Shown piece after piece: positions 1 through 64,000 of a stretch of 64,000 nt of DNA. A program made the position numbers and the translations under genes. The notes beneath the pieces are model-generated. The model made no database searches. It worked only from the letters and a program-made list of their open reading frames with translations, and was not told where the DNA came from. The first letter of the stretch is position 1; every line of letters starts with the position of its first letter. The stretch spans positions 62,001 through 126,000 of the forward strand of contig NZ_JACIEK010000007.1 in NCBI RefSeq assembly GCF_014196835.1, written 5' to 3'. Source of the stretch: Aureimonas pseudogalii. Lineage in GTDB: Bacteria > Pseudomonadota > Alphaproteobacteria > Rhizobiales > Rhizobiaceae.

Positions 1-251
1 AGCGGTGTCCCGCATTCGGCACAGAAACCGCGAAGAGCGGCATTCGAAGAACGGAAACGGTTGGGCTCCCGCCTCGTCCAAGCCAGCTCGGCCGAACCGA
101 CATTGACGAGCGGCGCGTAGAAGGCGCCGAACGCCTTCTGGCACATGCGGCAATGGCAGATCGAGGCATGACCGAGCGCTCCCTCGATGCGAAAGCGGAC
201 GGCGCCGCACTGGCAGCCGCCGGCGAAGACGGGTCGGTTGTCGAGACTCAT
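1..251 (-). CDS. GFA family protein (truncated by window edge)
   Basis: N-terminal 83 residues of a protein of the glutathione-dependent formaldehyde-activating (GFA/CENP-V) fold; the 3' part lies outside the window. It reads from an ATG at 251 and begins MSLDNRPVFAGGCQCGAVRF. The zinc-binding cysteine pattern of the family is visible: CQCG near residue 13, CHCRMC near residue 33 and CAECG near residue 78. Most family members have no proven substrate, and the link to formaldehyde is established only for a few. A formaldehyde dehydrogenase lies 30 kb away, but not in the same operon. Family assignment is firm, function is not. Confidence 0.85.
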   Translation of the reverse strand, partial: MSLDNRPVFAGGCQCGAVRFRIEGALGHASICHCRMCQKAFGAFYAPLVNVGSAELAWTRREPNRFRSSNAALRGFCAECGTP

Positions 252-284
252 GGCCGGATCTCCCCTGCGGATATCAGGGGGAGA

Positions 285-1234
285 CTAGCCCGCGAAGCGA
301 TCCGTCGCCACCAGAAGCCGGTCGAGCGTGCCGGGCTCGGAGAAGGCGTGGCCGGCATCCTCGACGATCTGCAGTTCCGAGCCGGGCCAGGCCTTGTGCA
401 GGTCCCAGGCCGTGACCGGCGGCGTCACCACGTCGTAGCGCCCCTGCACGATCACGCCGGGAATGCCGGCGAGGCGGCCGGCGTCGCGGATCAGCTGCCC
501 CTCTTCCAGCCAGAGGTCGTGGACGAAATAGTGGTTCTCGATGCGCGCGAAGGCGATGGCCGCGTCGCTGGCGCCGAAGGCCCCGGCGCCGTCGTGCAGC
601 GTGCGCATGGAGACGGTGCGTGCCTCCCAGTCGGTCCAGGCGCGCGCCGCCGCCGCGCGCACCGTGCGGTCGGGGTCGAGCAGGCGCACCCGGAAGCTGG
701 CGACCGGGTCGGCGCGCTCGGGCTCGGTCAGCGGCGCGAGAAAGCGCTCCCACTCGTCGGGAAAGAGCCGGCTCGCACCCTCGCGATAGTACCAGTCGAG
801 CTCGGCGCGGCGCCCGGTGAAGATGCCGCGCAGCACCATCTCGGTGACATGCTCGGGATAGCGCTCGCCATAGGCCAGCGCCAGCGTCGAGCCCCAGGAG
901 CCGCCGAACAGCATGACGCGGCCGAGCCCCAGATGCGCGCGCAGCCGCTCGACGTCCTCCACGAGATCGGGCGTCGTGTTCGCCTCCAGACTGGCGAGCG
1001 GCGTGGAGCGCCCGCAACCGCGCTGGTCGAACAGCACGACCTTGTAGCGCGTGGGGTCGAAGAGCCGGCGATGCGTCGGCGAGCAGCCGCTGCCCGGCCC
1101 GCCATGCAGGAAGATCACCGGCTTGCCCGCCGGGTTGCCGCAGATCTCGTAATAGAGCGCATGGCCGTCGCCGACCTCCAGCCGCCCGGTCTCGTGCGGC
1201 TGGATCGGCGGATAGGCGGTGCGGCGGGTCTCGC

Positions 1235-1238
<4 letters not shown>
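285..1238 (-). CDS. pip: Proline iminopeptidase
   Basis: Alpha/beta-hydrolase of 317 residues that removes N-terminal proline from peptides (S33 family, cytoplasmic). The oxyanion motif HGGPGSG is at residues 45-51, the nucleophile elbow GGSWGS at 112-117 (Ser114), and the Asp and His of the triad fit QGRYD (Asp269) and DAGHAFS (His297). Length is normal for the family. I chose the TTG at 1238 as start because it overlaps the cysS stop (TTGA) and gives the expected N-terminus [12 protein letters not shown]; the open frame runs further upstream only as a shadow of cysS. Translational coupling to cysS is inferred. Confidence 0.9.
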
Positions 1239-2668
<1,430 letters not shown>

Positions 2669-2975
2669 GTCCTGATCTCCGGTCGAATACGCTTGGGCGG
2701 TGCGGCCGCCGGGGTTGTCCTACCGGCAAAGCGACGGTTCCACAAACCGCCCTCTCCCCGCCGCGCTCCGGCCCCGCTCGCGCCCAGAAGTAGAGAATCC
2801 CGGCCGTTCAGACTTCGTTCATCTTTGCCGCATCGCAGCATGTAGCAATCACGTCACATATGGCGGCTGCAACGTTTTGTTAAGTATAGATTGCGTGCTT
2901 TCGTGCTCATATGCCGCTAATCCGACGCAATCGAACGCGCATTCTCCGACACCCAACTCCAGCAGAGCCTGCATC
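2669..2975. other. Non-coding gap, divergent promoters
   Basis: A 307-base gap between the divergent cysS and the 65-residue ORF starting at 2976. It includes the most AT-rich stretch of the first 6 kb (about 2840-2935), with TATAGA at 2885-2890, which may serve as a -10 box for the rightward gene. No good -35 partner and no stable long hairpin were seen. No other gene is supported here. Confidence 0.4.
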
Positions 2976-3173
2976 ATGACCCCGCATCATTTCACCTTCC
3001 GCTCCAAGAGCGACCGCGACCGCGAAAGCAACCTCGTGCGCAACTATCGCGAGATCGGCATCGCCGCGATCGCCGCCGCCAGCCAAGCCTGCCGCAAGGA
3101 CAAGGCCGCCAACGACGTGCGCGCCAAGGTCCCGCAATACGCGGCGGTCTCCTCCGGCATCGCGCGGGACTGA
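2976..3173 (+). CDS. Small conserved basic protein, unknown function
   Basis: 65 residues starting MTPHHFTFRSKSDRDRESNL. It is soluble, rich in Arg, Lys and Ala, with no signal peptide or membrane segment and one Cys. I recall similar 60-70 residue proteins with the pattern FRSK..R.REsNLVRNYREIGI in other Hyphomicrobiales, which supports a real gene, but I know no function. It is monocistronic, and the next gene downstream converges on it. The ATG at 2976 is chosen because that motif begins immediately after it, while the upstream in-frame codons look non-coding. Confidence 0.65.
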   Translation: MTPHHFTFRSKSDRDRESNLVRNYREIGIAAIAAASQACRKDKAANDVRAKVPQYAAVSSGIARD

Positions 3174-3403
3174 GAACGGCTCGACGAAGCACGAAGAATT
3201 GGGCTGGCCGGGATCGACCGGGCGGCCTGTCGCGTGGGAGTGGTGACGCTCGGGCGCGCGTCGGCGAGGCCCCGCACGCCACGCCATCGCATCCCCGGCC
3301 AGACGGCAGGGCGCGCGCCGTCGCGACGCCGCCGGGCTAAACGCCCAGACTCAGCCGGGCCCGACCGCCCGGCCCTTCCTGCCAAGGGAGGCCGGTTTTG
3401 CCG

Positions 3404-4444
3404 TCAGTGGGCGGCGACGAAGACGGCCAGAAGATCGCGCGCCGCCAGGAGGTCGCGCCGGTCGATCATCTCGCCCACGGTGTGGATGTAGCGCGTGCCC
3501 ACCACGATGCCGATCGCCTTGGCGCCGGTGGCCGCCTGCTGCAGCGAGGCGCTATCCATGCCCCCGCCGCCGAGGATCGTGCGCTGGTAGGGAATGCCGT
3601 TCGCCACCGCGATGCCCTCGACCTCGTCCGTGAGATCGCGATCGGCGATGAACGAGCCGTCCTTCAGATGCAGCCCGACGCCGGCGCCTAGTTCGGTGGT
3701 GCGGTCCTTCTCCGGCACGCCCGGCGTGTCGCAGGCGAGCGTCGTGTCGACGCCGATGCCGATATGCGGCTTCACCGCATAGGCCACCGTCTTGGCGCCG
3801 CGCAGCCCCACCTCCTCCTGCACCGTGAAGGCCACGGTCAGCTGGCACTTGTGCGACCGGCCATCGTCGAGCAGCTTGCGCACGGCCTCCAAGCCCAGCC
3901 AGCAAGCGATGCGGTTGTCGAGGGCCTTCGAAACGATGCGGTGGTCGCCGAGTTCGAGCAGCGGCTCGTCCATGACCACGAAATCGCCGACGCGGACCTT
4001 GTCCTTCGTCGCCGCGCCGAAGCCAAGATCGATGAAGAAGTCGGTGGGCTCGGGCACCTTCTTGCGGTCTTCGGGCGAGGCGATGTGCACCGGCTTGCCC
4101 TCCGCCATCATCACGCCCTTGTGGTCACCCTCCTTCGTGCAGACGAGGACGCGCCGCGAGAACAGGTTGCGCGGATCGAAGCCGCCAACCGGCGAGACGT
4201 GGACAAAGCCCTTGTCGGAGACGTGGCTGACGAGAAACCCGATCTCGTCCATGTGGCAGGCCAGCATGATCCGCTCGGGATCCTCCCCCTCGCCGTCGCG
4301 CGTGCAGACGAGCGAGCCCATCGCGTCGGTCTCCACCCGGTCGAAGAGGCTTGCGGCCTCGGCGGCGATCAGATCGCGCACGCGGTGCTCGTGTCCGGGC
4401 ACGCCCGGGGTCTCGCAGAGTCGCTTGAGGAGGTCGATGTTCAT
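3404..4444 (-). CDS. M42 family metallopeptidase (glutamyl aminopeptidase/endoglucanase type)
   Basis: 346-residue dinuclear metal aminopeptidase of the M42 family, which trims N-terminal residues from peptides; members usually form large tetrahedral assemblies in the cytoplasm. The metal motif AcHMDEIG is at residues 62-69 (His64, Asp66), and the catalytic base lies in QEEVGLRG near residue 210. Further ligands fit GVDTTLACD and the C-terminal RYIHT. It is transcribed with the HMCES-like gene upstream, whose stop lies 21 bases before this ATG. Some relatives are annotated FrvX or endoglucanase, but peptidase activity is the safer call. Confidence 0.9.
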   Translation of the reverse strand: MNIDLLKRLCETPGVPGHEHRVRDLIAAEAASLFDRVETDAMGSLVCTRDGEGEDPERIMLACHMDEIGFLVSHVSDKGFVHVSPVGGFDPRNLFSRRVLVCTKEGDHKGVMMAEGKPVHIASPEDRKKVPEPTDFFIDLGFGAATKDKVRVGDFVVMDEPLLELGDHRIVSKALDNRIACWLGLEAVRKLLDDGRSHKCQLTVAFTVQEEVGLRGAKTVAYAVKPHIGIGVDTTLACDTPGVPEKDRTTELGAGVGLHLKDGSFIADRDLTDEVEGIAVANGIPYQRTILGGGGMDSASLQQAATGAKAIGIVVGTRYIHTVGEMIDRRDLLAARDLLAVFVAAH

Positions 4445-4465
4445 GGGGCGGCGTCCCTGCGCTGG

Positions 4466-5209
4466 CTAGAAGAGGCTCCCCTGCGCGGCCGGCGGCGTGG
4501 GCGGCGGCGGATCGTCGGGGTTCAGCGGTTTCTGCACGTCCGGCCCCATGTTCGCAACCGCGTTGACGCGATCGGAGACGGCGACGATCTCGAAAGCGTC
4601 GTCCCGCGCGGGGCGCAGGAGATCGGCGATCGCGGCGGGCTCGAACTCGCGGCAGTCGAGCCAGCGCTCGAAGTCGGCGGGCTCGATCAGCACCGGCATG
4701 CGCTCGTGGATCGCGCTGAGCGACGCGTTCGCCCCGACCGTCAGGATCGCGGCAGTGTCGATCTCGCTGCCGTCTGCGGCAAGGAAGGTCTCGGCGAGGC
4801 CCGCGAAGGCGACCGGCCCCTCGCCGCGCGGCTTGAGGAAGAACGGTTCCGGCTTCTCGCGACCCGCCCGCCGCCATTCGTAGAAGCCGCTCGCCGGCAC
4901 GAGGCAGCGGCGATAGCGCAGCGCGCCCTTGAAGGCGTTGCGCTCGTGCGCGGTTTCCGAGCGGGCGTTGAAGAAGAGCGGCAGGGTTGCGGGATCCTTG
5001 GCCCAGCCGGGAATGAGCCCCCAGCGCGCGAGCTGACCGAACCGGCCCGAGGCGTTGCGCGGGCGCATGTCGGGCTCGCTCTTGCGGATGACGAGGATCG
5101 GCTGCGTCGGCGCGATGTTGTAGCGCGGCGGAAACGGATCGAGCTCCGTCAGCGAGAAATGCTCGGCGACGGCGTCCGGCGTCGTGGTGAGAGAGAAGCG
5201 TCCACACAT
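4466..5209 (-). CDS. SOS response-associated peptidase family protein (HMCES/YedK)
   Basis: 247 residues. SRAP-domain protein that covalently traps abasic sites in single-stranded DNA and shields them from cleavage (known for human HMCES and E. coli YedK). Cys2 directly follows the initiator Met (MCGRFS), as required for the thiazolidine crosslink. YNIAPTQ (about residues 30-36), ASGFYEW with the catalytic Glu and HERMPVLIE with the active-site His are all present. The ATG at 5209 is fixed by Cys2. It precedes the M42 peptidase gene and is divergent from the NUDIX gene, with about 95 bases between. No LexA-like box was recognised. Confidence 0.93.
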   Translation of the reverse strand: MCGRFSLTTTPDAVAEHFSLTELDPFPPRYNIAPTQPILVIRKSEPDMRPRNASGRFGQLARWGLIPGWAKDPATLPLFFNARSETAHERNAFKGALRYRRCLVPASGFYEWRRAGREKPEPFFLKPRGEGPVAFAGLAETFLAADGSEIDTAAILTVGANASLSAIHERMPVLIEPADFERWLDCREFEPAAIADLLRPARDDAFEIVAVSDRVNAVANMGPDVQKPLNPDDPPPPTPPAAQGSLF

Positions 5210-5304
5210 CGCCGGACCATGACCGCGGCCGAGCACGCGCACAAGGGCGGCGCGGCTGCCGGCTCGCCTTGGCGCGGGGGCGGCGAAGGCGTAGAGCGAG
5301 CCCC

Positions 5305-5739
5305 ATGTCCGCGCTCCGCCCCGTCGTCGTCGTCTCCGTCGCGCTGTTTCGCGGCCACGACCTGCTTCTCGTGCTGCGCGCCCGCGCGCCCTTCGCCGGG
5401 CTCTGGAGCCTGCCGGGCGGGCGCGTCGAGTTCGGCGAGGGGTTGGAGGCCGCCGCACGGCGCGAGCTTCGGGAGGAAACCGGCCTGTCCGCGGGCACCC
5501 TCCGCTTCGTGCGCAACCACGAGGCGATCGATGCGGCGAACGGCGCCCATGCGGTGATCGCGGTCTTCGCGGCACGCGCTGACGCGGGCGATGCCAGCGA
5601 TCCGCAGGCGGGCGACGATGCGGCCGAGGCGCGGTTCGTCACCCCCGCACAGTTCGCGGCGCTCGCCGCAGACGGGCAGACGACGGCCGGTCTGGCCGGG
5701 GTGGTCGAGGCCGCTCAAGCCCTTCTGCCGTTGAGCTGA
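5305..5739 (+). CDS. NUDIX hydrolase
   Basis: 144 residues. A complete NUDIX box G-x5-E-x7-REL-x-EE-x-G-L lies at residues 39-61, so the protein should hydrolyse a nucleoside diphosphate linked to another moiety, with Mg2+ bound by the Glu cluster. The N-terminal strand RPVVVVSVALFRGHDLLLV is typical of ADP-ribose or NADH pyrophosphatase-like members. The substrate cannot be read from the sequence. The ATG at 5305 is preferred over an upstream codon at 5269, because the latter adds only an Arg-rich tail. It is divergent from the HMCES-like gene, suggesting a nucleic-acid or nucleotide housekeeping corner. Confidence 0.9.
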   Translation: MSALRPVVVVSVALFRGHDLLLVLRARAPFAGLWSLPGGRVEFGEGLEAAARRELREETGLSAGTLRFVRNHEAIDAANGAHAVIAVFAARADAGDASDPQAGDDAAEARFVTPAQFAALAADGQTTAGLAGVVEAAQALLPLS

Positions 5740-5848
5740 TCGCTCCCTAGTCTCCGGTCATTTCCGCCGCTAACCTTAACGAACAAGCCTTGCGGCACCG
5801 GGGCCGGCTCGTCTTGCAATCTCCGCATTCGACCTGCAAACCTGCCCC

Positions 5849-6298
5849 ATGATCTTCCCCGGCAATTTGCCTCAAACCCTTCGCGTCGGCGGCGTCGTCT
5901 TGGCGTTGCAACTGGCGGCGGCGTCGCCGCTGGCAGCCCAGCCGAAGGGCGAGAAGGCGGGCGAGCCGGCGGCGAGCGAACAGCCCGTGCCTTCTAACGC
6001 ACCCTACATGAAGCCGCTCGGCCGTCTCGCGACGCTGCTCGGATCGATCCACTTTTTGCGGGCGCTCTGCGGCGACCCCAACGCCGACGTCTGGCGCCAG
6101 AAGATGAGCGAGCTTCTGGAGGCGCAGTCGCCGGGCGAGGCCGACCGCCGCATTCTCGTGGCGAACTTCAACCAGGGATACCGGGCGTTCGAATCGACCT
6201 ATCGCCAGTGTACCCCGGCCGCGACGGTCGCGATCGAAAGATACCGAAAAGAAGGCGCAACCCTTTCGCGGGAGATCAGCGCAAGGTACGGCAGTTAA
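5849..6298 (+). CDS. TIGR02301 / DUF2385 family exported protein
   Basis: 149 residues with an N-terminal signal sequence (hydrophobic VGGVVLALQLAAASPLAA, cleavage probably after about residue 30). The mature part carries the alphaproteobacterial pattern YMKPLGRLATLLGSIHFLRALC, then NFNQGYRAFESTYRQCTPAA. Two Cys in the mature part could form a disulfide in the periplasm. I recognise the family as TIGR02301 (DUF2385), found almost only in alphaproteobacteria and without known function. The next two genes run in the same direction, 98 bases and then 37 bases apart. Confidence 0.85.
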   Translation: MIFPGNLPQTLRVGGVVLALQLAAASPLAAQPKGEKAGEPAASEQPVPSNAPYMKPLGRLATLLGSIHFLRALCGDPNADVWRQKMSELLEAQSPGEADRRILVANFNQGYRAFESTYRQCTPAATVAIERYRKEGATLSREISARYGS

Positions 6299-6396
6299 GC
6301 TTTGGTTAAGGATGCGGTGCGGCAGGCGGCGGCAGCCCCCGTCCTTCCGCCCCGGGAGCGCGCCCCGCGCGCAAGACAGTGAATTGGAGTTCCGGA

Positions 6397-6657
6397 ATGA
6401 TCGACCTGCACAGTTCCGACCTCGACGATCTCATCGTCGCCGAGAAGAAGCAGGTGGCGATCGAGTATCACAACGAGGCCTGGGCCGACGGCATCTCCGA
6501 CGGGATCGAAGCCGAGATCCTGGCCGAGACCGCCATCACCACGGCCGTGACCGAACTCGTGCGTCGCTACGGCGAAAGCGACGTGCTCGAACTTCTCGAC
6601 CAGCTTCGCCAGCGCGTGGAGTTCGGCGAATTCCGGGCCGAGCGGGCGCTGCAATAG
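6397..6657 (+). CDS. Small acidic conserved hypothetical protein
   Basis: 86 residues, acidic, no signal peptide and no cysteine. It begins MIDLHSSDLDDLIVAEKKQV and is predicted largely helical. The ATG at 6397 is supported by a purine-rich ribosome-binding sequence (ggagttccgga) just before it; an in-frame ATG six codons earlier would place that site inside the coding region. It lies between two genes for exported proteins, but itself looks cytoplasmic. I do not recognise a named family. Confidence 0.65.
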   Translation: MIDLHSSDLDDLIVAEKKQVAIEYHNEAWADGISDGIEAEILAETAITTAVTELVRRYGESDVLELLDQLRQRVEFGEFRAERALQ

Positions 6658-6694
6658 CCCGCCGCCACCCTTCCTGCACCACCTTGGGACGCCG

Positions 6695-7558
6695 ATGACC
6701 CCCACCCGGCCACTGCGCCTCCTCCCGCTTCTGGCGGCCCTTCTCCTCGGCACCACCGGCCCCTCGCTGGCGCTGTCGCAGATCACCGGCGAGGACGGCA
6801 CCACGACGACCCGCGAGGGCATCGTCTCGGTGCCGCTGCCGCCCGTTCCCGGCCAGCCCGCCGCCCCGGCCGGACCCGGCGCTGCGCCCTCGACGCCGCC
6901 ACCGACCGGCGGAGCCACTCCAGCCCCTCCCGCGGGAACGCCGGCCGCGCCGCCAACCGCCGCGCAGCCGCAAGCTCCATCGACCAATACCACGGCGCCG
7001 CCCCAGGGCACGAACCCCGGGACGGCCGCGCCGGAAGCCGACCCAGACACCGGCGAGACCGTCGGCCAGGCCCCGGCGGCCGATCTGCCGCCCGCCGACA
7101 TCGCCTATGGCGAGGACGAGTTGCCCACCCCCGTGCGCGATCTGCGCCGCAAGCTCATCGAGGCCGCCAGGACCGGCGACGTCGAGAAGCTGCGCCCGCT
7201 CCTCGAAACCGGGGCCGAGCCGACGGCGCTCTCCGCCAGCCCCGGCGACGAGGATCCGATCGAGATCCTGAAAGGCGCCTCGGGCGACGGCAACGGCGTC
7301 GAGATGCTGGCGATTCTCCTGGAAACACTGGAGGCCGGCCATGTCCGGCTCGGGCAGGACGGCGACAACGAGATCTTCGTCTGGCCCTATTTCACGCAGG
7401 TGAACCTCGAGACGCTGACGAAGCCCCAGCTCGTCGAGCTCTTCGAACTCGTCACCGCCGGCGACTACCAGCGCATGGTCGCCAACGGATCCTACGACTT
7501 CTTCCGCGTCGGCATCTCGCCGGAAGGCCGGTTCGAGTTCTTCGTCGCCGGCGACTGA
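6695..7558 (+). CDS. Exported Pro/Ala-rich protein with conserved C-terminal domain
   Basis: 287 residues: signal peptide (about 1-27), a low-complexity Pro/Ala/Thr linker (about 47-135), then a folded domain from about residue 140 to the end. That domain starts with a helix pair resembling a single ankyrin repeat (RKLIEAARTGDVEKLRPLLE) and ends with a segment rich in aromatic residues (DFFRVGISPEGRFEFFVAGD). The layout suggests a periplasmic or envelope protein whose linker spans the cell wall region. I do not recognise the family. It probably shares a transcript with the 86-residue gene 37 bases upstream. Confidence 0.7.
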   Translation: MTPTRPLRLLPLLAALLLGTTGPSLALSQITGEDGTTTTREGIVSVPLPPVPGQPAAPAGPGAAPSTPPPTGGATPAPPAGTPAAPPTAAQPQAPSTNTTAPPQGTNPGTAAPEADPDTGETVGQAPAADLPPADIAYGEDELPTPVRDLRRKLIEAARTGDVEKLRPLLETGAEPTALSASPGDEDPIEILKGASGDGNGVEMLAILLETLEAGHVRLGQDGDNEIFVWPYFTQVNLETLTKPQLVELFELVTAGDYQRMVANGSYDFFRVGISPEGRFEFFVAGD

Positions 7559-7727
7559 GCGGGCGCGAATCGGCATCCGAACTCGATGCGGACGATCGCT
7601 CGACCCGCATCGGCGGGTCTCCTGCACCGCGGTCTTTCATGCCGGCGCGCCGGTCTTCCTCGGCCGTGTCCCCATATAGAGAAGGGCGGACGCCGATCGG
7701 CCGACAGCCCTTCCCCCGTGCCGCCGT

Positions 7728-9065
7728 CTATCCGCGCGGTGCCAGCGTCTCCACGAAGCGCGCGGCCTCGCCGGTGGCGGCCTCGGCGATCTCGCCCTCC
7801 CACATCGCCCGGCGCCCGCGCACCATCGTGCCTACCGGCCAGCCGGTGACGGCGCGCCCGTCATGCGGCGTCCATTGCGACTTCGAGCCGATCCAGGCGT
7901 CCGTGATGGTCTCGCGGCGCTTGAGGTCGACGATCGTGAAGTCGGCGTCGTAGCCCACCGCGATCCGCCCCTTCCCCGACAGACCGAAGATGCGCTGCGG
8001 CCCGGCCGAGGTGAGATCGACGAAGCGCTGCAAGGACAGCCGCCCCTTCGCCACGTGGTCGAGCATGACCGGCACGAGCGTCTGCACGCCCGTCATGCCG
8101 GAGGGCGAGGCCGGATAGGGCTTGGCCTTCTCCTCCAGCGTATGGGGCGCGTGGTCGGAGCCGAGCACGTCGACGATCCCCTGCGCGATGCCGAGCCAGA
8201 CCCCGTCGCGGTGCCGGACGTCGCGCACCGGCGGGTTCATCTGCAGCTTGGTGCCGAGCCGGGCGTAGTCCTCGGCCGAAAGGGTGAGATGATGCGGCGT
8301 CGCTTCGCAGGTGGCGTTGGCCTTATGCCGGCCGAGAAAGAGGATCTCCTCGGCCGTGGAGATATGCAGCACGTGGATGCGCGCGCCCGTTTCCTCGGCG
8401 ATCCCCACCAGCCGCTCGGTGCATTGCAGCGCCGCCACCTCGTCGCGCCAGACCGGGTGCGAGGCGGGATCGCCCTCGACGCGAAGGGGGAGGCGCTCGC
8501 GTAGCCGGAACTCGTCCTCCGAGTGGAAGGCGGCCCGCCGGCGCGCGCGCTTCAGGATCTCGCGCACGCCATCGTCGTCCTCCACCAACAGCGAGCCGGT
8601 GGAGGAGCCCATGAAGACCTTGATGCCCGCCGCGCCCGGCAGGCGTTCGAGTTCGCCGACGTCGGCGGCGTTCTCGCGCGTGCCGCCCACCCAGAAGGCG
8701 AAGTCGCAATGCATGCGGTGGTGGCCGCGGCGGATCTTATCGGCAAGCGCCGCCTCGTCGGTGGTGAGCGGGTCGGTGTTCGGCATCTCGAAGACGCAGG
8801 TGACGCCGCCGAGCACCGCCGCGCGCGAACCCGATTCGAGGTCTTCCTTGTGCGTCGGGCCGGGCTCGCGAAAGTGCACCTGGCTGTCGATGACGCCCGG
8901 CAGGACATGCAGCCCGCGGCAGTCGATCTCCCGCCCACCTGCGCCCGGCGCGATGGCGCCGATCTCAGCGATGCGCCCGTCGCGGAGGCCAATGTCTCGG
9001 ATCCCCTCGCCCTCGTGGTTCACCACCGTGCCGCCGCGCAGCACCGTCTCGAAACCGCCGGTCAT
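7728..9065 (-). CDS. pyrC: Dihydroorotase (class I amidohydrolase), variant metal motif
   Basis: 445-residue amidohydrolase of the dihydroorotase/allantoinase group, which would close N-carbamoyl-aspartate to dihydroorotate in pyrimidine synthesis. PGVIDSQVHFREPG stands where the family has D-x-H-x-H, so the first metal-binding His is Gln. The carboxylated Lys fits GIKVFMGSSTG, later His residues sit in HILHIST and ATPHHLTLS, and the catalytic Asp is in GSDHAPH. I recall the Q variant in other rhizobial proteins annotated as dihydroorotase; its activity is uncertain. The ATG at 9065 gives the expected N-terminus. It is divergent from ygfZ. Confidence 0.82.
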   Translation of the reverse strand: MTGGFETVLRGGTVVNHEGEGIRDIGLRDGRIAEIGAIAPGAGGREIDCRGLHVLPGVIDSQVHFREPGPTHKEDLESGSRAAVLGGVTCVFEMPNTDPLTTDEAALADKIRRGHHRMHCDFAFWVGGTRENAADVGELERLPGAAGIKVFMGSSTGSLLVEDDDGVREILKRARRRAAFHSEDEFRLRERLPLRVEGDPASHPVWRDEVAALQCTERLVGIAEETGARIHVLHISTAEEILFLGRHKANATCEATPHHLTLSAEDYARLGTKLQMNPPVRDVRHRDGVWLGIAQGIVDVLGSDHAPHTLEEKAKPYPASPSGMTGVQTLVPVMLDHVAKGRLSLQRFVDLTSAGPQRIFGLSGKGRIAVGYDADFTIVDLKRRETITDAWIGSKSQWTPHDGRAVTGWPVGTMVRGRRAMWEGEIAEAATGEAARFVETLAPRG

Positions 9066-9210
9066 CGCCCCATCCTTGCTTCTCGCCGATGAAATCCGCA
9101 GATACGGATTCTGCGTTCCGACACTTTGCCGGGTCCGCACGAGCTTTAGACGAGTGGCCGCCGCTTTCGAACCCCGTTTCGAGGCGGCTGGCCGGATGGG
9201 ATGATCGCCG

Positions 9211-10059
9211 ATGTCCTCCGCCCGCCTGCCCGACCGCGCCGTGCTCCTCGTCGGCGGTCCCGAGGCCGAACCCTTCCTGCAGAATCTCGTGACCGCCGAT
9301 CTCGACGCGCTGCCCGCCGGCGAAGCGCGCCCGGCCGCGCTCCTGACGCCGCAGGGCAAGATCCTCTTCGACTTCCTGATCAGCCGCGCAGCCGACGGGC
9401 TCCGCCTCGACGTCGCGGCGGGCGCGCGGGCCGACCTCGCCAAGCGCCTGACGCTCTACCGGCTGCGCGCCAAGGTGACGCTCACGCCGGTGGGCGACGC
9501 GGTGGCCGCGGTCTGGGACACGGGCGAGATGCCAGCGGACGCCTTGCGCGACACGCGCTTCCCCGCGCCCGTCTTCCGCCTCTACGGCACGGCCGCCGAG
9601 GCGGCGGGCAGCGACGTCGCCGGCTTCGAGACGCTGCGCCTCGCGGAGGCCGTCGCCGAGGCCGAGCGCGACTTTCCCGCTTCCGACGTCTTTCCGCACG
9701 ATGTTCTTCTCGACCAGAACGGCGGCGTGTCGTTTCGCAAGGGCTGCTATGTCGGGCAGGAGGTGGTGTCGCGCATGCAGCATCGCGGCACCGCGCGTAG
9801 GCGCCTGATGGTGTTGCGCGCCGAGGGGCATCTGACGCCCGGCGCCAACGTCGAGGCCGGAGGCCGCACGATCGGCACCGTGCTCTCCGCCGCGGGCGCG
9901 CTCGGCATGGGGATGATTCGCATCGACAAGATGGCCGACGCGCTGCGGGCCGATGCCACGCTCTCCGCCGACGGGGTGCCGCTGGAGGCCGAGGTGCCCG
10001 AATGGGCCGGCTATACGCTGCCGGAGGCGACCGCTGCCGGGGCGGTGGACGAGCCGTGA
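9211..10059 (+). CDS. ygfZ: YgfZ/GcvT domain folate-binding protein
   Basis: 282 residues. Folate-dependent factor for repair or assembly of iron-sulfur enzymes (known for E. coli YgfZ and mitochondrial IBA57). The diagnostic motif KGCYVGQE is present around residue 176 with its functional Cys, preceded by FPHDVLLDQNGGVSFRKGC. The GcvT-like fold is full length. It is the first gene of a tight operon: its stop overlaps the GTG start of the HD hydrolase, which in turn overlaps the phosphatase gene. Confidence 0.93.
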   Translation: MSSARLPDRAVLLVGGPEAEPFLQNLVTADLDALPAGEARPAALLTPQGKILFDFLISRAADGLRLDVAAGARADLAKRLTLYRLRAKVTLTPVGDAVAAVWDTGEMPADALRDTRFPAPVFRLYGTAAEAAGSDVAGFETLRLAEAVAEAERDFPASDVFPHDVLLDQNGGVSFRKGCYVGQEVVSRMQHRGTARRRLMVLRAEGHLTPGANVEAGGRTIGTVLSAAGALGMGMIRIDKMADALRADATLSADGVPLEAEVPEWAGYTLPEATAAGAVDEP

Positions 10060-10712
10060 GCCGGGCCGCCTCCGCGCCGCCGCCGAAGCCCGCCAAGCCG
10101 CCGCGCGTCTGGCAGCGCATGCTCTCGGGGCGGCGGCTCGATCTTCTCGACCCCTCGCCCTTCGACGTGGAGATCGCCGACATCGCCCACGGGCTGGCGC
10201 GCGTCGCCCGCTGGAACGGGCAGACGCTCGGCGACCACGCCTTCTCGGTGGCGCAGCACTCGCTGATCGTCGAGGAGATCGTGGCCGAGACCGAGCCCGA
10301 TCCGCGCTGGCGCCTTGCCGCCCTGCTGCACGACGGGCCGGAATACGTGATCGGCGACATGATCTCGCCGTTCAAGAGCGTGCTCGGCGGCGACTACAAG
10401 AGCGTCGAGAAGCGCCTCCAGGCTGCGATCCACGGCCGATTCGGCCTGCCGGCCGAGTTGCCGTCGGCGGTCGCCCGGCTCATCAAGTCCGCCGACCGCG
10501 TCTCCGCCTATTACGAGGCCCAGCTTCTCGCCGGCTTCACCGCCGCGGAAGCGGCCAACCTGTTCGGGCGACCCGGCGCGGCGGCGCTTGAGGAGGCGCG
10601 CTTCCTGCCCCAGCCCGCCGCGAGCGTCGGCGCGGCCTATCTCGCCCGCTTCGAGGCGCTCGACCGCCTCGTCCATCCCGCCTCCCCTCCCCCTCGAAAG
10701 TCGTCGACATGA
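10056..10712 (+). CDS. HD-domain hydrolase, YfbR/5'-nucleotidase-like
   Basis: 218 residues starting at a GTG that overlaps the ygfZ stop (GTGA). The metal-binding H...HD...D signature is clear: GDHAFSVAQHS, then AALLHDGPEYVIGDM, then IKSADRVSAYYEA. This arrangement matches the YfbR-like 5'-deoxynucleotidases, which dephosphorylate dNMPs. An N-terminal Pro-rich tail precedes the segment VWQRMLSGRRLDLLDPSP, which is common to this clade. The substrate is inferred from the family only. Confidence 0.87.
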   Translation: MSRAASAPPPKPAKPPRVWQRMLSGRRLDLLDPSPFDVEIADIAHGLARVARWNGQTLGDHAFSVAQHSLIVEEIVAETEPDPRWRLAALLHDGPEYVIGDMISPFKSVLGGDYKSVEKRLQAAIHGRFGLPAELPSAVARLIKSADRVSAYYEAQLLAGFTAAEAANLFGRPGAAALEEARFLPQPAASVGAAYLARFEALDRLVHPASPPPRKSST

Positions 10713-11224
10713 GCTATCTCGTCGTCTCCTCGCTGGCCGACATGCCCGCCACCGTGCTCGAACACGGCGCGGCCGGCGTCGTCACGCTGATCAACGCCGA
10801 CACGCCCGTGGAGCGCCCGGCCTCGATCGAGCCGAAGCGGCATCTCTTCCTCGGCATGAACGACATCACCACGCCCACGGATGGGCTGACGCATCCCGGC
10901 GCCGACCATCTCGACCGGCTGCTCGAATTCGGCCATCGCTGGGATCGCACGGCGCCGCTCGCCGTGCATTGCTGGGCCGGCATCAGCCGCTCCACCGCCG
11001 CCGCCTACATCCTGGCGCTGGCGATCAATCCCGAACTGGACGAGCAGGCGCTCGCCGAGGAGCTGCGCCGCCGCGCGCCGTCCGCCACCCCGAACGCGCT
11101 GCTGGTGCAGCTCGCCGACGAGAAGCTCGGCCGCGGGGGCCGCATGGTCGCGGCCATCCGCTCGATCGGGCGCGGCGCCGACGCCTTTTCCGGCACACCC
11201 TTCGTGGTGCCGCTCACGCTCTGA
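10709..11224 (+). CDS. Tyrosine phosphatase-like protein (CX5R)
   Basis: 171 residues. The phosphatase P-loop is present as HCWAGISRSTAA near residues 91-102 (H-C-x5-R-S), so Cys-based phosphatase chemistry is expected; the substrate is unknown. A conserved LFLGMNDI lies upstream of the loop, where the general-acid Asp would be sought. The start ATG overlaps the stop of the HD hydrolase gene (ATGA), so translation is likely coupled. The gene ends four bases from the convergent recO stop, leaving no room for a terminator between them. Confidence 0.85.
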   Translation: MSYLVVSSLADMPATVLEHGAAGVVTLINADTPVERPASIEPKRHLFLGMNDITTPTDGLTHPGADHLDRLLEFGHRWDRTAPLAVHCWAGISRSTAAAYILALAINPELDEQALAEELRRRAPSATPNALLVQLADEKLGRGGRMVAAIRSIGRGADAFSGTPFVVPLTL

Positions 11225-11228
11225 CGGC

Positions 11229-11957
11229 TCAATCCCGCGTCGACCGCGCGATCTCGTTGAGCGCACCGGCCCGCGAGGGCGGCGGCTCAACCGCGCGCGG
11301 CTCCCAGACATGGCGGGCGAGGAAGAAGCCGGTCATGCGGAAGCCCGCAGCGAGATGCGCCGCATCCGGGCGCGTCGCACCCTGCGCCAGGAAGCCGGGC
11401 AGCGGCAGCAGCCGGTCCTTCCACGGCTCGCCCGCCGCGCGGCTGACGGCACGGCCCGATTTCGGCGAGACGTAGACGAGATCCTCGCGCGCGCCCGTCG
11501 CCGCGCAGGCTTCGAGATCGAGCCCGAAGCCTAGTTCCTCCAAGAGCGCCACCTCGAAGCGCAGGATCATCACGCCCGCCGCGATCGGATCCTCCAGATG
11601 CTCGACGATGGTCTGCAGCGCGTCGTAGAGGCGGGGATGGGCGTCGCGCTCGGGAAGCAAGCGCACATGGGCGGCGAGCAGCTGGATGCCGTGCAGGCCG
11701 ATCGCCGTTTCCATGAGCTTGGCGGCGCGCAGCGCCAGCGGCTCGACGGTCATGAAGCCGAGATGCTCGTCGAGCCGCGCGCGCCAGTTGGCCTCGACCT
11801 GATTGCCCGGCTGGAGAACGGGCTGAAGGCGGCGCGATCGCCCGCCGCGCACGAGGCCGAGATGGCGGCCGCGCTCGCGCGTCATGATCTCCACCACCGC
11901 GCTGGTCTCGCCCTGGCGCCGCACGCCGAGAACGATTCCCTCCTCCCGCCATTCCAT
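11229..11957 (-). CDS. recO: DNA repair protein RecO
   Basis: 242 residues. Recombination mediator that binds single-stranded DNA and helps RecR load RecA at gaps. The N-terminal OB fold starts MEWREEGIVLGVRRQGETSA and includes RGRHLGLVRGGRSRR; the C-terminal helical part follows. As in many alphaproteobacterial RecO proteins, no CxxC zinc pairs are evident. The ATG at 11957 is preferred over one 16 codons upstream, since the OB fold starts directly there. It lies after era in the conserved lepB-rnc-era-recO order. Confidence 0.93.
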   Translation of the reverse strand: MEWREEGIVLGVRRQGETSAVVEIMTRERGRHLGLVRGGRSRRLQPVLQPGNQVEANWRARLDEHLGFMTVEPLALRAAKLMETAIGLHGIQLLAAHVRLLPERDAHPRLYDALQTIVEHLEDPIAAGVMILRFEVALLEELGFGLDLEACAATGAREDLVYVSPKSGRAVSRAAGEPWKDRLLPLPGFLAQGATRPDAAHLAAGFRMTGFFLARHVWEPRAVEPPPSRAGALNEIARSTRD

Positions 11958-12067
11958 GACGTCTCGCTCTCCGAAGGCCGGCGGCCGGGTGAGCATCCGC
12001 CGCAAGCATCGCCTTTCGCTGAGATGGGCCTCTACCGTGCCAGATTCAGCGCGCTGCGGCGATCCGC

Positions 12068-13033
12068 TCAGGCCGTGTAGTCGAGGCCCATCTCGCGGTA
12101 GCGCTCGGGGTCGTCGCCCCAGTTCTCGCGCACCTTCACGAAGAGGAAGAGATGCACCGTCTGCTCGGCCGCCTCGGTGATCTCGCGGCGCGCCGCCTGC
12201 CCGATGGCCTTCACCGTCTCGCCCTTGTGGCCGAGGACGATCGCCTTTTGGCTGTCGCGCTCGACATAAATCGTCTGCTCGATGCGCACCGAGCCGTCCG
12301 GCCGGTTTTCCCAGCGCTCGGTCTCGACCGTCGAGGCGTATGGGATTTCCTGGTGAAGGCGCAGGAACAGCTTCTCGCGGGTGATCTCGGCGGCGAGCTG
12401 GCGAAGCGGCAGGTCGGAAATCTGGTCTTCCGGGTAGTACCAGGGCCCCTCGGGCAGGCGCGCGGCGAGGAATTCCATCAGGTCGTCGCAGCCCGAGCCG
12501 TTCAGCGCCGAGATCATGAAGATGCGCTCGAACTCGCCTTTGGTGGAGATCTCCTGCGTCATCGCCAGCAGCCGGTCGCGGCGCATCTGGTCGACCTTGT
12601 TGAGAAGGAGGACCTTGGGCTGCTTCACGTCCTTCAGGCGATCCATGATCGCCAGGACCTCGTCGTTGATGCCGCGGTCGGCGTCGATGATCGGCAGCAC
12701 GATGTCGGCGTCCTTAGCGCCGCCCCAGGCGGTCTTCACCATGGCGCGGTCGAGCCGGCGCTTAGGGTTGAAGACGCCGGGCGTGTCGACGAAGACGATC
12801 TGCGTGCGATCCTTGATGGCGATGCCGCGCACGAGCGCGCGCGTCGTCTGCACCTTGTGGGTGACGATCGAGACCTTGGTGCCGACGAGCTGGTTGACGA
12901 GCGTCGACTTGCCGGCGTTCGGCGCGCCGAGCATCGCCACGAAGCCCGAGCGGGTCGGGACGGCGGCGGTCTCGTCGGCGCCCTTGTCGGGCATGGCGTC
13001 GGGCAGCGTTTCGGGTTGGGTGTCGTCGGTCAA
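12068..13033 (-). CDS. era: GTPase Era
   Basis: 321 residues. Ribosome-assembly GTPase that binds the 3' end of 16S rRNA. The G1 motif GAPNAGKS is at residues 36-43, with G3 as VDTPG and G4 as NKVD, and a KH RNA-binding domain occupies the last 100 residues (GHKGETVKAIGQAARREI). About 25 acidic residues precede the G domain, which is longer than in E. coli Era but usual in rhizobia. It lies between rnc and recO on the same strand. Confidence 0.97.
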   Translation of the reverse strand: MTDDTQPETLPDAMPDKGADETAAVPTRSGFVAMLGAPNAGKSTLVNQLVGTKVSIVTHKVQTTRALVRGIAIKDRTQIVFVDTPGVFNPKRRLDRAMVKTAWGGAKDADIVLPIIDADRGINDEVLAIMDRLKDVKQPKVLLLNKVDQMRRDRLLAMTQEISTKGEFERIFMISALNGSGCDDLMEFLAARLPEGPWYYPEDQISDLPLRQLAAEITREKLFLRLHQEIPYASTVETERWENRPDGSVRIEQTIYVERDSQKAIVLGHKGETVKAIGQAARREITEAAEQTVHLFLFVKVRENWGDDPERYREMGLDYTA

Positions 13034-13151
13034 ATCGGCTCTCGTCTGGCTCCGGCGTCAGGCATCCGGATGGGGGATCGGGCGCCATGATGCGCCCAAA
13101 CCGCGCAAAAATCCATCGCGGCGGGGTGGCGGGGGTGCTTGGGGTCCGGCG

Positions 13152-13868
13152 TCAGCCGGCAGCGGGTGCGTCCCAGACGCCCTCGCGCAGAAGGATCGTC
13201 TCGGCGGCGTTCTGCTCGGCGATGCGCTTGGAACGTCCCCGCCCCTCCGCCGGCAGGATGTCCGCCAGCGTGGCGCGGACGGTGAAGACCGGCTCGTGAT
13301 CGGGGCCGGAACGCTCCACCAGCTCATAGACCGGTGCCAGACCGGCGCGCTTGTGCGCCCATTCCTGCAGCTCGGTCTTCGGATCGCGGCGCGCGTTCAC
13401 CGCGCCCTGCAGCCGCTCACCCCAATGGCGTAGGATAAAGTCGCGCGCCGGCTCCAGCCCGTGCTCGAGATAGATCGCGGCGATCAGCGCCTCCACCACG
13501 TCGGCCCGGATGTTGCGGTTGCGCCCGGCGACGGCGCGCTGCAGGTCGGAGCCGTGGCGAATGAACTCGGTGAGGCCCGCCTCGTCGGCGATCTCGGCGC
13601 AGGCTTCGGCGCTCACCAGCGTGTTGAGGCGCAGCGACAGGTCGCCCTCGTCGGCGGTGGGATAGAGCTCGAAGAGCTTCTGCGCGATCGTGAGGCCGAG
13701 GACGCGGTCGCCGAGAAATTCGAGCCGCTCATAAGAAGAGCGCGAGCCGGCCTTCTTCAAGCTGGAATGGGTGACGGCCCGCTCCAGGCGGGCACGGTCC
13801 GCGAAGCGCAAGCCGATCCGAGCCTCCAGACGGTCGAGCGCGGCGTCCGATCCCTTCGGGCGAGCCAA
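13152..13868 (-). CDS. rnc: Ribonuclease III
   Basis: 238 residues. Double-strand-specific endoribonuclease that processes rRNA precursors and some mRNAs. The RNase III signature ERLEFLGDRVLGL is at residues 48-60, the second acidic cluster at ADVVEALIAAIYLE, and the C-terminal double-stranded RNA-binding domain from about residue 160 (DPKTELQEWAH...) to the end. The lepB stop lies four bases before this start, so the two are co-transcribed and era follows. Confidence 0.97.
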   Translation of the reverse strand: MARPKGSDAALDRLEARIGLRFADRARLERAVTHSSLKKAGSRSSYERLEFLGDRVLGLTIAQKLFELYPTADEGDLSLRLNTLVSAEACAEIADEAGLTEFIRHGSDLQRAVAGRNRNIRADVVEALIAAIYLEHGLEPARDFILRHWGERLQGAVNARRDPKTELQEWAHKRAGLAPVYELVERSGPDHEPVFTVRATLADILPAEGRGRSKRIAEQNAAETILLREGVWDAPAAG

Positions 13869-13872
13869 TTCG

Positions 13873-14607
13873 TCACCCCAGCCAGTTGAAGATGCGGCTC
13901 GGGCGAAGGCTCGAGGGCCACTGCCAGATCTCGAGCGGCGAGGCGTCGTTCTCCATCGAGAAGAAGATCACCTGCGCCTTGCCGACGAAGTTCTCGAACG
14001 GCACGTAGCCGACGTCGAAGCGCGAATCGAGCGAGTTGTCGCGATTGTCGCCCATCATGAAATAATGGCCGGGCGGCACCACGAACTCGCGCGTGTTGTC
14101 GCCGATCGATTGCGGATCGGCGTCGAGCGTCTCGTAGGAGACGCCGTTCGGCAGCGTCTCGCGGAACTGCGGGATCTCGGCGCCGCCCTCGGTGGTGAAG
14201 GTGCCGTCGGCGACCTTGGGCACCGCCTGCCCGTTGATGAAGAGCGTGCCCTCGCGCATCTGCACCCGGTCTCCCGGGAGGCCGATCAGGCGCTTGATGT
14301 AGTCGGTGTCGGTCTCGTTGGGCTTGCGGAACACCACGACGTCGCCGCGCTCGGGGTCGGAGCCGAGGACGCGACCCTCGAAGAGGTCGGGCGAGAAGGG
14401 CAGCGAGTATTTCGAGAAGCCGTAGGACCATTTCGAGACGAAGAGATAGTCGCCGATCAGGAGTGTCGGCATCATCGAGCCCGAGGGGATCGAGAAGGGC
14501 TGGAACAGAATGGTGCGGATGACGAGCGCGAGCAGCAGCGCCTGGACCACGACCTTGATCGTCTCGCCCCAGCCTTCCTTCTTCTTCGCAACGGCCCGAT
14601 CGACCAT
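13873..14607 (-). CDS. lepB: Signal peptidase I
   Basis: 244 residues. Membrane-bound serine protease that cleaves signal peptides after Sec export. There is one N-terminal membrane segment (about 17-37), then the catalytic Ser in IPSGSMMPTL (Ser44) and the general-base Lys in DTDYIKRLIGLPGD (Lys105), followed by the conserved MGDNRDNSLDSR box. I chose the ATG at 14607 because a GGAAGGA ribosome-binding site lies just upstream; codons farther upstream extend the frame without support. It precedes rnc by four bases. Confidence 0.95.
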   Translation of the reverse strand: MVDRAVAKKKEGWGETIKVVVQALLLALVIRTILFQPFSIPSGSMMPTLLIGDYLFVSKWSYGFSKYSLPFSPDLFEGRVLGSDPERGDVVVFRKPNETDTDYIKRLIGLPGDRVQMREGTLFINGQAVPKVADGTFTTEGGAEIPQFRETLPNGVSYETLDADPQSIGDNTREFVVPPGHYFMMGDNRDNSLDSRFDVGYVPFENFVGKAQVIFFSMENDASPLEIWQWPSSLRPSRIFNWLG

Positions 14608-14709
14608 GGTTCGTCCTTCCATCTCGGCACACGGCCCTTGCCGGCGCACGAGGGCCGTCGCGCGCTGTGTAATGGCTCGCGTGCGCTTCGGCAATCGTCG
14701 GCGCGGCGG

Positions 14710-15129
14710 TTAAGAGTGAGGTGCCGTCCCGTCGTCGGGCAAGGCCTCAATGATGACGAAGGCTTGGGCCAGCGGGAAGTCGTCGGTGATGGTGAGATGC
14801 ACCACCGGGCGATGGCCGGCGGGCACGAGCGAATGCAACCGCGCCGCCGCGCCGTTGGTCAGCGCCATGGTGGGCTTGCCGCCGGGAAGATTGACGACGC
14901 CCATGTCGCGCCAGAACACGCCCTGCGACAGGCCGGTGCCGAGCGCCTTGGCGCAGGCCTCCTTGGCGGCGAAGCGCTTGGCGTAGGAGGCCGCGCGCTG
15001 CGCCCGCCGGTCCGACTTCGCCTGCTCGATCTCGGTGAAGACCCGGGCGGTGAAGCGCGTGCCGTGGCACGCCAACGTCTTCTCGATGCGCCGGATGTCG
15101 ATGAGGTCGCTGCCGATGCCGACGATCAC
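14710..15129 (-). CDS. acpS: Holo-[acyl-carrier-protein] synthase
   Basis: 139 residues. Transfers 4'-phosphopantetheine from CoA to acyl carrier protein. The motif [16 protein letters not shown] (Mg-binding Asp8) starts at residue 4, and [14 protein letters not shown] is the second signature. The start is a GTG at 15129 whose bases overlap the stop of the DUF2062 gene (GTGA), giving the normal N-terminus. It forms part of the pyrE-DUF2062-acpS-lepB series. Confidence 0.95.
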
Positions 15130-15713
15130 GGCGTGCCGTCCCCGAGCGCCAGACGCTCGCTGCGCAGGCGCCGGCCCGTCTCGGTGCGCCGGTGCTTGGC
15201 GGCCTGGAACGAACGCGCGGCGAGAAAAACCGCGACATAGGAGAGGCCGGCGAAGCCGAGGCCGAGCGGCAGCGAGCCGATCAGCATGGGCTTCAGATAG
15301 GGCTGCCAGACCGCCGCGAGATCCATGTGCGACAGCGCGGCGCCGAGGCCCTCGGGCGCGTGCCCGTCCGGCACCTCGGAAGCCAGCAGATAGCGCCCGG
15401 TCTCGTAGGTGGAGGCCCAGATGAGCGGGTAGGTCGCGGGGTTGCCGAGGAGGCAGCCGAGCGCGGCCGCCGGAAGATTGCCCGCCAGCATCCAGGCGAT
15501 GGCGAAGGCCAGGAGGAAGTGGAAGCCGAGAAACGGCGTGAACGTGGCGAAGACGCCGGCCGCGACGCCGGCGGCGATCGCATGGGGCGTGGCGCGCAGG
15601 CGCAACACGCGCTTCTGCATGTAGCGCAGCGACCGACGCCAGGAGCGGCGCGGCCACAGGGCGGCGCGCAGACGCTGGAGACGGGTCTCGGGCTGGCGGC
15701 GCCGGAACAGCAT
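15126..15713 (-). CDS. DUF2062 domain membrane protein
   Basis: 195 residues. A basic N-terminus (about 1-42) is followed by an Ala/Gly-rich hydrophobic domain with several membrane segments ([29 protein letters not shown], shown here in two overlapping helices), the signature [11 protein letters not shown], and a last segment near residues 145-165. The family is widespread and its function unknown; a role in lipid or envelope metabolism is often guessed from its neighbourhood with acpS. Its stop overlaps the acpS start. It lies 30 bases downstream of pyrE. Confidence 0.85.
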
Positions 15714-15743
15714 GAACGTCCTGTATCCTCTGGCGAAATCGGG

Positions 15744-16322
15744 TTAGAGCGACCGGCTACCGGGCTTCACCGGCGAAATTGCGGCAAGCTCGGGCGGCAG
15801 GTCCTCGGGCGCGTAGCTCGGCACTTCGTACTCGGCGAGCGCGACCAATGGCACGCCGACGTCGACCTTGCCGGCCGAGCGATCGACGATGCAGCCGGCG
15901 GCCAGCACCTCGGCCCCGAGCGCGGTGAGGCAGGCGATCGTCTCGCGGATCGACAGGCCGGTGGTGACGATGTCCTCGACGATCACCACGCGCGCGCCCG
16001 GCGCGATCTCGAAGCGGCGCAGGCGAAACTCGCCGTTCTCGCGCTCCACGTAGATCGAGGGCACGCCGAGATGGCGCGAGGTCTCGTAGGCGGGAATGAG
16101 CCCGCCCACGGCCGGGCCCACCGTGTAGTCGATCGGCCCGTCGACGGCGGCCCGCAGCTTCTCGGCCAGCGCCCGGCAGAGCGTCTCGGTGTGGCCGGGA
16201 TGCATGAAGACGCGCGCCTTCTGCAGGAAGATCGGGCTGCGGCGACCGGAGGTCAGGATGAAGTGGCCTTCGAGATAGGCCCCGGCCTCGCGGAAGATGT
16301 CGATGACGTCTTGGGTCTGCAT
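15744..16322 (-). CDS. pyrE: Orotate phosphoribosyltransferase
   Basis: 192 residues. Forms OMP from orotate and PRPP in pyrimidine synthesis. The PRPP-binding loop [13 protein letters not shown] is present near residues 113-125, with the flexible-loop region around YVEREN. It begins [20 protein letters not shown], typical of the rhizobial proteins. It lies 41 bases downstream of rsh, and the probable dihydroorotase gene lies 7 kb away. Confidence 0.95.
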
Positions 16323-16363
16323 GGGTCCGCGGCCGCCTTCTTCGATCGGTGTCCTCGCCGGGA

Positions 16364-18565
16364 TCAGCCGTTCACACGAACCACGTCGGTGACGCAAGCC
16401 TTGCCGCGCAACTGATTGAGCGTGCGGGTGAGGTGCTGGAGATCCCAGACCTCCAGATCCACCATCATCACGCTCACGTCGGGGGCGGTGGCGACCATGG
16501 AAAGATTGTGGATATTGGCGTCGTTCAGCGCGATCGTCTCGGCGATCTCGGCGAGCGCCCCCGGCTCGTTCAGCGCGGAGATGCGGATGCGCGCGGGAAA
16601 GCGCGTCGTCAGCTCGGCGTCGAGATCCCAGCGCACGTCGATCCAGCGGTCCGGCTCGTCGTCGAAGGCGGTGAGGGCCGGCGATTGGATGGGGTAGATG
16701 GTGATGCCCTTGCCCGGCTCCAAGATGCCGACGATCCGGTCTCCCGGCACCGCGCCGTCCGGACCGAACTGCACGGCCATGTCGTCGCCCGCGCCGCGGA
16801 TCGGAATCGCCACTGCCGGCTCGCTGCCGCGCAGCTTGCCGAGGCCGGGCATCTTGAAGATCAGGCCGGTGGCGGTGCGCAGGTTGAACCAGCCCTCCTC
16901 CTCCGGCTTGGCGTTCGGTTTGGAGGCGCGCGTGTCCTGGAAGTCGGGGTGCACGGCCTTGAAGACGTCGGCCGACGGCAGTTCGCCCCGCCCGACCGAG
17001 GCGAGCGCGTCCTCGACGTCGCGGTGGCCGACCTTGCCGAGATAAGGTTTCAGCCCCTCGCGGGTGAAGGTCTTGCCGGCGCGCGCGAAGGCGCGCTCCA
17101 AGATCTGCTGGCCGAGGCCGCAATATTGCTTGCGGATGGCGAGGCGCGCGGCGCGACGGATCGCCGAGCGCGCCTTGCCGGTGACGGCGACGCTCTCCCA
17201 GGCGGGCGGCGGCACCGCGGCCTTGGAGCGGATGATCTCCACCTCGTCGCCGTTGGTGAGTTCGGTGACGACCGGCATGATGCGTCCGTCGATCTTGCAG
17301 CCGACGCAGGTGTCGCCGACGTCGGTGTGGACGGCATAAGCGAAGTCGATGGGCGTCGCGCCGCGCGGCAGCGCGATGAGGCGGCCCTTCGGCGTGAAGC
17401 AGAAGACCTGGTCCTGGAAGAGTTCGAGCTTGGTGTTCTCGAGGAACTCCTCGGGCTGATCGCCCTCGGCCAACATCTCGATGGTGCGGCGCAGCCAGGC
17501 ATAGGCCGAGCTTTCGGTGGAGAGCGCGTGCTCGCCGTCCTTGTAGAGCTCGTGCGCGGCGATGCCGTATTCGGCGATGTGGTGCATCGCATGGGTGCGG
17601 ATCTGCAGTTCGACGCGCTGGCGCGAAGGGCCGACGATCGTGGTGTGGATCGAGCGGTAGTCGTTCTGCTTGGGGATCGAGATGTAGTCCTTGAACCGGC
17701 CGGGCACGAGCGGCCAGGTTCGGTGGACGATGCCGAGCGTTCGGTAGCAGTCCTCCTCGTCGGCGACGAGCACGCGGAAGCCGAAGATGTCGGAGAGCTG
17801 CTCCAGCGACAGCGCCTTGCGCTGCATCTTGGAGAAGACCGAATACGGCTTCTTCTGCCGACCCGAGACCACGGCCTCGATGCCCTTTTCCTTCAGCCGC
17901 TCGGCCAGCGTCTCCTCGATCTTGGCGATCGTCTCGGCATGCTTGGCGCGAAGCTCGGCGAGACGTGTCGTTACCGTCTCGTGCATCTCCGGATTGATGT
18001 GCTTGAAGGCGAGGTTCTCGAGTTCCTCGCGCATGTCCTGCATGCCGATGCGCCCCGCCAAGGGGGCGTAGATGTCCATCGTCTCCTGCGCGATGCGGGC
18101 GCGCTTCTCGGGCTTCATGTGATGAAGCGTGCGCATGTTGTGGAGGCGATCGGCGAGCTTGACGAGCAGCACGCGGATGTCGTCGGCGATCGCGAGCAGC
18201 AGCTTGCGCAGGTTCTCGGCCTGCTCGGCCTTCTTCGACACGAGGTCGAGGCGCTTGAGCTTGGTCAGCCCCTCCACCAGCGTGCCGATCTTGTGGCCGA
18301 AGATCTGGTCGATCTCCTTGCGGGTGGCGTCCGTGTCCTCGATCGTGTCGTGCAGCAGGGCGACGGCGATGGTCGCCTCGTCGAGATGCAGGTTGGTGAG
18401 GATGGCCGCGACTTCGAGCGGATGCGAGAAATAGGGGTCGCCGTTCACGCGCATCTGCGCGCCATGCTTCTGCATGGCGTAGACATAGGCGCGGTTGAGC
18501 AGCCCCTCGTCGAGGTTCGGCTTGTAGGCCGCCACGCGCTCGACGAGTTCGTACTGCCGCATCAT
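16364..18565 (-). CDS. rsh: Bifunctional (p)ppGpp synthetase/hydrolase
   Basis: 733 residues. Single RelA/SpoT homologue of the stringent response, making and degrading (p)ppGpp. Domains in order: HD hydrolase with HDTIED at residues 72-77 and ADRLHNMRT; synthetase with [26 protein letters not shown] and [13 protein letters not shown] starting near [15 protein letters not shown]-terminal ACT domain from about residue 655. Both catalytic halves look intact. A strong terminator separates it from rpoZ upstream, so it probably has its own promoter within about 40 bases. Confidence 0.96.
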
Positions 18566-18605
18566 CGCCGTTTACGCGCTCCCGGAATGCCGAAACTGGC
18601 CGGAG

Positions 18606-18637
18606 AAAAAGGGCGCCCCGACCGGCGGGACGCCCTT
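18606..18637 (-). terminator. Terminator after rpoZ
   Basis: Read on the minus strand, a 12-base-pair stem with one G-T wobble and a 5-base loop (plus-strand arms 18609-18620 and 18626-18637) is followed by a T tract (complement of 18606-18610). It lies 52 bases after the rpoZ stop and 40 bases before the rsh start, and should uncouple the two genes. Confidence 0.85.
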
Positions 18638-18688
18638 CAATATAGGTTGCGATGCGGCAGACGAGAAAGGGTCTAAAACCCCTCGCCG

Positions 18689-19093
18689 TCAGAAATCGTC
18701 GTTCTTTTCCGGCGCCACCAGCCCGTCGATGCCGGCGAGGAGCTCGTCCTCGCTCATGCGGTCGAAGGCGATGTTGTCGTCGTCGCCGGGAACCGTCAGC
18801 GCGCCGGCGGTCTGTGGGTCGGCCACCGATCCGGCGGTGGGCGCCTGCGGCTCGGGCTCGTCGACCTCGACATGCTTCTGCAGCGAGTGGATCAGGTCTT
18901 CCTTGAGGTCGTCGGGCGAGAGCGTCTCGTCGGCGATCTCGCGCAGCGCCACCACCGGGTTCTTGTCGTTGTCGCGGTCGATGGTGATCTGCTGGCCCTG
19001 CGCGATCTGCCGGGCGCGATGGCTGGCCAGCAAGACCAGCTCGAAGCGGTTCTCGACCTTATCGACGCAATCTTCTACGGTGACGCGGGCCAT
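18689..19093 (-). CDS. rpoZ: DNA-directed RNA polymerase subunit omega
   Basis: 134 residues. Small RNA polymerase subunit that aids assembly and, in proteobacteria, forms part of a ppGpp site. The conserved core is [20 protein letters not shown], then [11 protein letters not shown] and [11 protein letters not shown]. After about residue 75 comes an acidic, Pro-rich tail common in Hyphomicrobiales. The neighbouring rsh gene makes the alarmone that this subunit helps sense. An inverted repeat lies about 50 bases upstream. Confidence 0.96.
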
Positions 19094-19140
19094 GCCTGTC
19101 TCCTCGGGAAATGGTTCATTGAGGCTGAACCCTCCGCATA

Positions 19141-19168
19141 GCCCCTTGACAATTTCCGCACAAGGGGC
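19141..19168. promoter_or_regulatory. Inverted repeat upstream of rpoZ
   Basis: A perfect 8-base inverted repeat, GCCCCTTG at 19141-19148 and CAAGGGGC at 19161-19168, lies in the rpoZ/NYN-gene divergent region, 48-75 bases before the rpoZ ATG. On the minus strand TTGTGC and TATGCG, 17 bases apart, overlap this repeat and could be -35/-10 boxes. The role is inferred only. Confidence 0.35.
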
Positions 19169-19330
19169 AGCGGCGGCTTTCGTGTGGATCGAAGCCGCAT
19201 CCACATGCCCTGCGCGGTTGGCAGGACGCGGGGCGACTACTAGGATGCGCCCTTCGACGACCGGCCGGCCGGTCCCGTCCGATCTCCATTGCTCGACCCT
19301 TTCCCGACCGACGCAGCCGAAAGCCTCCCG

Positions 19331-19924
19331 ATGTTCGACGCCCGTGAAAAAATCGCCCTCTTCATCGACGGCGCCAATCTCTACGCGACCTCGCGCGCGC
19401 TCGGCTTCGACATCGACTACAAGAAGCTGCTGGTCGCCTTCCAGGCGCGCGGCTATCTGCTGCGCGCCTACTACTACACCGCGATGGTCGAGGATCAGGA
19501 ATACTCCTCCATCCGGCCGTTGATCGACTGGCTGGACTACAACGGCTATAGCGTGGTGACGAAGCCGGCCAAGGAGTTCACCGACGCCGCCGGCCGGCGC
19601 CGGATCAAGGGCAACATGGACATCGAGCTCGCCATCGACGCGATGGAGCTCGCCGAAACGGTGGACCATTTTGTGCTCTTCTCGGGCGACGGCGACTTCC
19701 GCTCGCTGGTGGAGGCGCTGCAGCGCAAGGGCCGCAAGGTCTCGGTGGTCTCCACCCTCTCCACCCAGCCGCCGATGATCGCCGACGACCTGCGCCGCCA
19801 GGCCGACCACTTCATCGACCTGCGCACGCTGCAGACGGAAGTCGGTCGCAGCCCGGCCGAGCGCGAGGCGCGGCTCGCCCGCCGCGCCGAGATGGAAGCC
19901 AGCGAGGCGGACGGGCAGGACTAG
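19331..19924 (+). CDS. NYN domain protein (LabA/DUF88 family)
   Basis: 197 residues. PIN-like NYN fold, a predicted metal-dependent RNase. Acidic active-site positions are visible in [12 protein letters not shown] (Asp near residue 12), [15 protein letters not shown] and [15 protein letters not shown], and [23 protein letters not shown] matches the family's C-terminal part. The ATG at 19331 is preferred; a TTG 14 codons upstream is possible but adds a poorly conserved tail. This gene often neighbours rpoZ and smpB in rhizobia. Its natural RNA target is unknown. Confidence 0.9.
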
Positions 19925-19937
19925 AGGGTCCGCCGCG

Positions 19938-20627
19938 ATGGCCTCCCCCGCCCTCTTGCCTTCCCGCACGCCCGACCCCGCCGCACCGCCGCGCGACTGC
20001 CCGATCTGCCCGCGCCTCGCAGCCTTCCGCCATCTCTGGCGCGAGAAGGAGCCGAGCTGGCACAACGCGCCGGTGGACACGTTCCTGCCCCGCTTGGGCG
20101 TCGGCGAGGTGCGCCTCCTCGTGGTGGGCCTCGCGCCCGGCATTCGCGGCGCCAACCGCACCGGCCGTCCCTTCACGGGCGACTATGCCGGCGACCTCCT
20201 CTACGCCACGCTGAAGCGCTTCGGCTTTGCGCGGGGCGAGTTCGAGGCGCGCCCGGACGACAGTCTAGAACTCGTCGGCGCCGCCATCACCAACGCGGTG
20301 CGCTGCGTGCCGCCGGAGAACAAGCCGGTGGGCGCCGAGATCAACGCCTGCCGCCAGTTCCTCGTGCCGACCATCGCGGAACTGCCGAACCTCGCCGCGA
20401 TCGTGACGCTCGGGCGCATCGCGCATGACTCCACCGTGCGGGCGCTCGGCGCCAAGCTCAGCGCGGCACCGTTCTCGCATGGCGGCGAACACGACGTCGC
20501 CGGCCTTCGCATCGCCTCGAGCTACCATTGCTCGCGCTACAACACGAACACGGGCCGCCTGACGGAAGCGATGTTCGCCGACGTGTTTCGCAGCGTCGCC
20601 GGCTTTCTCGGCGTTTCTCCCGGCTGA
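19938..20627 (+). CDS. Uracil-DNA glycosylase, family 5-like
   Basis: 229 residues. Base-excision repair enzyme of the UDG superfamily. [19 protein letters not shown] (about residues 64-82) matches the family 5 (UdgB) active-site motif, which lacks the usual Asp or Asn water activator. The second motif, [14 protein letters not shown], replaces HPSxxN..TGRLT. CPICPRL near residue 20 plus later Cys residues could hold an Fe-S cluster. Family 5 enzymes act on uracil and deaminated purines. It lies 13 bases after the NYN gene and is probably co-transcribed. Confidence 0.85.
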
Positions 20628-20828
20628 ACGCCAGGACGACGCGCCATTCATGCCTGGTTCAGCGTGCCTGGCGCAGATTGGCGTTCACAAGCCCGCGGAG
20701 GTCTCAGGGCGGCGAGCGGCGAGCTTCCATCCATCCGCATCGCAGCATTTCGTCGAGGGAACGTGTCGGCCCCTCGCCCATTCCTTCGCTCGACTCGCGT
20801 GCCGATCCACCAGGAAAGATCCCGTCTC

Positions 20829-21164
20829 ATGCGTCGCATCTCGCAGTTCGTCATGGCACTCGCCGTCCTCGGCACGGGCGCCGCCCTCGCCCCCGCCCCG
20901 GCACGAGCGCAGAGCCCGGCCGAAATCCTGCAGTTCTGCCTGCAAAATCCGCGCAACAACACCTGCCAGCAGATCGAGCGCAATGGGGGGCAGGTCTCGA
21001 ACCAGCCGCGCCGCGACAACCGCCGGCGCGACGTGGATCGACGCGACGATCGCCGTGGTTACGAGAGCCGGCGCGACGATCGCCGCTCCTATGATCGACG
21101 CGACGACCGCCGTCGATACGACAATCGCCGCGACGATCGTCGGTACGACGACGACGACTATTGA
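20829..21164 (+). CDS. Secreted Arg/Asp-rich repeat protein
   Basis: 111 residues. Signal peptide (about 1-28, ending ...PARA-QS), a short conserved part with two Cys (EILQFCLQNPRNNTCQQIER), then a C-terminal polyampholyte of repeated R-R-D-D-R-R and Tyr/Asn spacers from about residue 58 to the end, closing DDDDY. The tail alternates Arg and Asp and should be disordered. I have no family name with a function; related rhizobial proteins are annotated hypothetical. The ATG at 20829 begins the signal sequence. It converges on the peroxiredoxin gene. Confidence 0.7.
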   Translation: MRRISQFVMALAVLGTGAALAPAPARAQSPAEILQFCLQNPRNNTCQQIERNGGQVSNQPRRDNRRRDVDRRDDRRGYESRRDDRRSYDRRDDRRRYDNRRDDRRYDDDDY

Positions 21165-21222
21165 TACCGAAGCCCATCACAAACGGGACGAAGGCTCCTC
21201 TCTTTTGGCGACTACGGCTTCG

Positions 21223-21804
21223 TCAATGCCGAGGCCGGGTCTCCGGTGCACGCGCACGAAGCCAGTCTGCGAGATCGGCAGCGCTCCGATCCGGCGGAAA
21301 GACGGGATAGAAGACGGCGGCGATCGCGCCGCCCTGCATCACCATCGTCAGACGCTTGAACAGACGCTCGCCGTCGACCTCGAAGGTCGGCAGGTCCAAC
21401 ATCTCCTGCAATTCCAGCCCGGCATCCGAGAGCAGCGCGAAGGGCAGGTTCAGGCGCGTCGCTGCCTCGCGCTGGTAGGCAGTGGTCTGCGACGAGATGC
21501 CGAAGACGTGGGAGACGCCCAAGCCCCGTAGTTCCGCGAAATGATCGCGAAAGCCGCAGGCCTGCGGCGTGCAGCCGCGCGCACCCGGGATCTCGTTCCA
21601 GCCGCCGGGCAACGGCGCACCGGGCCGACCGGTCATCGGATAGAAATAGAGGATCGCCGTACCCTTCAGCCGGCCGAGATCCACCGGCGGGCCGGCGGTC
21701 GAGGGCAGCGCGATCATCGGCAGGTCGCGTCCGACGAGATGCGCGCTCGCGCCGTCGTCGATCGGGGGCTCCAGCCCCTCGGGCAACTGGGTCAGGTCCG
21801 TCAT
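21223..21804 (-). CDS. Peroxiredoxin, PrxQ/BCP-like
   Basis: 193 residues. Thioredoxin-fold peroxidase that reduces hydroperoxides using thiols. The peroxidatic and probable resolving Cys lie in GCTPQACGFRDHF, spaced as in PrxQ (C-x4-C). The segment before it, YFYPMTGRPGAPLPGGWNEI, carries an insertion of about ten residues compared with classical BCP. FGISSQTTAYQREAATRL follows in the expected place. No signal peptide is present, so it is cytoplasmic. The gene stands alone, convergent with the Arg/Asp-rich gene. Confidence 0.85.
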   Translation of the reverse strand: MTDLTQLPEGLEPPIDDGASAHLVGRDLPMIALPSTAGPPVDLGRLKGTAILYFYPMTGRPGAPLPGGWNEIPGARGCTPQACGFRDHFAELRGLGVSHVFGISSQTTAYQREAATRLNLPFALLSDAGLELQEMLDLPTFEVDGERLFKRLTMVMQGGAIAAVFYPVFPPDRSAADLADWLRARAPETRPRH

Positions 21805-22037
21805 CGCTGTCCTCCCGGTTTTGGAGGCATCGTCCGCCCGCCCCCGGCAAAGCGCAAGGGTGGATCGCCGACGGTCATGCCGCGGTGCGGAAGTCGTCCG
21901 CAGGCGGCTTCAGCGTTCGCACGATCCGTGGGAGGCGGACGCGATCCGGGAGGGATCGGGCCGACCGAGCGCCGCAGCGGCGAACTCCGAACGAGCGATG
22001 CACGCGACCGGGTTCGTGACGACCCGGCCCTGCCGGC

Positions 22038-22517
22038 TCAGTCCCGCCCGCCCTCCTTCATCACGCGCTGCTTCTGGCGGTTCCAGTCGCGCTCCTTCAG
22101 CGTTTCGCGCTTGTCGGGCGCGTTCTTGCCCTTGGCGACGGCGAGTTCGAGCTTCGCGCGGCCCTGCTCGTTGAAATAGATCTTCAGCGGCACGAGGGTC
22201 ATGCCGTCGCGCTGCACGGCGCCGGCCAGCCGGTTGCGCTGGGCGGCGTGCACCAGCAACTTGCGGCGGCGCTTGGGCTCGTGGTTGAAGCGGTTGGCCT
22301 GGAGATATTCCGGCACGTAGGAATTGATCAGCCAGATCTCGCCGTCCTCCTCGGTGGCGTAGGATTCGGCGATCGTGGCGCGACCGAGCCGCAGCGCCTT
22401 CACCTCGGTGCCCGTCAGCACCATTCCGGCTTCCAGCGTGTCGATGATCTCGTAGTGGAACCGCGCCTTGCGATTGTCGGCGACGACGTTCGATTTGGTG
22501 GTGGGGGCCTTGGCCAT
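22038..22517 (-). CDS. smpB: SsrA-binding protein SmpB
   Basis: 159 residues. Partner of tmRNA in trans-translation, rescuing stalled ribosomes. Conserved blocks: [46 protein letters not shown], and the basic C-terminal tail [20 protein letters not shown], which becomes helical in the mRNA channel. Full length. It is 101 bases downstream of dapA on the same strand. The tmRNA gene itself is not in this window. Confidence 0.97.
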
Positions 22518-22618
22518 GCGGGTCGCCTTTCATGCGAAGGGACGCCGCCCGGCGCCCCCTCGCGAAACTCATCTCTCAATGTGGGATCGCGTCCCCCGGA
22601 AGCCAGCCGGGGCCAGCG

Positions 22619-23503
22619 TCAATTCAGGAGACCGGCGTGGCGCAGCGCCGCGTCGATCGCTCCCTCGGTCGCGGCCTCGATCGGCACGAGGGGCGAGCGC
22701 ATGCGGTTGTTGCCGCGCCCGAGCCGCTGGAGGGCGTATTTCACGCCGCAGAGGCCCGGCTCGAGAAAGATCGCCTTGTGCAGCGGAAAGAGCCGGTCCT
22801 GCAGTTCGAGCGCCTTCGGCATGTCGTGGGCGAGACTGGCGGCCTGGAACTCGGCGCAAAGGCGCGGCGCGACGTTCGCGGTCACCGAGATGCAGCCATG
22901 GCCACCCTGCGCGTTGAAGCCGAGCGCCGTCGCGTCCTCGCCCGACAGCTGCACGAAATCGTGTCCGCAGGAGTGGCGCTGGTCGGAAACGCGGTCGAGC
23001 TTGGCGGTCGCGTCCTTCACGCCGACGATGTTGGGAAAGTCGGCATGGAGGCGCGCCATGGTCTCGACGCTCATGTCGATCACCGAGCGCGGCGGGATGT
23101 TGTAGATGAAGATCGGGATCGAAACGGCGCGCGCCACGGCGGCGTAGTGCTCGTAGAGGCCGCGCTGCGTCGGCTTGTTGTAGTAGGGCGTCACCACGAG
23201 CGCGCCGTCGGCGCCCGCGCTTTCTGCGAAGCGCGCGAGGTCCACCGCCTCGGCGGTGTTGTTGGAGCCCGCGCCCGCCATCACCGGCGCCCGGCCCGCC
23301 GCCACCTCGACGCAGATCTCCACCGCGCGCTTGTGCTCGGCGTGGGTCAGCGTCGGGCTCTCGCCGGTGGTGCCGACGGGCACGAGCCCCTGCGTGCCCT
23401 CGCGGATCTGCCAGTCGACGAAGTCGCGGAACGCCGTCTCGTCCAGGCTGCCATCGGCCGCGAAGGGTGTAATCAGAGCCGTGAGCGAGCCCTTGAACTG
23501 CAT
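22619..23503 (-). CDS. dapA: 4-hydroxy-tetrahydrodipicolinate synthase
   Basis: 294 residues. Condenses pyruvate with aspartate semialdehyde in the lysine and diaminopimelate route. [14 protein letters not shown] (substrate loop), the Tyr in [15 protein letters not shown] and the Schiff-base Lys in [13 protein letters not shown] (near residue 164) are all present. It is divergent from the lytic transglycosylase gene and upstream of smpB, a common rhizobial order. Confidence 0.97.
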
Positions 23504-23799
23504 GTCGTCACTCCCGGCGACTGGATGGGTTCGGGAAGATGAGCCGAAGCGCCCGGCGCGTCATCAAAAACGCGCCTTGACGTGACATCTCCCTCGTCGT
23601 CCGACGGGGCGCGGCGGCATCGGGCCGCACGGCGCTTCCGTGGACGGCGCACCATAGTCAAGCGAACGTGTCGAAACAAGCAACCGGGTTGCGGCGCTCT
23701 CGTGGCCAGGCTTTACCGGTTCTTCATCGTGATCGTGAGATTTTCGGTGCGAGGCGGCGCTCCGGCGGCGCCCTCGACGACGACGTGCCAGGAGGTTTC

Positions 23800-26004
23800 A
23801 TGAGACAGTCGATCCGCGCCAAGGCCCTTCTCCTGCCGGCGCTCCTGTCCGTCTTCCTGGCCGGCACGGCGGGCGCCGAATCGCTGCTCGACCGCATTCC
23901 CATGCCGAGCTTCAAGATGCCGCGCATCGGCTTCGGCTCGTCGAAGCCGGAGCCGGTCCCGGCCCCTGCTGCCGCGCCAGACACCTCGCGCTTCGGCGGC
24001 GCGGCCCCCGCCGCCAACCTGCTGCTGCGCCAGCCCGCCCAGCCGCAGCGCTCCGCGACCGATGCCGCCGCCTTCACCTCGTCCATCGCGGCGATGGGTG
24101 CGCGCGTCTCCGGCGTCGCGCCGATGCGCGGCGACCTCAAGGCCGGGCTCGACGCCACCTATCGCGACGTGCCGCGCGCGCTCGCCATCCGCGAGGGCAT
24201 GACGCCGGGCTCGCTCGACCGCCATATCCTCTCCTGGGCGATCGCGCTACGCGGCACCGGCGACGTGCCGGCCGCCGAGATCGCCCACACCGCGATCGAG
24301 CTGCGCGACTGGCCGGGCATGACCAACGTGCGGGCCAACTTGGAGCGCGCGCTCAACCGCGAGCGGATGCGCGCGCCCGACGTCGTCGCCGCCTTCGCGG
24401 CGGACGCGCCGAAGACGCCGGAGGGCAAGATGGCGCTCGCCCGTGCGCTTCTCGAACTCGGCCAGGCCGGCAAGGCCAAGGCGCTGATCGTCCAGTCCTG
24501 GCGGAGCGACAAGTTCGACAAGGCGACCGAAGCGCAGATGATGGACGCCTTCGGCACCCTGCTGACGCGCGCCGACCACAAGGCGCGCATGGACATGCTG
24601 CTCTATGCCGACAAGGTGAACGACGCCTCGCGCGTCGCCAAGCTCGCCGGCGCCGAATCGCTCTTTAAGGCGCGCGCCGCCTCGATCCAGGGCAACGCCA
24701 ACGCCGACAAGATCCTCAATCAGGTTCCCGCCGCCTTCCAGTCCGACCCCAGCTACGTCTTCACGGCGGCCGAGAACCTGCGCAAGAAGGACCGGTTCCG
24801 CGAGGCCGCCGCGCTGATCGAGCGCGTGCCGCGCGACCGCGCCTCGCTCGTCGATCCCGACGCCTGGTGGAACGAGCGCCGCATCGTCTCGCGCATGCTG
24901 CTCGAGCAGGGCGACAAGAAGGGCGCCTACCGGCTCGTCGCCCAGCATTCGGCCGAGGGCACGACGGAGGCCGCCGAGGCCGAGTTCCACGCCGGCTGGT
25001 ATGCGCTGCGCGCCTTGCGCGATCCCGCGACCGCGGCCAAGCACTTCGCCCGCATCGCCGAGATCTCGAACCGGCCGCTGTCGCAGTCGCGCGCCTATTA
25101 CTGGCTCGGCCGCGCCGCCGAGGCCGGCGGGCCCGGAAACGCGCGGGACTATTACGCCCGCGCCGCCCGCCATGCCGCCACCTTCTACGGCCAGCTCGCC
25201 TCCGCCAAGCTCGGGCGCGCGCCGGCCGAAATCGCCTACCCGAAGCCCTCGGCGGCCGAGCGCCAGCGCTTCTCCAACCGCGAGGCGGTGCGTGCCATCC
25301 ACCGGCTGCAGGAGATCGGCTCGGACTTCCGCGCCGACCTTCTCTACAAGGCGCTCGCCGACGATCTCGACAGCCCCGGCGAGCTCGCGATCCTCTCCTC
25401 GATGGCCGAGCAGCGCGGCGACCACAGCCTGGCGCTGACGGTGGGCAAGACCGCCTATTCGCGCGGCGTCGACGCGCCGGCTCTGGCCTTCCCCGTGGGT
25501 GTCATTCCCGCCAGCGCCAACATCTCGGCCTCGGGCAAAGCGCTGGCCTACGCCATCGCGCGGCAGGAGAGCGCCTTCAACCCGCGGGCCAAGTCGCCGG
25601 TCGGCGCGCTCGGGCTGCTGCAGGTGATGCCGGCCACGGCCAAAGGCCTCGCCAAGAGCGCAGGCCTCGCCTATTCCGAGACGCGGCTCCTGAACGACGT
25701 GTCCTACAACGCGCTTCTCGGGTCGCAATATCTCGGCGAGCAGATCTCCAACTTCAACGGCTCCTACGTCCTCACCTTCGCGGCCTACAATGCCGGCCCG
25801 CGCCGCGCCCGCGAGTGGATCGGCCGCTTCGGCGATCCGCGCGGCAAGTCGGTGGACGAGGTGGTGGACTGGATCGAGATGATCCCCTTCACCGAGACGC
25901 GCAATTACGTGCAGCGCGTGATGGAGAACTATCAGGTCTACAAGATGCGGCTCGGCGCCGGCTTCGACATCGAGCGCGACCTGTCGCTCGGCCGCCGCGG
26001 CTGA
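23800..26004 (+). CDS. Soluble lytic murein transglycosylase (Slt70 type)
   Basis: 734 residues. Periplasmic enzyme that cleaves peptidoglycan glycan chains with formation of 1,6-anhydro ends. Signal peptide (about 1-27), a long alpha-helical superhelix, then the catalytic domain: ARQESAFNPRAKSPVGA with the active Glu590, GLLQVMPATAK, and TFAAYNAGPRRAREW. The ATG at 23800 follows an excellent GGAGG ribosome-binding site. AnmK, encoded 10 kb away, recycles the anhydro sugar such enzymes release. The 296-base divergent region before it holds no other gene. Confidence 0.94.
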   Translation: MRQSIRAKALLLPALLSVFLAGTAGAESLLDRIPMPSFKMPRIGFGSSKPEPVPAPAAAPDTSRFGGAAPAANLLLRQPAQPQRSATDAAAFTSSIAAMGARVSGVAPMRGDLKAGLDATYRDVPRALAIREGMTPGSLDRHILSWAIALRGTGDVPAAEIAHTAIELRDWPGMTNVRANLERALNRERMRAPDVVAAFAADAPKTPEGKMALARALLELGQAGKAKALIVQSWRSDKFDKATEAQMMDAFGTLLTRADHKARMDMLLYADKVNDASRVAKLAGAESLFKARAASIQGNANADKILNQVPAAFQSDPSYVFTAAENLRKKDRFREAAALIERVPRDRASLVDPDAWWNERRIVSRMLLEQGDKKGAYRLVAQHSAEGTTEAAEAEFHAGWYALRALRDPATAAKHFARIAEISNRPLSQSRAYYWLGRAAEAGGPGNARDYYARAARHAATFYGQLASAKLGRAPAEIAYPKPSAAERQRFSNREAVRAIHRLQEIGSDFRADLLYKALADDLDSPGELAILSSMAEQRGDHSLALTVGKTAYSRGVDAPALAFPVGVIPASANISASGKALAYAIARQESAFNPRAKSPVGALGLLQVMPATAKGLAKSAGLAYSETRLLNDVSYNALLGSQYLGEQISNFNGSYVLTFAAYNAGPRRAREWIGRFGDPRGKSVDEVVDWIEMIPFTETRNYVQRVMENYQVYKMRLGAGFDIERDLSLGRRG

Positions 26005-26011
26005 CGAGGCC

Positions 26012-26452
26012 TCACCGCTCGCCCTCCCCCGCCGCCTTCGGGGCGGGGCCGAGGCGCGCCGCCAGCGCGGCGAGGTCGCCCGCGATGGCGGCGTCGCTCA
26101 GGGCCTGCATGCGGCGGTAGCGCTCCAGCACCTCGTGGCCGAGTTCGGTGAGCGAGGCGCCGCCATGGCCGCGTCCGCCTCGGTGCATCTCGACCAGCGG
26201 CCCGTCGAACGTGGCGTTGAGATCCTCGACCAGCGTCCAGGCGCGCTTGTAGCTCATGCCCATGGCGCGCCCGGCCGCCGCGATCGAGCCGGTGTCGCGA
26301 ATGCCTTCAAGAAGATCGGCACGCCCCGGCCCGACGATCCGCCTGTCGTCGAACAGGAGCCGCAGGCGCGGCACGAGCGAGGGCGCAGCCGGCGGGCTCG
26401 CGACCGTATCGTCCCGATCGGGGCCCGCGGCGTCGTCGCCCGTTCCCGTCAC
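26012..26452 (-). CDS. ModE-like winged-helix regulator (no ligand domain)
   Basis: 146 residues. The N-terminal 25 residues are acidic and variable, followed by a winged helix-turn-helix of the ModE N-terminal type: LLEGIRDTGSIAAAGRAMGMSYKRAW, with the wing VEMHRGGRGHGGASLTELG. The molybdate-binding (MOP) domains are absent, so it is the short form. Molybdenum-linked regulation is possible, since a molybdenum hydroxylase operon lies 6 kb away, but the two are not adjacent. It converges on the lytic transglycosylase gene, with 8 bases between. Confidence 0.82.
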   Translation of the reverse strand: MTGTGDDAAGPDRDDTVASPPAAPSLVPRLRLLFDDRRIVGPGRADLLEGIRDTGSIAAAGRAMGMSYKRAWTLVEDLNATFDGPLVEMHRGGRGHGGASLTELGHEVLERYRRMQALSDAAIAGDLAALAARLGPAPKAAGEGER

Positions 26453-26564
26453 GCGTCACCGCCGGAGCGCCACGCGGTGTCGAGCGACGGATCGCGAAGC
26501 GGCAAGACGGAGCATCGAAACATCGGCGTCGGGTCCGGGCGCGAGGAGGGATGACCCTTCCTGT

Positions 26565-27299
26565 CTACGCCCGATCGTTCGAGACGCGGTAGTGCAGTTT
26601 CACGATGCCGTCCTTCACCGTCTCGTTCGAAAGGAGTTCGAGCCGGCGCGACCCCCGCCACTCGCCCTGGATGTCGAAGAGCGAGGGCGCGTCCGGCCGT
26701 CCGTCCGTCAAGGGCAGCACGAAGACCAGGAGCTCGTCGACGAGTCCGGCGTTGAGCACCGAGCCGTTGACCCCGCCTCCGCCCTCCAGCAACAGGCGCT
26801 TGATGCCGAGCTCGCGGCCGAGGACGTCGAGCACGTGGGGAAAGTCGATCTCCTCGTCGCCGCCGAAGACGTAGGAGACGCCGACCTTCTGCAGGAAGGC
26901 GAGATAGTCGTCGGAGACACCGCGCGAGATCACGGTGACATAGTGCTCGCCGTCGATGGCGTCGCTCTTCCAGTTCAGCTTGCCCGAGCGGTCGATCGCC
27001 ACGGCGTAGCCCTTGGCATCGCGCTGGGCGAACCAATCCGTGCGCTCGATCGGGCCCGTCGCGAGACCCCGCTCCCAATCGCCGGCTGCGTCGAAATCCT
27101 CCTCCAGCGTCACCCGGCCGACGAGCCAGGCGTCGCCGTCCAGCGCGTCGTGCGCGTCCTCGAAGATCTTCGATGGCGCTTCGATCGCCCAGTCCTGCGT
27201 CAGCACTCGGCCGTCGATCGAGGTCATCATCAGGCAGAGGACATGCGGCTTGGTCATGCGGGTCGGTTCCGTCGTGGGGTTCGGCTGGGTCATGGACAT
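26565..27299 (-). CDS. RibD C-terminal / dihydrofolate reductase-like protein
   Basis: 244 residues. NADPH-dependent reductase fold shared by RibD and DHFR: MMTSIDGRVLTQDW at the N-terminus, AWLVGRVTLEEDF for the cofactor site, YVFGGDEE, and LLLEGGGGVNGSVLNAGLVDEL as the family's phosphate-binding signature. No deaminase half is fused, so a role in riboflavin synthesis is not implied and the substrate is unknown. An internal ATG at 27257 (MTKPHVLCLMM) is a credible alternative start, because the annotated one abuts the tail of the terminator of the preceding gene. Confidence 0.85.
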   Translation of the reverse strand: MSMTQPNPTTEPTRMTKPHVLCLMMTSIDGRVLTQDWAIEAPSKIFEDAHDALDGDAWLVGRVTLEEDFDAAGDWERGLATGPIERTDWFAQRDAKGYAVAIDRSGKLNWKSDAIDGEHYVTVISRGVSDDYLAFLQKVGVSYVFGGDEEIDFPHVLDVLGRELGIKRLLLEGGGGVNGSVLNAGLVDELLVFVLPLTDGRPDAPSLFDIQGEWRGSRRLELLSNETVKDGIVKLHYRVSNDRA

Positions 27300-27300
27300 G

Positions 27301-27326
27301 AAAACGCCGGCCCTTCAGCCGGCGTT
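27301..27326 (-). terminator. Terminator after the CAD-type alcohol dehydrogenase
   Basis: Perfect 9-base-pair stem (arms 27303-27311 and 27318-27326) with a 6-base loop, followed on the minus strand by TTTT. It lies 30 bases after the dehydrogenase stop. The first ATG of the reductase gene is immediately beyond it, so the site may act as an attenuator between the two genes. Confidence 0.8.
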
Positions 27327-27355
27327 CCCGTCGTTCGCTGCAAAGGCGCGTGGCG

Positions 27356-28423
27356 TCAGGCGGCCTGCTTCGTCTCCGCCAGGGAGGCCATGTCGATCAC
27401 GAAGCGATAATGGACGTCACCCTTCACGGTGCGATCGAAGGCCTCGTTGATGTCGGCCATCTTGATCATCTCGATGTCGCAGGTGATGCCGTGCTCGGCG
27501 CAGAAGTCGAGCATCTCCTGCGTCTCGGCGATGCCGCCGATCAGCGAGCCGATCACCGACTTGCGGCCGATGATGAGGTTGGCGCCGCTCAGCGGCGGGT
27601 CGAGCGGGCCGATCACGCCGACGATGATGTGCGTGCCGTCGCGCTTGAGGGTGGCGACGTAGGGGTTGAGGTCGTGCGGCACGGGTACCGTGTCGAGGAT
27701 GAAGTCGAAGCGCCCGGCGGCGGCCTGCATTGCGGCCTCGTCGGTGGAGTAGATCACGTCGGTGCAGCCGAGCGCGCGTGCCTCGGCCTCCTTGGACTTG
27801 GAGCGCGTAAACAGCGTCACCTCCGCGCCCATCGCCACGCCGAACTTGATCGCCATGTGGCCGAGACCGCCGAGGCCGACCACCGCCAGCTTGTGGCCCT
27901 TGGCGAGCCCGACGTGCTTCAGCGGCGAATAGGTGGTTATGCCTGCGCAAAGGAGTGGCGCCGCCGCCGCGAGGTCGAGCTTGTCGGGCATGCGCAGCAC
28001 GAACTTCTCGGTCACGACGATCTGGTCGCTGTAGCCGCCATAGGTCGGCAGGCCGTCGCGCTTGTCCTTGTCGGCATAGGTCTGCGTCATGCCCTTCTCG
28101 CAATACTGCTCCAGACCTTCCGCGCAGGACGGGCAGTCCTGGCAGCTGTCGACCATGCAGCCGACGCCGACCTTGTCGCCGACCTTGAAGCTGGAAACCT
28201 TGGAGCCGACCTCGGCGACGCGGCCGACGATCTCGTGGCCGGGCACCAGCGGATAGGTCGCCCAGCCCCAGTCGTTGCGGGCCTGATGGATGTCGGAATG
28301 GCAGACGCCGCAATGGGTGATCTCGATGCGCACGTCGTCGTCGCGAAGATCCCGGCGCTCGAAGCTCCAGGGCTTCATCGGGGCGCTGGCGTCGGTGCAG
28401 GCAAAGCCGAAGCTCGGGGTCAT
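27356..28423 (-). CDS. NAD(P)-dependent zinc alcohol dehydrogenase (CAD/YahK type)
   Basis: 355 residues. Medium-chain dehydrogenase of the cinnamyl-alcohol dehydrogenase group, reducing aldehydes. The catalytic-zinc site is in THCGVCHSDIHQARND and GHEIVGRV; structural zinc cysteines are in DSCQDCPSCAEGLEQYC. The Rossmann motif GLGGLGHMAIKFG is followed by TRSKSKEAEARALG, which favours NADPH. LDTVPVPHDLNPYV is typical of YahK-like enzymes. The gene has its own terminator, and divergent ribokinase/KDG kinase genes suggest sugar-derived aldehydes as substrates, which is only an inference. Confidence 0.92.
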   Translation of the reverse strand: MTPSFGFACTDASAPMKPWSFERRDLRDDDVRIEITHCGVCHSDIHQARNDWGWATYPLVPGHEIVGRVAEVGSKVSSFKVGDKVGVGCMVDSCQDCPSCAEGLEQYCEKGMTQTYADKDKRDGLPTYGGYSDQIVVTEKFVLRMPDKLDLAAAAPLLCAGITTYSPLKHVGLAKGHKLAVVGLGGLGHMAIKFGVAMGAEVTLFTRSKSKEAEARALGCTDVIYSTDEAAMQAAAGRFDFILDTVPVPHDLNPYVATLKRDGTHIIVGVIGPLDPPLSGANLIIGRKSVIGSLIGGIAETQEMLDFCAEHGITCDIEMIKMADINEAFDRTVKGDVHYRFVIDMASLAETKQAA

Positions 28424-28608
28424 GGTATGTCCTTCGAAAATGGGCGCGGACTAGGCGGTCCGGTGTTGCAGCAGATAATGCGGCCCTGCGAGAAGGCCAC
28501 GCCTCTCTTTGTGCGACGCCGCATCGGTCGCGCGGCGGCGCGGCTTCGCTTGTGAGCCTCCCGCTTCTTCGCTAGGGAACGAGGCTTGGACCGTGGGAGG
28601 AGAAGCCG

Positions 28609-29532
28609 GTGATCGTGGTGTTCGGATCGGTGAATGTCGACCTCGTGTGCCGGGTCGCGGCCATCCCGAAACCCGGCGAGACCGTGCTCGCGCCCGGCTA
28701 CGAGCGCTTGTCCGGTGGCAAGGGTGCCAACCAGGCCGTCGCCGCGGCGCGCGCGGGGGCGAAGACGCATTTCGCCGGCGCCGTGGGGCGCGACGCCTTC
28801 GGCGAGGACGAGGCCGGAACGCTCGAAGCCGAGGGCATCGACGTCGCCGCGCTGGCACGGCTGAACGAGCCCACCGGCTGCGCCTTCATCACGGTCGCGA
28901 GCGACGGCGAGAACGCCATCACGGTGGCGAGCGGGGCCAACCGGCTGGCGGACGCCTCCGGCCTGTCCGCGGTCTGGGCGCACCAGCCGACTGCGCTCGT
29001 GCTGCAGATGGAACTGCCCTTCGAGGAGACGGTCTCCGCCGCTCGCGCCGCGCGCGACCACGGGGTGCCGGTGCTCCTCAACCTGGCGCCGGTGCCGGTC
29101 GGCGTCGATTCGGGGTCGCTGCGGGCGCTCCTCGCGGCCACCGACCTTCTCGTCGTCAACGAGCACGAACTCGCCGAGACCGCCACGATCCTCGGCCTCG
29201 CTGCCGGCGAACCGGCGGCCCTCGCCCTAGCGGTGGCCGCCGAGACGAAGCTCGGTGTGCTCGCGACGCTCGGCGCCGAGGGGGCGATCCTGGTGGAGGC
29301 GGACGGCGGCATCCAGCGCTTCGCCGCGCCCCCCATCCGGCCGGTGGACACGACGGGGGCCGGCGACACGCTCTGCGGCGTCCTCGCCGCCGGGCTCGAT
29401 GCCGGGCTGTCGCGCCCGGATGCCGTTCGCCGCGCCGTTGCCGCCGCCTCGCTCGCCTGCCTCGGCTTCGGCGCCCGCGCCATGCCGCGCGCCGCCGAGA
29501 TCGACGCGTTCCTCCCCGGCGGTGCCGCATGA
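28609..29532 (+). CDS. rbsK: Ribokinase
   Basis: 307 residues. PfkB-family kinase that phosphorylates ribose. GSVNVDLVCRVAAIPKPGET opens the protein, the sugar-binding GGKGANQAVAAARAG is at about 37-51, and the catalytic DTTGAGDTLCG with its general-base Asp is near residue 247. The start is a GTG at 28609 with a strong GGAGGAG site upstream. Its stop overlaps the start of the next kinase gene (ATGA). No ribose transporter is nearby, so salvage of internal pentose is likely. Confidence 0.9.
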   Translation: MIVVFGSVNVDLVCRVAAIPKPGETVLAPGYERLSGGKGANQAVAAARAGAKTHFAGAVGRDAFGEDEAGTLEAEGIDVAALARLNEPTGCAFITVASDGENAITVASGANRLADASGLSAVWAHQPTALVLQMELPFEETVSAARAARDHGVPVLLNLAPVPVGVDSGSLRALLAATDLLVVNEHELAETATILGLAAGEPAALALAVAAETKLGVLATLGAEGAILVEADGGIQRFAAPPIRPVDTTGAGDTLCGVLAAGLDAGLSRPDAVRRAVAAASLACLGFGARAMPRAAEIDAFLPGGAA

Positions 29533-30494
29533 GCGCGGGCCAGCGCATCGCCTTCGTCGGCGAATGCATGATCGAGCTCTTCCATCGCCCCGGCGACGAG
29601 GCGGGCACGCTGCGCCGCACGGTGGGCGGCGACACGCTGAACGCCGCCGTCTACTGCCGCCGGGCGCTGGGCGAAACGGCGGGCGTCGCCGTGCATTACG
29701 TCACGCGGATCGGCGACGACCCGTTCGGCGCCGAGATCCCCGCCTTCATCGCAGCCGAGGGCGTCGAGACCGATCTCGTGACGGTCGCGCCTGGCGAGAC
29801 CACGGGCCTCTACGCCATCAGCCGCGACGCGAGCGGCGAGCGCTCCTTCGCATACTGGCGCTCGGCAGCCGCCGCGCGCCGCCTCTTCGCCGAAGGGCTC
29901 GACGCCGATCTCGAGCGGACGCTCGAAGGCTTCGACGCGCTCTGCTTCTCCGGCATCACGCTGGCGATCCTGTCGCCCATCGGCCGCACCCGCCTGCTCG
30001 ACCTCGCCCGGCGGATGAAGGCGGCGGGCCGCATCGTCGCCTTCGACGGGAACTACCGCCCGCGCCTCTGGGTCTCGAAGGAGGAGGCCAAGGCGGCGAT
30101 CGCCGAAGCCCATGCGAGCGCCAGCCTGTCGCTGCCCGGTCTCGACGACGAGCAGGCGCTGTTTGCCGACGTCGACGCGCGTTCCGCGACGACGCGCCTG
30201 CTGGCGATGGGCGCGAGCGCGGCGATCGTGAAGTCCGGGGGCGATCCGGCAATGGTCAGCGACGCCGCGGGTCTGCGCGAGATCGCCGGCGTCCCCGCCC
30301 CGCGCATCGTCGATACGACCTCGGCCGGCGACAGCTTCAACGGCGCGGCGCTCGCGGTGCTCCTCACCGGCGGCACGCTGGACGAGGCGGCACGCGCCGG
30401 GCACCGCATGGCCAGCCTCGTCATCGGCGAATATGGCGCGATCGTCCCGCGCGGCGCGACGGTCTGGCCGGAAGGGCCTCGCACCGGCCTCTAG
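29529..30494 (+). CDS. kdgK: Sugar kinase, 2-keto-3-deoxygluconate kinase type
   Basis: 321 residues. PfkB-family kinase: IAFVGECMIELFHR at the N-terminus, GGDTLNAAVYCRR for sugar binding, FDGNYRPRLW, and DTTSAGDSFNGAAL as the catalytic signature. The GECMIEL and DxNYRPxLW motifs fit KDG kinases. It would feed 2-keto-3-deoxy-6-phosphogluconate into the Entner-Doudoroff pathway. The ATG overlaps the rbsK stop, so the two kinases are made together. A 10-base-pair hairpin starts at its stop codon. Confidence 0.87.
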   Translation: MSAGQRIAFVGECMIELFHRPGDEAGTLRRTVGGDTLNAAVYCRRALGETAGVAVHYVTRIGDDPFGAEIPAFIAAEGVETDLVTVAPGETTGLYAISRDASGERSFAYWRSAAAARRLFAEGLDADLERTLEGFDALCFSGITLAILSPIGRTRLLDLARRMKAAGRIVAFDGNYRPRLWVSKEEAKAAIAEAHASASLSLPGLDDEQALFADVDARSATTRLLAMGASAAIVKSGGDPAMVSDAAGLREIAGVPAPRIVDTTSAGDSFNGAALAVLLTGGTLDEAARAGHRMASLVIGEYGAIVPRGATVWPEGPRTGL

Positions 30495-30520
30495 CTGCAG
30501 CGCACGCTTCGCGCTGCAGC
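30494..30520 (+). terminator. Hairpin after rbsK-kdgK
   Basis: Perfect 10-base-pair stem (arms 30494-30503 and 30511-30520) with a 7-base loop, beginning on the last base of the kdgK stop. No T tract follows, so it may terminate weakly or protect the 3' end of the mRNA. Confidence 0.55.
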
Positions 30521-30628
30521 ATCGAAAGACGGGCGGAGGGTCTTCCGCTTCCCTGTCTGGTGTCTACCCTTCTTGGTTGCGAACCGGCCTCATCGCCGCT
30601 TCGCCCAAGCAGGATGGGAGGCCAGCGC

Positions 30629-31819
30629 ATGAGCGGCAACAGAGGCGTCGTCTATCTCGGACCCGGCAAGGTCGAGGTCCAGTCCATCGACGATCCGAAA
30701 TTTTCGGCGCCGGACGGGCGCAAGATCGAGCACGCGGTGATCCTGCGCGTCGTCTCCACCAACATCTGCGGCTCCGACCAGCACATGGTGCGCGGCCGCA
30801 CCACGGCGCCGCAGGGCCTCGTGCTCGGCCACGAGATCACCGGCGAGGTCATCGAGAAGGGCGCCGACGTCGAGATGCTCAATGTCGGCGACCTCGTCTC
30901 GGTGCCGTTCAACGTCGCCTGCGGGCGCTGCCGCACCTGCCGCACGCTCGACACCGGCGTCTGCCTCACGGTCAATCCCGCACGCGCCGGCGGTGCCTTC
31001 GGCTATGTCGACATGGGCGGCTGGATCGGCGGGCAGGCCAAATACGTCATGGTGCCCTATGCCGACTTCAACCTTCTGCGCTTCCCCGACAAGGATCGGG
31101 CGATGGCGAAGATCCGCGATCTTACCATGCTCTCCGACATCCTGCCGACCGGCTTCCACGGCGCGGTGAAGGCCGGCGTCGGCGTCGGCTCCACCGTCTA
31201 TGTCGCGGGGGCCGGACCGGTCGGCTTGGCCGCCGCCGCCTCCGCCCGCATTCTTGGCGCGGCGGTGGTGATGATCGGCGACTTCAACAAGGAGAGGCTG
31301 GCCCACGCCAAAAAGGTCGGCTTCGAGCCGGTGGACCTTTCGCAGAGCGACCGGCTCGGCGAGATGGTGGCCGAGATCGTCGGCGTGCCCGAGGTGGACG
31401 CGGCGATCGACGCCGTCGGCTTCGAGGCGGTCGGCCATAGCGGCAAGGAGCAGCCGGCGGTTGTGCTCAACCAGATGATGGAGATCACCCGCGCCGCCGG
31501 CTCGATCGGCATTCCCGGCCTCTACGTGACGGAGGATCCCGGCGCCTCGGAGACCGCCGCCAAGCAGGGCAACCTGTCGCTGCGCTTCGGCCTCGGCTGG
31601 GCCAAGGCGCAGTCCTTCCACACCGGCCAGACCCCGGTGCTTCGCTACAATCGCCAGCTGATGACCGCGATCCTGCACGACCGCCTGCCCATCGCCGACA
31701 TCGTCAACGCCGAGATCATCTCGCTGGAAGACGCCGCGAAGGGCTACGAGAGCTTCGACAAGGGTGCGGCGACGAAATACGTGCTCGACCCCCACGGCGA
31801 CCTCGGCAAGGCCGCCTGA
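30629..31819 (+). CDS. fdhA: Glutathione-independent formaldehyde dehydrogenase
   Basis: 396 residues. Zinc medium-chain dehydrogenase that oxidises formaldehyde with tightly bound NAD and no thiol cofactor, as in Pseudomonas putida FdhA. Catalytic-zinc residues lie in STNICGSDQHMVRGRT and GHEITGEV; structural zinc cysteines in ACGRCRTCRTLDTGVC. The long insertion FGYVDMGGWIGGQAKYVMVPYAD and the Rossmann motif GAGPVGLAAAA are diagnostic for the subgroup. A GGGAGG site precedes the ATG. It detoxifies formaldehyde, which suits a plant-surface or methyl-compound lifestyle (inference). Monocistronic. Confidence 0.93.
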   Translation: MSGNRGVVYLGPGKVEVQSIDDPKFSAPDGRKIEHAVILRVVSTNICGSDQHMVRGRTTAPQGLVLGHEITGEVIEKGADVEMLNVGDLVSVPFNVACGRCRTCRTLDTGVCLTVNPARAGGAFGYVDMGGWIGGQAKYVMVPYADFNLLRFPDKDRAMAKIRDLTMLSDILPTGFHGAVKAGVGVGSTVYVAGAGPVGLAAAASARILGAAVVMIGDFNKERLAHAKKVGFEPVDLSQSDRLGEMVAEIVGVPEVDAAIDAVGFEAVGHSGKEQPAVVLNQMMEITRAAGSIGIPGLYVTEDPGASETAAKQGNLSLRFGLGWAKAQSFHTGQTPVLRYNRQLMTAILHDRLPIADIVNAEIISLEDAAKGYESFDKGAATKYVLDPHGDLGKAA

Positions 31820-31832
31820 CGGGCAAACGAAA

Positions 31833-31860
31833 GCGGCGCGGGAGAGGCCTCCCGCGCCGC
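31833..31860. terminator. Terminator between convergent genes
   Basis: Perfect 11-base-pair GC stem (arms 31833-31843 and 31850-31860) with a 6-base loop, between the stops of fdhA (plus) and the molybdenum hydroxylase operon (minus). Only on the minus side does a partial T run follow (TTTCGTTT), so it should work best for the hydroxylase operon. Confidence 0.65.
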
Positions 31861-31958
31861 GTCCATCAACCAAACCGGCGATCCGCCGCCATCGAAGCTG
31901 CGACCTTCTCCCCCGGCGGGAAGAAGGGAAGCCGCCGCATCCGTTTCGTCGGTAGTGC

Positions 31959-34202
31959 CTACTCCGCCGCCTCGCGGAAGCTCGGGCGCGGCATGCCGGC
32001 GATCACCTTGTCGAGCGTCATCGGATAGTCGCGCACCCGCACGCCGCAGGCGTTGTAGATCGCGTTCGTCACCGCCGCGCCGACGCCCGACAGCGCGAGC
32101 TCGCCGATGCCCTTGGCCGCCAGCGGGCTCGCCGCGTGGTCGCGCTCGGGCAGGAGCACCACTTCGAGCTGCGGCACGTCGGCATTCACCGGCACGTGGT
32201 ATTCCGCGAGATCATGGTTCACCAGAAGGCCGGTGCGCGTGTCGATCACCAGTTCCTCGTGCAGCGCCGAGCCGATGCCGAAGATCTGCCCGCCGTAGCA
32301 CTGCGAGGTCGCGGTCTTCTCGTTGAGGATGCGGCCGGCGGCGGCCACCGTCAGCAGGCGGCGAACCCGCGTCTCGCCGGTGAAGGCGTTGACGGCCACT
32401 TCGCAGAAATGCGCGCCGTAGCTCGCCTGATGGGTCGCCTTGTACTGCTTTCCGGGCGCGAACTGGCCGGTGACGACGAGGTCCTCGCCGGCCAGAACCT
32501 GCGCGAAGGACGTCTGCCGGTTGCCGGCAATCGCCGTGCCGTCCTTCAGCGTCAGGTCGTAGGGCGCGACGTCCAGCTTCTTCGCCAGCGCCTCGATGAT
32601 CCCTTCGCAGGCCGCGTAGACCGACGAGCCCGCCGAGTTGGCGCCCCACGAGCCGCCCGATCCCGGCGACTGCGGCAGCTCGCTGTCGCCGAGCTTCACC
32701 GCCACCTTGTCGGGATCGAGACCCAGCATCTCCGCCGCGATCTGGCGCAGGATCGTGTAGGTGCCCGTGCCGATGTCGGTCATGTCGGTCTCGATGAGCG
32801 CCGACCCGTCGGTGGCCAGCGTCACGCGCGCCGAGGATTGCTGCAGCATGTTCTTGCGCGAGGCCGCGGCCATGCCGGTACCGATCAGCCATTCGCCTTC
32901 GCGGCGCGTGCCCGGCCGCAACGCACGCTTCTCCCAACCGAAGCGCTTGGCCCCCTCGTCCATGCATTCGACCAGCATGCGCGAGGACCAAGGCAGACCC
33001 TCCTGCGGATCGACGGCCGGCTCGTTCAGCTTGCGGAACTGAATGGGATCGAGGCCGAGCTTCTCGGCCATCTCGTCCATCGCGTTCTCGGTGGCGAGCA
33101 TGCCGACGGCTTCGCCGGGCGCGCGCATCGAGGCGCCGAGCAGAATGTTGACGTCCGCCTTCCAGTGCCGGACCTGCCGATTGTCGCCGCCATAGAGGAA
33201 GACGGTGGAGATGCCGGCGGGCTCGAACCCGTCGTCGCCCGGCGTGTTGCCGGTGGTGGTGTCGTGGCCGATCGCGGTGATCACGCCTTCCTTCGTGGTG
33301 CCGATGCGCACCCGCTGGATCGTGTCGGGCCGGCGGCTCGTGACCTGATAGACCTGCTGGCGGGTCAGAGCGAGCTTCACCGGCCGGTCGATCTCCTTGG
33401 CCGCCAGTGCCGCGAACACGGCCTCCGGCGAGATGCCGAGCTTGCCGCCGAAGCCGCCGCCCACATAGGGGCTGACGATGCGCACGTGCTTCTTGTTGAT
33501 GCCGAGCGCGGCCGCGAGCTGGCCGACATTGGTGCAGACGAGCTGGTAGGAGCCGTAGAGCGTCAGGTCGTCGCCGTCCCAGACCGCCACGGACGTGTGC
33601 GGCTCCATCGCCGAATGGCTGTGGCTCGGCGTCGTGTAGGTCGCGTCGAACGTCACCTCGGCCGCGCCGAAGGCGGTGTCGAAGTCGCCCTTCTCGGTCA
33701 TCGAGGGCATGGTCTGCTCGCCGGGGTCGAACGCGTTGCCCTTCTCGGCGTGGAGATCGTACTTGCCCGCCGTCTCCTTGTACTCGACGTGGACGAGCCG
33801 CGAGGCGTCGCGCGCGATCTCGAAGCTCTCGGCGACGACGAGGCAGATTGGCTGGCCGAAATGCGTCACCTTGCCCCCGATCGCCGCGGGCTTGGCGTCG
33901 CTCGGATCGGCGGAGGCGCGAACCCCGTGCTTGTCGATCACGACATGCAGGACGCCCGGCATCGCCATCGCCGCGTCGGTGTCGATTGACACGATGTCGG
34001 CCGACCCGACGCTCGACGTGACGAGATAGCCGTATGCGACCTTGCTGGCATGCTGGTGCTCGTAGGCGTAGGGCGCCTTGCCCGAGACCTTCAGCGGGCC
34101 TTCCAGCCGGTCGATGCCCTTGCCGATGACGTTCTGCACGCCGCGGTCGAGACGCGTCTCGCCGATCGGCTCGTCCATCTTGATGCTGTGCGTATCCATC
34201 AT
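31959..34202 (-). CDS. paoC: Molybdenum hydroxylase large subunit (PaoC/XdhB-like)
   Basis: 747 residues. Xanthine dehydrogenase-family subunit that binds the molybdenum cofactor and hydroxylates aldehydes or N-heterocycles. [14 protein letters not shown] and [17 protein letters not shown] are cofactor-binding segments; [14 protein letters not shown] and the C-terminal [19 protein letters not shown] include the catalytic Glu. Organisation as separate large, FAD and Fe-S subunits with a 4Fe-4S-type FAD subunit matches E. coli PaoABC aldehyde oxidoreductase. The ATG overlaps the paoB stop by four bases. The true substrate is unknown. Confidence 0.88.
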
Positions 34203-35182
34203 GCGTCTCCGCGTGTCGCTTCGTCGAGGACGGCCGGCAGAACCCGGCGCATCAGCTCGATCTTGAAGTCGTTGTCACCGTGCCCCTTGGCCTCAGTGAG
34301 CAGAATGTCGGCGGCCTTGGCAAACAGGGCCTCGCCGGGCGCCCGCCATTTCAGGGCGGCTTCCACCGCCCCGTCGCGCCAGGGTACGGTGCCGATGCCG
34401 CCGAAGCCCAGGCGGATATCGGCGATGATGCCGCCTTCCATCCGAGCGACGGCCGCCACCGAGACGAGCGCGAAGGCGTAGGACGCGCGATCGCGCACCT
34501 TGCGGTAGAGATGCGTGCCACCCAAGGGCTTGGGCAGCACGATGGCGGTGATGAGTTCGCCGGCCTCGAGGTTGGTCTCGCGCTCGGGCGTCGCGCCGGG
34601 CATGCGATGAAGCTCGGCGACCGGGATGCGACGGGTCGAGCCGTCCGCTTTCACCGTTTCCACTTCGGCGTCGAGCACGCGCATCGCCACCGCCATGTCG
34701 GAGGGGTGCGTCGCGATGCACTGGTCGGACGTGCCGAGGATGGCGAGGATGCGGTTGAAGCCGTCCATCGCGTCGCAGCCGGTGCCGGGCTCGCGCTTGT
34801 TGCAGCGGGCGTTGGTCTCGTAGAAATAGCCGCAGCGCGTGCGCTGCAGGAGATTGCCGCCGGTGGTCGCCTTGTTGCGCAGCTGCCCCGAGGCGCCCGC
34901 CAGCAATGCGCGCGACAGCACCGCGTAGTCGCGTCGGATGCGCTCGTCGGCGGCCAGATCGCTGTTGGTCACGAGCGCGCCGATGCGCAGGCCCTCACCC
35001 TCGGCCTCGATCGTGTTCAGCGGCAGCCGGGTGATGTCGACGAGCTTCGACGGGGTCTCGATCTGCAGCTTCATCAGGTCGAGGAGGTTGGTGCCCCCGG
35101 CGATGAACTTGGTGGCGGCGCCGGCGGCGATGGCCGCCGCCTCACCGGCGCTGGTGGCGCGGGAATATTCGAACTGTTTCAT
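34199..35182 (-). CDS. paoB: Molybdenum hydroxylase FAD subunit (PaoB-like)
   Basis: 327 residues. Carries electrons from the molybdenum site to an acceptor through [21 protein letters not shown] binds [22 protein letters not shown] leads into a cysteine-rich insertion (Cys residues between about 115 and 140, in [16 protein letters not shown] and PGTGCDA), which in PaoB and 4-hydroxybenzoyl-CoA reductase holds an extra 4Fe-4S cluster. The C-terminal CODH FAD domain is complete. Its start overlaps the paoA stop and its stop overlaps the paoC start, so subunit synthesis is coupled. Confidence 0.9.
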
Positions 35183-35682
35183 GCCGCGGCCTTGTCCTTC
35201 ACGGTGCGGATCGCATCGACGATGTTGGGATAGGCCGAGCAGCGGCAGAGATTGCCGCTCATGCGCTCGGAGATCTCGGCGTCGGTCAGGTCGGTGCGGC
35301 CTTCGAGGTCGGCCGTCACGTTGCTCGGCCAGTTGTCGCGAGCCTCGCCGAGCATGCCGACGGCCGACATGATCTGGCCGGGCGTGCAGTAGCCGCACTG
35401 GTAGCCGTCATGGTGGAGGAAGCTCTCCTGCATCGGGTGCAGGTTCTCGGGCACGCCGAGGCCCTCGATCGTGACGATCTCGTCGCCCTCGTGCATCACG
35501 GCGAGCGTCAGGCAGGAATTGATGCGCCGGCCGTTGACCAGGATCGTGCAGGCGCCGCACTGGCCGTGGTCGCAGCCCTTCTTCGATCCCGTGAGCGCCA
35601 GATGGTCGCGCAGCACGTCGAGAAGCGTCGTGCGCGGATCGACCTCCAGCGTGTGCGACATCCCATTGATCGTGAGTTGCAT
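35179..35682 (-). CDS. paoA: Molybdenum hydroxylase 2Fe-2S subunit (PaoA-like)
   Basis: 167 residues. Holds two 2Fe-2S clusters: plant-ferredoxin type with Cys37, 42, 45 and 57 ([15 protein letters not shown]), and the four-helix type with Cys96, 99, 146 and 148 ([17 protein letters not shown]). Unlike E. coli PaoA it has no twin-arginine leader, so the complex is predicted to be cytoplasmic. First gene of the operon; AAGGAG precedes the ATG, and a perfect 19-base palindrome sits just upstream. Confidence 0.93.
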
Positions 35683-35701
35683 CTCGTGCCGCTCCTTAAA
35701 A

Positions 35702-35720
35702 CGTTTCCAAGTTGGAAACG
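35702..35720. promoter_or_regulatory. Palindromic operator before the hydroxylase operon
   Basis: CGTTTCCAAGTTGGAAACG is a perfect inverted repeat of two 9-base arms around one central base. It lies 20-38 bases upstream of the paoA ATG, between the likely promoter and the ribosome-binding site, a position fit for a dimeric repressor. No regulator gene is adjacent. Nothing else in the 99-base gap to anmK. Confidence 0.7.
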
Positions 35721-35781
35721 CAGCTAGGGCGACATGGCTGCAATCAAACGCCGCGGGCGGGAATTGTCATCGTCCGCGACT

Positions 35782-36915
35782 TCATCTCGCGCGAGGGGCT
35801 GGCGGCAGCGCCACGCGCCCGCCCGTCATCGGCGCGGGAACGCCGGTCGTGGTGGGATAGCTGATCGGCAGGCCCTCCAGCACGCGAACGGCGAGGAAGG
35901 CGAAGCATTCCGCCTCCACCGCGTCGCCATGCAGGCCGCAGGCGTCGGCATCCACCACCTCGACGCCGGCGCGCGCCGCGATCTCGCGCATCAGCACGGG
36001 ATTGCGCCGCCCGCCGCCCGAAACGATCAGCCGTGTCGGTCGCTTGGGCAGGAGATCGAGCGCCCGCCCCACCGAGCCGGCGGTGAAGGCCGTGAGGAGC
36101 GCCGCGCCGTCCTCGGTCGAAAGGCCGTCCGCCATGCGGGCGGTGAAGTCGTTGCGGTCGAGCGATTTCGGATAGGGACGACCGCAATAGGGATGCTCGA
36201 GCAGCGTCGCCAGCCGCGCCTCGTCGACATGGCCCTTGGCGGCCGCCACGCCGTCGCGGTCCATCTCGGCCTTGGCCTTCTGGCCCATCCAGTCGTTGAG
36301 CGGGGCGTTGGCGGGGCCGGTGTCGAAGGCCTGCATCGTGCCGTCGGCGGTGACCCAGGTGACGTTGGCGACGCCGCCGAGATTGAGGAAGGCGGTGTTC
36401 TCGCCCGCGCCCAGCCTTCGCAGCAGCGCGCGGTGATAGAGCGGGGCGAGCGGGGCGCCCTGCCCGCCCGCCGCCACGTCGCGCGAGCGGAAGTCGAAGG
36501 CGACGGGAATGCCGAGCCGCTCGCTCATCAGGGCGCCGTCGCCGAGCTGGCGCGTCGCGCCCGGCCGCTCGGGCGTGCGGGCCCGGTGCAGCACGGTCTG
36601 CCCGTGAAAGCCGATGACGCCGATGTCTTCGGCCGGAAGTCCCTCGTCCTCGAGAAACGAGGCGACCGCGTCGGACTGGGCGATCGTCAAGGCCCGCTCG
36701 GCCTCGGCGAAGATTGCCGGCTCGGGCCCCTCGAAGGCCCAGCTGGCCGCCGCCGCGAGCGTCTCTTTCAGGAGCGGGCGCAGGTCGCGCGGATAGGGCG
36801 CCAGCATCGCCGGCCCCATCTCCTCGATGCTCTCGCCATCCGTTCGCACCATCGCGATGTCGACGTTTCCGTCGAGCACCGTTCCGGTCATCAGACCGAT
36901 CGCCCAGATCGACAT
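35782..36915 (-). CDS. anmK: Anhydro-N-acetylmuramic acid kinase
   Basis: 377 residues. Phosphorylates and opens 1,6-anhydroMurNAc released from peptidoglycan, giving MurNAc-6-phosphate for recycling. The ATP-binding motif reads [13 protein letters not shown] rather than the usual [33 protein letters not shown] and [14 protein letters not shown] are the other family signatures, the last with the catalytic Asp. ATG at 36915; the frame runs upstream without homology. It lies 95 bases downstream of the DUF2793 gene and converges on no gene. The lytic transglycosylase in this window supplies such substrate. Confidence 0.92.
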
Positions 36916-37010
36916 CGCGCGCTCCTGATTCTGCCGCTCGCCTGCTCCTAACCTGTCGCACGACAAAACGGGAGCCAGGCTGACGACGACGTGACTCGGC
37001 CGGACAAGCT

Positions 37011-37859
37011 TCAGACAACAGGCGCGCGGTCGGTCAGCCGGCGCCAAAGCACCCCGTCCGAGAAGGCGACCACCGCGCCGCCCGCATCGTCCGACACGAA
37101 GGCGATCTGCCCCGCACCGGTGCCTGCCGGCGGCAGGTCGGCCTTGGCGAAGGCGCGCAGCCGCAGCGTTCCCGCCACGTCCAGCGCGCAGACCGGCGTG
37201 CCGCCGCCGCCGAGCGCCACATGCCCCGTGGCGGCCTCCACCCGCAGCGCGTCGCGAAAGGCCGCGCCGTCAGCCGAGACGCGCAGCGCCAGGTCGTCGC
37301 TGCCCACCAGCCCGAACTCGGCGCGGCCCGAAAAGCCGGTCTGGAAGACCACCGAGGCGGTGCGCGACGTTGCCGCCTTGTTGATGACCTTGCGGGCGTC
37401 GCCGCTGCCGGGCGTGCGCGCATCGTACGTCAGAAGCTCGGCGTCGGCGGCGACCGTCAGGCGGTTGCCGTCGCTGGCGTCGGCATTGATGCCGAGCCGG
37501 CCGAGCCCTCGCGTCAGCGGCGCGGCCGACCAGTGCCCCTCGTGGCGCACGACAAGGCCGCCGCGGTCGCCGACATGGACGATCTGGCCCTCCACCGGCT
37601 CGACCTCGACGAAGGCACCGTTCTCGAAGAGCGCGAGCGCTCCCTCCTCCATCGCGCTCCAGCGCGGCCCCGCGCGCCCGGCCGGCAGAATGTAGAGATC
37701 GCCCTCCGCGGCGGAGACCGGTTCCTGCACCGTCGTCGCCGAGACCACGCGGGTCTGCACGAGCACGTCGAGACGGCGCAACGCCTCGTTGTGGGTCAGA
37801 TGCTTCAGGGCCTGCTGTGGCAGGAGATAGGGAAGAGCGAGACGCGAGGACGCATTCAT
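37011..37859 (-). CDS. DUF2793 domain protein
   Basis: 282 residues. Residues 8-110 match the DUF2793 pattern: [27 protein letters not shown], then [10 protein letters not shown] and [22 protein letters not shown]. The rest is beta-rich and Gly/Ala-rich, ending [17 protein letters not shown]. No signal peptide. From memory, DUF2793 proteins occur in prophages and among head-spike genes of the Rhodobacter gene transfer agent, where they help binding to the cell capsule. No capsid or tail gene is near, so this is an orphan. Function unknown. Confidence 0.78.
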
Positions 37860-38168
37860 GCGGGAACTCCGGTTGGACGAGGCCGCAGTCTAGGATGCGC
37901 CTGGAGATGCGGGGATAGATCGGTGCGAAGACCGGCCCTCGCCTCGCAAGGAGGCCGACGTCTGGAGCGCTGTAACCTGCTCGCCACAGTTGCATTTGGT
38001 TCCCGCAAAAGATGCAATTTTTAGTTGCAGGAGCGATGAGAAATATGGCCCTGTCACCTCCAGCAACCTGCCGCAGCGGCAGATCATCCATCCTAGAAGC
38101 ATGCCGTCTCGCCGCGAAGGTTTCGCGACGCGAACTGGCGTGACGTCGAGGGAACCGGGAGAGCCGAC
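37860..38168. promoter_or_regulatory. Divergent regulatory gap before the surface cassette
   Basis: 309 bases without a gene. The stretch 37981-38050 is markedly AT-rich for this genome and contains TTGCAT (37990-37995) and ATGCAA (38012-38017) as an inverted repeat, plus a further TTGCA at 38025. A GGGAG ribosome-binding site precedes the ATG at 38169. The promoter of the cassette is likely here, but I cannot place -35/-10 boxes with confidence. Confidence 0.4.
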
Positions 38169-38636
38169 ATGGGCAGAGTGCGACGGACGGGGACGGTTTT
38201 GCTGTCGATCGCATCGATGCTCGGCGCGTCGGTGCCGTCCCTGGCGCAGAACACCGTCAGCCCAGCCTCCGACTGGAACGGAAACTACGGGTTTTCTTCG
38301 ACCGCCGACAAGAACCTCCGACTGCTGCAGACCGACGTGCTGCGCAAGAACGAGGAGGGCTACTACGAGTCGCTGGGCAAGACGCAGATCACCTCCAACA
38401 ACATCATCCACTACGGCGACGAGATCGGCACGCAGACGAACAAGACCGTCAACGACATCGAGCAGCAGACCACTGCCATCGGCGCGGTGAACAACTCCAC
38501 GAACAACATCGACATTTCCGGCCGTGGCAACATCAACGTGGCGACGAGCAACGAGGCGACGTCGCGCGGCTGCCAGGACGGGCATGTGTCCATCGACTCC
38601 TCCCCGGCCTCCGCCGCGCTGCCGACCTGCAACTGA
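38169..38636 (+). CDS. hfaA: Secreted Asn/Thr-rich protein, probable HfaA-like holdfast anchor
   Basis: 155 residues. Signal peptide (about 1-26, SLA-QN), then a mature part rich in Asn, Thr, Ser and Ile: DWNGNYGFSSTADKNLRLLQ, TSNNIIHYGDEIGTQTNKTV, NNSTNNIDISGRGNINVATS. Two Cys (135 and 154) flank the C-terminus. Composition and the place right before a CsgG/HfaB gene resemble HfaA of Caulobacter, a surface protein that anchors the polysaccharide holdfast. The HfaA name is an inference from context and pattern, not a certain homology. Eight bases separate it from the next gene. Confidence 0.6.
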   Translation: MGRVRRTGTVLLSIASMLGASVPSLAQNTVSPASDWNGNYGFSSTADKNLRLLQTDVLRKNEEGYYESLGKTQITSNNIIHYGDEIGTQTNKTVNDIEQQTTAIGAVNNSTNNIDISGRGNINVATSNEATSRGCQDGHVSIDSSPASAALPTCN

Positions 38637-38644
38637 GGCGTGCA

Positions 38645-39712
38645 ATGCGATCCCTTGCGCCCCGTCTCGTCTCCCTCTTCGCCGCGCTCGCCGGCCTCTC
38701 GGCCTGCGCCGGGGCGCCCGGCGTCGCGGGATCGACGAGCAACGCCAAGCTGGTCCAGGGGCCGCCGATCAGCGACATCGTGACCCCGTTCGACAAGGCG
38801 CTCACCTGCCTCAACGGGCGCATCGTGCGCAAGCTCGTCTTCTCGGTGGGCGCGGTGCTCGACCAGACCGGCAAGGAGAGCTTCACCGACGGCGGCGTCG
38901 GCAAGTTCGTGACGCAGGGCGCCGGCGACATGATCCAGTCGGCGCTGTTCAAGGCCGGGGCGACCGTGGTCAACCGGCGCGACCCGCGCGTGATGACCAC
39001 CGAGGCCGAATGGCGGATCCGCGACACGACGCGTCAGATCCCCTCGAACTTCTACATTACCGGCTCGATCAACTCGCTCGACTTCATCCCCGGCAGCGGC
39101 GCCGAGGTGGAGGTGGCCGGCGTCGGGGCGAAATACCGGCAGAACCGCATTCTCGTCGGGCTCGATCTCGCGATGACCGACGCCAATTCTGGGCTGATCG
39201 TCGCCAACGTGCCGTTGCAGAAGCAGATCTTCGCCTCGGAAGCGGGGATCGGCGTCGGACGCTTCATCGGCGACCAGCTGACCAACATCGATTTTGGCGG
39301 GCGGGAGCGCGAGGCGATCCATTTCGCGCTGCGCCAGATGCTCAATCTCGCGACCTTCGAACTGCTGACGCAGGTCATGGCCGCCAACAATTTCGCAGAC
39401 TGCCGCACCTTCGTCGATCGCGGCCATGGCTATGTCGACCACACCCGTACCGCCGAGGCGGTGGCAGCGCTCGCCAAGGCGAAGGCCGCGGCCAAGGCCG
39501 TCGGCGCCCCGCCGCCCGGCGTCGCCGCGCCGATCCCGCCGGGATCGCGCACGCCCGCCGGCCCCGCCTCGATGCCGAGTGCGGCGCCCGCCGCGGCGCG
39601 AGCGGAGAAACCCTATTCCGGCGCCAGCGGCAGCTTCCCGGGAAGCGGCGGCGGCAAGGCGGAAACCGAGACCACGGAGCAGGCGAAGGCTCAGGCCATC
39701 CTGACCCAATGA
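38645..39712 (+). CDS. hfaB: CsgG/HfaB family outer-membrane secretion lipoprotein
   Basis: 355 residues. Lipoprotein signal ending at lipobox LSAC (Cys21), then a CsgG domain (about 40-270): ISDIVTPFDKALTCL, FVTQGAGDMIQSALFKAGATVVNR, ITGSINSLDF and VGLDLAMTDANSGLIVANVPL. CsgG forms a nonameric pore that exports curli subunits; HfaB is its Caulobacter counterpart, needed for HfaA and HfaD to reach the surface. The last 75 residues are a Pro/Ala/Ser-rich tail. The two genes of secreted proteins around it are its likely clients. A 10-base-pair hairpin follows its stop. Confidence 0.85.
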   Translation: MRSLAPRLVSLFAALAGLSACAGAPGVAGSTSNAKLVQGPPISDIVTPFDKALTCLNGRIVRKLVFSVGAVLDQTGKESFTDGGVGKFVTQGAGDMIQSALFKAGATVVNRRDPRVMTTEAEWRIRDTTRQIPSNFYITGSINSLDFIPGSGAEVEVAGVGAKYRQNRILVGLDLAMTDANSGLIVANVPLQKQIFASEAGIGVGRFIGDQLTNIDFGGREREAIHFALRQMLNLATFELLTQVMAANNFADCRTFVDRGHGYVDHTRTAEAVAALAKAKAAAKAVGAPPPGVAAPIPPGSRTPAGPASMPSAAPAAARAEKPYSGASGSFPGSGGGKAETETTEQAKAQAILTQ

Positions 39713-39718
39713 CGAATT

Positions 39719-39745
39719 CGGCGGAGCGCTGGAACCGCTCCGCCG
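39719..39745 (+). terminator. Hairpin between hfaB and the repeat-protein gene
   Basis: Perfect 10-base-pair GC stem (arms 39719-39728 and 39736-39745), 7-base loop, starting 7 bases after the hfaB stop and lacking a T tract. It could lower read-through into the downstream gene or mark a processing or stability site, allowing different amounts of exporter and substrate. Confidence 0.55.
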
Positions 39746-39836
39746 ACCGACAGGGCTCTCTCGAACGACCTGTCCAACCATCGAGATCGCCGACAGGGAG
39801 CCGGCACGTCTCGGGAAACAAAGCTGGAGCTAACGA

Positions 39837-40706
39837 ATGAAAACTCTCTTCGCAATCGGCGCGTCGGCGCTGGTCATGGGTCTCGCCTCGGTCGGCGGCG
39901 CGCAGGCGCAGGCGCTTCCCGCCCTGCAGGACACGCTCGGCGCCAACCTGCTCACGCTGCAGTCGCAGTTCGGCAACGGCAACTGGGTCAACGAGGCCGT
40001 CAACATCGGCGCCATCAACGGCGCGGTGACGCTGGGCCAGGCCGGCGCCGAGTCGATCACCAACATCGACCTGCCGACGGTGGACCTCAACGTTCAGGCG
40101 GCGCTCGGCGCCGGTCTGACGGTCATCCCGCCGACGGCCGCCATCGCCGGCGCCGGCGAAGTCGATCTGGCAGTGAACCTCGGCCAGATCGACCAGACGG
40201 TCCGCACGATCGGCGGGATCGCCAGCTCGGACGAGATCTCGACCACGGTTCTCGGCGCGGTCAACACCGGCGACATCGCGTCCGTCGGCTCCGCCACCGC
40301 CGTGCGCGCGACGAACCAGACCACCATCGCCACCGGCAGCACCTTCACCAGCGTGACGGCGGCCTCGGAAGCGGCGGCGAGAACGTCGAACACTGCCTCC
40401 TCGGCCGCGGCCTCGCAGGAACTCGTCGCCGCGGTGACCGGCCCGACCGCCACCGTCACCAACTCGGTGGAGACCCTCTACAACGGCCCGCTGCAGGACG
40501 TGTACGCCAACAACCGCGCCTTCAACGTCGGCGCCATCAACGGCGCTGTCACCGGCATCGCCAACAACATGGATCTCGCGGGCATCTCGACCACGGTCCT
40601 CGGCGCCGTCAACACCGGCACGATCTCGATGGGCTACAGCGGCGCTGCCTTCAACGCCGCGCAGGCCGCCACGAACGCCGTCACCAACCAGGTCACCGGC
40701 CAGTAA
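39837..40706 (+). CDS. Secreted curlin-like repeat protein, possible HfaD counterpart
   Basis: 289 residues, no Cys, rich in Ala, Gly, Thr, Asn and Val. Signal peptide about 1-25 (AQAQ-ALP). Repeats are internal: NIGAINGAVT at 56-65 and NVGAINGAVT at 230-239; ISTTVLGAVNTGDI at 134-147 and ISTTVLGAVNTGTI at 250-263. A middle Ala/Ser/Thr segment (170-205) separates the halves. Alternating hydrophobic residues with N-x-G turns suit a beta-solenoid or amyloid fold, as in curlins. In Caulobacter, HfaD is the other HfaB client. HfaD homology itself is not proven from sequence. Confidence 0.65.
   Translation: MKTLFAIGASALVMGLASVGGAQAQALPALQDTLGANLLTLQSQFGNGNWVNEAVNIGAINGAVTLGQAGAESITNIDLPTVDLNVQAALGAGLTVIPPTAAIAGAGEVDLAVNLGQIDQTVRTIGGIASSDEISTTVLGAVNTGDIASVGSATAVRATNQTTIATGSTFTSVTAASEAAARTSNTASSAAASQELVAAVTGPTATVTNSVETLYNGPLQDVYANNRAFNVGAINGAVTGIANNMDLAGISTTVLGAVNTGTISMGYSGAAFNAAQAATNAVTNQVTGQ
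40236..40625 (+). repeat. Two-copy coding repeat in the curlin-like gene
   Basis: The 14-codon unit at 40236-40277 recurs at 40584-40625 with only a few base changes, mostly in third positions. A second pair, at 40002-40031 and 40524-40553, encodes N-[IV]-GAINGAVT. The spacing shows partial internal duplication of the gene rather than a tandem array. Confidence 0.75.
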
Positions 40707-40899
40707 GGCACAAGGACCGCGAGGGATGGGGCGGCTCGCTCCGCTCCGTCCCCGCCTGCCCCCTCTCCGCCCTCTACTCGCCCCATCGCCGCCGGTCGTC
40801 CCGGTCGCGGCATTGGCTTGGCGCGGCGGGACCCCACCCACAACAGCCGGCGCGTCTCCACGCTGTCGGACACGAACGAGACCGCTCGGAGCTGATGTC

Positions 40900-42141
40900 G
40901 TGACCAAACTCTTCCTCGCCCTCGCCGCCTCCACCATCGCCGGCTCCGCGCTCGCCGCCGACATCGTCGACGATCCCCCGCCCGAGCCGCCCGTCGCCCT
41001 CGTGCCCGTCTTCTCCTGGACCGGCGCCTATGTCGGCGCGCAGGCGGGCGGATCGTTCAACGACGGATCGAGCAACATCCCCTCGTCCTTCGTCTTCATT
41101 CCCGGCATCGCCGCGACGCCCGGCCGGCCTGCCGTTCCCGGCACGCCGGGCACGCCTGCCGTTCCCGCCACTCCCGGCAATCCCGGATCGCCTGCGGTTC
41201 CCGGCACGCCGGGATCGCCGGGCACCCCCGGCACGCCCGCCGTGTTCGGCACGCTCGAATATTCCTGCGCCGCCGCCGGCGCGGGCGCGGCGGGCGCCGG
41301 TGCCTGCGCGGTTCAGTATCCCGACGGCAGCACCGGCCTCCTGACGCTGGAGCAGTTGTCCGCCGCCTATGCGAGCGCCGGCAATGCCGGGGCGGTCGGC
41401 GTCGCCGGCGAGTTCCAGGTGCTCGTCGCCGCGGCGACGCCGGGCACGCCGGCCGTACCCGCGACACCCGGCACCCCTGCCGTTCCTGCCACGCCCGGCA
41501 CGCCGGAGATCCCCGCGACGCCGGGAACGCCCGGCACGCCCGCGGTGCCGGGAACGCCGGGCACGCCGGACGCCACCTACGCCTATGATTTCGGCGCGGG
41601 CACCCGCGCCTACTCGCAGGACGACGACAGCTTCGCCGGCGGCGCGCATGTCGGCTACAACTACGCCTTCACGCCGCTCGCCGGAAACACGTTCGTGCTC
41701 GGCGTCGTCGGCGATCTCTCCTATGTCGACATCACGCGGGGCGCGGGCATCACAGACGGCATCCGGACGATCGGCGTGACGCAGGAGCTCGACACTCTCG
41801 CCACCGTTCGTCTCAAGGCCGGCGTCGGGCTCGACCGGTTCCTCGTCTACGGCACGGGCGGCGTCGCCTTCGGAAAGATCGAGACGAGCTTCGTCAATTC
41901 CGTCTTAGGCTCAAGTCTGCAGGACGAGGAGACGCGCGTCGGCTACGCCGTGGGCGCGGGCACCGACTACGCCCTCACCGACAATGTCCTCCTCGGCGTC
42001 GAGTATCTCTACACGAACCTCGGATCGTCGGACGCCGAGCAGGTCATCCCGCTCACCAACGGCGCGACGCTGACGACACGGCCGGACGAGGATTTCGACT
42101 TCCACACGGTCTGGGCCAAGGCCTCCTACCGCTTCAACTGA
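40900..42141 (+). CDS. Outer-membrane beta-barrel with long Pro-Gly-Thr repeat loop
   Basis: 413 residues from a GTG with GGAG 8 bases upstream. Signal peptide 1-19, then a first strand FSWTGAYVGAQAGGSF, the start of an Omp25/Omp31-type porin-like barrel. Residues about 60-240 form an insertion before the second strand (FAGGAHVGYNYAF). It contains two blocks of PGTPAVPATPG-type repeats (73-115 and 180-223) around a 65-residue segment with two Cys (123, 136). The barrel then continues normally and ends ASYRFN. The insert replaces the first outer loop, so the repeats should stand on the cell surface. The cassette context suggests an adhesion role. Confidence 0.8.
   Translation: MTKLFLALAASTIAGSALAADIVDDPPPEPPVALVPVFSWTGAYVGAQAGGSFNDGSSNIPSSFVFIPGIAATPGRPAVPGTPGTPAVPATPGNPGSPAVPGTPGSPGTPGTPAVFGTLEYSCAAAGAGAAGAGACAVQYPDGSTGLLTLEQLSAAYASAGNAGAVGVAGEFQVLVAAATPGTPAVPATPGTPAVPATPGTPEIPATPGTPGTPAVPGTPGTPDATYAYDFGAGTRAYSQDDDSFAGGAHVGYNYAFTPLAGNTFVLGVVGDLSYVDITRGAGITDGIRTIGVTQELDTLATVRLKAGVGLDRFLVYGTGGVAFGKIETSFVNSVLGSSLQDEETRVGYAVGAGTDYALTDNVLLGVEYLYTNLGSSDAEQVIPLTNGATLTTRPDEDFDFHTVWAKASYRFN
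41116..41568 (+). repeat. Pro-Gly-Thr coding repeats (two blocks)
   Basis: Blocks at 41116-41244 and 41437-41568 encode degenerate units of PGTPAVPATPG type, collagen-like in having Gly and Pro at short intervals, but with a Pro-Gly-Thr-Pro rhythm rather than strict Gly-X-Y. DNA units vary in third positions, so the repeat is kept at protein level. Confidence 0.85.
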
Positions 42142-42240
42142 TGCGAGCGCCGCGGCCTTGCCCGGGTCGCGGCGCCCGATCCCCAATGGGGATCGACCCG
42201 TTCGGGCCCCGGCATCCTGTCCTGCAGCCGGGGTTCGATC

Positions 42241-42275
42241 GCGAAGGCGGACCGGCCTTCCCGGTCCGCCTTCGC
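42241..42275. terminator. Bidirectional terminator
   Basis: Perfect 15-base-pair stem (arms 42241-42255 and 42261-42275) with a 5-base loop, between the convergent barrel gene and the oxidoreductase gene. No long T tract on either side, but the stem is the strongest hairpin seen in the window. Confidence 0.8.
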
Positions 42276-42279
42276 AGCC

Positions 42280-45200
42280 CTATTCCGCCGCCGCCGGGAG
42301 CGGCGCGACCCTCTTGGCAGGCACGTCGCCCGCCTCGAAGCGGCGCCAGAGATCGGCGGTCGCGCCCCTTGCCTTCTCGCGGTTCTCCGCCTTCACCGGC
42401 CCGAAGCCGCGCACCGAGAGGGGCAGCCGCAGCAGCTCGATCGCGGCCTCGCGGTCGCCCCGCCTCCAGCCGGCCAGCACCCGCTCCACGTCGCCCTCGA
42501 ACGCCGCGACGTCGGCCCGTTCCGCGCGCCGCTCAACCGTGTGGCCGAACGGGTCGAAGGGCGTTCCGCGTAGCACCTTGCCGTGCTTCAGCCATCCGAA
42601 GACCCGCAGCATCCAGCCACCGAAGACGCGTTTCTTCGGCCGGCCCTTGCCATCCAGGCCGCCGGCAAGGAGCGGCGGCGCCAGATGGAAGCGCAGGCCC
42701 TTCACCCCCTCGAACTCGGCCTCCAGCATCGCCGCGAAGCGCCCGTCCGTGTAGAGCCGCGCCACCTCGTACTCGTCCTTGATCGCCAGCAGCCTGGCGT
42801 AGCTCTCGGCGGCCGCGCGCGTCAGCGCGAGATCGCCGGTGGCCATGCGCACGCGCGCCACCAGCGCGAGATAGCGGTTCCGCAGGCGGGCGTCGCCATA
42901 GGCTGCGAGGAACGCGGCGCGGTGCTCGATCAACTCGTCCAGCCCCATGTCGGCGAGAGTCCTGCGCGCCGGGGCGTCGTCATGGACCGCCCGCGCCACC
43001 GCGTCCGGGTCCTCGGCGGCGAGGCGCCCCCAGTCGAAAGCGGTCTCGTTCTCCGCCACCGCGACGCCGTTCAGCGCGATGGCCTCGCGGATCGAGGCGA
43101 GCCGCAGCGGCACGAGGCTGCGCTGCCAGGCAAAGCCCAGCAGCATCACGTTGGTGGCGATGGCGTCGCCCGTCAGCGCCTCGGCGATGGCGGTCATGTT
43201 GACGAAGTCGCTTTCGTCGCGGACGCTGCGGCGCAGCGCCGAGCCGACCAGCGTGCGGCGGAAGTCGAAGTCGGGATTGCGCACGAACTCGGCCACCGGC
43301 GTCAGATGCGTGTTGACGACGGCGCGCGTGCGCTCGTTCGAGACGAGCGCGGCGGCGTCCTTCGAGGCCGCCACCACGTCGTCGGCGGCGATCAGGAGAT
43401 CGGCGCCGCCCGCGGCGATCCGCGCCGAGGTCACGTCCTCCGGTCGCGCGCCGAGGCGCACGTGGCTGAGCACCGCGCCGCCCTTCTGCGCAAGGCCCGC
43501 CATGTCGAGGATCAGCGCGCCGCGCCCGTCGAGATGGGCGGCCATGCCGATCAGCGCGCCGATCGTCAGCACGCCGGTTCCGCCGACGCCGGCGATCGCG
43601 ATGTTGTAGGGCCGCTCGATCTCGGCGGGGATCGCGGGCTCCGGCAGATGGGCGAGATCGGGCCGCGCCAGCGCCGCGCGCTTGCGGGGGCGGCCGCCCT
43701 CCACGGTCACGAAGGAGGGGCAGAAGCCCTTCACGCAGGAGAAGTCCTTGTTGCAGGAGGACTGGTTGATCTGCCGCTTGCGGCCCCATTCCGTCTCCAG
43801 CGGCTCCACCGAGATGCAGTTGGACTGCACCGAGCAGTCACCGCAGCCCTCGCAGACCGCGGGGTTGATGACGACGCGCCGGTCGGGGTCCTCCATCAGC
43901 CCGCGCTTGCGCCGACGCCGCTTCTCGGCGGCGCAGGTCTGGTCGTAGATCATCGCGGAGACGCCGGGCCTGGTCTTCAGGTCCGTCATCACCTCGTCCA
44001 CCGCGTCGCGGTGATGGATCGTGACGCCGGGCGCGAGATCGGCGGCGTGGTAGCGCTCAGGCTCCTCCGACAGGAGGACGATGGGCGAGACGCCCTCGCG
44101 ATGAAGCTGGTGACTGATCTTGGCGGGGTCCTGCTGCCCGTCCACGTGCTGGCCGCCGGTCATCGCCACGGCGTCGTTGTAAAGGATCTTGTAGGTGGCG
44201 TTGACGCCGGCCGCGACCGACTGGCGAATCGCGAGCTGGCCGGAATGGAAGTAGGTGCCGTCGCCGAGATTGACGAAGACATGCGCCTCGTCGGTGAAGG
44301 GCGCGGTGCCGACCCAGGCGACGCCCTCGCCGCCCATATGGCTGAAGAGCCGCGTCGAGCGGTCCATCCACGTCACCATGTAGTGGCAGCCGATGCCGGC
44401 CATGCCGCGGCTGCCCTCGGGCACCACGGTGGAAGAATTGTGCGGGCAGCCCGAGCAGAAGAAGGGCGTGCGGTTCACCGGCGGCACCAGAACCCGGCTC
44501 TCCTCGCGCCGCCGCGCGAAGAACGCGAGGCGCTCCTCGATGTGTCGGCGGAGCCCGTCGTCCAGACGAGGCAGACGCAGGATGCGCTCCCCGATGACCT
44601 TCGCGGCGACGCCGACGCTCAGTTCCTCGTGCAGCGACAGGACGGGATGATCCTCGTGGTCGAACTTGCCGACGATGCGCGGCCGCACGTCCGCCCGCCA
44701 GTTGAACAGCTGCTGCTTGATCTGGTTCTCGATGATCTCGCGGCGCTCCTCCACCACGAGGATCTCGTCCAGTCCCACCGAGAAGCGCCGCACGCCCTCG
44801 GGCTCCAGCGGCCAGGGCATGCCCACCTTGTAGAGCCGGAGGCCGATCGCATGCGCCCCGTCCTCGTCGATGCCGAGCTCCCGGAACGCCTGGCGCACGT
44901 CCTCGTAGGCCTTACCGGAGGCGATGATGCCGAGGCGGGCTTCGGGGCTGTCGAGCGTCACGCGGTCGATGCCGTTGGCGCGGGCGAACGCGATGGCGGC
45001 ATAGGGCTTGAGGCTCTGCATGCGCGCGTCCTGCGACCAGCGGTCGTCGGGCCAGCGCAGGTTCAGCCCGCCCTCGGGCATGTCGAAGTCGCCGGGCAGC
45101 AGGATCTCGCGCCGCTCGCCCGCCAGATCCACCGAAGCGGTGGTCTCCACCGTGTCGGCGATCACCTTCATGCCGACCCAGCAGCCGGAATAGCGCGACA

Positions 45201-45762
45201 TGGCGATGCCAAGCAGCCCCATCTCCACGAACTCGTGGACCGACGAGGGGTAGAGCACCGGCATGAGCGCCGCGCCGAAGGCGTGGTCGGACTGGTGTGG
45301 CACGGTGGAGGACTTGGCGCCATGGTCGTCGCCGGCGATGCAGAGGACGCCGCCCAGCGCCGCCGAGCCCGCCGCATTGCCGTGCTTGAACACATCGCCG
45401 GAGCGATCGACGCCCGGCCCCTTGCCGTACCAGAGGCCGACGACGCCGTCTTTTCGGGCGCCCGGCGAGAGGTGGAGCTGCTGCGAGCCCCAGACGGCGG
45501 TGGCCGCGAGATCCTCGTTGACGCCGGGCTGGAAGACCACGCCCTCGGCGTCGAGAATCGCCTTCTCCTTCATCAGCTGCTGGTCGTAACCGCCGAGCGG
45601 CGAGCCGCGATAACCGGAGATGAAGGCGCCGGTGTTCAGCCCCGCGGCCCGGTCGCGGCGCATCTGGACGATCGGCAGGCGCACGAGCGCCTGGATGCCG
45701 CTCATGAACACGCGCCCGGTCTCGGCGCGGTACTTGCGCTCGAGCTCGCCGTGATAGGCCAT
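42280..45762 (-). CDS. Fused indolepyruvate ferredoxin oxidoreductase
   Basis: 1160 residues, the normal size for the fused IorA-IorB type. It oxidatively decarboxylates aryl (or branched) 2-oxoacids to acyl-CoA, passing electrons to ferredoxin. In order: thiamine-diphosphate pyrimidine domain (GAFISGYRGSPLGGYDQQL), thiamine-diphosphate-binding domain (GIGCHYMV, GDGTYFHSGQLAIRQS), Fe-S binding cysteines near 635-690 (CEGCGDCSVQSNC and SSCNKDFSCVKGFCPSF), and the gamma domain from about 720 (IAGVGGTGVLTIGALIG), followed by a C-terminal DUF6537-like region. The Lrp gene just upstream on the same strand may control it. Confidence 0.92.
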   Translation of the reverse strand: MAYHGELERKYRAETGRVFMSGIQALVRLPIVQMRRDRAAGLNTGAFISGYRGSPLGGYDQQLMKEKAILDAEGVVFQPGVNEDLAATAVWGSQQLHLSPGARKDGVVGLWYGKGPGVDRSGDVFKHGNAAGSAALGGVLCIAGDDHGAKSSTVPHQSDHAFGAALMPVLYPSSVHEFVEMGLLGIAMSRYSGCWVGMKVIADTVETTASVDLAGERREILLPGDFDMPEGGLNLRWPDDRWSQDARMQSLKPYAAIAFARANGIDRVTLDSPEARLGIIASGKAYEDVRQAFRELGIDEDGAHAIGLRLYKVGMPWPLEPEGVRRFSVGLDEILVVEERREIIENQIKQQLFNWRADVRPRIVGKFDHEDHPVLSLHEELSVGVAAKVIGERILRLPRLDDGLRRHIEERLAFFARRREESRVLVPPVNRTPFFCSGCPHNSSTVVPEGSRGMAGIGCHYMVTWMDRSTRLFSHMGGEGVAWVGTAPFTDEAHVFVNLGDGTYFHSGQLAIRQSVAAGVNATYKILYNDAVAMTGGQHVDGQQDPAKISHQLHREGVSPIVLLSEEPERYHAADLAPGVTIHHRDAVDEVMTDLKTRPGVSAMIYDQTCAAEKRRRRKRGLMEDPDRRVVINPAVCEGCGDCSVQSNCISVEPLETEWGRKRQINQSSCNKDFSCVKGFCPSFVTVEGGRPRKRAALARPDLAHLPEPAIPAEIERPYNIAIAGVGGTGVLTIGALIGMAAHLDGRGALILDMAGLAQKGGAVLSHVRLGARPEDVTSARIAAGGADLLIAADDVVAASKDAAALVSNERTRAVVNTHLTPVAEFVRNPDFDFRRTLVGSALRRSVRDESDFVNMTAIAEALTGDAIATNVMLLGFAWQRSLVPLRLASIREAIALNGVAVAENETAFDWGRLAAEDPDAVARAVHDDAPARRTLADMGLDELIEHRAAFLAAYGDARLRNRYLALVARVRMATGDLALTRAAAESYARLLAIKDEYEVARLYTDGRFAAMLEAEFEGVKGLRFHLAPPLLAGGLDGKGRPKKRVFGGWMLRVFGWLKHGKVLRGTPFDPFGHTVERRAERADVAAFEGDVERVLAGWRRGDREAAIELLRLPLSVRGFGPVKAENREKARGATADLWRRFEAGDVPAKRVAPLPAAAE

Positions 45763-45972
45763 CGCCGTTCCTCCCGTGGATCTCCGCTGCGGCGGGTGGG
45801 CTCCGCTCTTGCAACCCTTTCAAGCTAGACCCGGCGATGGGGAGCAGCCTCCCTCAAGGTGGCCGAGACGACGCCGATAGGAGGATGGGCATCCTCGAAA
45901 CAGCAGAATATGCGGAGGCTCGTTTCGTTTGCGGCGTCGCCGAAGAGACGAGCGCTCCATCTTGCGCTGCGC

Positions 45973-46428
45973 TCAGATCGGCAGGCGGCCGTCGTCCTTC
46001 ACCCGGCGCATCACCACGGTGGAGTGCATGTCGCCGACATGGGGCAGGTTCGACAGGCGCGTCTTGAGGAAGGTCTCGAAGGCCTCCATGTCGCGCGTCA
46101 CGATCTTCAGCGCGTAGTCGTAGGCGCCGGTCACGAGATAGCATTCGACGATCTCGGCGAGCTTGCCGGCCTCGCGCTCGAAGGCCCCGAGCGCCGCCTC
46201 GTCGTGGCGGTCGAGCTTGGTCATGGTGATGACGGTAATGCCGAGACCGATCGCCTTGGGGTCGAACTGGTAGGCGCGACCGCGGATCACGCCCTCCTCC
46301 TGCATGCGCCGGATGCGCCGCCAGCACGGCGTGTGGCTGATGCCCGCCGCCCGGCCGACCTCCTCGATCGAGGCCTCGGGCAGATCCTGCAGGGCCCTGA
46401 GGATCCGAAGGTCCGTGGCATCCAGCAT
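45973..46428 (-). CDS. Lrp/AsnC family transcriptional regulator
   Basis: 151 residues. Helix-turn-helix (LDATDLRILRALQDLPEASI, VGRAAGISHTPCWRRIRRM) followed by the RAM effector domain (ITVITMTKLDRHDEAAL, YLVTGAYDYALKIVTRDMEAFE). Such proteins sense amino acids. The ATG at 46428 matches the family N-terminus; in-frame upstream codons add an Arg-rich stretch. It lies 210 bases upstream of the oxidoreductase for amino-acid-derived 2-oxoacids, so local control by an amino acid is plausible. Confidence 0.93.
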   Translation of the reverse strand: MLDATDLRILRALQDLPEASIEEVGRAAGISHTPCWRRIRRMQEEGVIRGRAYQFDPKAIGLGITVITMTKLDRHDEAALGAFEREAGKLAEIVECYLVTGAYDYALKIVTRDMEAFETFLKTRLSNLPHVGDMHSTVVMRRVKDDGRLPI

Positions 46429-46527
46429 GTCCCGCGCCTCCCAACGCCCGATCCGCAGGCCGGACCGGTTCCCCGGCCGCGACTGTCGCATTCCCCGCCG
46501 CCCCTCGCCAGCCGCAGAGCGGCCGGC

Positions 46528-47499
46528 TCAAGCCCCGGGCGCGCTCCCGCGATCGATCGTCTGCACGCCGTCGGGGGCTGCCCCCGTCGCGGCGGCGCCG
46601 CGTGCCGTCGTCTGCACCTTCAACCGCTGCTCGCGCAGGAAGATGAAGACGCCCGACCCCGTGATGATCGCCGCGCCCACGAGCAGCGGTACGCTCGGCG
46701 TCTCGCCGAAGAGGAAGACGCCGAAGACGATGGCCCAGACGATGAGCGTGTACTGATAGGGCACCACGACGGAGGCCGGCGCGATCAAGAGCGAGCGGTT
46801 GACGCAGACATGGCCGCCCATCGACAGGATGCCGAGGAGCAGCAGGAAGGCGAGGTCGAAGGCCGGCGGCGTTACCCATTGCAGCGGGCTGAGCACGAGG
46901 CCGGCGAGGAGCGCCGCGCCCGTCTGCCAGACGATCAGCGTCGTCTCGCCGTCGGCCGCGAGAAAACGCGTGGTGATCATCATCACGGCATAGGCCATCG
47001 ATCCCGCGACCGCGATGAGCACCGGCCATCCCGCGCTCATGAGGTCGGGCCCGAGCGCCACGAGCACGCCGCCGAAGCCGACGAGCACCGCCGTCCACCG
47101 GATCCAGCCGACCTGCTCCTTCAGGACGAGCGCCGAAAGCGCAGTGACGTAGATCGGTCCGGCCAGATAGAAGGTCATCACGCTAGCGAGCGAGAGATGG
47201 CTGAGCGCCCAATAGAAGAGCGCGACCTCCAGCGTCGATCCGAACGCCCGGAGCGCATGCAGGCGCCGGTTGCGCGGCCGGGCGATCCGCGCCCAGCCAT
47301 CTCGCCAGACGAAGGGCGCGAGCACGAGAAGCGCCGCGATCGAGCGCACCAGCAGCACCTGCCCCACGGCGTAGCGATCCACCAGCCACTTGCCCATCGC
47401 GTCGTTGACCGAGAACAGGAACACGCCGACGAGCATGAAGCCGACACCGACGAGCGCGTTGCCGGAACGAACGGGAGAAGTGCGGGACGCGGACGACAT
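46528..47499 (-). CDS. EamA/DMT family permease
   Basis: 323 residues with about ten membrane segments and two EamA repeats (first GVGFMLVGVFLFSVNDAMGK, second VLIAVAGSMAYAVMMITTRF). The conserved ending of the first repeat, YLAGPIYVTALSALVLKEQV, is clear. Members export amino acids or other metabolites across the inner membrane; the substrate is not readable. It is located upstream of the Lrp gene on the same strand, which hints at amino-acid export. Start ATG at 47499. Confidence 0.9.
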   Translation of the reverse strand: MSSASRTSPVRSGNALVGVGFMLVGVFLFSVNDAMGKWLVDRYAVGQVLLVRSIAALLVLAPFVWRDGWARIARPRNRRLHALRAFGSTLEVALFYWALSHLSLASVMTFYLAGPIYVTALSALVLKEQVGWIRWTAVLVGFGGVLVALGPDLMSAGWPVLIAVAGSMAYAVMMITTRFLAADGETTLIVWQTGAALLAGLVLSPLQWVTPPAFDLAFLLLLGILSMGGHVCVNRSLLIAPASVVVPYQYTLIVWAIVFGVFLFGETPSVPLLVGAAIITGSGVFIFLREQRLKVQTTARGAAATGAAPDGVQTIDRGSAPGA

Positions 47500-47614
47500 G
47501 ATGGGGGATCGCAAGGGTTGGGAGTTCGAGCCGGACGCCCGCATCGGCCGCCGGCGACGGAGACTGGCACCAGCCCGTCGCCCGTAAGGCGTTACAACGC
47601 CCCGCCTGCCCGCT

Positions 47615-48265
47615 TCAAACGGTTTCCGTCCCTGACGATGCGATCTCCCCTTTGGCGAAGGGGCGGCTGAGATGGCGCGACCCCGCGAGGCCGAACCGCC
47701 AGGGTTGCTCCGCCGCCTTGCTGATGCCGATTCGCGCACCGACGAGGATCGGCACCGGTACTTCGTCGCCCTCCGTCAGACGAAAGGGCGGCTGCGACAG
47801 GTCGAGCCCGTCATGCGAGCGATCGAGGCCGAGCGCCTGCGCGAGTCGGCCCGGCCCGGCGCAGAGCCGGCGGGGGTCGGCCAAGCCTCGTCGCTCCACC
47901 ATGCGATCCAGCCCGAAGAGCGGCTCCAGCGCCCGGATCAGCACGGCGCTGCCGGGCTCGGCGCCATCGCACACGAAATTGAGGCACCAATGGATGCCAT
48001 AGGACCGGTAGACATAGGCATGGCCGACCGGCCCGAACATCGCGCGGTTGCGGAGCGTCTCGCCGCGAAACGAATGCGAGGCCGCGTCGTCGCGCCGGTA
48101 GGCCTCGGTCTCGACGATTCGTCCGCCGACGCCATCGACGGTGAGCGTCGAGCCGATCAGCCGGCGCGCCAGCGTCACCGCGTCGAGCGCGAAGACGGTG
48201 TTCGGCAGGCGATCGCCGTCCCCGGCAGCGGCAGTCTCAGCGGTCACGACACCCCTTCCCCGCAA
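47615..48265 (-). CDS. mpg: DNA-3-methyladenine glycosylase (AAG/MPG type)
   Basis: 216 residues. Removes alkylated purines in base-excision repair. [22 protein letters not shown] carries the catalytic Glu (in VETEAY), [21 protein letters not shown] the DNA-intercalating Tyr region, and AVLIRALEP and [13 protein letters not shown] the conserved C-terminal blocks. An internal GTG near codon 6 might be the true start. Monocistronic, 115 bases downstream lies the EamA gene on the same strand. Confidence 0.92.
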
Positions 48266-48308
48266 CGCGGTCTGTCCGACCAGTGGGTTGCGCCCGGCCG
48301 GAAACGGC

Positions 48309-48338
48309 TTGACAGGCCCGTGCGCCGATCCGTATATC
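48309..48338 (+). promoter_or_regulatory. Promoter of the CAU tRNA gene
   Basis: TTGACA at 48309-48314 and TATATC at 48333-48338 with 18 bases between, a good sigma-70 type promoter reading toward the tRNA about 100 bases downstream. Confidence 0.65.
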
Positions 48339-48437
48339 CGCGCCAGTTCCGCTGTCCAGAGGCCGGCGGGATGGATGGCCGTTCGCCCGCCGCAAGGCTT
48401 CGAACGGCTCGGGGGCCCAAGGCCCCATGGTTGGCAT

Positions 48438-48514
48438 GGCAGTGTAGCTCAGCTGGTTAGAGCGTCGGATTCATAACCCGAAGGTCGGTGGTTCAAGTCC
48501 ACCCACCGCCACCA
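48438..48514 (+). tRNA. tRNA-Met (CAU), elongator type
   Basis: 77 bases including the encoded CCA. D arm TAGCTCAGCTGGTTAGAGC, anticodon loop TTCATAA, T arm GGTGG-TTCAAGT-CCACC. The acceptor stem pairs GGCAGTG with CACCGCC, with one A-C mismatch at the fourth pair; the last anticodon-stem pair is also A-C. G1-C72 excludes the initiator. A CAU tRNA could also be an Ile-2 tRNA modified to lysidine; the sequence is closer to rhizobial elongator Met. Confidence 0.88.
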
Positions 48515-48595
48515 TTCTTCTCCCTGACGATCAATATCGAACTGGACTTGGCGAGTGCGGCCGGCACGATCGTGATCGCGTGCCGGCCCGTCATC

Positions 48596-48886
48596 TCAGG
48601 AGCGCATGCCGGCCTCGACATGGCCCTGGCGCTGGGCGGACGGGTCCTCGTCGGGCGTCGTGTCCGCCTCGGCGGCGTCGCCGGCGGATGGATGGGCGCC
48701 GGCCGGTGCCGCTTCGGGCGATGGGTTGGCCGCCACGAGCGATCCCTCGCCGCGTTCGGCGGCGGCCTCGTCGGCCATCGCGGCGGAGCCTGCGTCGTCT
48801 TCCGAGACGATCCGGTCCGCGGCCAGAGGCTGGCCCTGCGGCATTGCCTGGTTCGGATCCTCGCCGATGGTGGTGGTCTTGGCCAT
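48596..48886 (-). CDS. Small acidic Ala-rich hypothetical protein
   Basis: 96 residues, strongly acidic, rich in Ala, Glu, Asp, Pro and Gln, no Cys, no signal or membrane segment. Begins MAKTTTIGEDPNQAMPQGQP. It is probably disordered. The ATG at 48886 has a GGGGAG site at good distance, the main evidence that the frame is used. No recognised family; it lies alone between the tRNA and the zinc dehydrogenase. Confidence 0.5.
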   Translation of the reverse strand: MAKTTTIGEDPNQAMPQGQPLAADRIVSEDDAGSAAMADEAAAERGEGSLVAANPSPEAAPAGAHPSAGDAAEADTTPDEDPSAQRQGHVEAGMRS

Positions 48887-48987
48887 GATGGACTCCCCGT
48901 GTCGGTTTCCTGAAGGGCCAAGCCGGATGGGACGCACTCCGTTCCATTCCGGCTCGACCCTCGTTTCAATTCATGCCCGCGGCATGC

Positions 48988-50166
48988 TTAGCCGTGCGGC
49001 TTGAACACCACCTTGGTGCAGGCGTCCTTCTTGTCGCGGAAGGTCTTGTAGAGCTCCGGCCCGTCTTCCAGATTGGTCGAGCGGTGGCTGATGATGAAGG
49101 ACGGATCGATCTCGCCCTTCTCGATGCGCTCGAGCAACGGCTTCATGTAGCGCAGCATGTGGGTCTGTCCGGTCTTCAGCGTCAGGCCCTTGTTCATGAG
49201 GACGCCGAGCATCACCGGCCCGGCGGGTCCGGCATAGACGCCCGGCATCGAGACGGTGCCGCCGGGGCGGCAGGCGAGGATCGCTTGGTTGAGAGCGAAG
49301 GGGCGCTCCATCGAGACGGTCGCCGCCATGATCGCCGACGACACCTTCTGCGCCACCGTGTCGGCGCCGTGCGCCTCCATGCCGACGGCCTCGATCACCG
49401 CGTCGGGGCCCTGCCCGCCCGTCATCTCCATCAGCCGGTCCTGGACGGTCTCGTCGCCGAAGTCGATCGTCTCGGCGCCCGCCTGCCGGGCCAGCGCCAG
49501 GCGCTCGGGAACGGTGTCGATCGCGATCACGCGCTCGGCGCCGAGCATGAAGGCGGACTTGATCGCGAGGACGCCGACCGGGCCGCAGCCCCAGATCGCG
49601 ACGGTCTCGCCGCCCTTCAGGCCGCAGTTCTCGGCCGCCATGTAGGCCGTCGGGAAGATGTCGGAGAGGAAGAGCACCTTCTCGTCGTCGATCCCCTGCG
49701 GCACGACGAGCGGACCCACATCGGCGTAGGGCACGCGCAGATACTCGGCCTGCCCGCCGGCATAGCCACCTGTGATGTGCGAGAAGCCGAAAAGGCCGGC
49801 AAGCGGATAGCCGAACTGCTCGGCCTGCATCTTGCCGTTCGGGTTCGTGCGCTCGCAGCAGCTCCAATTGCCCCACTTGCACTGCCGGCATTCGCCGCAG
49901 GACATGGTGAAGGGCACGACGATCCGGTCGCCGACCTTCAGCCGCGTCGCGGCGCGCCCGACTTCCATCACCTCGCCCATCGTCTCGTGGCCGAGAATGT
50001 CGCACTTCTCCATGGTCGGCATGAAGCCGCCCATCAGATGCAGGTCGGAGCCGCAGATCGCACAGGCCGTCACCTTGATGATGACGTCGCGGTCGTCCTC
50101 GATCCTGGGATCGGGAACCGTGTCGCAGCGGATGTCGCCTTTGCCGTGCCAGGTCAGTGCCTTCAT
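48988..50166 (-). CDS. Zinc-dependent alcohol dehydrogenase
   Basis: 392 residues. Medium-chain dehydrogenase with catalytic-zinc ligands in [16 protein letters not shown] and [12 protein letters not shown], structural zinc cysteines in [17 protein letters not shown], a long insertion ([20 protein letters not shown]) as in formaldehyde-dehydrogenase-like members, and the Rossmann motif [13 protein letters not shown] followed by an acidic residue ([10 protein letters not shown]), indicating NAD. Substrate unknown; it is related to, but distinct from, the fdhA of this window. ATG at 50166. Divergent from the Gfo/Idh/MocA gene. Confidence 0.9.
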
Positions 50167-50395
50167 GATCGTCTCTCCTCTTGCCCTCACGAGGGCGATC
50201 CGTTGGAAGAACAACGGGCTCGGCGCGGAAACGACGGGATCGCAATTCGTTAAGTCTTTAGCTGCATGTCGATAGGCCCCGGCAACCGCAGCGGAGCGGC
50301 CACCGGACTTCGCCGTTCGTCCACGCCTGCCGCTTGCGGCAAGGTCTTGCCAACGATAGGCAGCGGTCGAGGCGAGGCAGGCGGCGAGGCAGAAC

Positions 50396-51349
50396 ATGAC
50401 GAAGCGACTGGCGGTGGTGGGCTGCGGCCAGTGGGGCCAGAACCACGTGCGCACGCTCCGCGAGATCGGCGCCCTTGCGGCGATCTGCGACGCCGACCCC
50501 GCGCGCGCCGCGCCGCTGGCCGAGCGCTTCGCGGTGCCGGCCCGTGCGCTCGACGACGTCCTCGCCGACCGGGCGATCGACGGCCTCGTGCTGGCGATGC
50601 CGCCGCGCCTGCACGGGCCCACCGCGCGACGCGCCTTCGCCGCCGGCAAGGACGTGCTGATCGAGAAGCCGATCGGCCTCGACCCGGCCGATGCCGAAGA
50701 GACCGCCCGCGCCGCCGCCGAGCACGGCCGGCTGCTGATGGTCGGGCATGTCCTGCGCTTCCATCCCGTGTTCGAGCGGCTCGACGCCGCAGTTCGCGAA
50801 GGCGCGGTCGGCGAGGTGCGGCACATCGCTTCGACGCGGCTCGGGCTCGGGCGGTTTCTCGGCATGGACGTCGTCTGGGATCTCGCGCCGCACGATCTCT
50901 CGCTCGTGCTGCACGTAGCCGGTGCGGCGCCCGAGCGCATCGAGACGCTGCGGCGAACGGTGCTCAGCAACGAGACCGACGCCGCCGACATCGCCATGAC
51001 CTTTCCCGGCGGCGTCACGGCAGAGATCCACGTCTCGCGCATCTCGCCCTATCGCGACCGGCGCTTCTCGGTGGTCGGCACCGAGGGCATGATCACCTTC
51101 GACGATCTGGCGCCGGAGGGCCGCAAGCTCGCGCTCTACGCCCATCAGGTGCGCCGGGCGGACGCCGGCTTTACCTTCCGCCACGCCGATCCCGAATATC
51201 TGGAGACCGAGCCGGGCCTGCCGCTCGACCGCGAGCTTCGCCACTTCCTCCACTGCATCGAGACGCGCGAGAGCCCACGCACCGGCGCTGCGGAGGCGGT
51301 GGAGACCGTGCGCATCCTCGCTGCCGCCTCGCCGCGCCGCGCCGACTGA
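50396..51349 (+). CDS. Gfo/Idh/MocA family oxidoreductase
   Basis: 317 residues. NAD(P)-binding Rossmann motif [17 protein letters not shown] at the N-terminus, the family's catalytic EKPIGLD motif near residue 98, [13 protein letters not shown], and [13 protein letters not shown] with the catalytic His. The motifs are closest to sugar-nucleotide 3-dehydrogenases of the WlbA kind, but no sugar-nucleotide genes are nearby, so the substrate stays open. Alone between two minus-strand genes; it converges on mnmA with 24 bases between. Confidence 0.88.
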
Positions 51350-51373
51350 CGCGGCCGCCGACAGGCCCGTCCG

Positions 51374-52570
51374 TCAGGCGACGAGCGTCGCCGCCGCCCT
51401 CGTCTCGGCATAGAAAGCGCCGGTCGCGACTTCGGTGCGGGCGGCTTCGGTGCGGGCGATGACGCCGCCGCCGAGCACCTGCGTGCCCGCGCCCTCGCCG
51501 GCATAGAAGACGCAGGCCTGCCCCGGCGAGACGCCCTCCTCGCCGGCCGCGAGCTCGACGCGGATCTCTTCGCCCAAAGCCACGAGGCGCGCGGGCGCCG
51601 GCGGGCGGGTCGAGCGGATCTTGACGAAGAGCGGCGTCTCGGCCCGCGCCGCCTCGATGGCAGCCCCCTCGCCCAGCCAGTTGATCTCGCGCAGCGCCAG
51701 ACGATGCGTGCGCAGCGCCTCGCGCGGGCCGACCGTGACGCGCGCGGCGCGCGCGTCGATCGCCAGCACGTAGAGCGGCTCGCCCGAGGCGAGCCCAAGC
51801 CCGCGCCGTTGGCCCACCGTGAAATGCAGGATGCCTTCGTGCCGGCCGAGCACGCGCCCGTCGGCGTGCACGATCTCGCCGGGCGCGCCGGCATCGGGCC
51901 GAAGCTTGGCGATGACGTCGCTGTAGCGCCCCTTGGCGACGAAGCAGATGTCCTGGCTGTCGGGCTTGGAGGCGACGCCGAGCCCGTGGCGCTCGGCGAT
52001 GGCGCGCGTCTCGGGCTTGGTCAGCCAGCCCAGCGGAAAACGTAGGTAGTCGATCTGCGCCTGCGTCGTGGCGTAGAGAAAATAGCTCTGGTCGCGGTCC
52101 AGATCGGCCGGCCGGTAGAGCGATCGACCGGTGCCGTTGGCGCGCGATTCGATGTAATGGCCGGTGGCCAGCGCGTCGGCGCCGAGATCGCGGGCCGTGG
52201 CCAGAAGATCGCGGAACTTCACGGTCTGATTGCAGGCGACGCAGGGGATCGGCGTCTCGCCCGCGAGATAGCTCGCCGCAAACGGATCGATCACCGATTC
52301 GCGGAAGCGCTGCTCGTAGTCGAGCACGTAATGCGGGATGTCGAGGATCTCGGCGGTGCGGCGCGCGTCGGCGATGTCCTGGCCCGCGCAGCAGGCGCCG
52401 GCGCGCTTCGGCGTGGCGCCGCCGTCGTAGAGCTGCAGCGTGATGCCCACCACGTCGTACCCCTCGGCCTTGAGGAGAGCGGCGGTGACGGAGGAATCGA
52501 CGCCGCCGGACATGGCGACCACGACGCGCGTGTCGGCAGGGGCCTTCGGCAGATCGAGACTGTTGGGCAT
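51374..52570 (-). CDS. mnmA: tRNA-specific 2-thiouridylase MnmA
   Basis: 398 residues. Thiolates U34 of tRNAs for Glu, Gln and Lys. ATP-binding P-loop SGGVDSS near residues 21-27; catalytic Cys pair in PIPCVACNQ and [11 protein letters not shown]-terminal beta-barrel with [13 protein letters not shown] at 52570; the 26 codons before it are not conserved. The upstream region (52571-52830) is shared with the divergent sciP gene. Confidence 0.95.
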
Positions 52571-52830
52571 GGCGCAACTCGCTGGGGGCCGATCGCGATC
52601 GGCATTGCGCTTTCTTTTAATCCCGACGTGCCATCGTGCCAACCGCACGAAGAGTCACGGGTTTTACCGATCTCGTCTTCCGCGCGCCCGGCTCGCCGGT
52701 ACGACGACATTCGCCAAGGCCCATTCGTTCAAGCTGTTATCGAATTGCTTCAAGGGGCTTAGCGAAGTTTTTAGAAGCGGAAGGCTAGGGTCGGGGGCGA
52801 TTAGGTCTTTGCGTAATTGTAGAGAGTTCA

Positions 52831-53121
52831 ATGACCGATCAGGTTAGACCGAGAGTGAAATACGTCATCGGCCCCGATGGGAGCCCGCTGACGATTGCCG
52901 ACCTGCCGCCCTCGAACACAAGGCGTTGGGTCATCCGCCGCAAGGCGGAGGTGGTGGCGGCCGTGCGCGGCGGGTTGCTCAGCCTCGACGAGGCCTGCTC
53001 CCGCTATACGCTGACGGTGGAGGAGTTCCTGTCCTGGCAGGTCTCGATCGACAGCCATGGGCTCGCGGGTCTTCGGACCACGCAGTTGCAGGAGTACCGC
53101 AAGAAGTTCGACCTGCACTGA
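52831..53121 (+). CDS. sciP: CtrA inhibitor SciP (DUF1153)
   Basis: 96 residues. Small helix-turn-helix protein that binds CtrA or its target promoters and blocks transcription in swarmer-stage cells (known in Caulobacter). The DUF1153 pattern is clear: VKYVIGPDGSPLTIADLPP, RWVIRRKAEVVAAVRGGLLS, ACSRYTLTVEEFLSWQ. Full length. Own promoter region upstream with a single GAGTC (GANTC) site near 52652, and a strong terminator after it. It is 1 kb from ctrA, so regulator and target are linked. Confidence 0.95.
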   Translation: MTDQVRPRVKYVIGPDGSPLTIADLPPSNTRRWVIRRKAEVVAAVRGGLLSLDEACSRYTLTVEEFLSWQVSIDSHGLAGLRTTQLQEYRKKFDLH

Positions 53122-53150
53122 CGGTGCCGATATCGGGAGAAACGATGAAG

Positions 53151-53173
53151 AACCGGCCTCGTGCCGGTTTTTT
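53151..53173 (+). terminator. Terminator after sciP
   Basis: 7-base-pair stem AACCGGC / GCCGGTT with a 5-base loop, followed by TTTT, 29 bases after the sciP stop. A classical rho-independent terminator. Confidence 0.9.
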
Positions 53174-53388
53174 CGTATCCGCCGGTCTTTTGTGTATCCG
53201 GGTCTGCCCTCGCCTTAGCAGCCCACCCCTTTCGCGAAGCTGGCGAACGCTCGGCTGGTCGCGGCGCGCCACGCCGAAACGGCCCGTCATGCGCGAGCAT
53301 GGGGCCGAAGACGTCTCAAAATCGGATCAGGCCCACCCTCGAGGCCCGCAACGAGCACGGGCGGATCGCTGACGGCTGAGGCGCGGCC

Positions 53389-53748
53389 TCAGGCCACCGC
53401 GACCTGTCGTCCCTCGCCGGCGTCGCGCTGCTCGAGCTTCTCGGCGTTGGCGTGTTCGGCCGAGGCTTCCTCGAGCGCGATTCGCGCCGCGTTCATCTGG
53501 ATGCGCAGGTCGCCGACCGAGTTCATCAGATTGTCGCGCCGGGTGCGGGCCGCCTTGGCGAAGGTCGGATAGGCGAAATGCGTGATGTCGGTGATGCCCG
53601 ACTTCTTCTCCTCGTTGGCGATCTGGGCGTCGAGTTCGCCGGCCATGCGCTCGAACTCGCCGAGCATCATCTGCAGCTGGTCCACCTGGCGTCGCTTCTC
53701 GGCGACCTTGAAACGCGTGAGGCGCATGAGGTTGTCACGCTTCGCCAT
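53389..53748 (-). CDS. fliJ: Flagellar export protein FliJ
   Basis: 119 residues, almost wholly helical coiled coil, charged. MAKRDNLMRLTRFKVAEKRRQVDQLQMMLGEF (shown in parts) and the central FAYPTFAKAARTRRDNLMNSV match rhizobial FliJ. FliJ is the stalk of the flagellar export ATPase complex with FliI and FliH, which are not in this window. Divergent from ctrA across a region with CtrA-like boxes, which fits cell-cycle control of flagellar genes. Confidence 0.82.
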   Translation of the reverse strand: MAKRDNLMRLTRFKVAEKRRQVDQLQMMLGEFERMAGELDAQIANEEKKSGITDITHFAYPTFAKAARTRRDNLMNSVGDLRIQMNAARIALEEASAEHANAEKLEQRDAGEGRQVAVA

Positions 53749-54124
53749 CGAGCCATTCTCCTGTTCCTAGGGTTTCTCCACATGAAACCCCGTGCTGCGG
53801 CGCGATCTGCGGCTTCAGGCAAGCCTCGACGGCTAGATCTTAACCACCTGTTTACGCGCACCGTTAATCATAGGCGGTAAGGATTTAAGGCTGAGTAAAT
53901 TGCTTGATTAGAACGCCGCACACCTCTTCTTTCTGCCGCGATGACGACATCGCGATGCGTCGGCGCGCCATCTGCGACCCACGACTGAAAAGATTAGGTT
54001 GATGAGACGGGCAGACCTGAAGGCATTGTTAACCATTCAATGCCAAGCTCAAAGTCAGCTCCAATACGAACTCCAACCTGGTCGGAACTTTGTTCACGGC
54101 GGGGCGGATGCAGAGGATTAAGTG
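53749..54124. promoter_or_regulatory. fliJ-ctrA divergent control region with CtrA-like boxes
   Basis: 376 bases without a gene, AT-rich. Candidate CtrA sites: TTAA-N7-TTTA at 53840-53854, TTAA-N7-TAAA at 53885-53899 (each one base off TTAA-N7-TTAA), and the alternative motif TTAACCAT at 54029-54036, which lies in the loop of a perfect 7-base inverted repeat (54022-54028 and 54038-54044). No GANTC site was found, unlike the Caulobacter ctrA P1 promoter. Autoregulation is inferred. Confidence 0.55.
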
Positions 54125-54820
54125 ATGCGCGTTCTTTTGATCGAGGATGACAGCGCCGTCGCGCAGAGCATCGAACTCATGCTGAAGTCCGAAAGCTTCA
54201 ACGTCTACACCACCGACCTGGGTGAGGAAGGCGTCGACCTCGGCAAGCTCTACGATTACGACATCATTCTGCTCGACCTCAACCTGCCGGACATGTCCGG
54301 ATACGAAGTCCTCAGAACGCTGCGTCTGTCGAAGGTGAAGACCCCGATCCTGATCCTCTCCGGCATGGCCGGCATCGAGGACAAGGTTCGCGGTCTGGGG
54401 TTCGGTGCCGACGACTACATGACGAAGCCGTTCCACAAGGACGAGCTCGTCGCCCGGATCCACGCCATCGTGCGTCGCTCCAAGGGCCATGCCCAGTCGG
54501 TGATCAACACCGGCGACCTGACGGTGAACCTCGACGCCAAGACCGTCGAGGTCAACGGCCAGCGGGTTCACCTGACGGGCAAGGAATACGCCATGCTCGA
54601 ACTGCTCTCGCTGCGCAAGGGCACGACGCTGACGAAGGAAATGTTCCTCAACCACCTCTATGGCGGCATGGACGAGCCCGAGCTGAAGATCATCGACGTC
54701 TTCATCTGCAAGCTGCGCAAGAAGCTCGCGACCGCCACCGAGGGCAAGAACTACATCGAGACCGTCTGGGGCCGCGGCTACGTGCTGCGCGAGCCCGAAG
54801 CCGACACCCGCGCCGCCTGA
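54125..54820 (+). CDS. ctrA: Cell-cycle response regulator CtrA
   Basis: 231 residues. OmpR-type master regulator of alphaproteobacterial cell cycle, motility and polarity. Receiver with the acidic pocket EDD (8-10), phospho-acceptor Asp51 ([13 protein letters not shown]) and Lys in [12 protein letters not shown]-binding winged helix with [22 protein letters not shown] and FICKLRKKL, almost invariant in the group. ATG at 54125; the GTG one codon earlier is possible. Its phosphorelay partner chpT and its inhibitor sciP are both within 2 kb. Confidence 0.98.
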
Positions 54821-54841
54821 TCGGCGACCGCGTGCGACATC

Positions 54842-54875
54842 ACGAAGCCTGCGTCGTCATCGGCGCGGGCTTCGT
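54842..54875. terminator. Terminator between ctrA and the receiver gene
   Basis: 12-base-pair stem with one wobble (arms 54842-54853 and 54864-54875), 10-base loop, between convergent genes, about 20 bases after the ctrA stop. No T tract. Confidence 0.65.
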
Positions 54876-54937
54876 CGCGTTCGGGCGGCATCGACCGCGG
54901 ACGCGAGATCGGGCCTTCGCTCGACGCTGAACCCCTC

Positions 54938-55312
54938 TCAGGCCGCGACCTTCACGAACGGCTCGATCCAGGCGAGCAGCGAAGCCCGGTCGAAGGGGCG
55001 GAAGATGAAGCCGTCGGAGCCGGCGCGCTTGGCGCGGGTCATCACGCCGAGATTGGTCTCCACGATCGACACGAGGATCGCAGCCTTCGCGCCGCCGGGC
55101 ATCGCGCGCAGGGCCTTCACCGCCTTTTCGACGGGCATGCCGACGAGCGAGGCCGACACGATCACCAGCGCCGGCAGCGGCTCCGATCCCAGCTGCGCGC
55201 TCGCCTCCTCCAGGGAAAACGCGCCGCTGGTCTCGATCTCGATTCCCGCCAGGATCCGCGTCGCGACCTTCGCCACGATGCTGGATTCGTCGATCACCAG
55301 GCACTTCATCAT
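54938..55312 (-). CDS. Receiver-domain protein lacking the phospho-acceptor Asp
   Basis: 124 residues, a stand-alone receiver fold. It begins MMKCLVIDESSIVAKVATRI, so the acidic pocket is reduced to D-E. Aligned with CtrA, the phospho-acceptor position reads LVIVSASLV (Ser for Asp, about residue 53) and the conserved Lys is Arg in GFIFRPFD; the switch Ser is kept in ILVSIVE. It should not be phosphorylated in the usual way. Position beside chpT, 136 bases downstream on the same strand, suggests a protein-interaction role in the CckA-ChpT-CtrA pathway (inference). A GGAG site supports the ATG at 55312. Confidence 0.82.
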   Translation of the reverse strand: MMKCLVIDESSIVAKVATRILAGIEIETSGAFSLEEASAQLGSEPLPALVIVSASLVGMPVEKAVKALRAMPGGAKAAILVSIVETNLGVMTRAKRAGSDGFIFRPFDRASLLAWIEPFVKVAA

Positions 55313-55448
55313 CCGCAGCATCTCCGCTCGCGCCATCGGCGGGCTTCTGTTCACCCCGCGAGACTAGCAGCGATCCTTTGCGGAGCCGTTGCCGAGCACG
55401 GCGAAGAAATCCTGAACCGAACGGCTCGAATGCGAAAGATCGGGCCTC

Positions 55449-56084
55449 TCAGAGCGGCCGCACGGTGAAGGTCGCGGTCTCCTCGGCGATGTCGAGCGCG
55501 ACGCCGAGCCCGCATTCGCGCGCCAGAAGCAGCGTGTAATATTGCTGGATGCCATGCGCGTCGACCGGATGGTCGCCGAGTTCGCCGGCGAGCAGCGCCC
55601 GGAACAGCGCGGGCACGCGCAGCGGCTTGCCGCGGGCCGTGATCGTGATCTCGGCCGCGGGCTCCAGCGCCTCGACCTGCACCTCCACCTCGCGCCCGCG
55701 CGGCACGGAGGCATTGGCGACCATCACCAGGTTGAGCACGAGCTTGGCGATGTTCTTGGGCACGTAGGCGCGCTGCCCCGACCAGTTGAGGTCGGCCTTC
55801 TCGAAGGCCATCAGCCCCTCGGCCACCGACTTGGCGTCGCCCATGTCGATCTGGGCGAGAGTGGAGCCGGAGGAGCCGTAGGCGACGCGCGCGAACTGCA
55901 ACTTGGCCACCGCGCTCTGCGTGGAGCGGCGCACCAGCGCCATCGCTTCGGGATCGTTGGGCATCTCGTCGAGAAGCTCGAGCCCTGCCTGCACCGCCCC
56001 GACCGGCGAGATGATGTCGTGGCAAAGACGGCTGGCGAGGAGCGCCGCCAGATCCGGCGCGGACAAGTCGGGCAGGTGGGTCAT
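55449..56084 (-). CDS. chpT: Histidine phosphotransferase ChpT
   Basis: 211 residues. Relays phosphate from the kinase CckA to CtrA and CpdR. The dimerisation helix carries the phospho-His in LCHDIISPVGAVQAGLELL (His22), followed by a degenerate ATPase-like domain (YVPKNIAKLVLNLVMVANAS, then HGIQQYYTLLLARECG) that lacks kinase motifs, as expected. ATG at 56084; the frame extends upstream with no homology. Divergent from eipA, which is CtrA-controlled in Brucella. Confidence 0.93.
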   Translation of the reverse strand: MTHLPDLSAPDLAALLASRLCHDIISPVGAVQAGLELLDEMPNDPEAMALVRRSTQSAVAKLQFARVAYGSSGSTLAQIDMGDAKSVAEGLMAFEKADLNWSGQRAYVPKNIAKLVLNLVMVANASVPRGREVEVQVEALEPAAEITITARGKPLRVPALFRALLAGELGDHPVDAHGIQQYYTLLLARECGLGVALDIAEETATFTVRPL

Positions 56085-56373
56085 CGGCGATCCCTGTGGT
56101 GAGGAGACGGTTAAAATTCGATCGATCCGACTGGCGCGGTAACATGCCGGGCGCGGCTTCGCGAGAGGCGCGTCCGCCCGCCGCCGCAATTGGCTGCCGG
56201 GTGGGACGCGGTTGCCACGCGCACGCACGCGAAAAAGGATGCCGCGCCCGGCCGCGCGTTAGCGATCTGGCAACCTTAACGGGAGCAATCTGTGCGCTCT
56301 CGCCGCATGCCGCCCGCGTTCGCCCTCGCGCGGCGTCGCGGCCGCGTCTCGCGCCATCCGAAGGAGCCGATCG

Positions 56374-56964
56374 ATGTCTCGCATCGCCCGCCAGATCCGC
56401 CGCCTGTCCCTCGCTGCCTTCGCGGCGAGCGCGGCGCTCGTCGCACTCGCCCCTGCCCCCGCCGCCGCGCAGGAGCAGAGCAACGGCTATTCGATGGACG
56501 AGATCGTCACCGAGGGGCACCGCTTCTTCGGCGCGACGGCGGGCGGGCTCGCCACGGCCGTCGAGAAGGCGTTCCAGCAGAAAGGCTTGCCGAACGGCTA
56601 CATTCTCGGCGAGGAGGGCTCGGGCGCCTTCATCGGCGGCCTGCGCTTCGGCGAGGGCACGCTGTTCACCAAGAACGCGGGCGAACACCGCATCTACTGG
56701 CAGGGCCCCTCCGTCGGCTTCGACGCCGGCGGCGACGGCGCGCGCACCATGATGCTCGTCTACAACCTGCCCTCGGTGGAAGGCGTCTACGGGCGCTATG
56801 TCGGGGTCACCGGCAGCGCCTATCTCGTCGGGGGCCTCGGCATGACCTTCCTCCAGCGCGAGGCGGTCACCCTCGTGCCGATCAAGACCGGCCTCGGCGC
56901 GCGCCTCGGCGTCAATGTCGGCTATCTCAAGCTGACGCCCAGCGCCACCTGGAACCCCTTCTGA
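56374..56964 (+). CDS. eipA: EipA/DUF1134 periplasmic envelope-integrity protein
   Basis: 196 residues. Signal peptide (about 1-32, AAA-QEQ), then the DUF1134 domain: VTEGHRFFGATAGGLATAVE, GYILGEEGSGAFIGGLRFGEG, YWQGPSVGFDAGGDGAR, and the end GYLKLTPSATWNPF. In Brucella abortus EipA is a small periplasmic beta-barrel needed for envelope stress resistance, and its gene is activated by CtrA. Here it lies next to chpT, with one TTAA half-site (56276-56279) upstream but no full CtrA box that I could see. Confidence 0.9.
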   Translation: MSRIARQIRRLSLAAFAASAALVALAPAPAAAQEQSNGYSMDEIVTEGHRFFGATAGGLATAVEKAFQQKGLPNGYILGEEGSGAFIGGLRFGEGTLFTKNAGEHRIYWQGPSVGFDAGGDGARTMMLVYNLPSVEGVYGRYVGVTGSAYLVGGLGMTFLQREAVTLVPIKTGLGARLGVNVGYLKLTPSATWNPF

Positions 56965-57131
56965 TCGAGCCGGCCGCGATGTCGCGCCACCCGCACGCCT
57001 CTTTGCAGCGCGACGCCGGCTGATCTAAAGCTTGTCGCGCGCGGGACGCGCGGGGCTGCGGCCTCGTGCGTCCCGCCACCTCCGCACCGCCGGGCGTGCC
57101 GCGCGTCCGATCGAACTCATCCGGGATAGCC

Positions 57132-58286
57132 ATGGTCGCGACCGCGCTCGTCTTCGCCCTCGGCGCCCTGGTGGCGAGCCTCGTCGCCCTGCTTCTCGTG
57201 CCGCTGCTCTGGCGCAAGGCCCAGCGCCTCGCCCGCCGCGACTTCGACGCGACGATCCCGGCGAGCGTCAAGGAGATCCGTGGCGAGATCGACGCCGTGC
57301 GCGCCACGGCCGCCTTCGAGATGCGCCGCACCGAGATCCGCGCCGCCGAGGCGCGCGAGACCGGCGTGCGCGAGCGCGCCGAAGCCGGGCGCGTCCTCGT
57401 CGAGAACGGCGACCTGCGCACCCGCCAGAGCGAACTCGAGGCCGAGCTGACGCGTCGCGACCAGGCCATCGCCCATCTCGAAGAGCGTCTGACGGCTCTG
57501 GCGGGCGAGCGCGACGAACTGCACGAGACGCGCCAGGAACTGCGCGACAAGTTGCAGGTGCGCGCGCGCGAACTCGACCTCCTCGCCGCCGAATTTCAGG
57601 CGCTGCGCGAAGTCGCCGACGAGCAGCGCTCGGCGCTTGCCGCCGCCGAGACCCGCATCCTGCATCTGAGCGACGCGAAACGGAGCGCGGCGAAGACACC
57701 GGAGCCCGCTCCCTCGCCTTCGCTCTCCACGCCCTCCGCCGCTCCGATCGGCGTCCCCGCGATCGCGGCCTCCACGGCAGACGGCGAGACCTCGGGCCGG
57801 GCGCTCGACGCCAGCGACGCATCGCCATCGTCGGTCGCTCTCTCCGCCCCGGTCCCGGTTCCCGCCCTTTCCCAGCGAGAGACCCGTGAGGCCGGCCCTT
57901 CGGGCAGCAACCGGCTGCGCGCCGCCATCGCCGCGCGAGCCGGCGCCCGGCGCGAGCCGACGCGCGAGGAGAATGCCGAGATCCGCGAGCGGATCACCGA
58001 CATCGCCGCTCGCATTCTCCACAAGGAGGTTCAGACGCAAGGGCCCCAGTCGCCGGTGGCGCAGCTTCTGGCCGAGGACGAGGCGACGACGGCCTCCGCC
58101 GGGGGGGCTTCGACCCTGGCGGCGCGCGTGCGCCAGTTGATGGCGACCGAGGGAGAGGGCTCGCCTGTGCCGATCATCGACGAGACCCGAGGCGCCGGCG
58201 CCGGCTCCCTGGCGGCAGAGGTCAATCCGGCGACGACAGCGAAAAGAAATGGTGGAGGGCGATCGCGGCCGAAGTCGCGACGTTGA
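57132..58286 (+). CDS. Membrane-anchored coiled-coil protein, unknown function
   Basis: 384 residues. One N-terminal membrane helix (about 2-27, VATALVFALGALVASLVALL), then a long coiled coil rich in Glu, Arg, Ala and Leu (about 45-185), a Pro/Ser/Ala-rich linker (195-275) and a conserved C-terminal helical segment (ITDIAARILHKEVQTQGPQS, ending Arg-rich). A known hypothetical of this layout is common in Hyphomicrobiales; no function is recognised. Topology suggests a cytoplasmic rod tethered to the inner membrane. Its last 65 bases overlap the convergent methyltransferase gene. Confidence 0.75.
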   Translation: MVATALVFALGALVASLVALLLVPLLWRKAQRLARRDFDATIPASVKEIRGEIDAVRATAAFEMRRTEIRAAEARETGVRERAEAGRVLVENGDLRTRQSELEAELTRRDQAIAHLEERLTALAGERDELHETRQELRDKLQVRARELDLLAAEFQALREVADEQRSALAAAETRILHLSDAKRSAAKTPEPAPSPSLSTPSAAPIGVPAIAASTADGETSGRALDASDASPSSVALSAPVPVPALSQRETREAGPSGSNRLRAAIAARAGARREPTREENAEIRERITDIAARILHKEVQTQGPQSPVAQLLAEDEATTASAGGASTLAARVRQLMATEGEGSPVPIIDETRGAGAGSLAAEVNPATTAKRNGGGRSRPKSRR

Positions 58287-59061
58287 GGCTGTCCAGCCCC
58301 GGCGCCATCGCGATGCGCAGCGACCGGCACTCGGCGAGGAAGCGTCCGTCGAGCCCCTCCCCTTCCGTTCCCAGAAACAGGGCGCGAGGCCGGCGCTCGC
58401 GTATCGCGTCGAGCCGCAGTTCGCCGCCCGGCGACAGCGCTAGGCATTCGAAACCGGCATCGGTGAGGAGCGCGCGGATCTGCGACGGAGCCCCGCCCCG
58501 CGCGAAGGGAACCGTCAGCACCGTGCCGACGGAAACGCGGATCGCCTTACGGTAGAGCGGATCGCAGGCGCGATCGTCGAGCAGCACGGCGCCCGCGCCG
58601 AACGCGGCGGCGTTGCGGAACAGCCCTCCGACATTGTCATGGTTGGTGAGGCCGCAGGCGACGACGACGGTGCCGCCTTCGCGCACTGTCCACGCGAGCA
58701 CCGCCTCCATCGGCTCGGCGACGTCCTCTCCACCGCTGCGCTCCGTGCCGTGGGCGAGGATGCCGCGGTTCATCGGAAAGCCCGACACCGCGTCGAACAC
58801 GGCGCGCTCGGCGGTGAACACCGGCACGTCGTCGGGCAACGCGGCGAGCCGCGCCGAGAGGCCCGCCCAGCGACCGGGCAGCACGAGAAGAGACACCGGG
58901 CGATAGCGCCGGGATGCCAGAAGCTGCTCCAGCACCACCGCGCCCTCGGCCATGAAGCCGCCTCGACCCGTCAGGTCGCGGTCGCGCACGTCGCGGTATG
59001 CGTCGATGCGCGGATCCGACGGGTCGGTGATGGGAATGGGCGCTCGCAACGACGTCTCCAA
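58222..59061 (-). CDS. TrmH/SpoU family RNA methyltransferase
   Basis: 279 residues. SPOUT-class S-adenosylmethionine RNA 2'-O-methyltransferase. An N-terminal RNA-binding part (FMAEGAVVLEQLL) is followed by the trefoil-knot domain: GLTNHDNVGGLFRNAAAFGA (motif 1, N..R), ALFLGTEGEGL (motif 2) and LRIAMAPGLDSLNVATSAAI (motif 3). The target nucleotide in rRNA or tRNA cannot be assigned. Its 3' end overlaps the convergent coiled-coil gene. Confidence 0.9.
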   Translation of the reverse strand: METSLRAPIPITDPSDPRIDAYRDVRDRDLTGRGGFMAEGAVVLEQLLASRRYRPVSLLVLPGRWAGLSARLAALPDDVPVFTAERAVFDAVSGFPMNRGILAHGTERSGGEDVAEPMEAVLAWTVREGGTVVVACGLTNHDNVGGLFRNAAAFGAGAVLLDDRACDPLYRKAIRVSVGTVLTVPFARGGAPSQIRALLTDAGFECLALSPGGELRLDAIRERRPRALFLGTEGEGLDGRFLAECRSLRIAMAPGLDSLNVATSAAIALHHFFSLSSPD

Positions 59062-59142
59062 GGATGGGAGCGAGCCGGATCGACGGTTCGCGGCCGTCCC
59101 TTAGGCGCTTTCACCTCGCGAGGCGAGCGCGCCCGGCGAGGT

Positions 59143-59304
59143 TCAGCGGGTGGTCTCGCGCGCCCGATAGTCGGAGAGCGGGTCGGCCTCCACCTGGCTG
59201 TGGTCGCTGATCGCGAGGAAGGCGATGCCCCCGGCAAACAGGAGGCAGAGGCCGAGGAGCGTGTAGCGGACGACGCGGACCGCGGCGGAGGTTCGACTGC
59301 GCAT
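59143..59304 (-). CDS. Small single-pass membrane protein
   Basis: 53 residues: MRSRTSAAVRVVRYTLLGLC, then a membrane helix (about 14-33) and a short polar tail ending YRARETTR. A purine-rich GGAAA sequence precedes the ATG at 59304. It is short and unrecognised, so it may be a real small membrane protein or a chance frame; codon use resembles its neighbours. Confidence 0.45.
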   Translation of the reverse strand: MRSRTSAAVRVVRYTLLGLCLLFAGGIAFLAISDHSQVEADPLSDYRARETTR

Positions 59305-59416
59305 GGGAGTTTCCGAAAAATTAGGATGTCGGAAGGACGCGCGAGACCGGCGTAAGGTTCCCTGAACCCACGGGCAGGACGGGTTTTCGCCCCTGCCCAT
59401 GAGCGTCGACCGGCGG

Positions 59417-61090
59417 TCAGGCGCTCATGCGCTCGAATCCGGTGTTGCCGAGGTCGAGCGCGAAGCCGCCGTCGTCCTGGGCGGCGGGGCGAGACGCGGC
59501 CGGGCGCGGCGCCGATGCGGGACGGCTACGGGCCGGCATGCGAGCGAGAGCGGCGACCGGCGCTGCCACGGCTGCCTTCGCTGGGGCGAGGGGCGCCGAA
59601 TCGTCGAGGCGGAAGAAGGACGAGCGCTCCGCCAGTCGTCCGGCCTCGGCCGAGAGCTGCTCGGCGGTGGCCGACATCTGGTTGGCCGCGCCGGCGTTGG
59701 ACTGCGTCACCTGGTCGAGCTGGCCGATCGCCTGGTTGATCTGCTCGATGCCCACCGCCTGCTCGCGGCAGGCCGCCGAGATCTCGGACACCAGTTCGGC
59801 CGTGCGGCGGATGTCGGGCACGAGCGCGCCCAGCATGTCGCCGGCCTCGCGCGAGGCGATCAGGGTCTGCGCCGACAGGGCGCCGATCTCGGTGGCGGCC
59901 TCCGCGCTGCGCTCGGCGAGCTTGCGCACCTCCGAAGCGACCACCGCGAAGCCCTTGCCGTGCTGGCCGGCGCGCGCCGCCTCGATCGCGGCGTTCAGCG
60001 CCAGAAGATCGGTCTGCCGGGCGATCTCCTGCACCACCTGGATCTTCTCGGCGATCACCCGCATCGCCTCGACCGAGCCCGACACCGCCGCCCCCGTACG
60101 CTCGGCGGCGAGGCTCGCCTGGCTCGCGATCTTCTCGGTCTGGCTGGCGTTGTCGGCATTCCCGCGCACGTTGGCCGTCATCTCCTCCACCGCCGCCGAG
60201 GCCTGCTCGGAGGCCGCGGCCTGTTCGGTCGAGCCGGAGGAGAGCTGGTCGGCCGTCGCCGCCGACTGGCTGGAGCCGGACGCCACCTGAAGCGCCGATC
60301 CGCGAACGTCGGAGACGATCTCGGCAAGGTTCTGCGACATCGCCGTCATCGCCCGCTGCAGGTCGCCGATCTCGTCGCGTCCCGCTTTCGTGGCGCGGAT
60401 GGTCAGGTCGCCCTGGCCGATGGCCTGCGCCATCGCCACGGCGCGCCGCAGAGGACCGACGATTCCACGAGCGATCCACCAGGAACCGAGGCCGAGGAGA
60501 AGAGCCGCCGCACCGGCCCAACTCGCGCTTTCGAACATGCGCTGGTGGACGATGGTGTCGATGTCATCGACATAGGTGCCCGTGGCGACGACCCAGTCCC
60601 AGTTCTGGAAATGGCGGGAGTAGCTCGTTTTCGGCACCGGTGCGTCGCTGTTCAGCCGGTTCGTCGCGTAATCCGTGAAGCCGCCGCCCTCCAAGGCCCG
60701 GGCGATCATCTGCTGCACCTGCTTCACGCCGTTCGGATCGGTCCTGTCCCAGGCGCTCGTCCCCTCCTCCTCGGCCTTCGCGGAGATCTGGCGGATGCCC
60801 TTCGAATCGTAGACGAAGATGTAGTCGCCATTGCCGAAACGCATCGGACGAATGGCGGCGCGCGCTCGCGCCTGCGCCTCGTCGAGCGTGAGTTCGCCTG
60901 CGGTCGCGCGCCGGTCGAGATCGGCGATCGATGTGACGGCGGAATCCACCTGCCCCTTCAGCATCTCCCGCCGATCGTTCCACATCTGCGTCTCGAGCTG
61001 CCAGAGCTGCAACGCGACGGAGGCCACGAACAAGGCAATCCCCATCGCGGACAGAAGCAGGAGCTTGCGGGAAATCGTCCATCGCATCAT
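59417..61090 (-). CDS. Methyl-accepting chemotaxis protein (single Cache)
   Basis: 557 residues. First membrane helix about 9-30, periplasmic single-Cache sensor 31-187 ([20 protein letters not shown] and [14 protein letters not shown] are family signatures), second helix about 188-210, HAMP 211-263, then the coiled signalling domain with the tip [20 protein letters not shown]. Such Cache domains often bind small organic acids. No C-terminal CheR-docking pentapeptide. ATG at 61090 with a GAGGA site; a longer frame upstream is unlikely. Motility fits fliJ and ctrA nearby. Confidence 0.92.
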
Positions 61091-61369
61091 CGTCGGGTCC
61101 TCGAATCCGTCGTGAGGGAAGAAACGCCTCCGCCACATCGCCCGACATCGAACATGCACCCCTATAAGGAGTACTTACGTCCATCGCCGATGCCGGAATG
61201 TGCCTGCAGGCAGAGGGCCAAAACCGACGTCATGGTTGACGAACCCTTCACCCGGCCGCCGACTTAAATTTCCGCAAGGAGCGACCGCGCGCTTGTTCCG
61301 TCGCGAAGTTCGGTTAAGTCGCGTCTCGCGAGCCCTCCGGCTTGCGGGTCGATCGGAACTGTCATTCCC

Positions 61370-63958
61370 ATGAGCGCTGAAACCCCGTCCGCCCAGCCTG
61401 CCGCCGCAGCGGGCCATCGCACCTGGCGTCGCTATCTGCCGCTCGCCGTCGGTCTGGCGATCACGATCGCGGCCTTCGCCGCGCTCGGCAGCATGGTCTC
61501 GTCGCTGACGCTCGCCGACGTGCACGGCGCGCTCGCCGCCGTCTCGCCGCTCGATCTGGCGCTCGCCGTCCTGTTCACCGCGGTCAGCTTCGCGGCCGTC
61601 TCGCTCTACGACGTCGTGGCGGTGGAGACGATCGCGCCGGGCCGGGTCTCGCGTCCGGTCGCGGCCACCGTCGGAGCCGCCGGCTACGCGATCTCCAACG
61701 CGCTGGGCTTCCCGCTGCTGACGGGGGGCGCGCTGCGCTACCACGTCTACAAGTCCGGCGGCATCGAGCTGGCCGATATCGGGCGCATCGTCGGCACCTC
61801 CTGGTTCGCGCTCTGGTTCGCCCTCGCCATCATGATCGGCACGGCGCTGGTGCTCGATCCCAGCGAGGTTCCGATCCTGCGCGATCTCGACCCGGTGGTC
61901 GACGTCGCGATCGGCGTCGTGCTCATCGCGCTGGTCGGGGCCTTCGTGGTCTGGCTCTCGGGCAGCGAGAAGACCGCGCGTCTCGGCCGCTTCACCCTGC
62001 CGCTACCGACGCAGAAGGGCGCCATCGTCCAGATCTTCGCCGGCATCGCCGACGTCGGCGCCGCCGCCGCGACGCTCTACGTGCTGATGCCCGAGGGCAG
62101 CGTCGGTTCGTTCACGCTCTTCACGCTCGTCTTCGCCGTGGCCGTGATCGTCGGCGTCGCCTCCAACGCGCCGGGCGGGCTCGGGACCTTCGAGGCGACG
62201 ATCATCGCCAGCCTCGGCCTGTCGGACCGCGCCGACGTGGTGGCGGCGCTCCTCCTCTACCGGCTGATCTACACCGTGCTGCCGCTGGTGGTGACGGTGA
62301 TCGGCCTCCTCGTCGTCGAGGTCGTCAGGCGGCGCTCGAAGCTGAAGGGCCCGGCACTCGAGTTCGTGCGCGCCTTCGAGCCGCTGGTGCCGCCGACGGT
62401 GGCGGTGCTCGCCTTCGGCGGCGGTCTGGTGCTGCTCTTCTCGGGCGCGACGCCCGGCGTCGAAAACCGGCTCGGCGCCTTGAACGACGTGCTCCCGCTG
62501 CCCTTCATCGAGATGTCGCACATGGCGGCGAGCCTCATCGGCGTGGCGCTGCTCATCGTGGCGCGCGGTCTGGCCAAGCGGCTCTGGCGGGCCTGGATCG
62601 TGTCGCTGGCGTTGCTCGTGGCCGGCGCGGTGTTCTCGCTCTCCAAGGGGCTCGACTGGGAAGAGGCGGTGATCCTTCTCGTGCTGGCCTCGCTGCTCCT
62701 CGGCTTCCGCCACGCCTTCTATCGCCGCTCGGCGATCAACCCCTTCGCGGTCACCTGGAGCTGGCTCGTGGCGGTGGTCGCCACCGTCGTCGCCTCGGTC
62801 TGGCTCGGCTTCTTCGCCTATCGCAACGTCGAATACGCCAACGACATGTGGTGGAACTTCGCGATGGAGGACAACGCCTCGCGCTTCCTGCGCGCCAGCG
62901 TGGTGGCCTTTGCCGTGATCGCGGCGGTGGGCCTCGACGTCGCGATCCACCGGCGCACCGAACGCGTCCAGAAGAACGCGCGCATTCCCGACGCCATCCC
63001 CGAGCTGGTGGAGGCCTCGCCCAACACCGTGGCGGCACTGGCACTGCTCGGCGACAAGCAGTTCCTGCTGTCGCCCGACGGCAAGGGCTTCGTGATGTAC
63101 GCCCGCTCGGGCGGCAGCCTCATCGCGCTCGGCGAGCCGATCGGCCCGCCCGAGACCGTCTCCGAGCTCGCCTGGGCCTTCCGCGACCTCGCCGACCGGC
63201 AGGCCGAGCGCCCGGTTTTCTACGAGGTGATGCCCGAAAGCCTGCCGCTCTTCCTCGACATGGGCCTCGTGGCGCTGAAGCTCGGCGAGGTGGCACGCGT
63301 CGATCTGACGACCTTCACCATCGAGGGCGCCAAGAAGCAGGACCTTCGCACCGCCACCCGGCGGGCCGAGCGCGAGGGCCTCGCCTTCTCCATCCTCTCG
63401 CGCGACCAAGTCGCGGCGGCGATGGACGAGCTGCGGGGAGTCTCCGACGCCTGGCTCGACATGAAGTCGGGTTCGGAAAAAGGCTTCTCGCTCGGCTATT
63501 TCGACCCGGCCTATCTCCAGCATTTCGACATGGCGGTGATGAAGAAGGACGGCGCCATCGTCGCCTTCGCCAATCTCTGGCGCGGCGCCGACAAGCAGGA
63601 GCTGTCGATCGACCTGATGCGCTTCCGGCCCGACGTCTCGAAGGTCATCATGGACGCGCTCTTCGCCCGCATCCTGCTCTACGGCAAGGACGAGGGCTAT
63701 CGCTGGTTCAATCTCGGCGCGGCGCCACTCTCGGGCCTCGTCGACCGGCGCGGCGCCTCGCGCTGGAACCGCTTCGGCTCCTTCCTCTACCGGCGCGGCG
63801 GCTCGTTTTACCGCTTCGACGGGCTGAAGGCCTTCAAGCAGAAGTTCGGCCCGGTCTGGACGCCGCATTATCTCGTCTGCCCCGGCGGCTTCGACACGGC
63901 CAAGGTGCTCGTCGACGTCACCACCCTCATCTCCGGCCGCCCGAAGCAGGATTCATGA
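61370..63958 (+). CDS. mprF: Bifunctional lysylphosphatidylglycerol flippase/synthetase
   Basis: 862 residues. About 14 membrane segments (residues 15-545) form the lipid flippase (AGYAISNALGFPLLTGGALR, SNAPGGLGTFEATIIASLGL), then the cytoplasmic DUF2156 synthetase (from about 560) transfers lysine from Lys-tRNA to phosphatidylglycerol: EALIGPP-like region GEPIGPPETVSE, TRRAEREGLAFSIL, GYFDPAYLQHFDMAVMKKDG and GYRWFNLGAAPLSGL. Rhizobial LpiA has the same layout and is acid-induced. Its stop overlaps the start of the next gene (ATGA). Confidence 0.95.
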   Translation: MSAETPSAQPAAAAGHRTWRRYLPLAVGLAITIAAFAALGSMVSSLTLADVHGALAAVSPLDLALAVLFTAVSFAAVSLYDVVAVETIAPGRVSRPVAATVGAAGYAISNALGFPLLTGGALRYHVYKSGGIELADIGRIVGTSWFALWFALAIMIGTALVLDPSEVPILRDLDPVVDVAIGVVLIALVGAFVVWLSGSEKTARLGRFTLPLPTQKGAIVQIFAGIADVGAAAATLYVLMPEGSVGSFTLFTLVFAVAVIVGVASNAPGGLGTFEATIIASLGLSDRADVVAALLLYRLIYTVLPLVVTVIGLLVVEVVRRRSKLKGPALEFVRAFEPLVPPTVAVLAFGGGLVLLFSGATPGVENRLGALNDVLPLPFIEMSHMAASLIGVALLIVARGLAKRLWRAWIVSLALLVAGAVFSLSKGLDWEEAVILLVLASLLLGFRHAFYRRSAINPFAVTWSWLVAVVATVVASVWLGFFAYRNVEYANDMWWNFAMEDNASRFLRASVVAFAVIAAVGLDVAIHRRTERVQKNARIPDAIPELVEASPNTVAALALLGDKQFLLSPDGKGFVMYARSGGSLIALGEPIGPPETVSELAWAFRDLADRQAERPVFYEVMPESLPLFLDMGLVALKLGEVARVDLTTFTIEGAKKQDLRTATRRAEREGLAFSILSRDQVAAAMDELRGVSDAWLDMKSGSEKGFSLGYFDPAYLQHFDMAVMKKDGAIVAFANLWRGADKQELSIDLMRFRPDVSKVIMDALFARILLYGKDEGYRWFNLGAAPLSGLVDRRGASRWNRFGSFLYRRGGSFYRFDGLKAFKQKFGPVWTPHYLVCPGGFDTAKVLVDVTTLISGRPKQDS

Positions 63959-64000
63959 ACCGCAGCCTGACCCTTCTCGGCGGTTTCACCGCCATCGTCG
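63955..64000 (+). CDS. Start of a probable AcvB/VirJ gene (truncated)
   Basis: Only 15 codons, MNRSLTLLGGFTAIV, are in the window; they look like the start of a signal peptide. The ATG overlaps the mprF stop. In rhizobia and Agrobacterium the gene after lpiA/mprF is acvB, a periplasmic lipase-like protein that removes lysine from lysyl-phosphatidylglycerol. The call rests on position and signal sequence only. Confidence 0.45.
   Translation, partial: MNRSLTLLGGFTAIV

Follow-up and report, generated by a model that had tools for sequence, protein, structure and literature searches.

The question raised by this locus is whether four genes gathered around a CsgG/HfaB-type exporter encode a holdfast anchor, a curli system or a surface structure of another kind, and whether the fourth of them, an outer-membrane barrel, belongs to it at all. 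In the analysed window, a stretch of 64,000 nucleotides of an Aureimonas genome, ORF calls place the same-strand genes A, B, D and barrel at 38169-42141 (Table 1), separated by gaps of 8 bp (A-B), 124 bp (B-D) and 193 bp (D-barrel), and a scan of 37700-42400 found neither a sigma-70-like promoter nor a terminator-like site. The earlier note had described a secreted Asn/Thr-rich protein, a CsgG-type lipoprotein, a secreted repeat protein and a repeat-bearing outer-membrane barrel, encoded in this sequence, in one direction and in close order, and every element of that description was found again, as detailed below. A chance grouping of the four genes is untenable, because they are kept together in ten Aureimonas species and in one further genus. 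While the pore belongs to a familiar class, its partner proteins and the barrel constitute a new arrangement. Among the literature matches listed, which cover the field in part, neither an A-B-D-barrel cassette nor this Aureimonas locus was described.

Table 1. Features of the cassette and its borders (positions in the window).
Feature	Coordinates	Strand	Remarks
DUF2793 gene (GTA tail-fibre family), left slot border	37011..37859	-	also at empty sites
Gene A, secreted Asn/Thr/Ser-rich protein, 155 aa	38169..38636	+	core WNGNYGFSSTADKNLRLLQTDVLRKNEEGYYESLGK, one TTAIGAVN motif
Gene B, CsgG-family outer-membrane lipoprotein, 355 aa	38645..39712	+	PF03783 match, lipobox Cys21
Gene D, secreted Ala/Thr/Gly/Asn-rich protein, 289 aa	39837..40706	+	two internal repeats
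Barrel gene, PF13505-type, 413 aa, GTG start	40900..42141	+	OMP_b-brl match, homologues, signal peptide
Arm 1 of insert, 16 triplets mostly P-[G/A]-X	41101..41244	+	barrel residues 68-115
Tip between arms, 65 aa, two cysteines	41245..41439	+	barrel residues 116-180
Arm 2 of insert, 15 triplets mostly P-[G/A]-X	41440..41574	+	barrel residues 181-225
Transporter gene, right-hand flank	46528..47739	-	adjoins DUF2793 at empty sites

B is probably the export pore of the cassette. As the earlier note had expected, the Pfam CsgG family PF03783 was recovered (8.7e-12; 45.2 bits, gathering score 20.8), together with a lipobox, LSAC, recognized by eye, whose cysteine is near-invariant in the alignment. 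With the CsgG chains of E. coli, the B family profile gave a match at about 2e-7 and the single sequence a weak one (E 0.07). The two small partners of B carry signal peptides, assigned by eye as was that of the barrel. The mature part of A contains 13% Asn, 11% Thr and 11% Ser, and A, without any Pfam or NCBIfam match, is probably an exported subunit. D is probably an exported fibre or adhesin subunit. It contains a repeat of 60 columns at residues 112-171 and at residues 228-287, which scored z = 5.1 when compared with 60 shuffles; z ranged from 0.8 to 5.1 across the ten Aureimonas D proteins. Each repeat unit contains TTVLGAVNTG; the A/D motif patterns were picked after inspection of the sequences, and their comparison was made without the A protein and the second D (L011:4317-5000) of locus L011. 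D is the most variable between species of the four cassette proteins; it had no family match above cut-off in Pfam or NCBIfam and none in the structure bank, and its structure model failed (pLDDT 31). No homologue of known function was found for either A or D, and a phage-tube match of D, at 14.6 bits under a cut-off of 22.4, was set aside.

The fourth protein shares with other PF13505 outer-membrane beta-barrels a signal peptide and the barrel domain (1.7e-14; 54.8 bits, gathering score 28.7), and presumably it is the kind of protein that carries an Omp25/31-like label. Its ORF as called from 40726 is overlong, and the start was set at the GTG at about 40900 because homologues and the signal peptide place it there. 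It differs from the other PF13505 barrels by an insert of about 160 residues that follows strand 1 and precedes strand 2. Two P-[G/A]-X arms flank a tip with two cysteines in this insert, which by topology would sit in the first surface loop and which is absent, among the matches listed, from the two best-matching barrel paralogues of the same genome. In the arms of the ten species proline occupies 264 of 278 triplets, and the next residue is Gly 149 times and Ala 98 times; the tip was counted in 9/9 genomes with two arms, the second arm of G312 having failed the run filter, and it had no Pfam match at E 1. The structure model, of low confidence (mean pLDDT 39), contains eight long strands, with bridges recurring every third residue along each arm, and the barrel is probably 8-stranded. 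Although the collagen family PF01391 was barely above its cut-off (28.1 against 27.2), a collagen triple helix was rejected for the arms, in which the near-fixed residue is proline and not glycine. Two weak hits of the profile built for the barrel, to a C1q collagen peptide (E 0.007) and to a tegument protein (E 0.009), were put down to low complexity and set aside, as was one of the barrel to an IgA-binding-protein model (37 of 1700 bits).

Kinship with hfaABD and curli had been proposed in the earlier note; what stands of this is an exporter of the CsgG/HfaB type and its two secreted partners, and direct identity with either system is unsupported. In Caulobacter, the genes HfaA-HfaB-HfaD follow the same order of a small secreted protein, a CsgG-family lipoprotein and a secreted repeat protein. 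Surface localisation of HfaA and HfaD in Caulobacter requires HfaB (PMC6707917). A true holdfast anchor, that is, an hfaABD orthologue that fastens a polar polysaccharide to the cell's outer membrane and has a second, sugar-binding anchor in the barrel, would agree with this gene order, with HfaB (NF037935) being the best NCBIfam match of B, and with the Wza/HfsD-type Poly_export proteins present in 21/21 Aureimonas genomes. The HMM search proposed by the earlier note nevertheless went against it. B reached 95.1 bits, far under the HfaB cut-off of 300, while the control B of L117 gave 376.5 and type-2 B gave 215.7; A had no match to HfaA (NF037934) at E 0.1, a model whose controls L120 and L131 pass the cut-off, and direct orthology to HfaA and HfaB was rejected on these models. 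Orthology of D to HfaD is unsupported: D did not match NF037936 at E 0.1, a weak test in which two HfaD-like controls reached 49 and 30 of 100 bits and a third none, and profile comparison with hhalign gave 0.2% against the HfaD-like set, as compared with 13.8% for A against HfaA, neither value being convincing. Poly_export is uninformative as a proxy for polar polysaccharide, because it is present with or without the cassette. The Aureimonas cassette differs from hfaABD also in its additional barrel and in being exchanged as a unit. We regard the holdfast anchor as unlikely. A curli-like functional amyloid, in which A and D would polymerise into extracellular fibres, is likewise rather unlikely. 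The cassette has in common with curli and type VIII secretion a CsgG-family pore and secreted Asn/Thr-rich proteins, here two small Asn/Thr/Gly/Ala-rich ones of which one has internal repeats, and SDS- and heat-resistant multimers have been reported for HfaA (PMC6707917). However, curlin repeats (PF07012) were not detected in A or D at E 0.1, nor were CsgE or CsgF in the seven proteins scanned (four cassette and three flanking), and a genuine csg locus, comprising curlin repeats together with CsgF and CsgG, is present at another place in the same genome; curli identity was rejected on these results.

The distribution of the genes within Aureimonas bears on the unity of the cassette. The barrel lies 1.1-1.9 kb downstream in all ten genomes with this type of B and in none of the 11 others, among the matches listed (Fisher p 2.8e-6 over the 21 genomes, ignoring kinship). 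On a tree of flank markers, built from the genes adjoining the locus and lacking xdhS and xdhM for G301, the cassette/barrel state changed at least five times; a pair test on this tree gave 5/5 (p 0.0625) by construction, as B type and barrel coincide in 21/21 rows and the trait is set against itself. The locus is a swap slot on the chromosome that holds this type-1 cassette, a distant A-B-D cassette (type-2), or nothing. Between G305 (type-2) and G307 (type-1), whose flanks are 90.8% and 87.2% identical in nucleotides, the whole cassette including the barrel is swapped for the other A-B-D type. The slot is empty in three species, where the DUF2793 gene adjoins the right-flank transporter gene, which we take to be EamA-type; therefore, the barrel appears and disappears together with the other cassette genes. 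Occurring at empty sites too, the DUF2793 gene lies outside the cassette, and the idea that its type is tied to cassette type found no support, the left flank, DUF2793 included, being about 91% identical between type-1 G307 and type-2 G305 (one comparison). Between the barrel and the EamA-type gene there are an indolepyruvate oxidoreductase gene (42280-45762) and a regulator gene, presumably Lrp-like. An additional gene, without Pfam match at E 1, was observed between D and the barrel in G307 and G304.

Outside Aureimonas, the A-B-D-barrel order is repeated in another genus at a different site, where the insert of the barrel is acidic (Asp/Gly/Asn) and retains two cysteines. The barrel accompanies B in all 11 loci whose B reached at least 470 bits on the B profile (ten Aureimonas plus G698), so that the absence of the barrel beside hfaB, which the earlier note had named as evidence against its reading, was not encountered in these. 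HfaB systems do not generally include the barrel: by profile it was seen in 0/51 other loci, a count that excludes the curli locus L097. Neither the type-2 loci (by profile) nor the empty slots contained an insert-barrel, among the matches listed. The Rhodobacterales CsgG/HfaB loci (Celeribacter, two MAGs and a Pararhodobacter MAG, with the Pacificitalea plasmid pDY25-D grouped here by position) have the same A-B-D core where read, with B 50-55% identical and TTxxGAxNTG repeats in D, but differ in the absence of the barrel by profile and, in some, in two or three D genes. The barrel is separable from A-B-D: six Rhodobacterales loci lack it, and in G736 it is present with no B detected.

The G736 barrel with no B detected, together with the 193-bp gap that precedes the barrel gene, would suit an unrelated outer-membrane protein hitch-hiking with A-B-D in a shared slot. 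The distances among the ten genomes also speak partly for it. Those of A, B and D inter-correlate (r 0.82-0.92) and show r of -0.16 to 0.04 with the flank markers, whereas those of the barrel track the flank-marker tree (0.46), correlate with B at r 0.60 and are weakly correlated with A (r 0.40, p 0.07) or D (r 0.39, p 0.08). Within the close pair G307/G314, identity is 92% for the barrel and 42, 77 and 34% for A, B and D; the B of G311 and G314 is truncated by contig ends in these identity and distance comparisons. By these measures, A-B-D form a co-varying unit independent of the flank-marker tree, with which the barrel agrees in part. Against a hitch-hiker stand the 10/10 co-occurrence across at least five changes on the tree, the same gene order in another genus and locus, and the absence of such a barrel from type-2 loci and empty slots, the first and last among the matches listed, and we consider it unlikely.

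We favour, as somewhat probable, the reading that the four genes form an exchangeable cassette for a surface structure of the CsgG/HfaB (type VIII-like) kind: A and D would be exported via B, and the barrel would display a stalked tip. In this cassette, B would form a putative outer-membrane pore through which A and D may leave the periplasm to form an adhesive fibre or an anchor that stays on the surface, and D, the most variable part, would make the outermost contact. The barrel would enter the outer membrane separately by the ordinary route and display the two-cysteine tip on a two-legged stalk, and this tip may serve as a docking site for the A/D structure or for the polysaccharide of that structure, or act as a second adhesin. 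Because A-B-D differ in G307/G314 with the barrel near-unchanged, contact of the barrel with conserved parts is likelier than contact with the face of D that varies. More tentatively, and with some doubt, the locus could encode a new modular surface organelle, combining an A-B-D fibre, a serotype-like exchange slot and a barrel whose disulphide-closed tip stands on a stalk of replaceable chemistry; the stalk repeats would swap (P-[G/A]-X versus acidic), the barrel and the tip cysteines would persist, and the fibre would lie on or beside the barrel.

These findings suggest that curli and holdfast anchors are not the only surface systems served by CsgG/HfaB pores, and that the clients of these pores have a motif style in common without clear kinship. 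If the favoured reading is true, the stalked barrel would be a simple design for display at the outer membrane, and an exchangeable adhesin locus could explain differences in attachment among close Aureimonas species.

The four-gene surface cassette proposed in the earlier note was confirmed on one strand of the window, which is part of contig C7 of a 5.0 Mb genome. The cassette comprises the genes of a secreted Asn/Thr/Ser-rich protein (A), a CsgG-family lipoprotein (B), a secreted repeat protein (D) and an outer-membrane barrel. B scored above the gathering score of the CsgG model, and the profile of its family also matched CsgG chains of E. coli (about 2e-7), whereas the single B sequence matched them at 0.07 only. 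Of the 13 loci with the nearest relatives of B among named genomes, 8 belong to Aureimonas, where identity reaches 89% across the aligned part. A barrel start at 40726 was rejected in favor of the listed GTG.

Coordinates of the cassette, its surroundings and the compared loci
Feature	Position	Strand	Description
DUF2793 gene, left slot border	37011-37859	(-)	
A	within 38169-42141		Asn/Thr/Ser-rich; secreted (signal peptide by eye)
B	within 38169-42141		CsgG-family lipoprotein; PF03783, 45.2 bits (gathering score 20.8)
D	within 38169-42141		Secreted; two-copy repeat; mature part without lysine or cysteine
Barrel	start GTG 40900		PF13505 protein
tRNA-Met gene	48438-48514		
Type-2 cassette	L092 2274-7954; L093	opposite direction, same slot	D of ~1250 aa with A-x-G-N repeats, and PG-binding protein
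Genuine csg locus	L097 5870-8785, window's genome (G000), contig C16		Curlin repeats, CsgF, CsgG
Plasmid locus	L146 5334-8449		CsgG/HfaB gene flanked by two hypothetical-protein genes; no barrel; Pacificitalea manganoxidans
Phage HfaB/CsgG homologue	L148 2863-3708		Matches H1-H9
Extra secreted protein genes	L008 10328-10822; L087 8609-9109		Between D and barrel

Among 21 Aureimonas genomes, the B profile matched in 12, ten with at least 543 bits and two divergent (G305 and G313, at most 73 bits per piece), and a barrel with a long insert was found in exactly those ten (10/10 vs 0/11; Fisher 2.8e-6, kinship disregarded). This barrel lies 1.1-1.9 kb past the end of the B match on the same strand, the cassette being divided between two contigs in G311 and G314; the lowest whole score was 453.9 bits, and the G309 barrel came in two pieces, the larger of 551.5 bits. 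The best-ranked matches listed for the remaining 11 genomes were confined to the barrel domain, with 168.8 bits at most, or to the N-terminal part, and none covered the insert. In two distant Aureimonas, a further gene between D and the barrel encodes a secreted protein of about 165 aa; the two proteins share 40% identity and gave no Pfam match.

In the family, with five candidates scored per genome, the B profile matched 16 of 394 genomes, and the six matches of at least 470 bits comprised five Aureimonas and G698, from another genus. G698 carries A, B, D and the barrel in identical order at a different site, near genes resembling pyrB/pyrC; AnmK, DUF2793 and EamA, which mark the Aureimonas site, were unmatched within the 13 kb read around it. 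Its barrel is 43% identical over the barrel domain and has an insert at the equivalent position; this insert is acidic, with 39 Asp among 190 residues and a net charge of -36, and contains two cysteines. Ten Aureimonas together with G698 therefore place the barrel at 11/11 loci of this B type, and the neighborhood survey indicates that the barrel gene travels with this type of HfaB homologue. A strict link is countered by G736, where an insert-type barrel is present and yet the genome is absent from the B matches (family genomes, five candidates scored per genome), and by six Rhodobacterales loci (L011-L015 and L146, where A and D were judged by position only) in which the profile found no barrel. 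Since the CsgG/HfaB gene of L146 lies on a plasmid, the core of the cassette may be plasmid-borne. At L011, L013 and L014, also Rhodobacterales, two or three D-like genes lie downstream of B. At 51 further loci that encode a relative of B, among them type 2 and distant types, a broadened barrel profile matched nothing at E 0.01; the profile could miss unrelated barrels, and some of these loci share a species or a genome (L013/L014, L111/L112). By this survey the barrel is not a general component of HfaB systems. Among 297 genomes of the order (at most six candidates scored per genome), the window's barrel alone gave a match spanning the insert at E 1e-30, a threshold that a G698-like insert would escape.

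From the topology, with one strand before it and seven after, the insert is predicted to be the first surface loop. In ten species its arms are built of triplets, of which 264 of 278 carry Pro; the next residue is Gly in 149 and Ala in 98, and the tip between them, of 61-73 aa, has exactly two Cys in all nine species having both arms. A collagen helix was rejected for the arms, because such a helix requires Gly at every third position and Gly reaches 54% at its position, though the register was set on Pro. In a low-confidence structure model (pLDDT 39), the barrel has eight long strands and both arms show bridges at intervals of three residues, a hint only that two polyproline-type arms may pack through small Gly/Ala faces.

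AnmK was found in 21/21 Aureimonas genomes, and the chromosomal slot near it was surveyed in stretches of 8.6-16 kb around this gene. Nine cassettes of the window's kind (type 1), the window's included, sit between the DUF2793 gene and an EamA-type transporter gene; in the window and in G309, two further genes precede the latter. The tenth cassette, that of G304, adjoins AnmK, with neither border gene detected there. In G305 and G313 the same slot holds a different A-B-D set in reversed reading direction (type 2), and in G308, G315 and G316 it is empty, the border genes directly adjoining. In the remaining six genomes no cassette and no DUF2793 were seen near AnmK. The right flank is in step beyond the slot, since an 81-bp stretch identical in G316 (window 48437-48517) coincides with the tRNA-Met gene. 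DUF2793, a tail-fiber protein of gene transfer agents according to a passage of PMC10883770, differs more than AnmK between the window genome and G309 (68% vs 90% identity). In a tree built from AnmK, XdhS and XdhM, markers that themselves lie beside the slot, the type-1 state requires 5 changes, forced by supported branches. There, type-2 G305 clusters with type-1 G307 and G314; nucleotide identity between G307 and G305 is 90.8% as far as DUF2793 and 87.2% beyond the end of EamA, and no stretch between these genes could be aligned at E 1e-10.

Exchange is also visible within type 1. G307 and G314 are 96% identical in AnmK and EamA and 90% in DUF2793, and their barrels are 92% identical, but A reaches 42%, B 77% and D 34%. 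For G310 and G312 (AnmK 92%, EamA 87%), the barrel has diverged as well (56%; A 44, B 67, D 34%), and in G303 and G311 all proteins compared are 88-97% identical. Median pairwise identities in the ten genomes were 73 for AnmK, 65 for DUF2793 and 68 for EamA, and 74 for B, 70 for the barrel (insert 61), 50 for A and 35.5 for D. Distances of A, B and D intercorrelate at 0.82-0.92 and show no correlation with the flank markers (-0.16, 0.04 and -0.11), while barrel distances correlate with the markers at 0.46 (p 0.02), with B at 0.60 (p 0.007), with A at 0.40 (p 0.07) and with D at 0.39 (p 0.08), or at 0.66, 0.55 and 0.50 with B, A and D once marker distance is removed. Judged by these distances, A-B-D is exchanged as a unit, which the barrel accompanies semi-independently.

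Curli and the holdfast anchor HfaABD had been named as relatives; the kinship holds for B at the level of the CsgG family, and direct identity with hfaABD or curli is not supported. In the HfaABD model of PMC6707917, HfaA and HfaD need HfaB to reach the surface. The window's B falls far short of the HfaB score (95 bits of 300), and A and D were unmatched by the HfaA and HfaD models; the HfaA and HfaB controls passed, and the HfaD model is a weak test, because two of three HfaD-like controls fell below the cut-off and the third was unmatched. Curli are set apart by the window genome's own csg locus on a separate contig, strong CsgG (>180 bits) occurring in 3/21 Aureimonas genomes (the window's, G308 and G316). 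B also matched, at 98 bits, a family of phage proteins whose function is unknown, in agreement with the HfaB/CsgG homologue carried by large Caulobacter and Brevundimonas phages (9 records, two phages twice; 30-32% identity). The passages of PMC3521004, PMC5017803, PMC3806328 and PMC9781493, on curli or csgG or on plant colonization by Aureimonas, do not describe the Aureimonas cassette locus.

Two patterns, both picked after the sequences were inspected, bear on A and D as clients of the pore. A TTxxGAxN-type motif is common to type-1 A and D (10 and 11 overlapping matches vs 0.0 and 0.1 in shuffles; 5/8 proteins of each) and occurs in 6/6 Rhodobacterales D and 0/2 Rhodobacterales A proteins. 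A-x-G-N is enriched in HfaA, HfaD-like, type-2 and other D proteins (e.g. 18 vs 2.1), and not in type-1 A (0 vs 0.9) or D (3 vs 3.6). Profile comparison also gave a 34-column core common to type-1 and type-2 A proteins (84% probability). These similarities point to a shared client style without proving kinship.

The four-gene surface cassette is thus real, conserved and exchangeable, and it belongs to the CsgG/HfaB kind, to which it adds a barrel as a new companion; in these bacteria it would serve export and adhesion.
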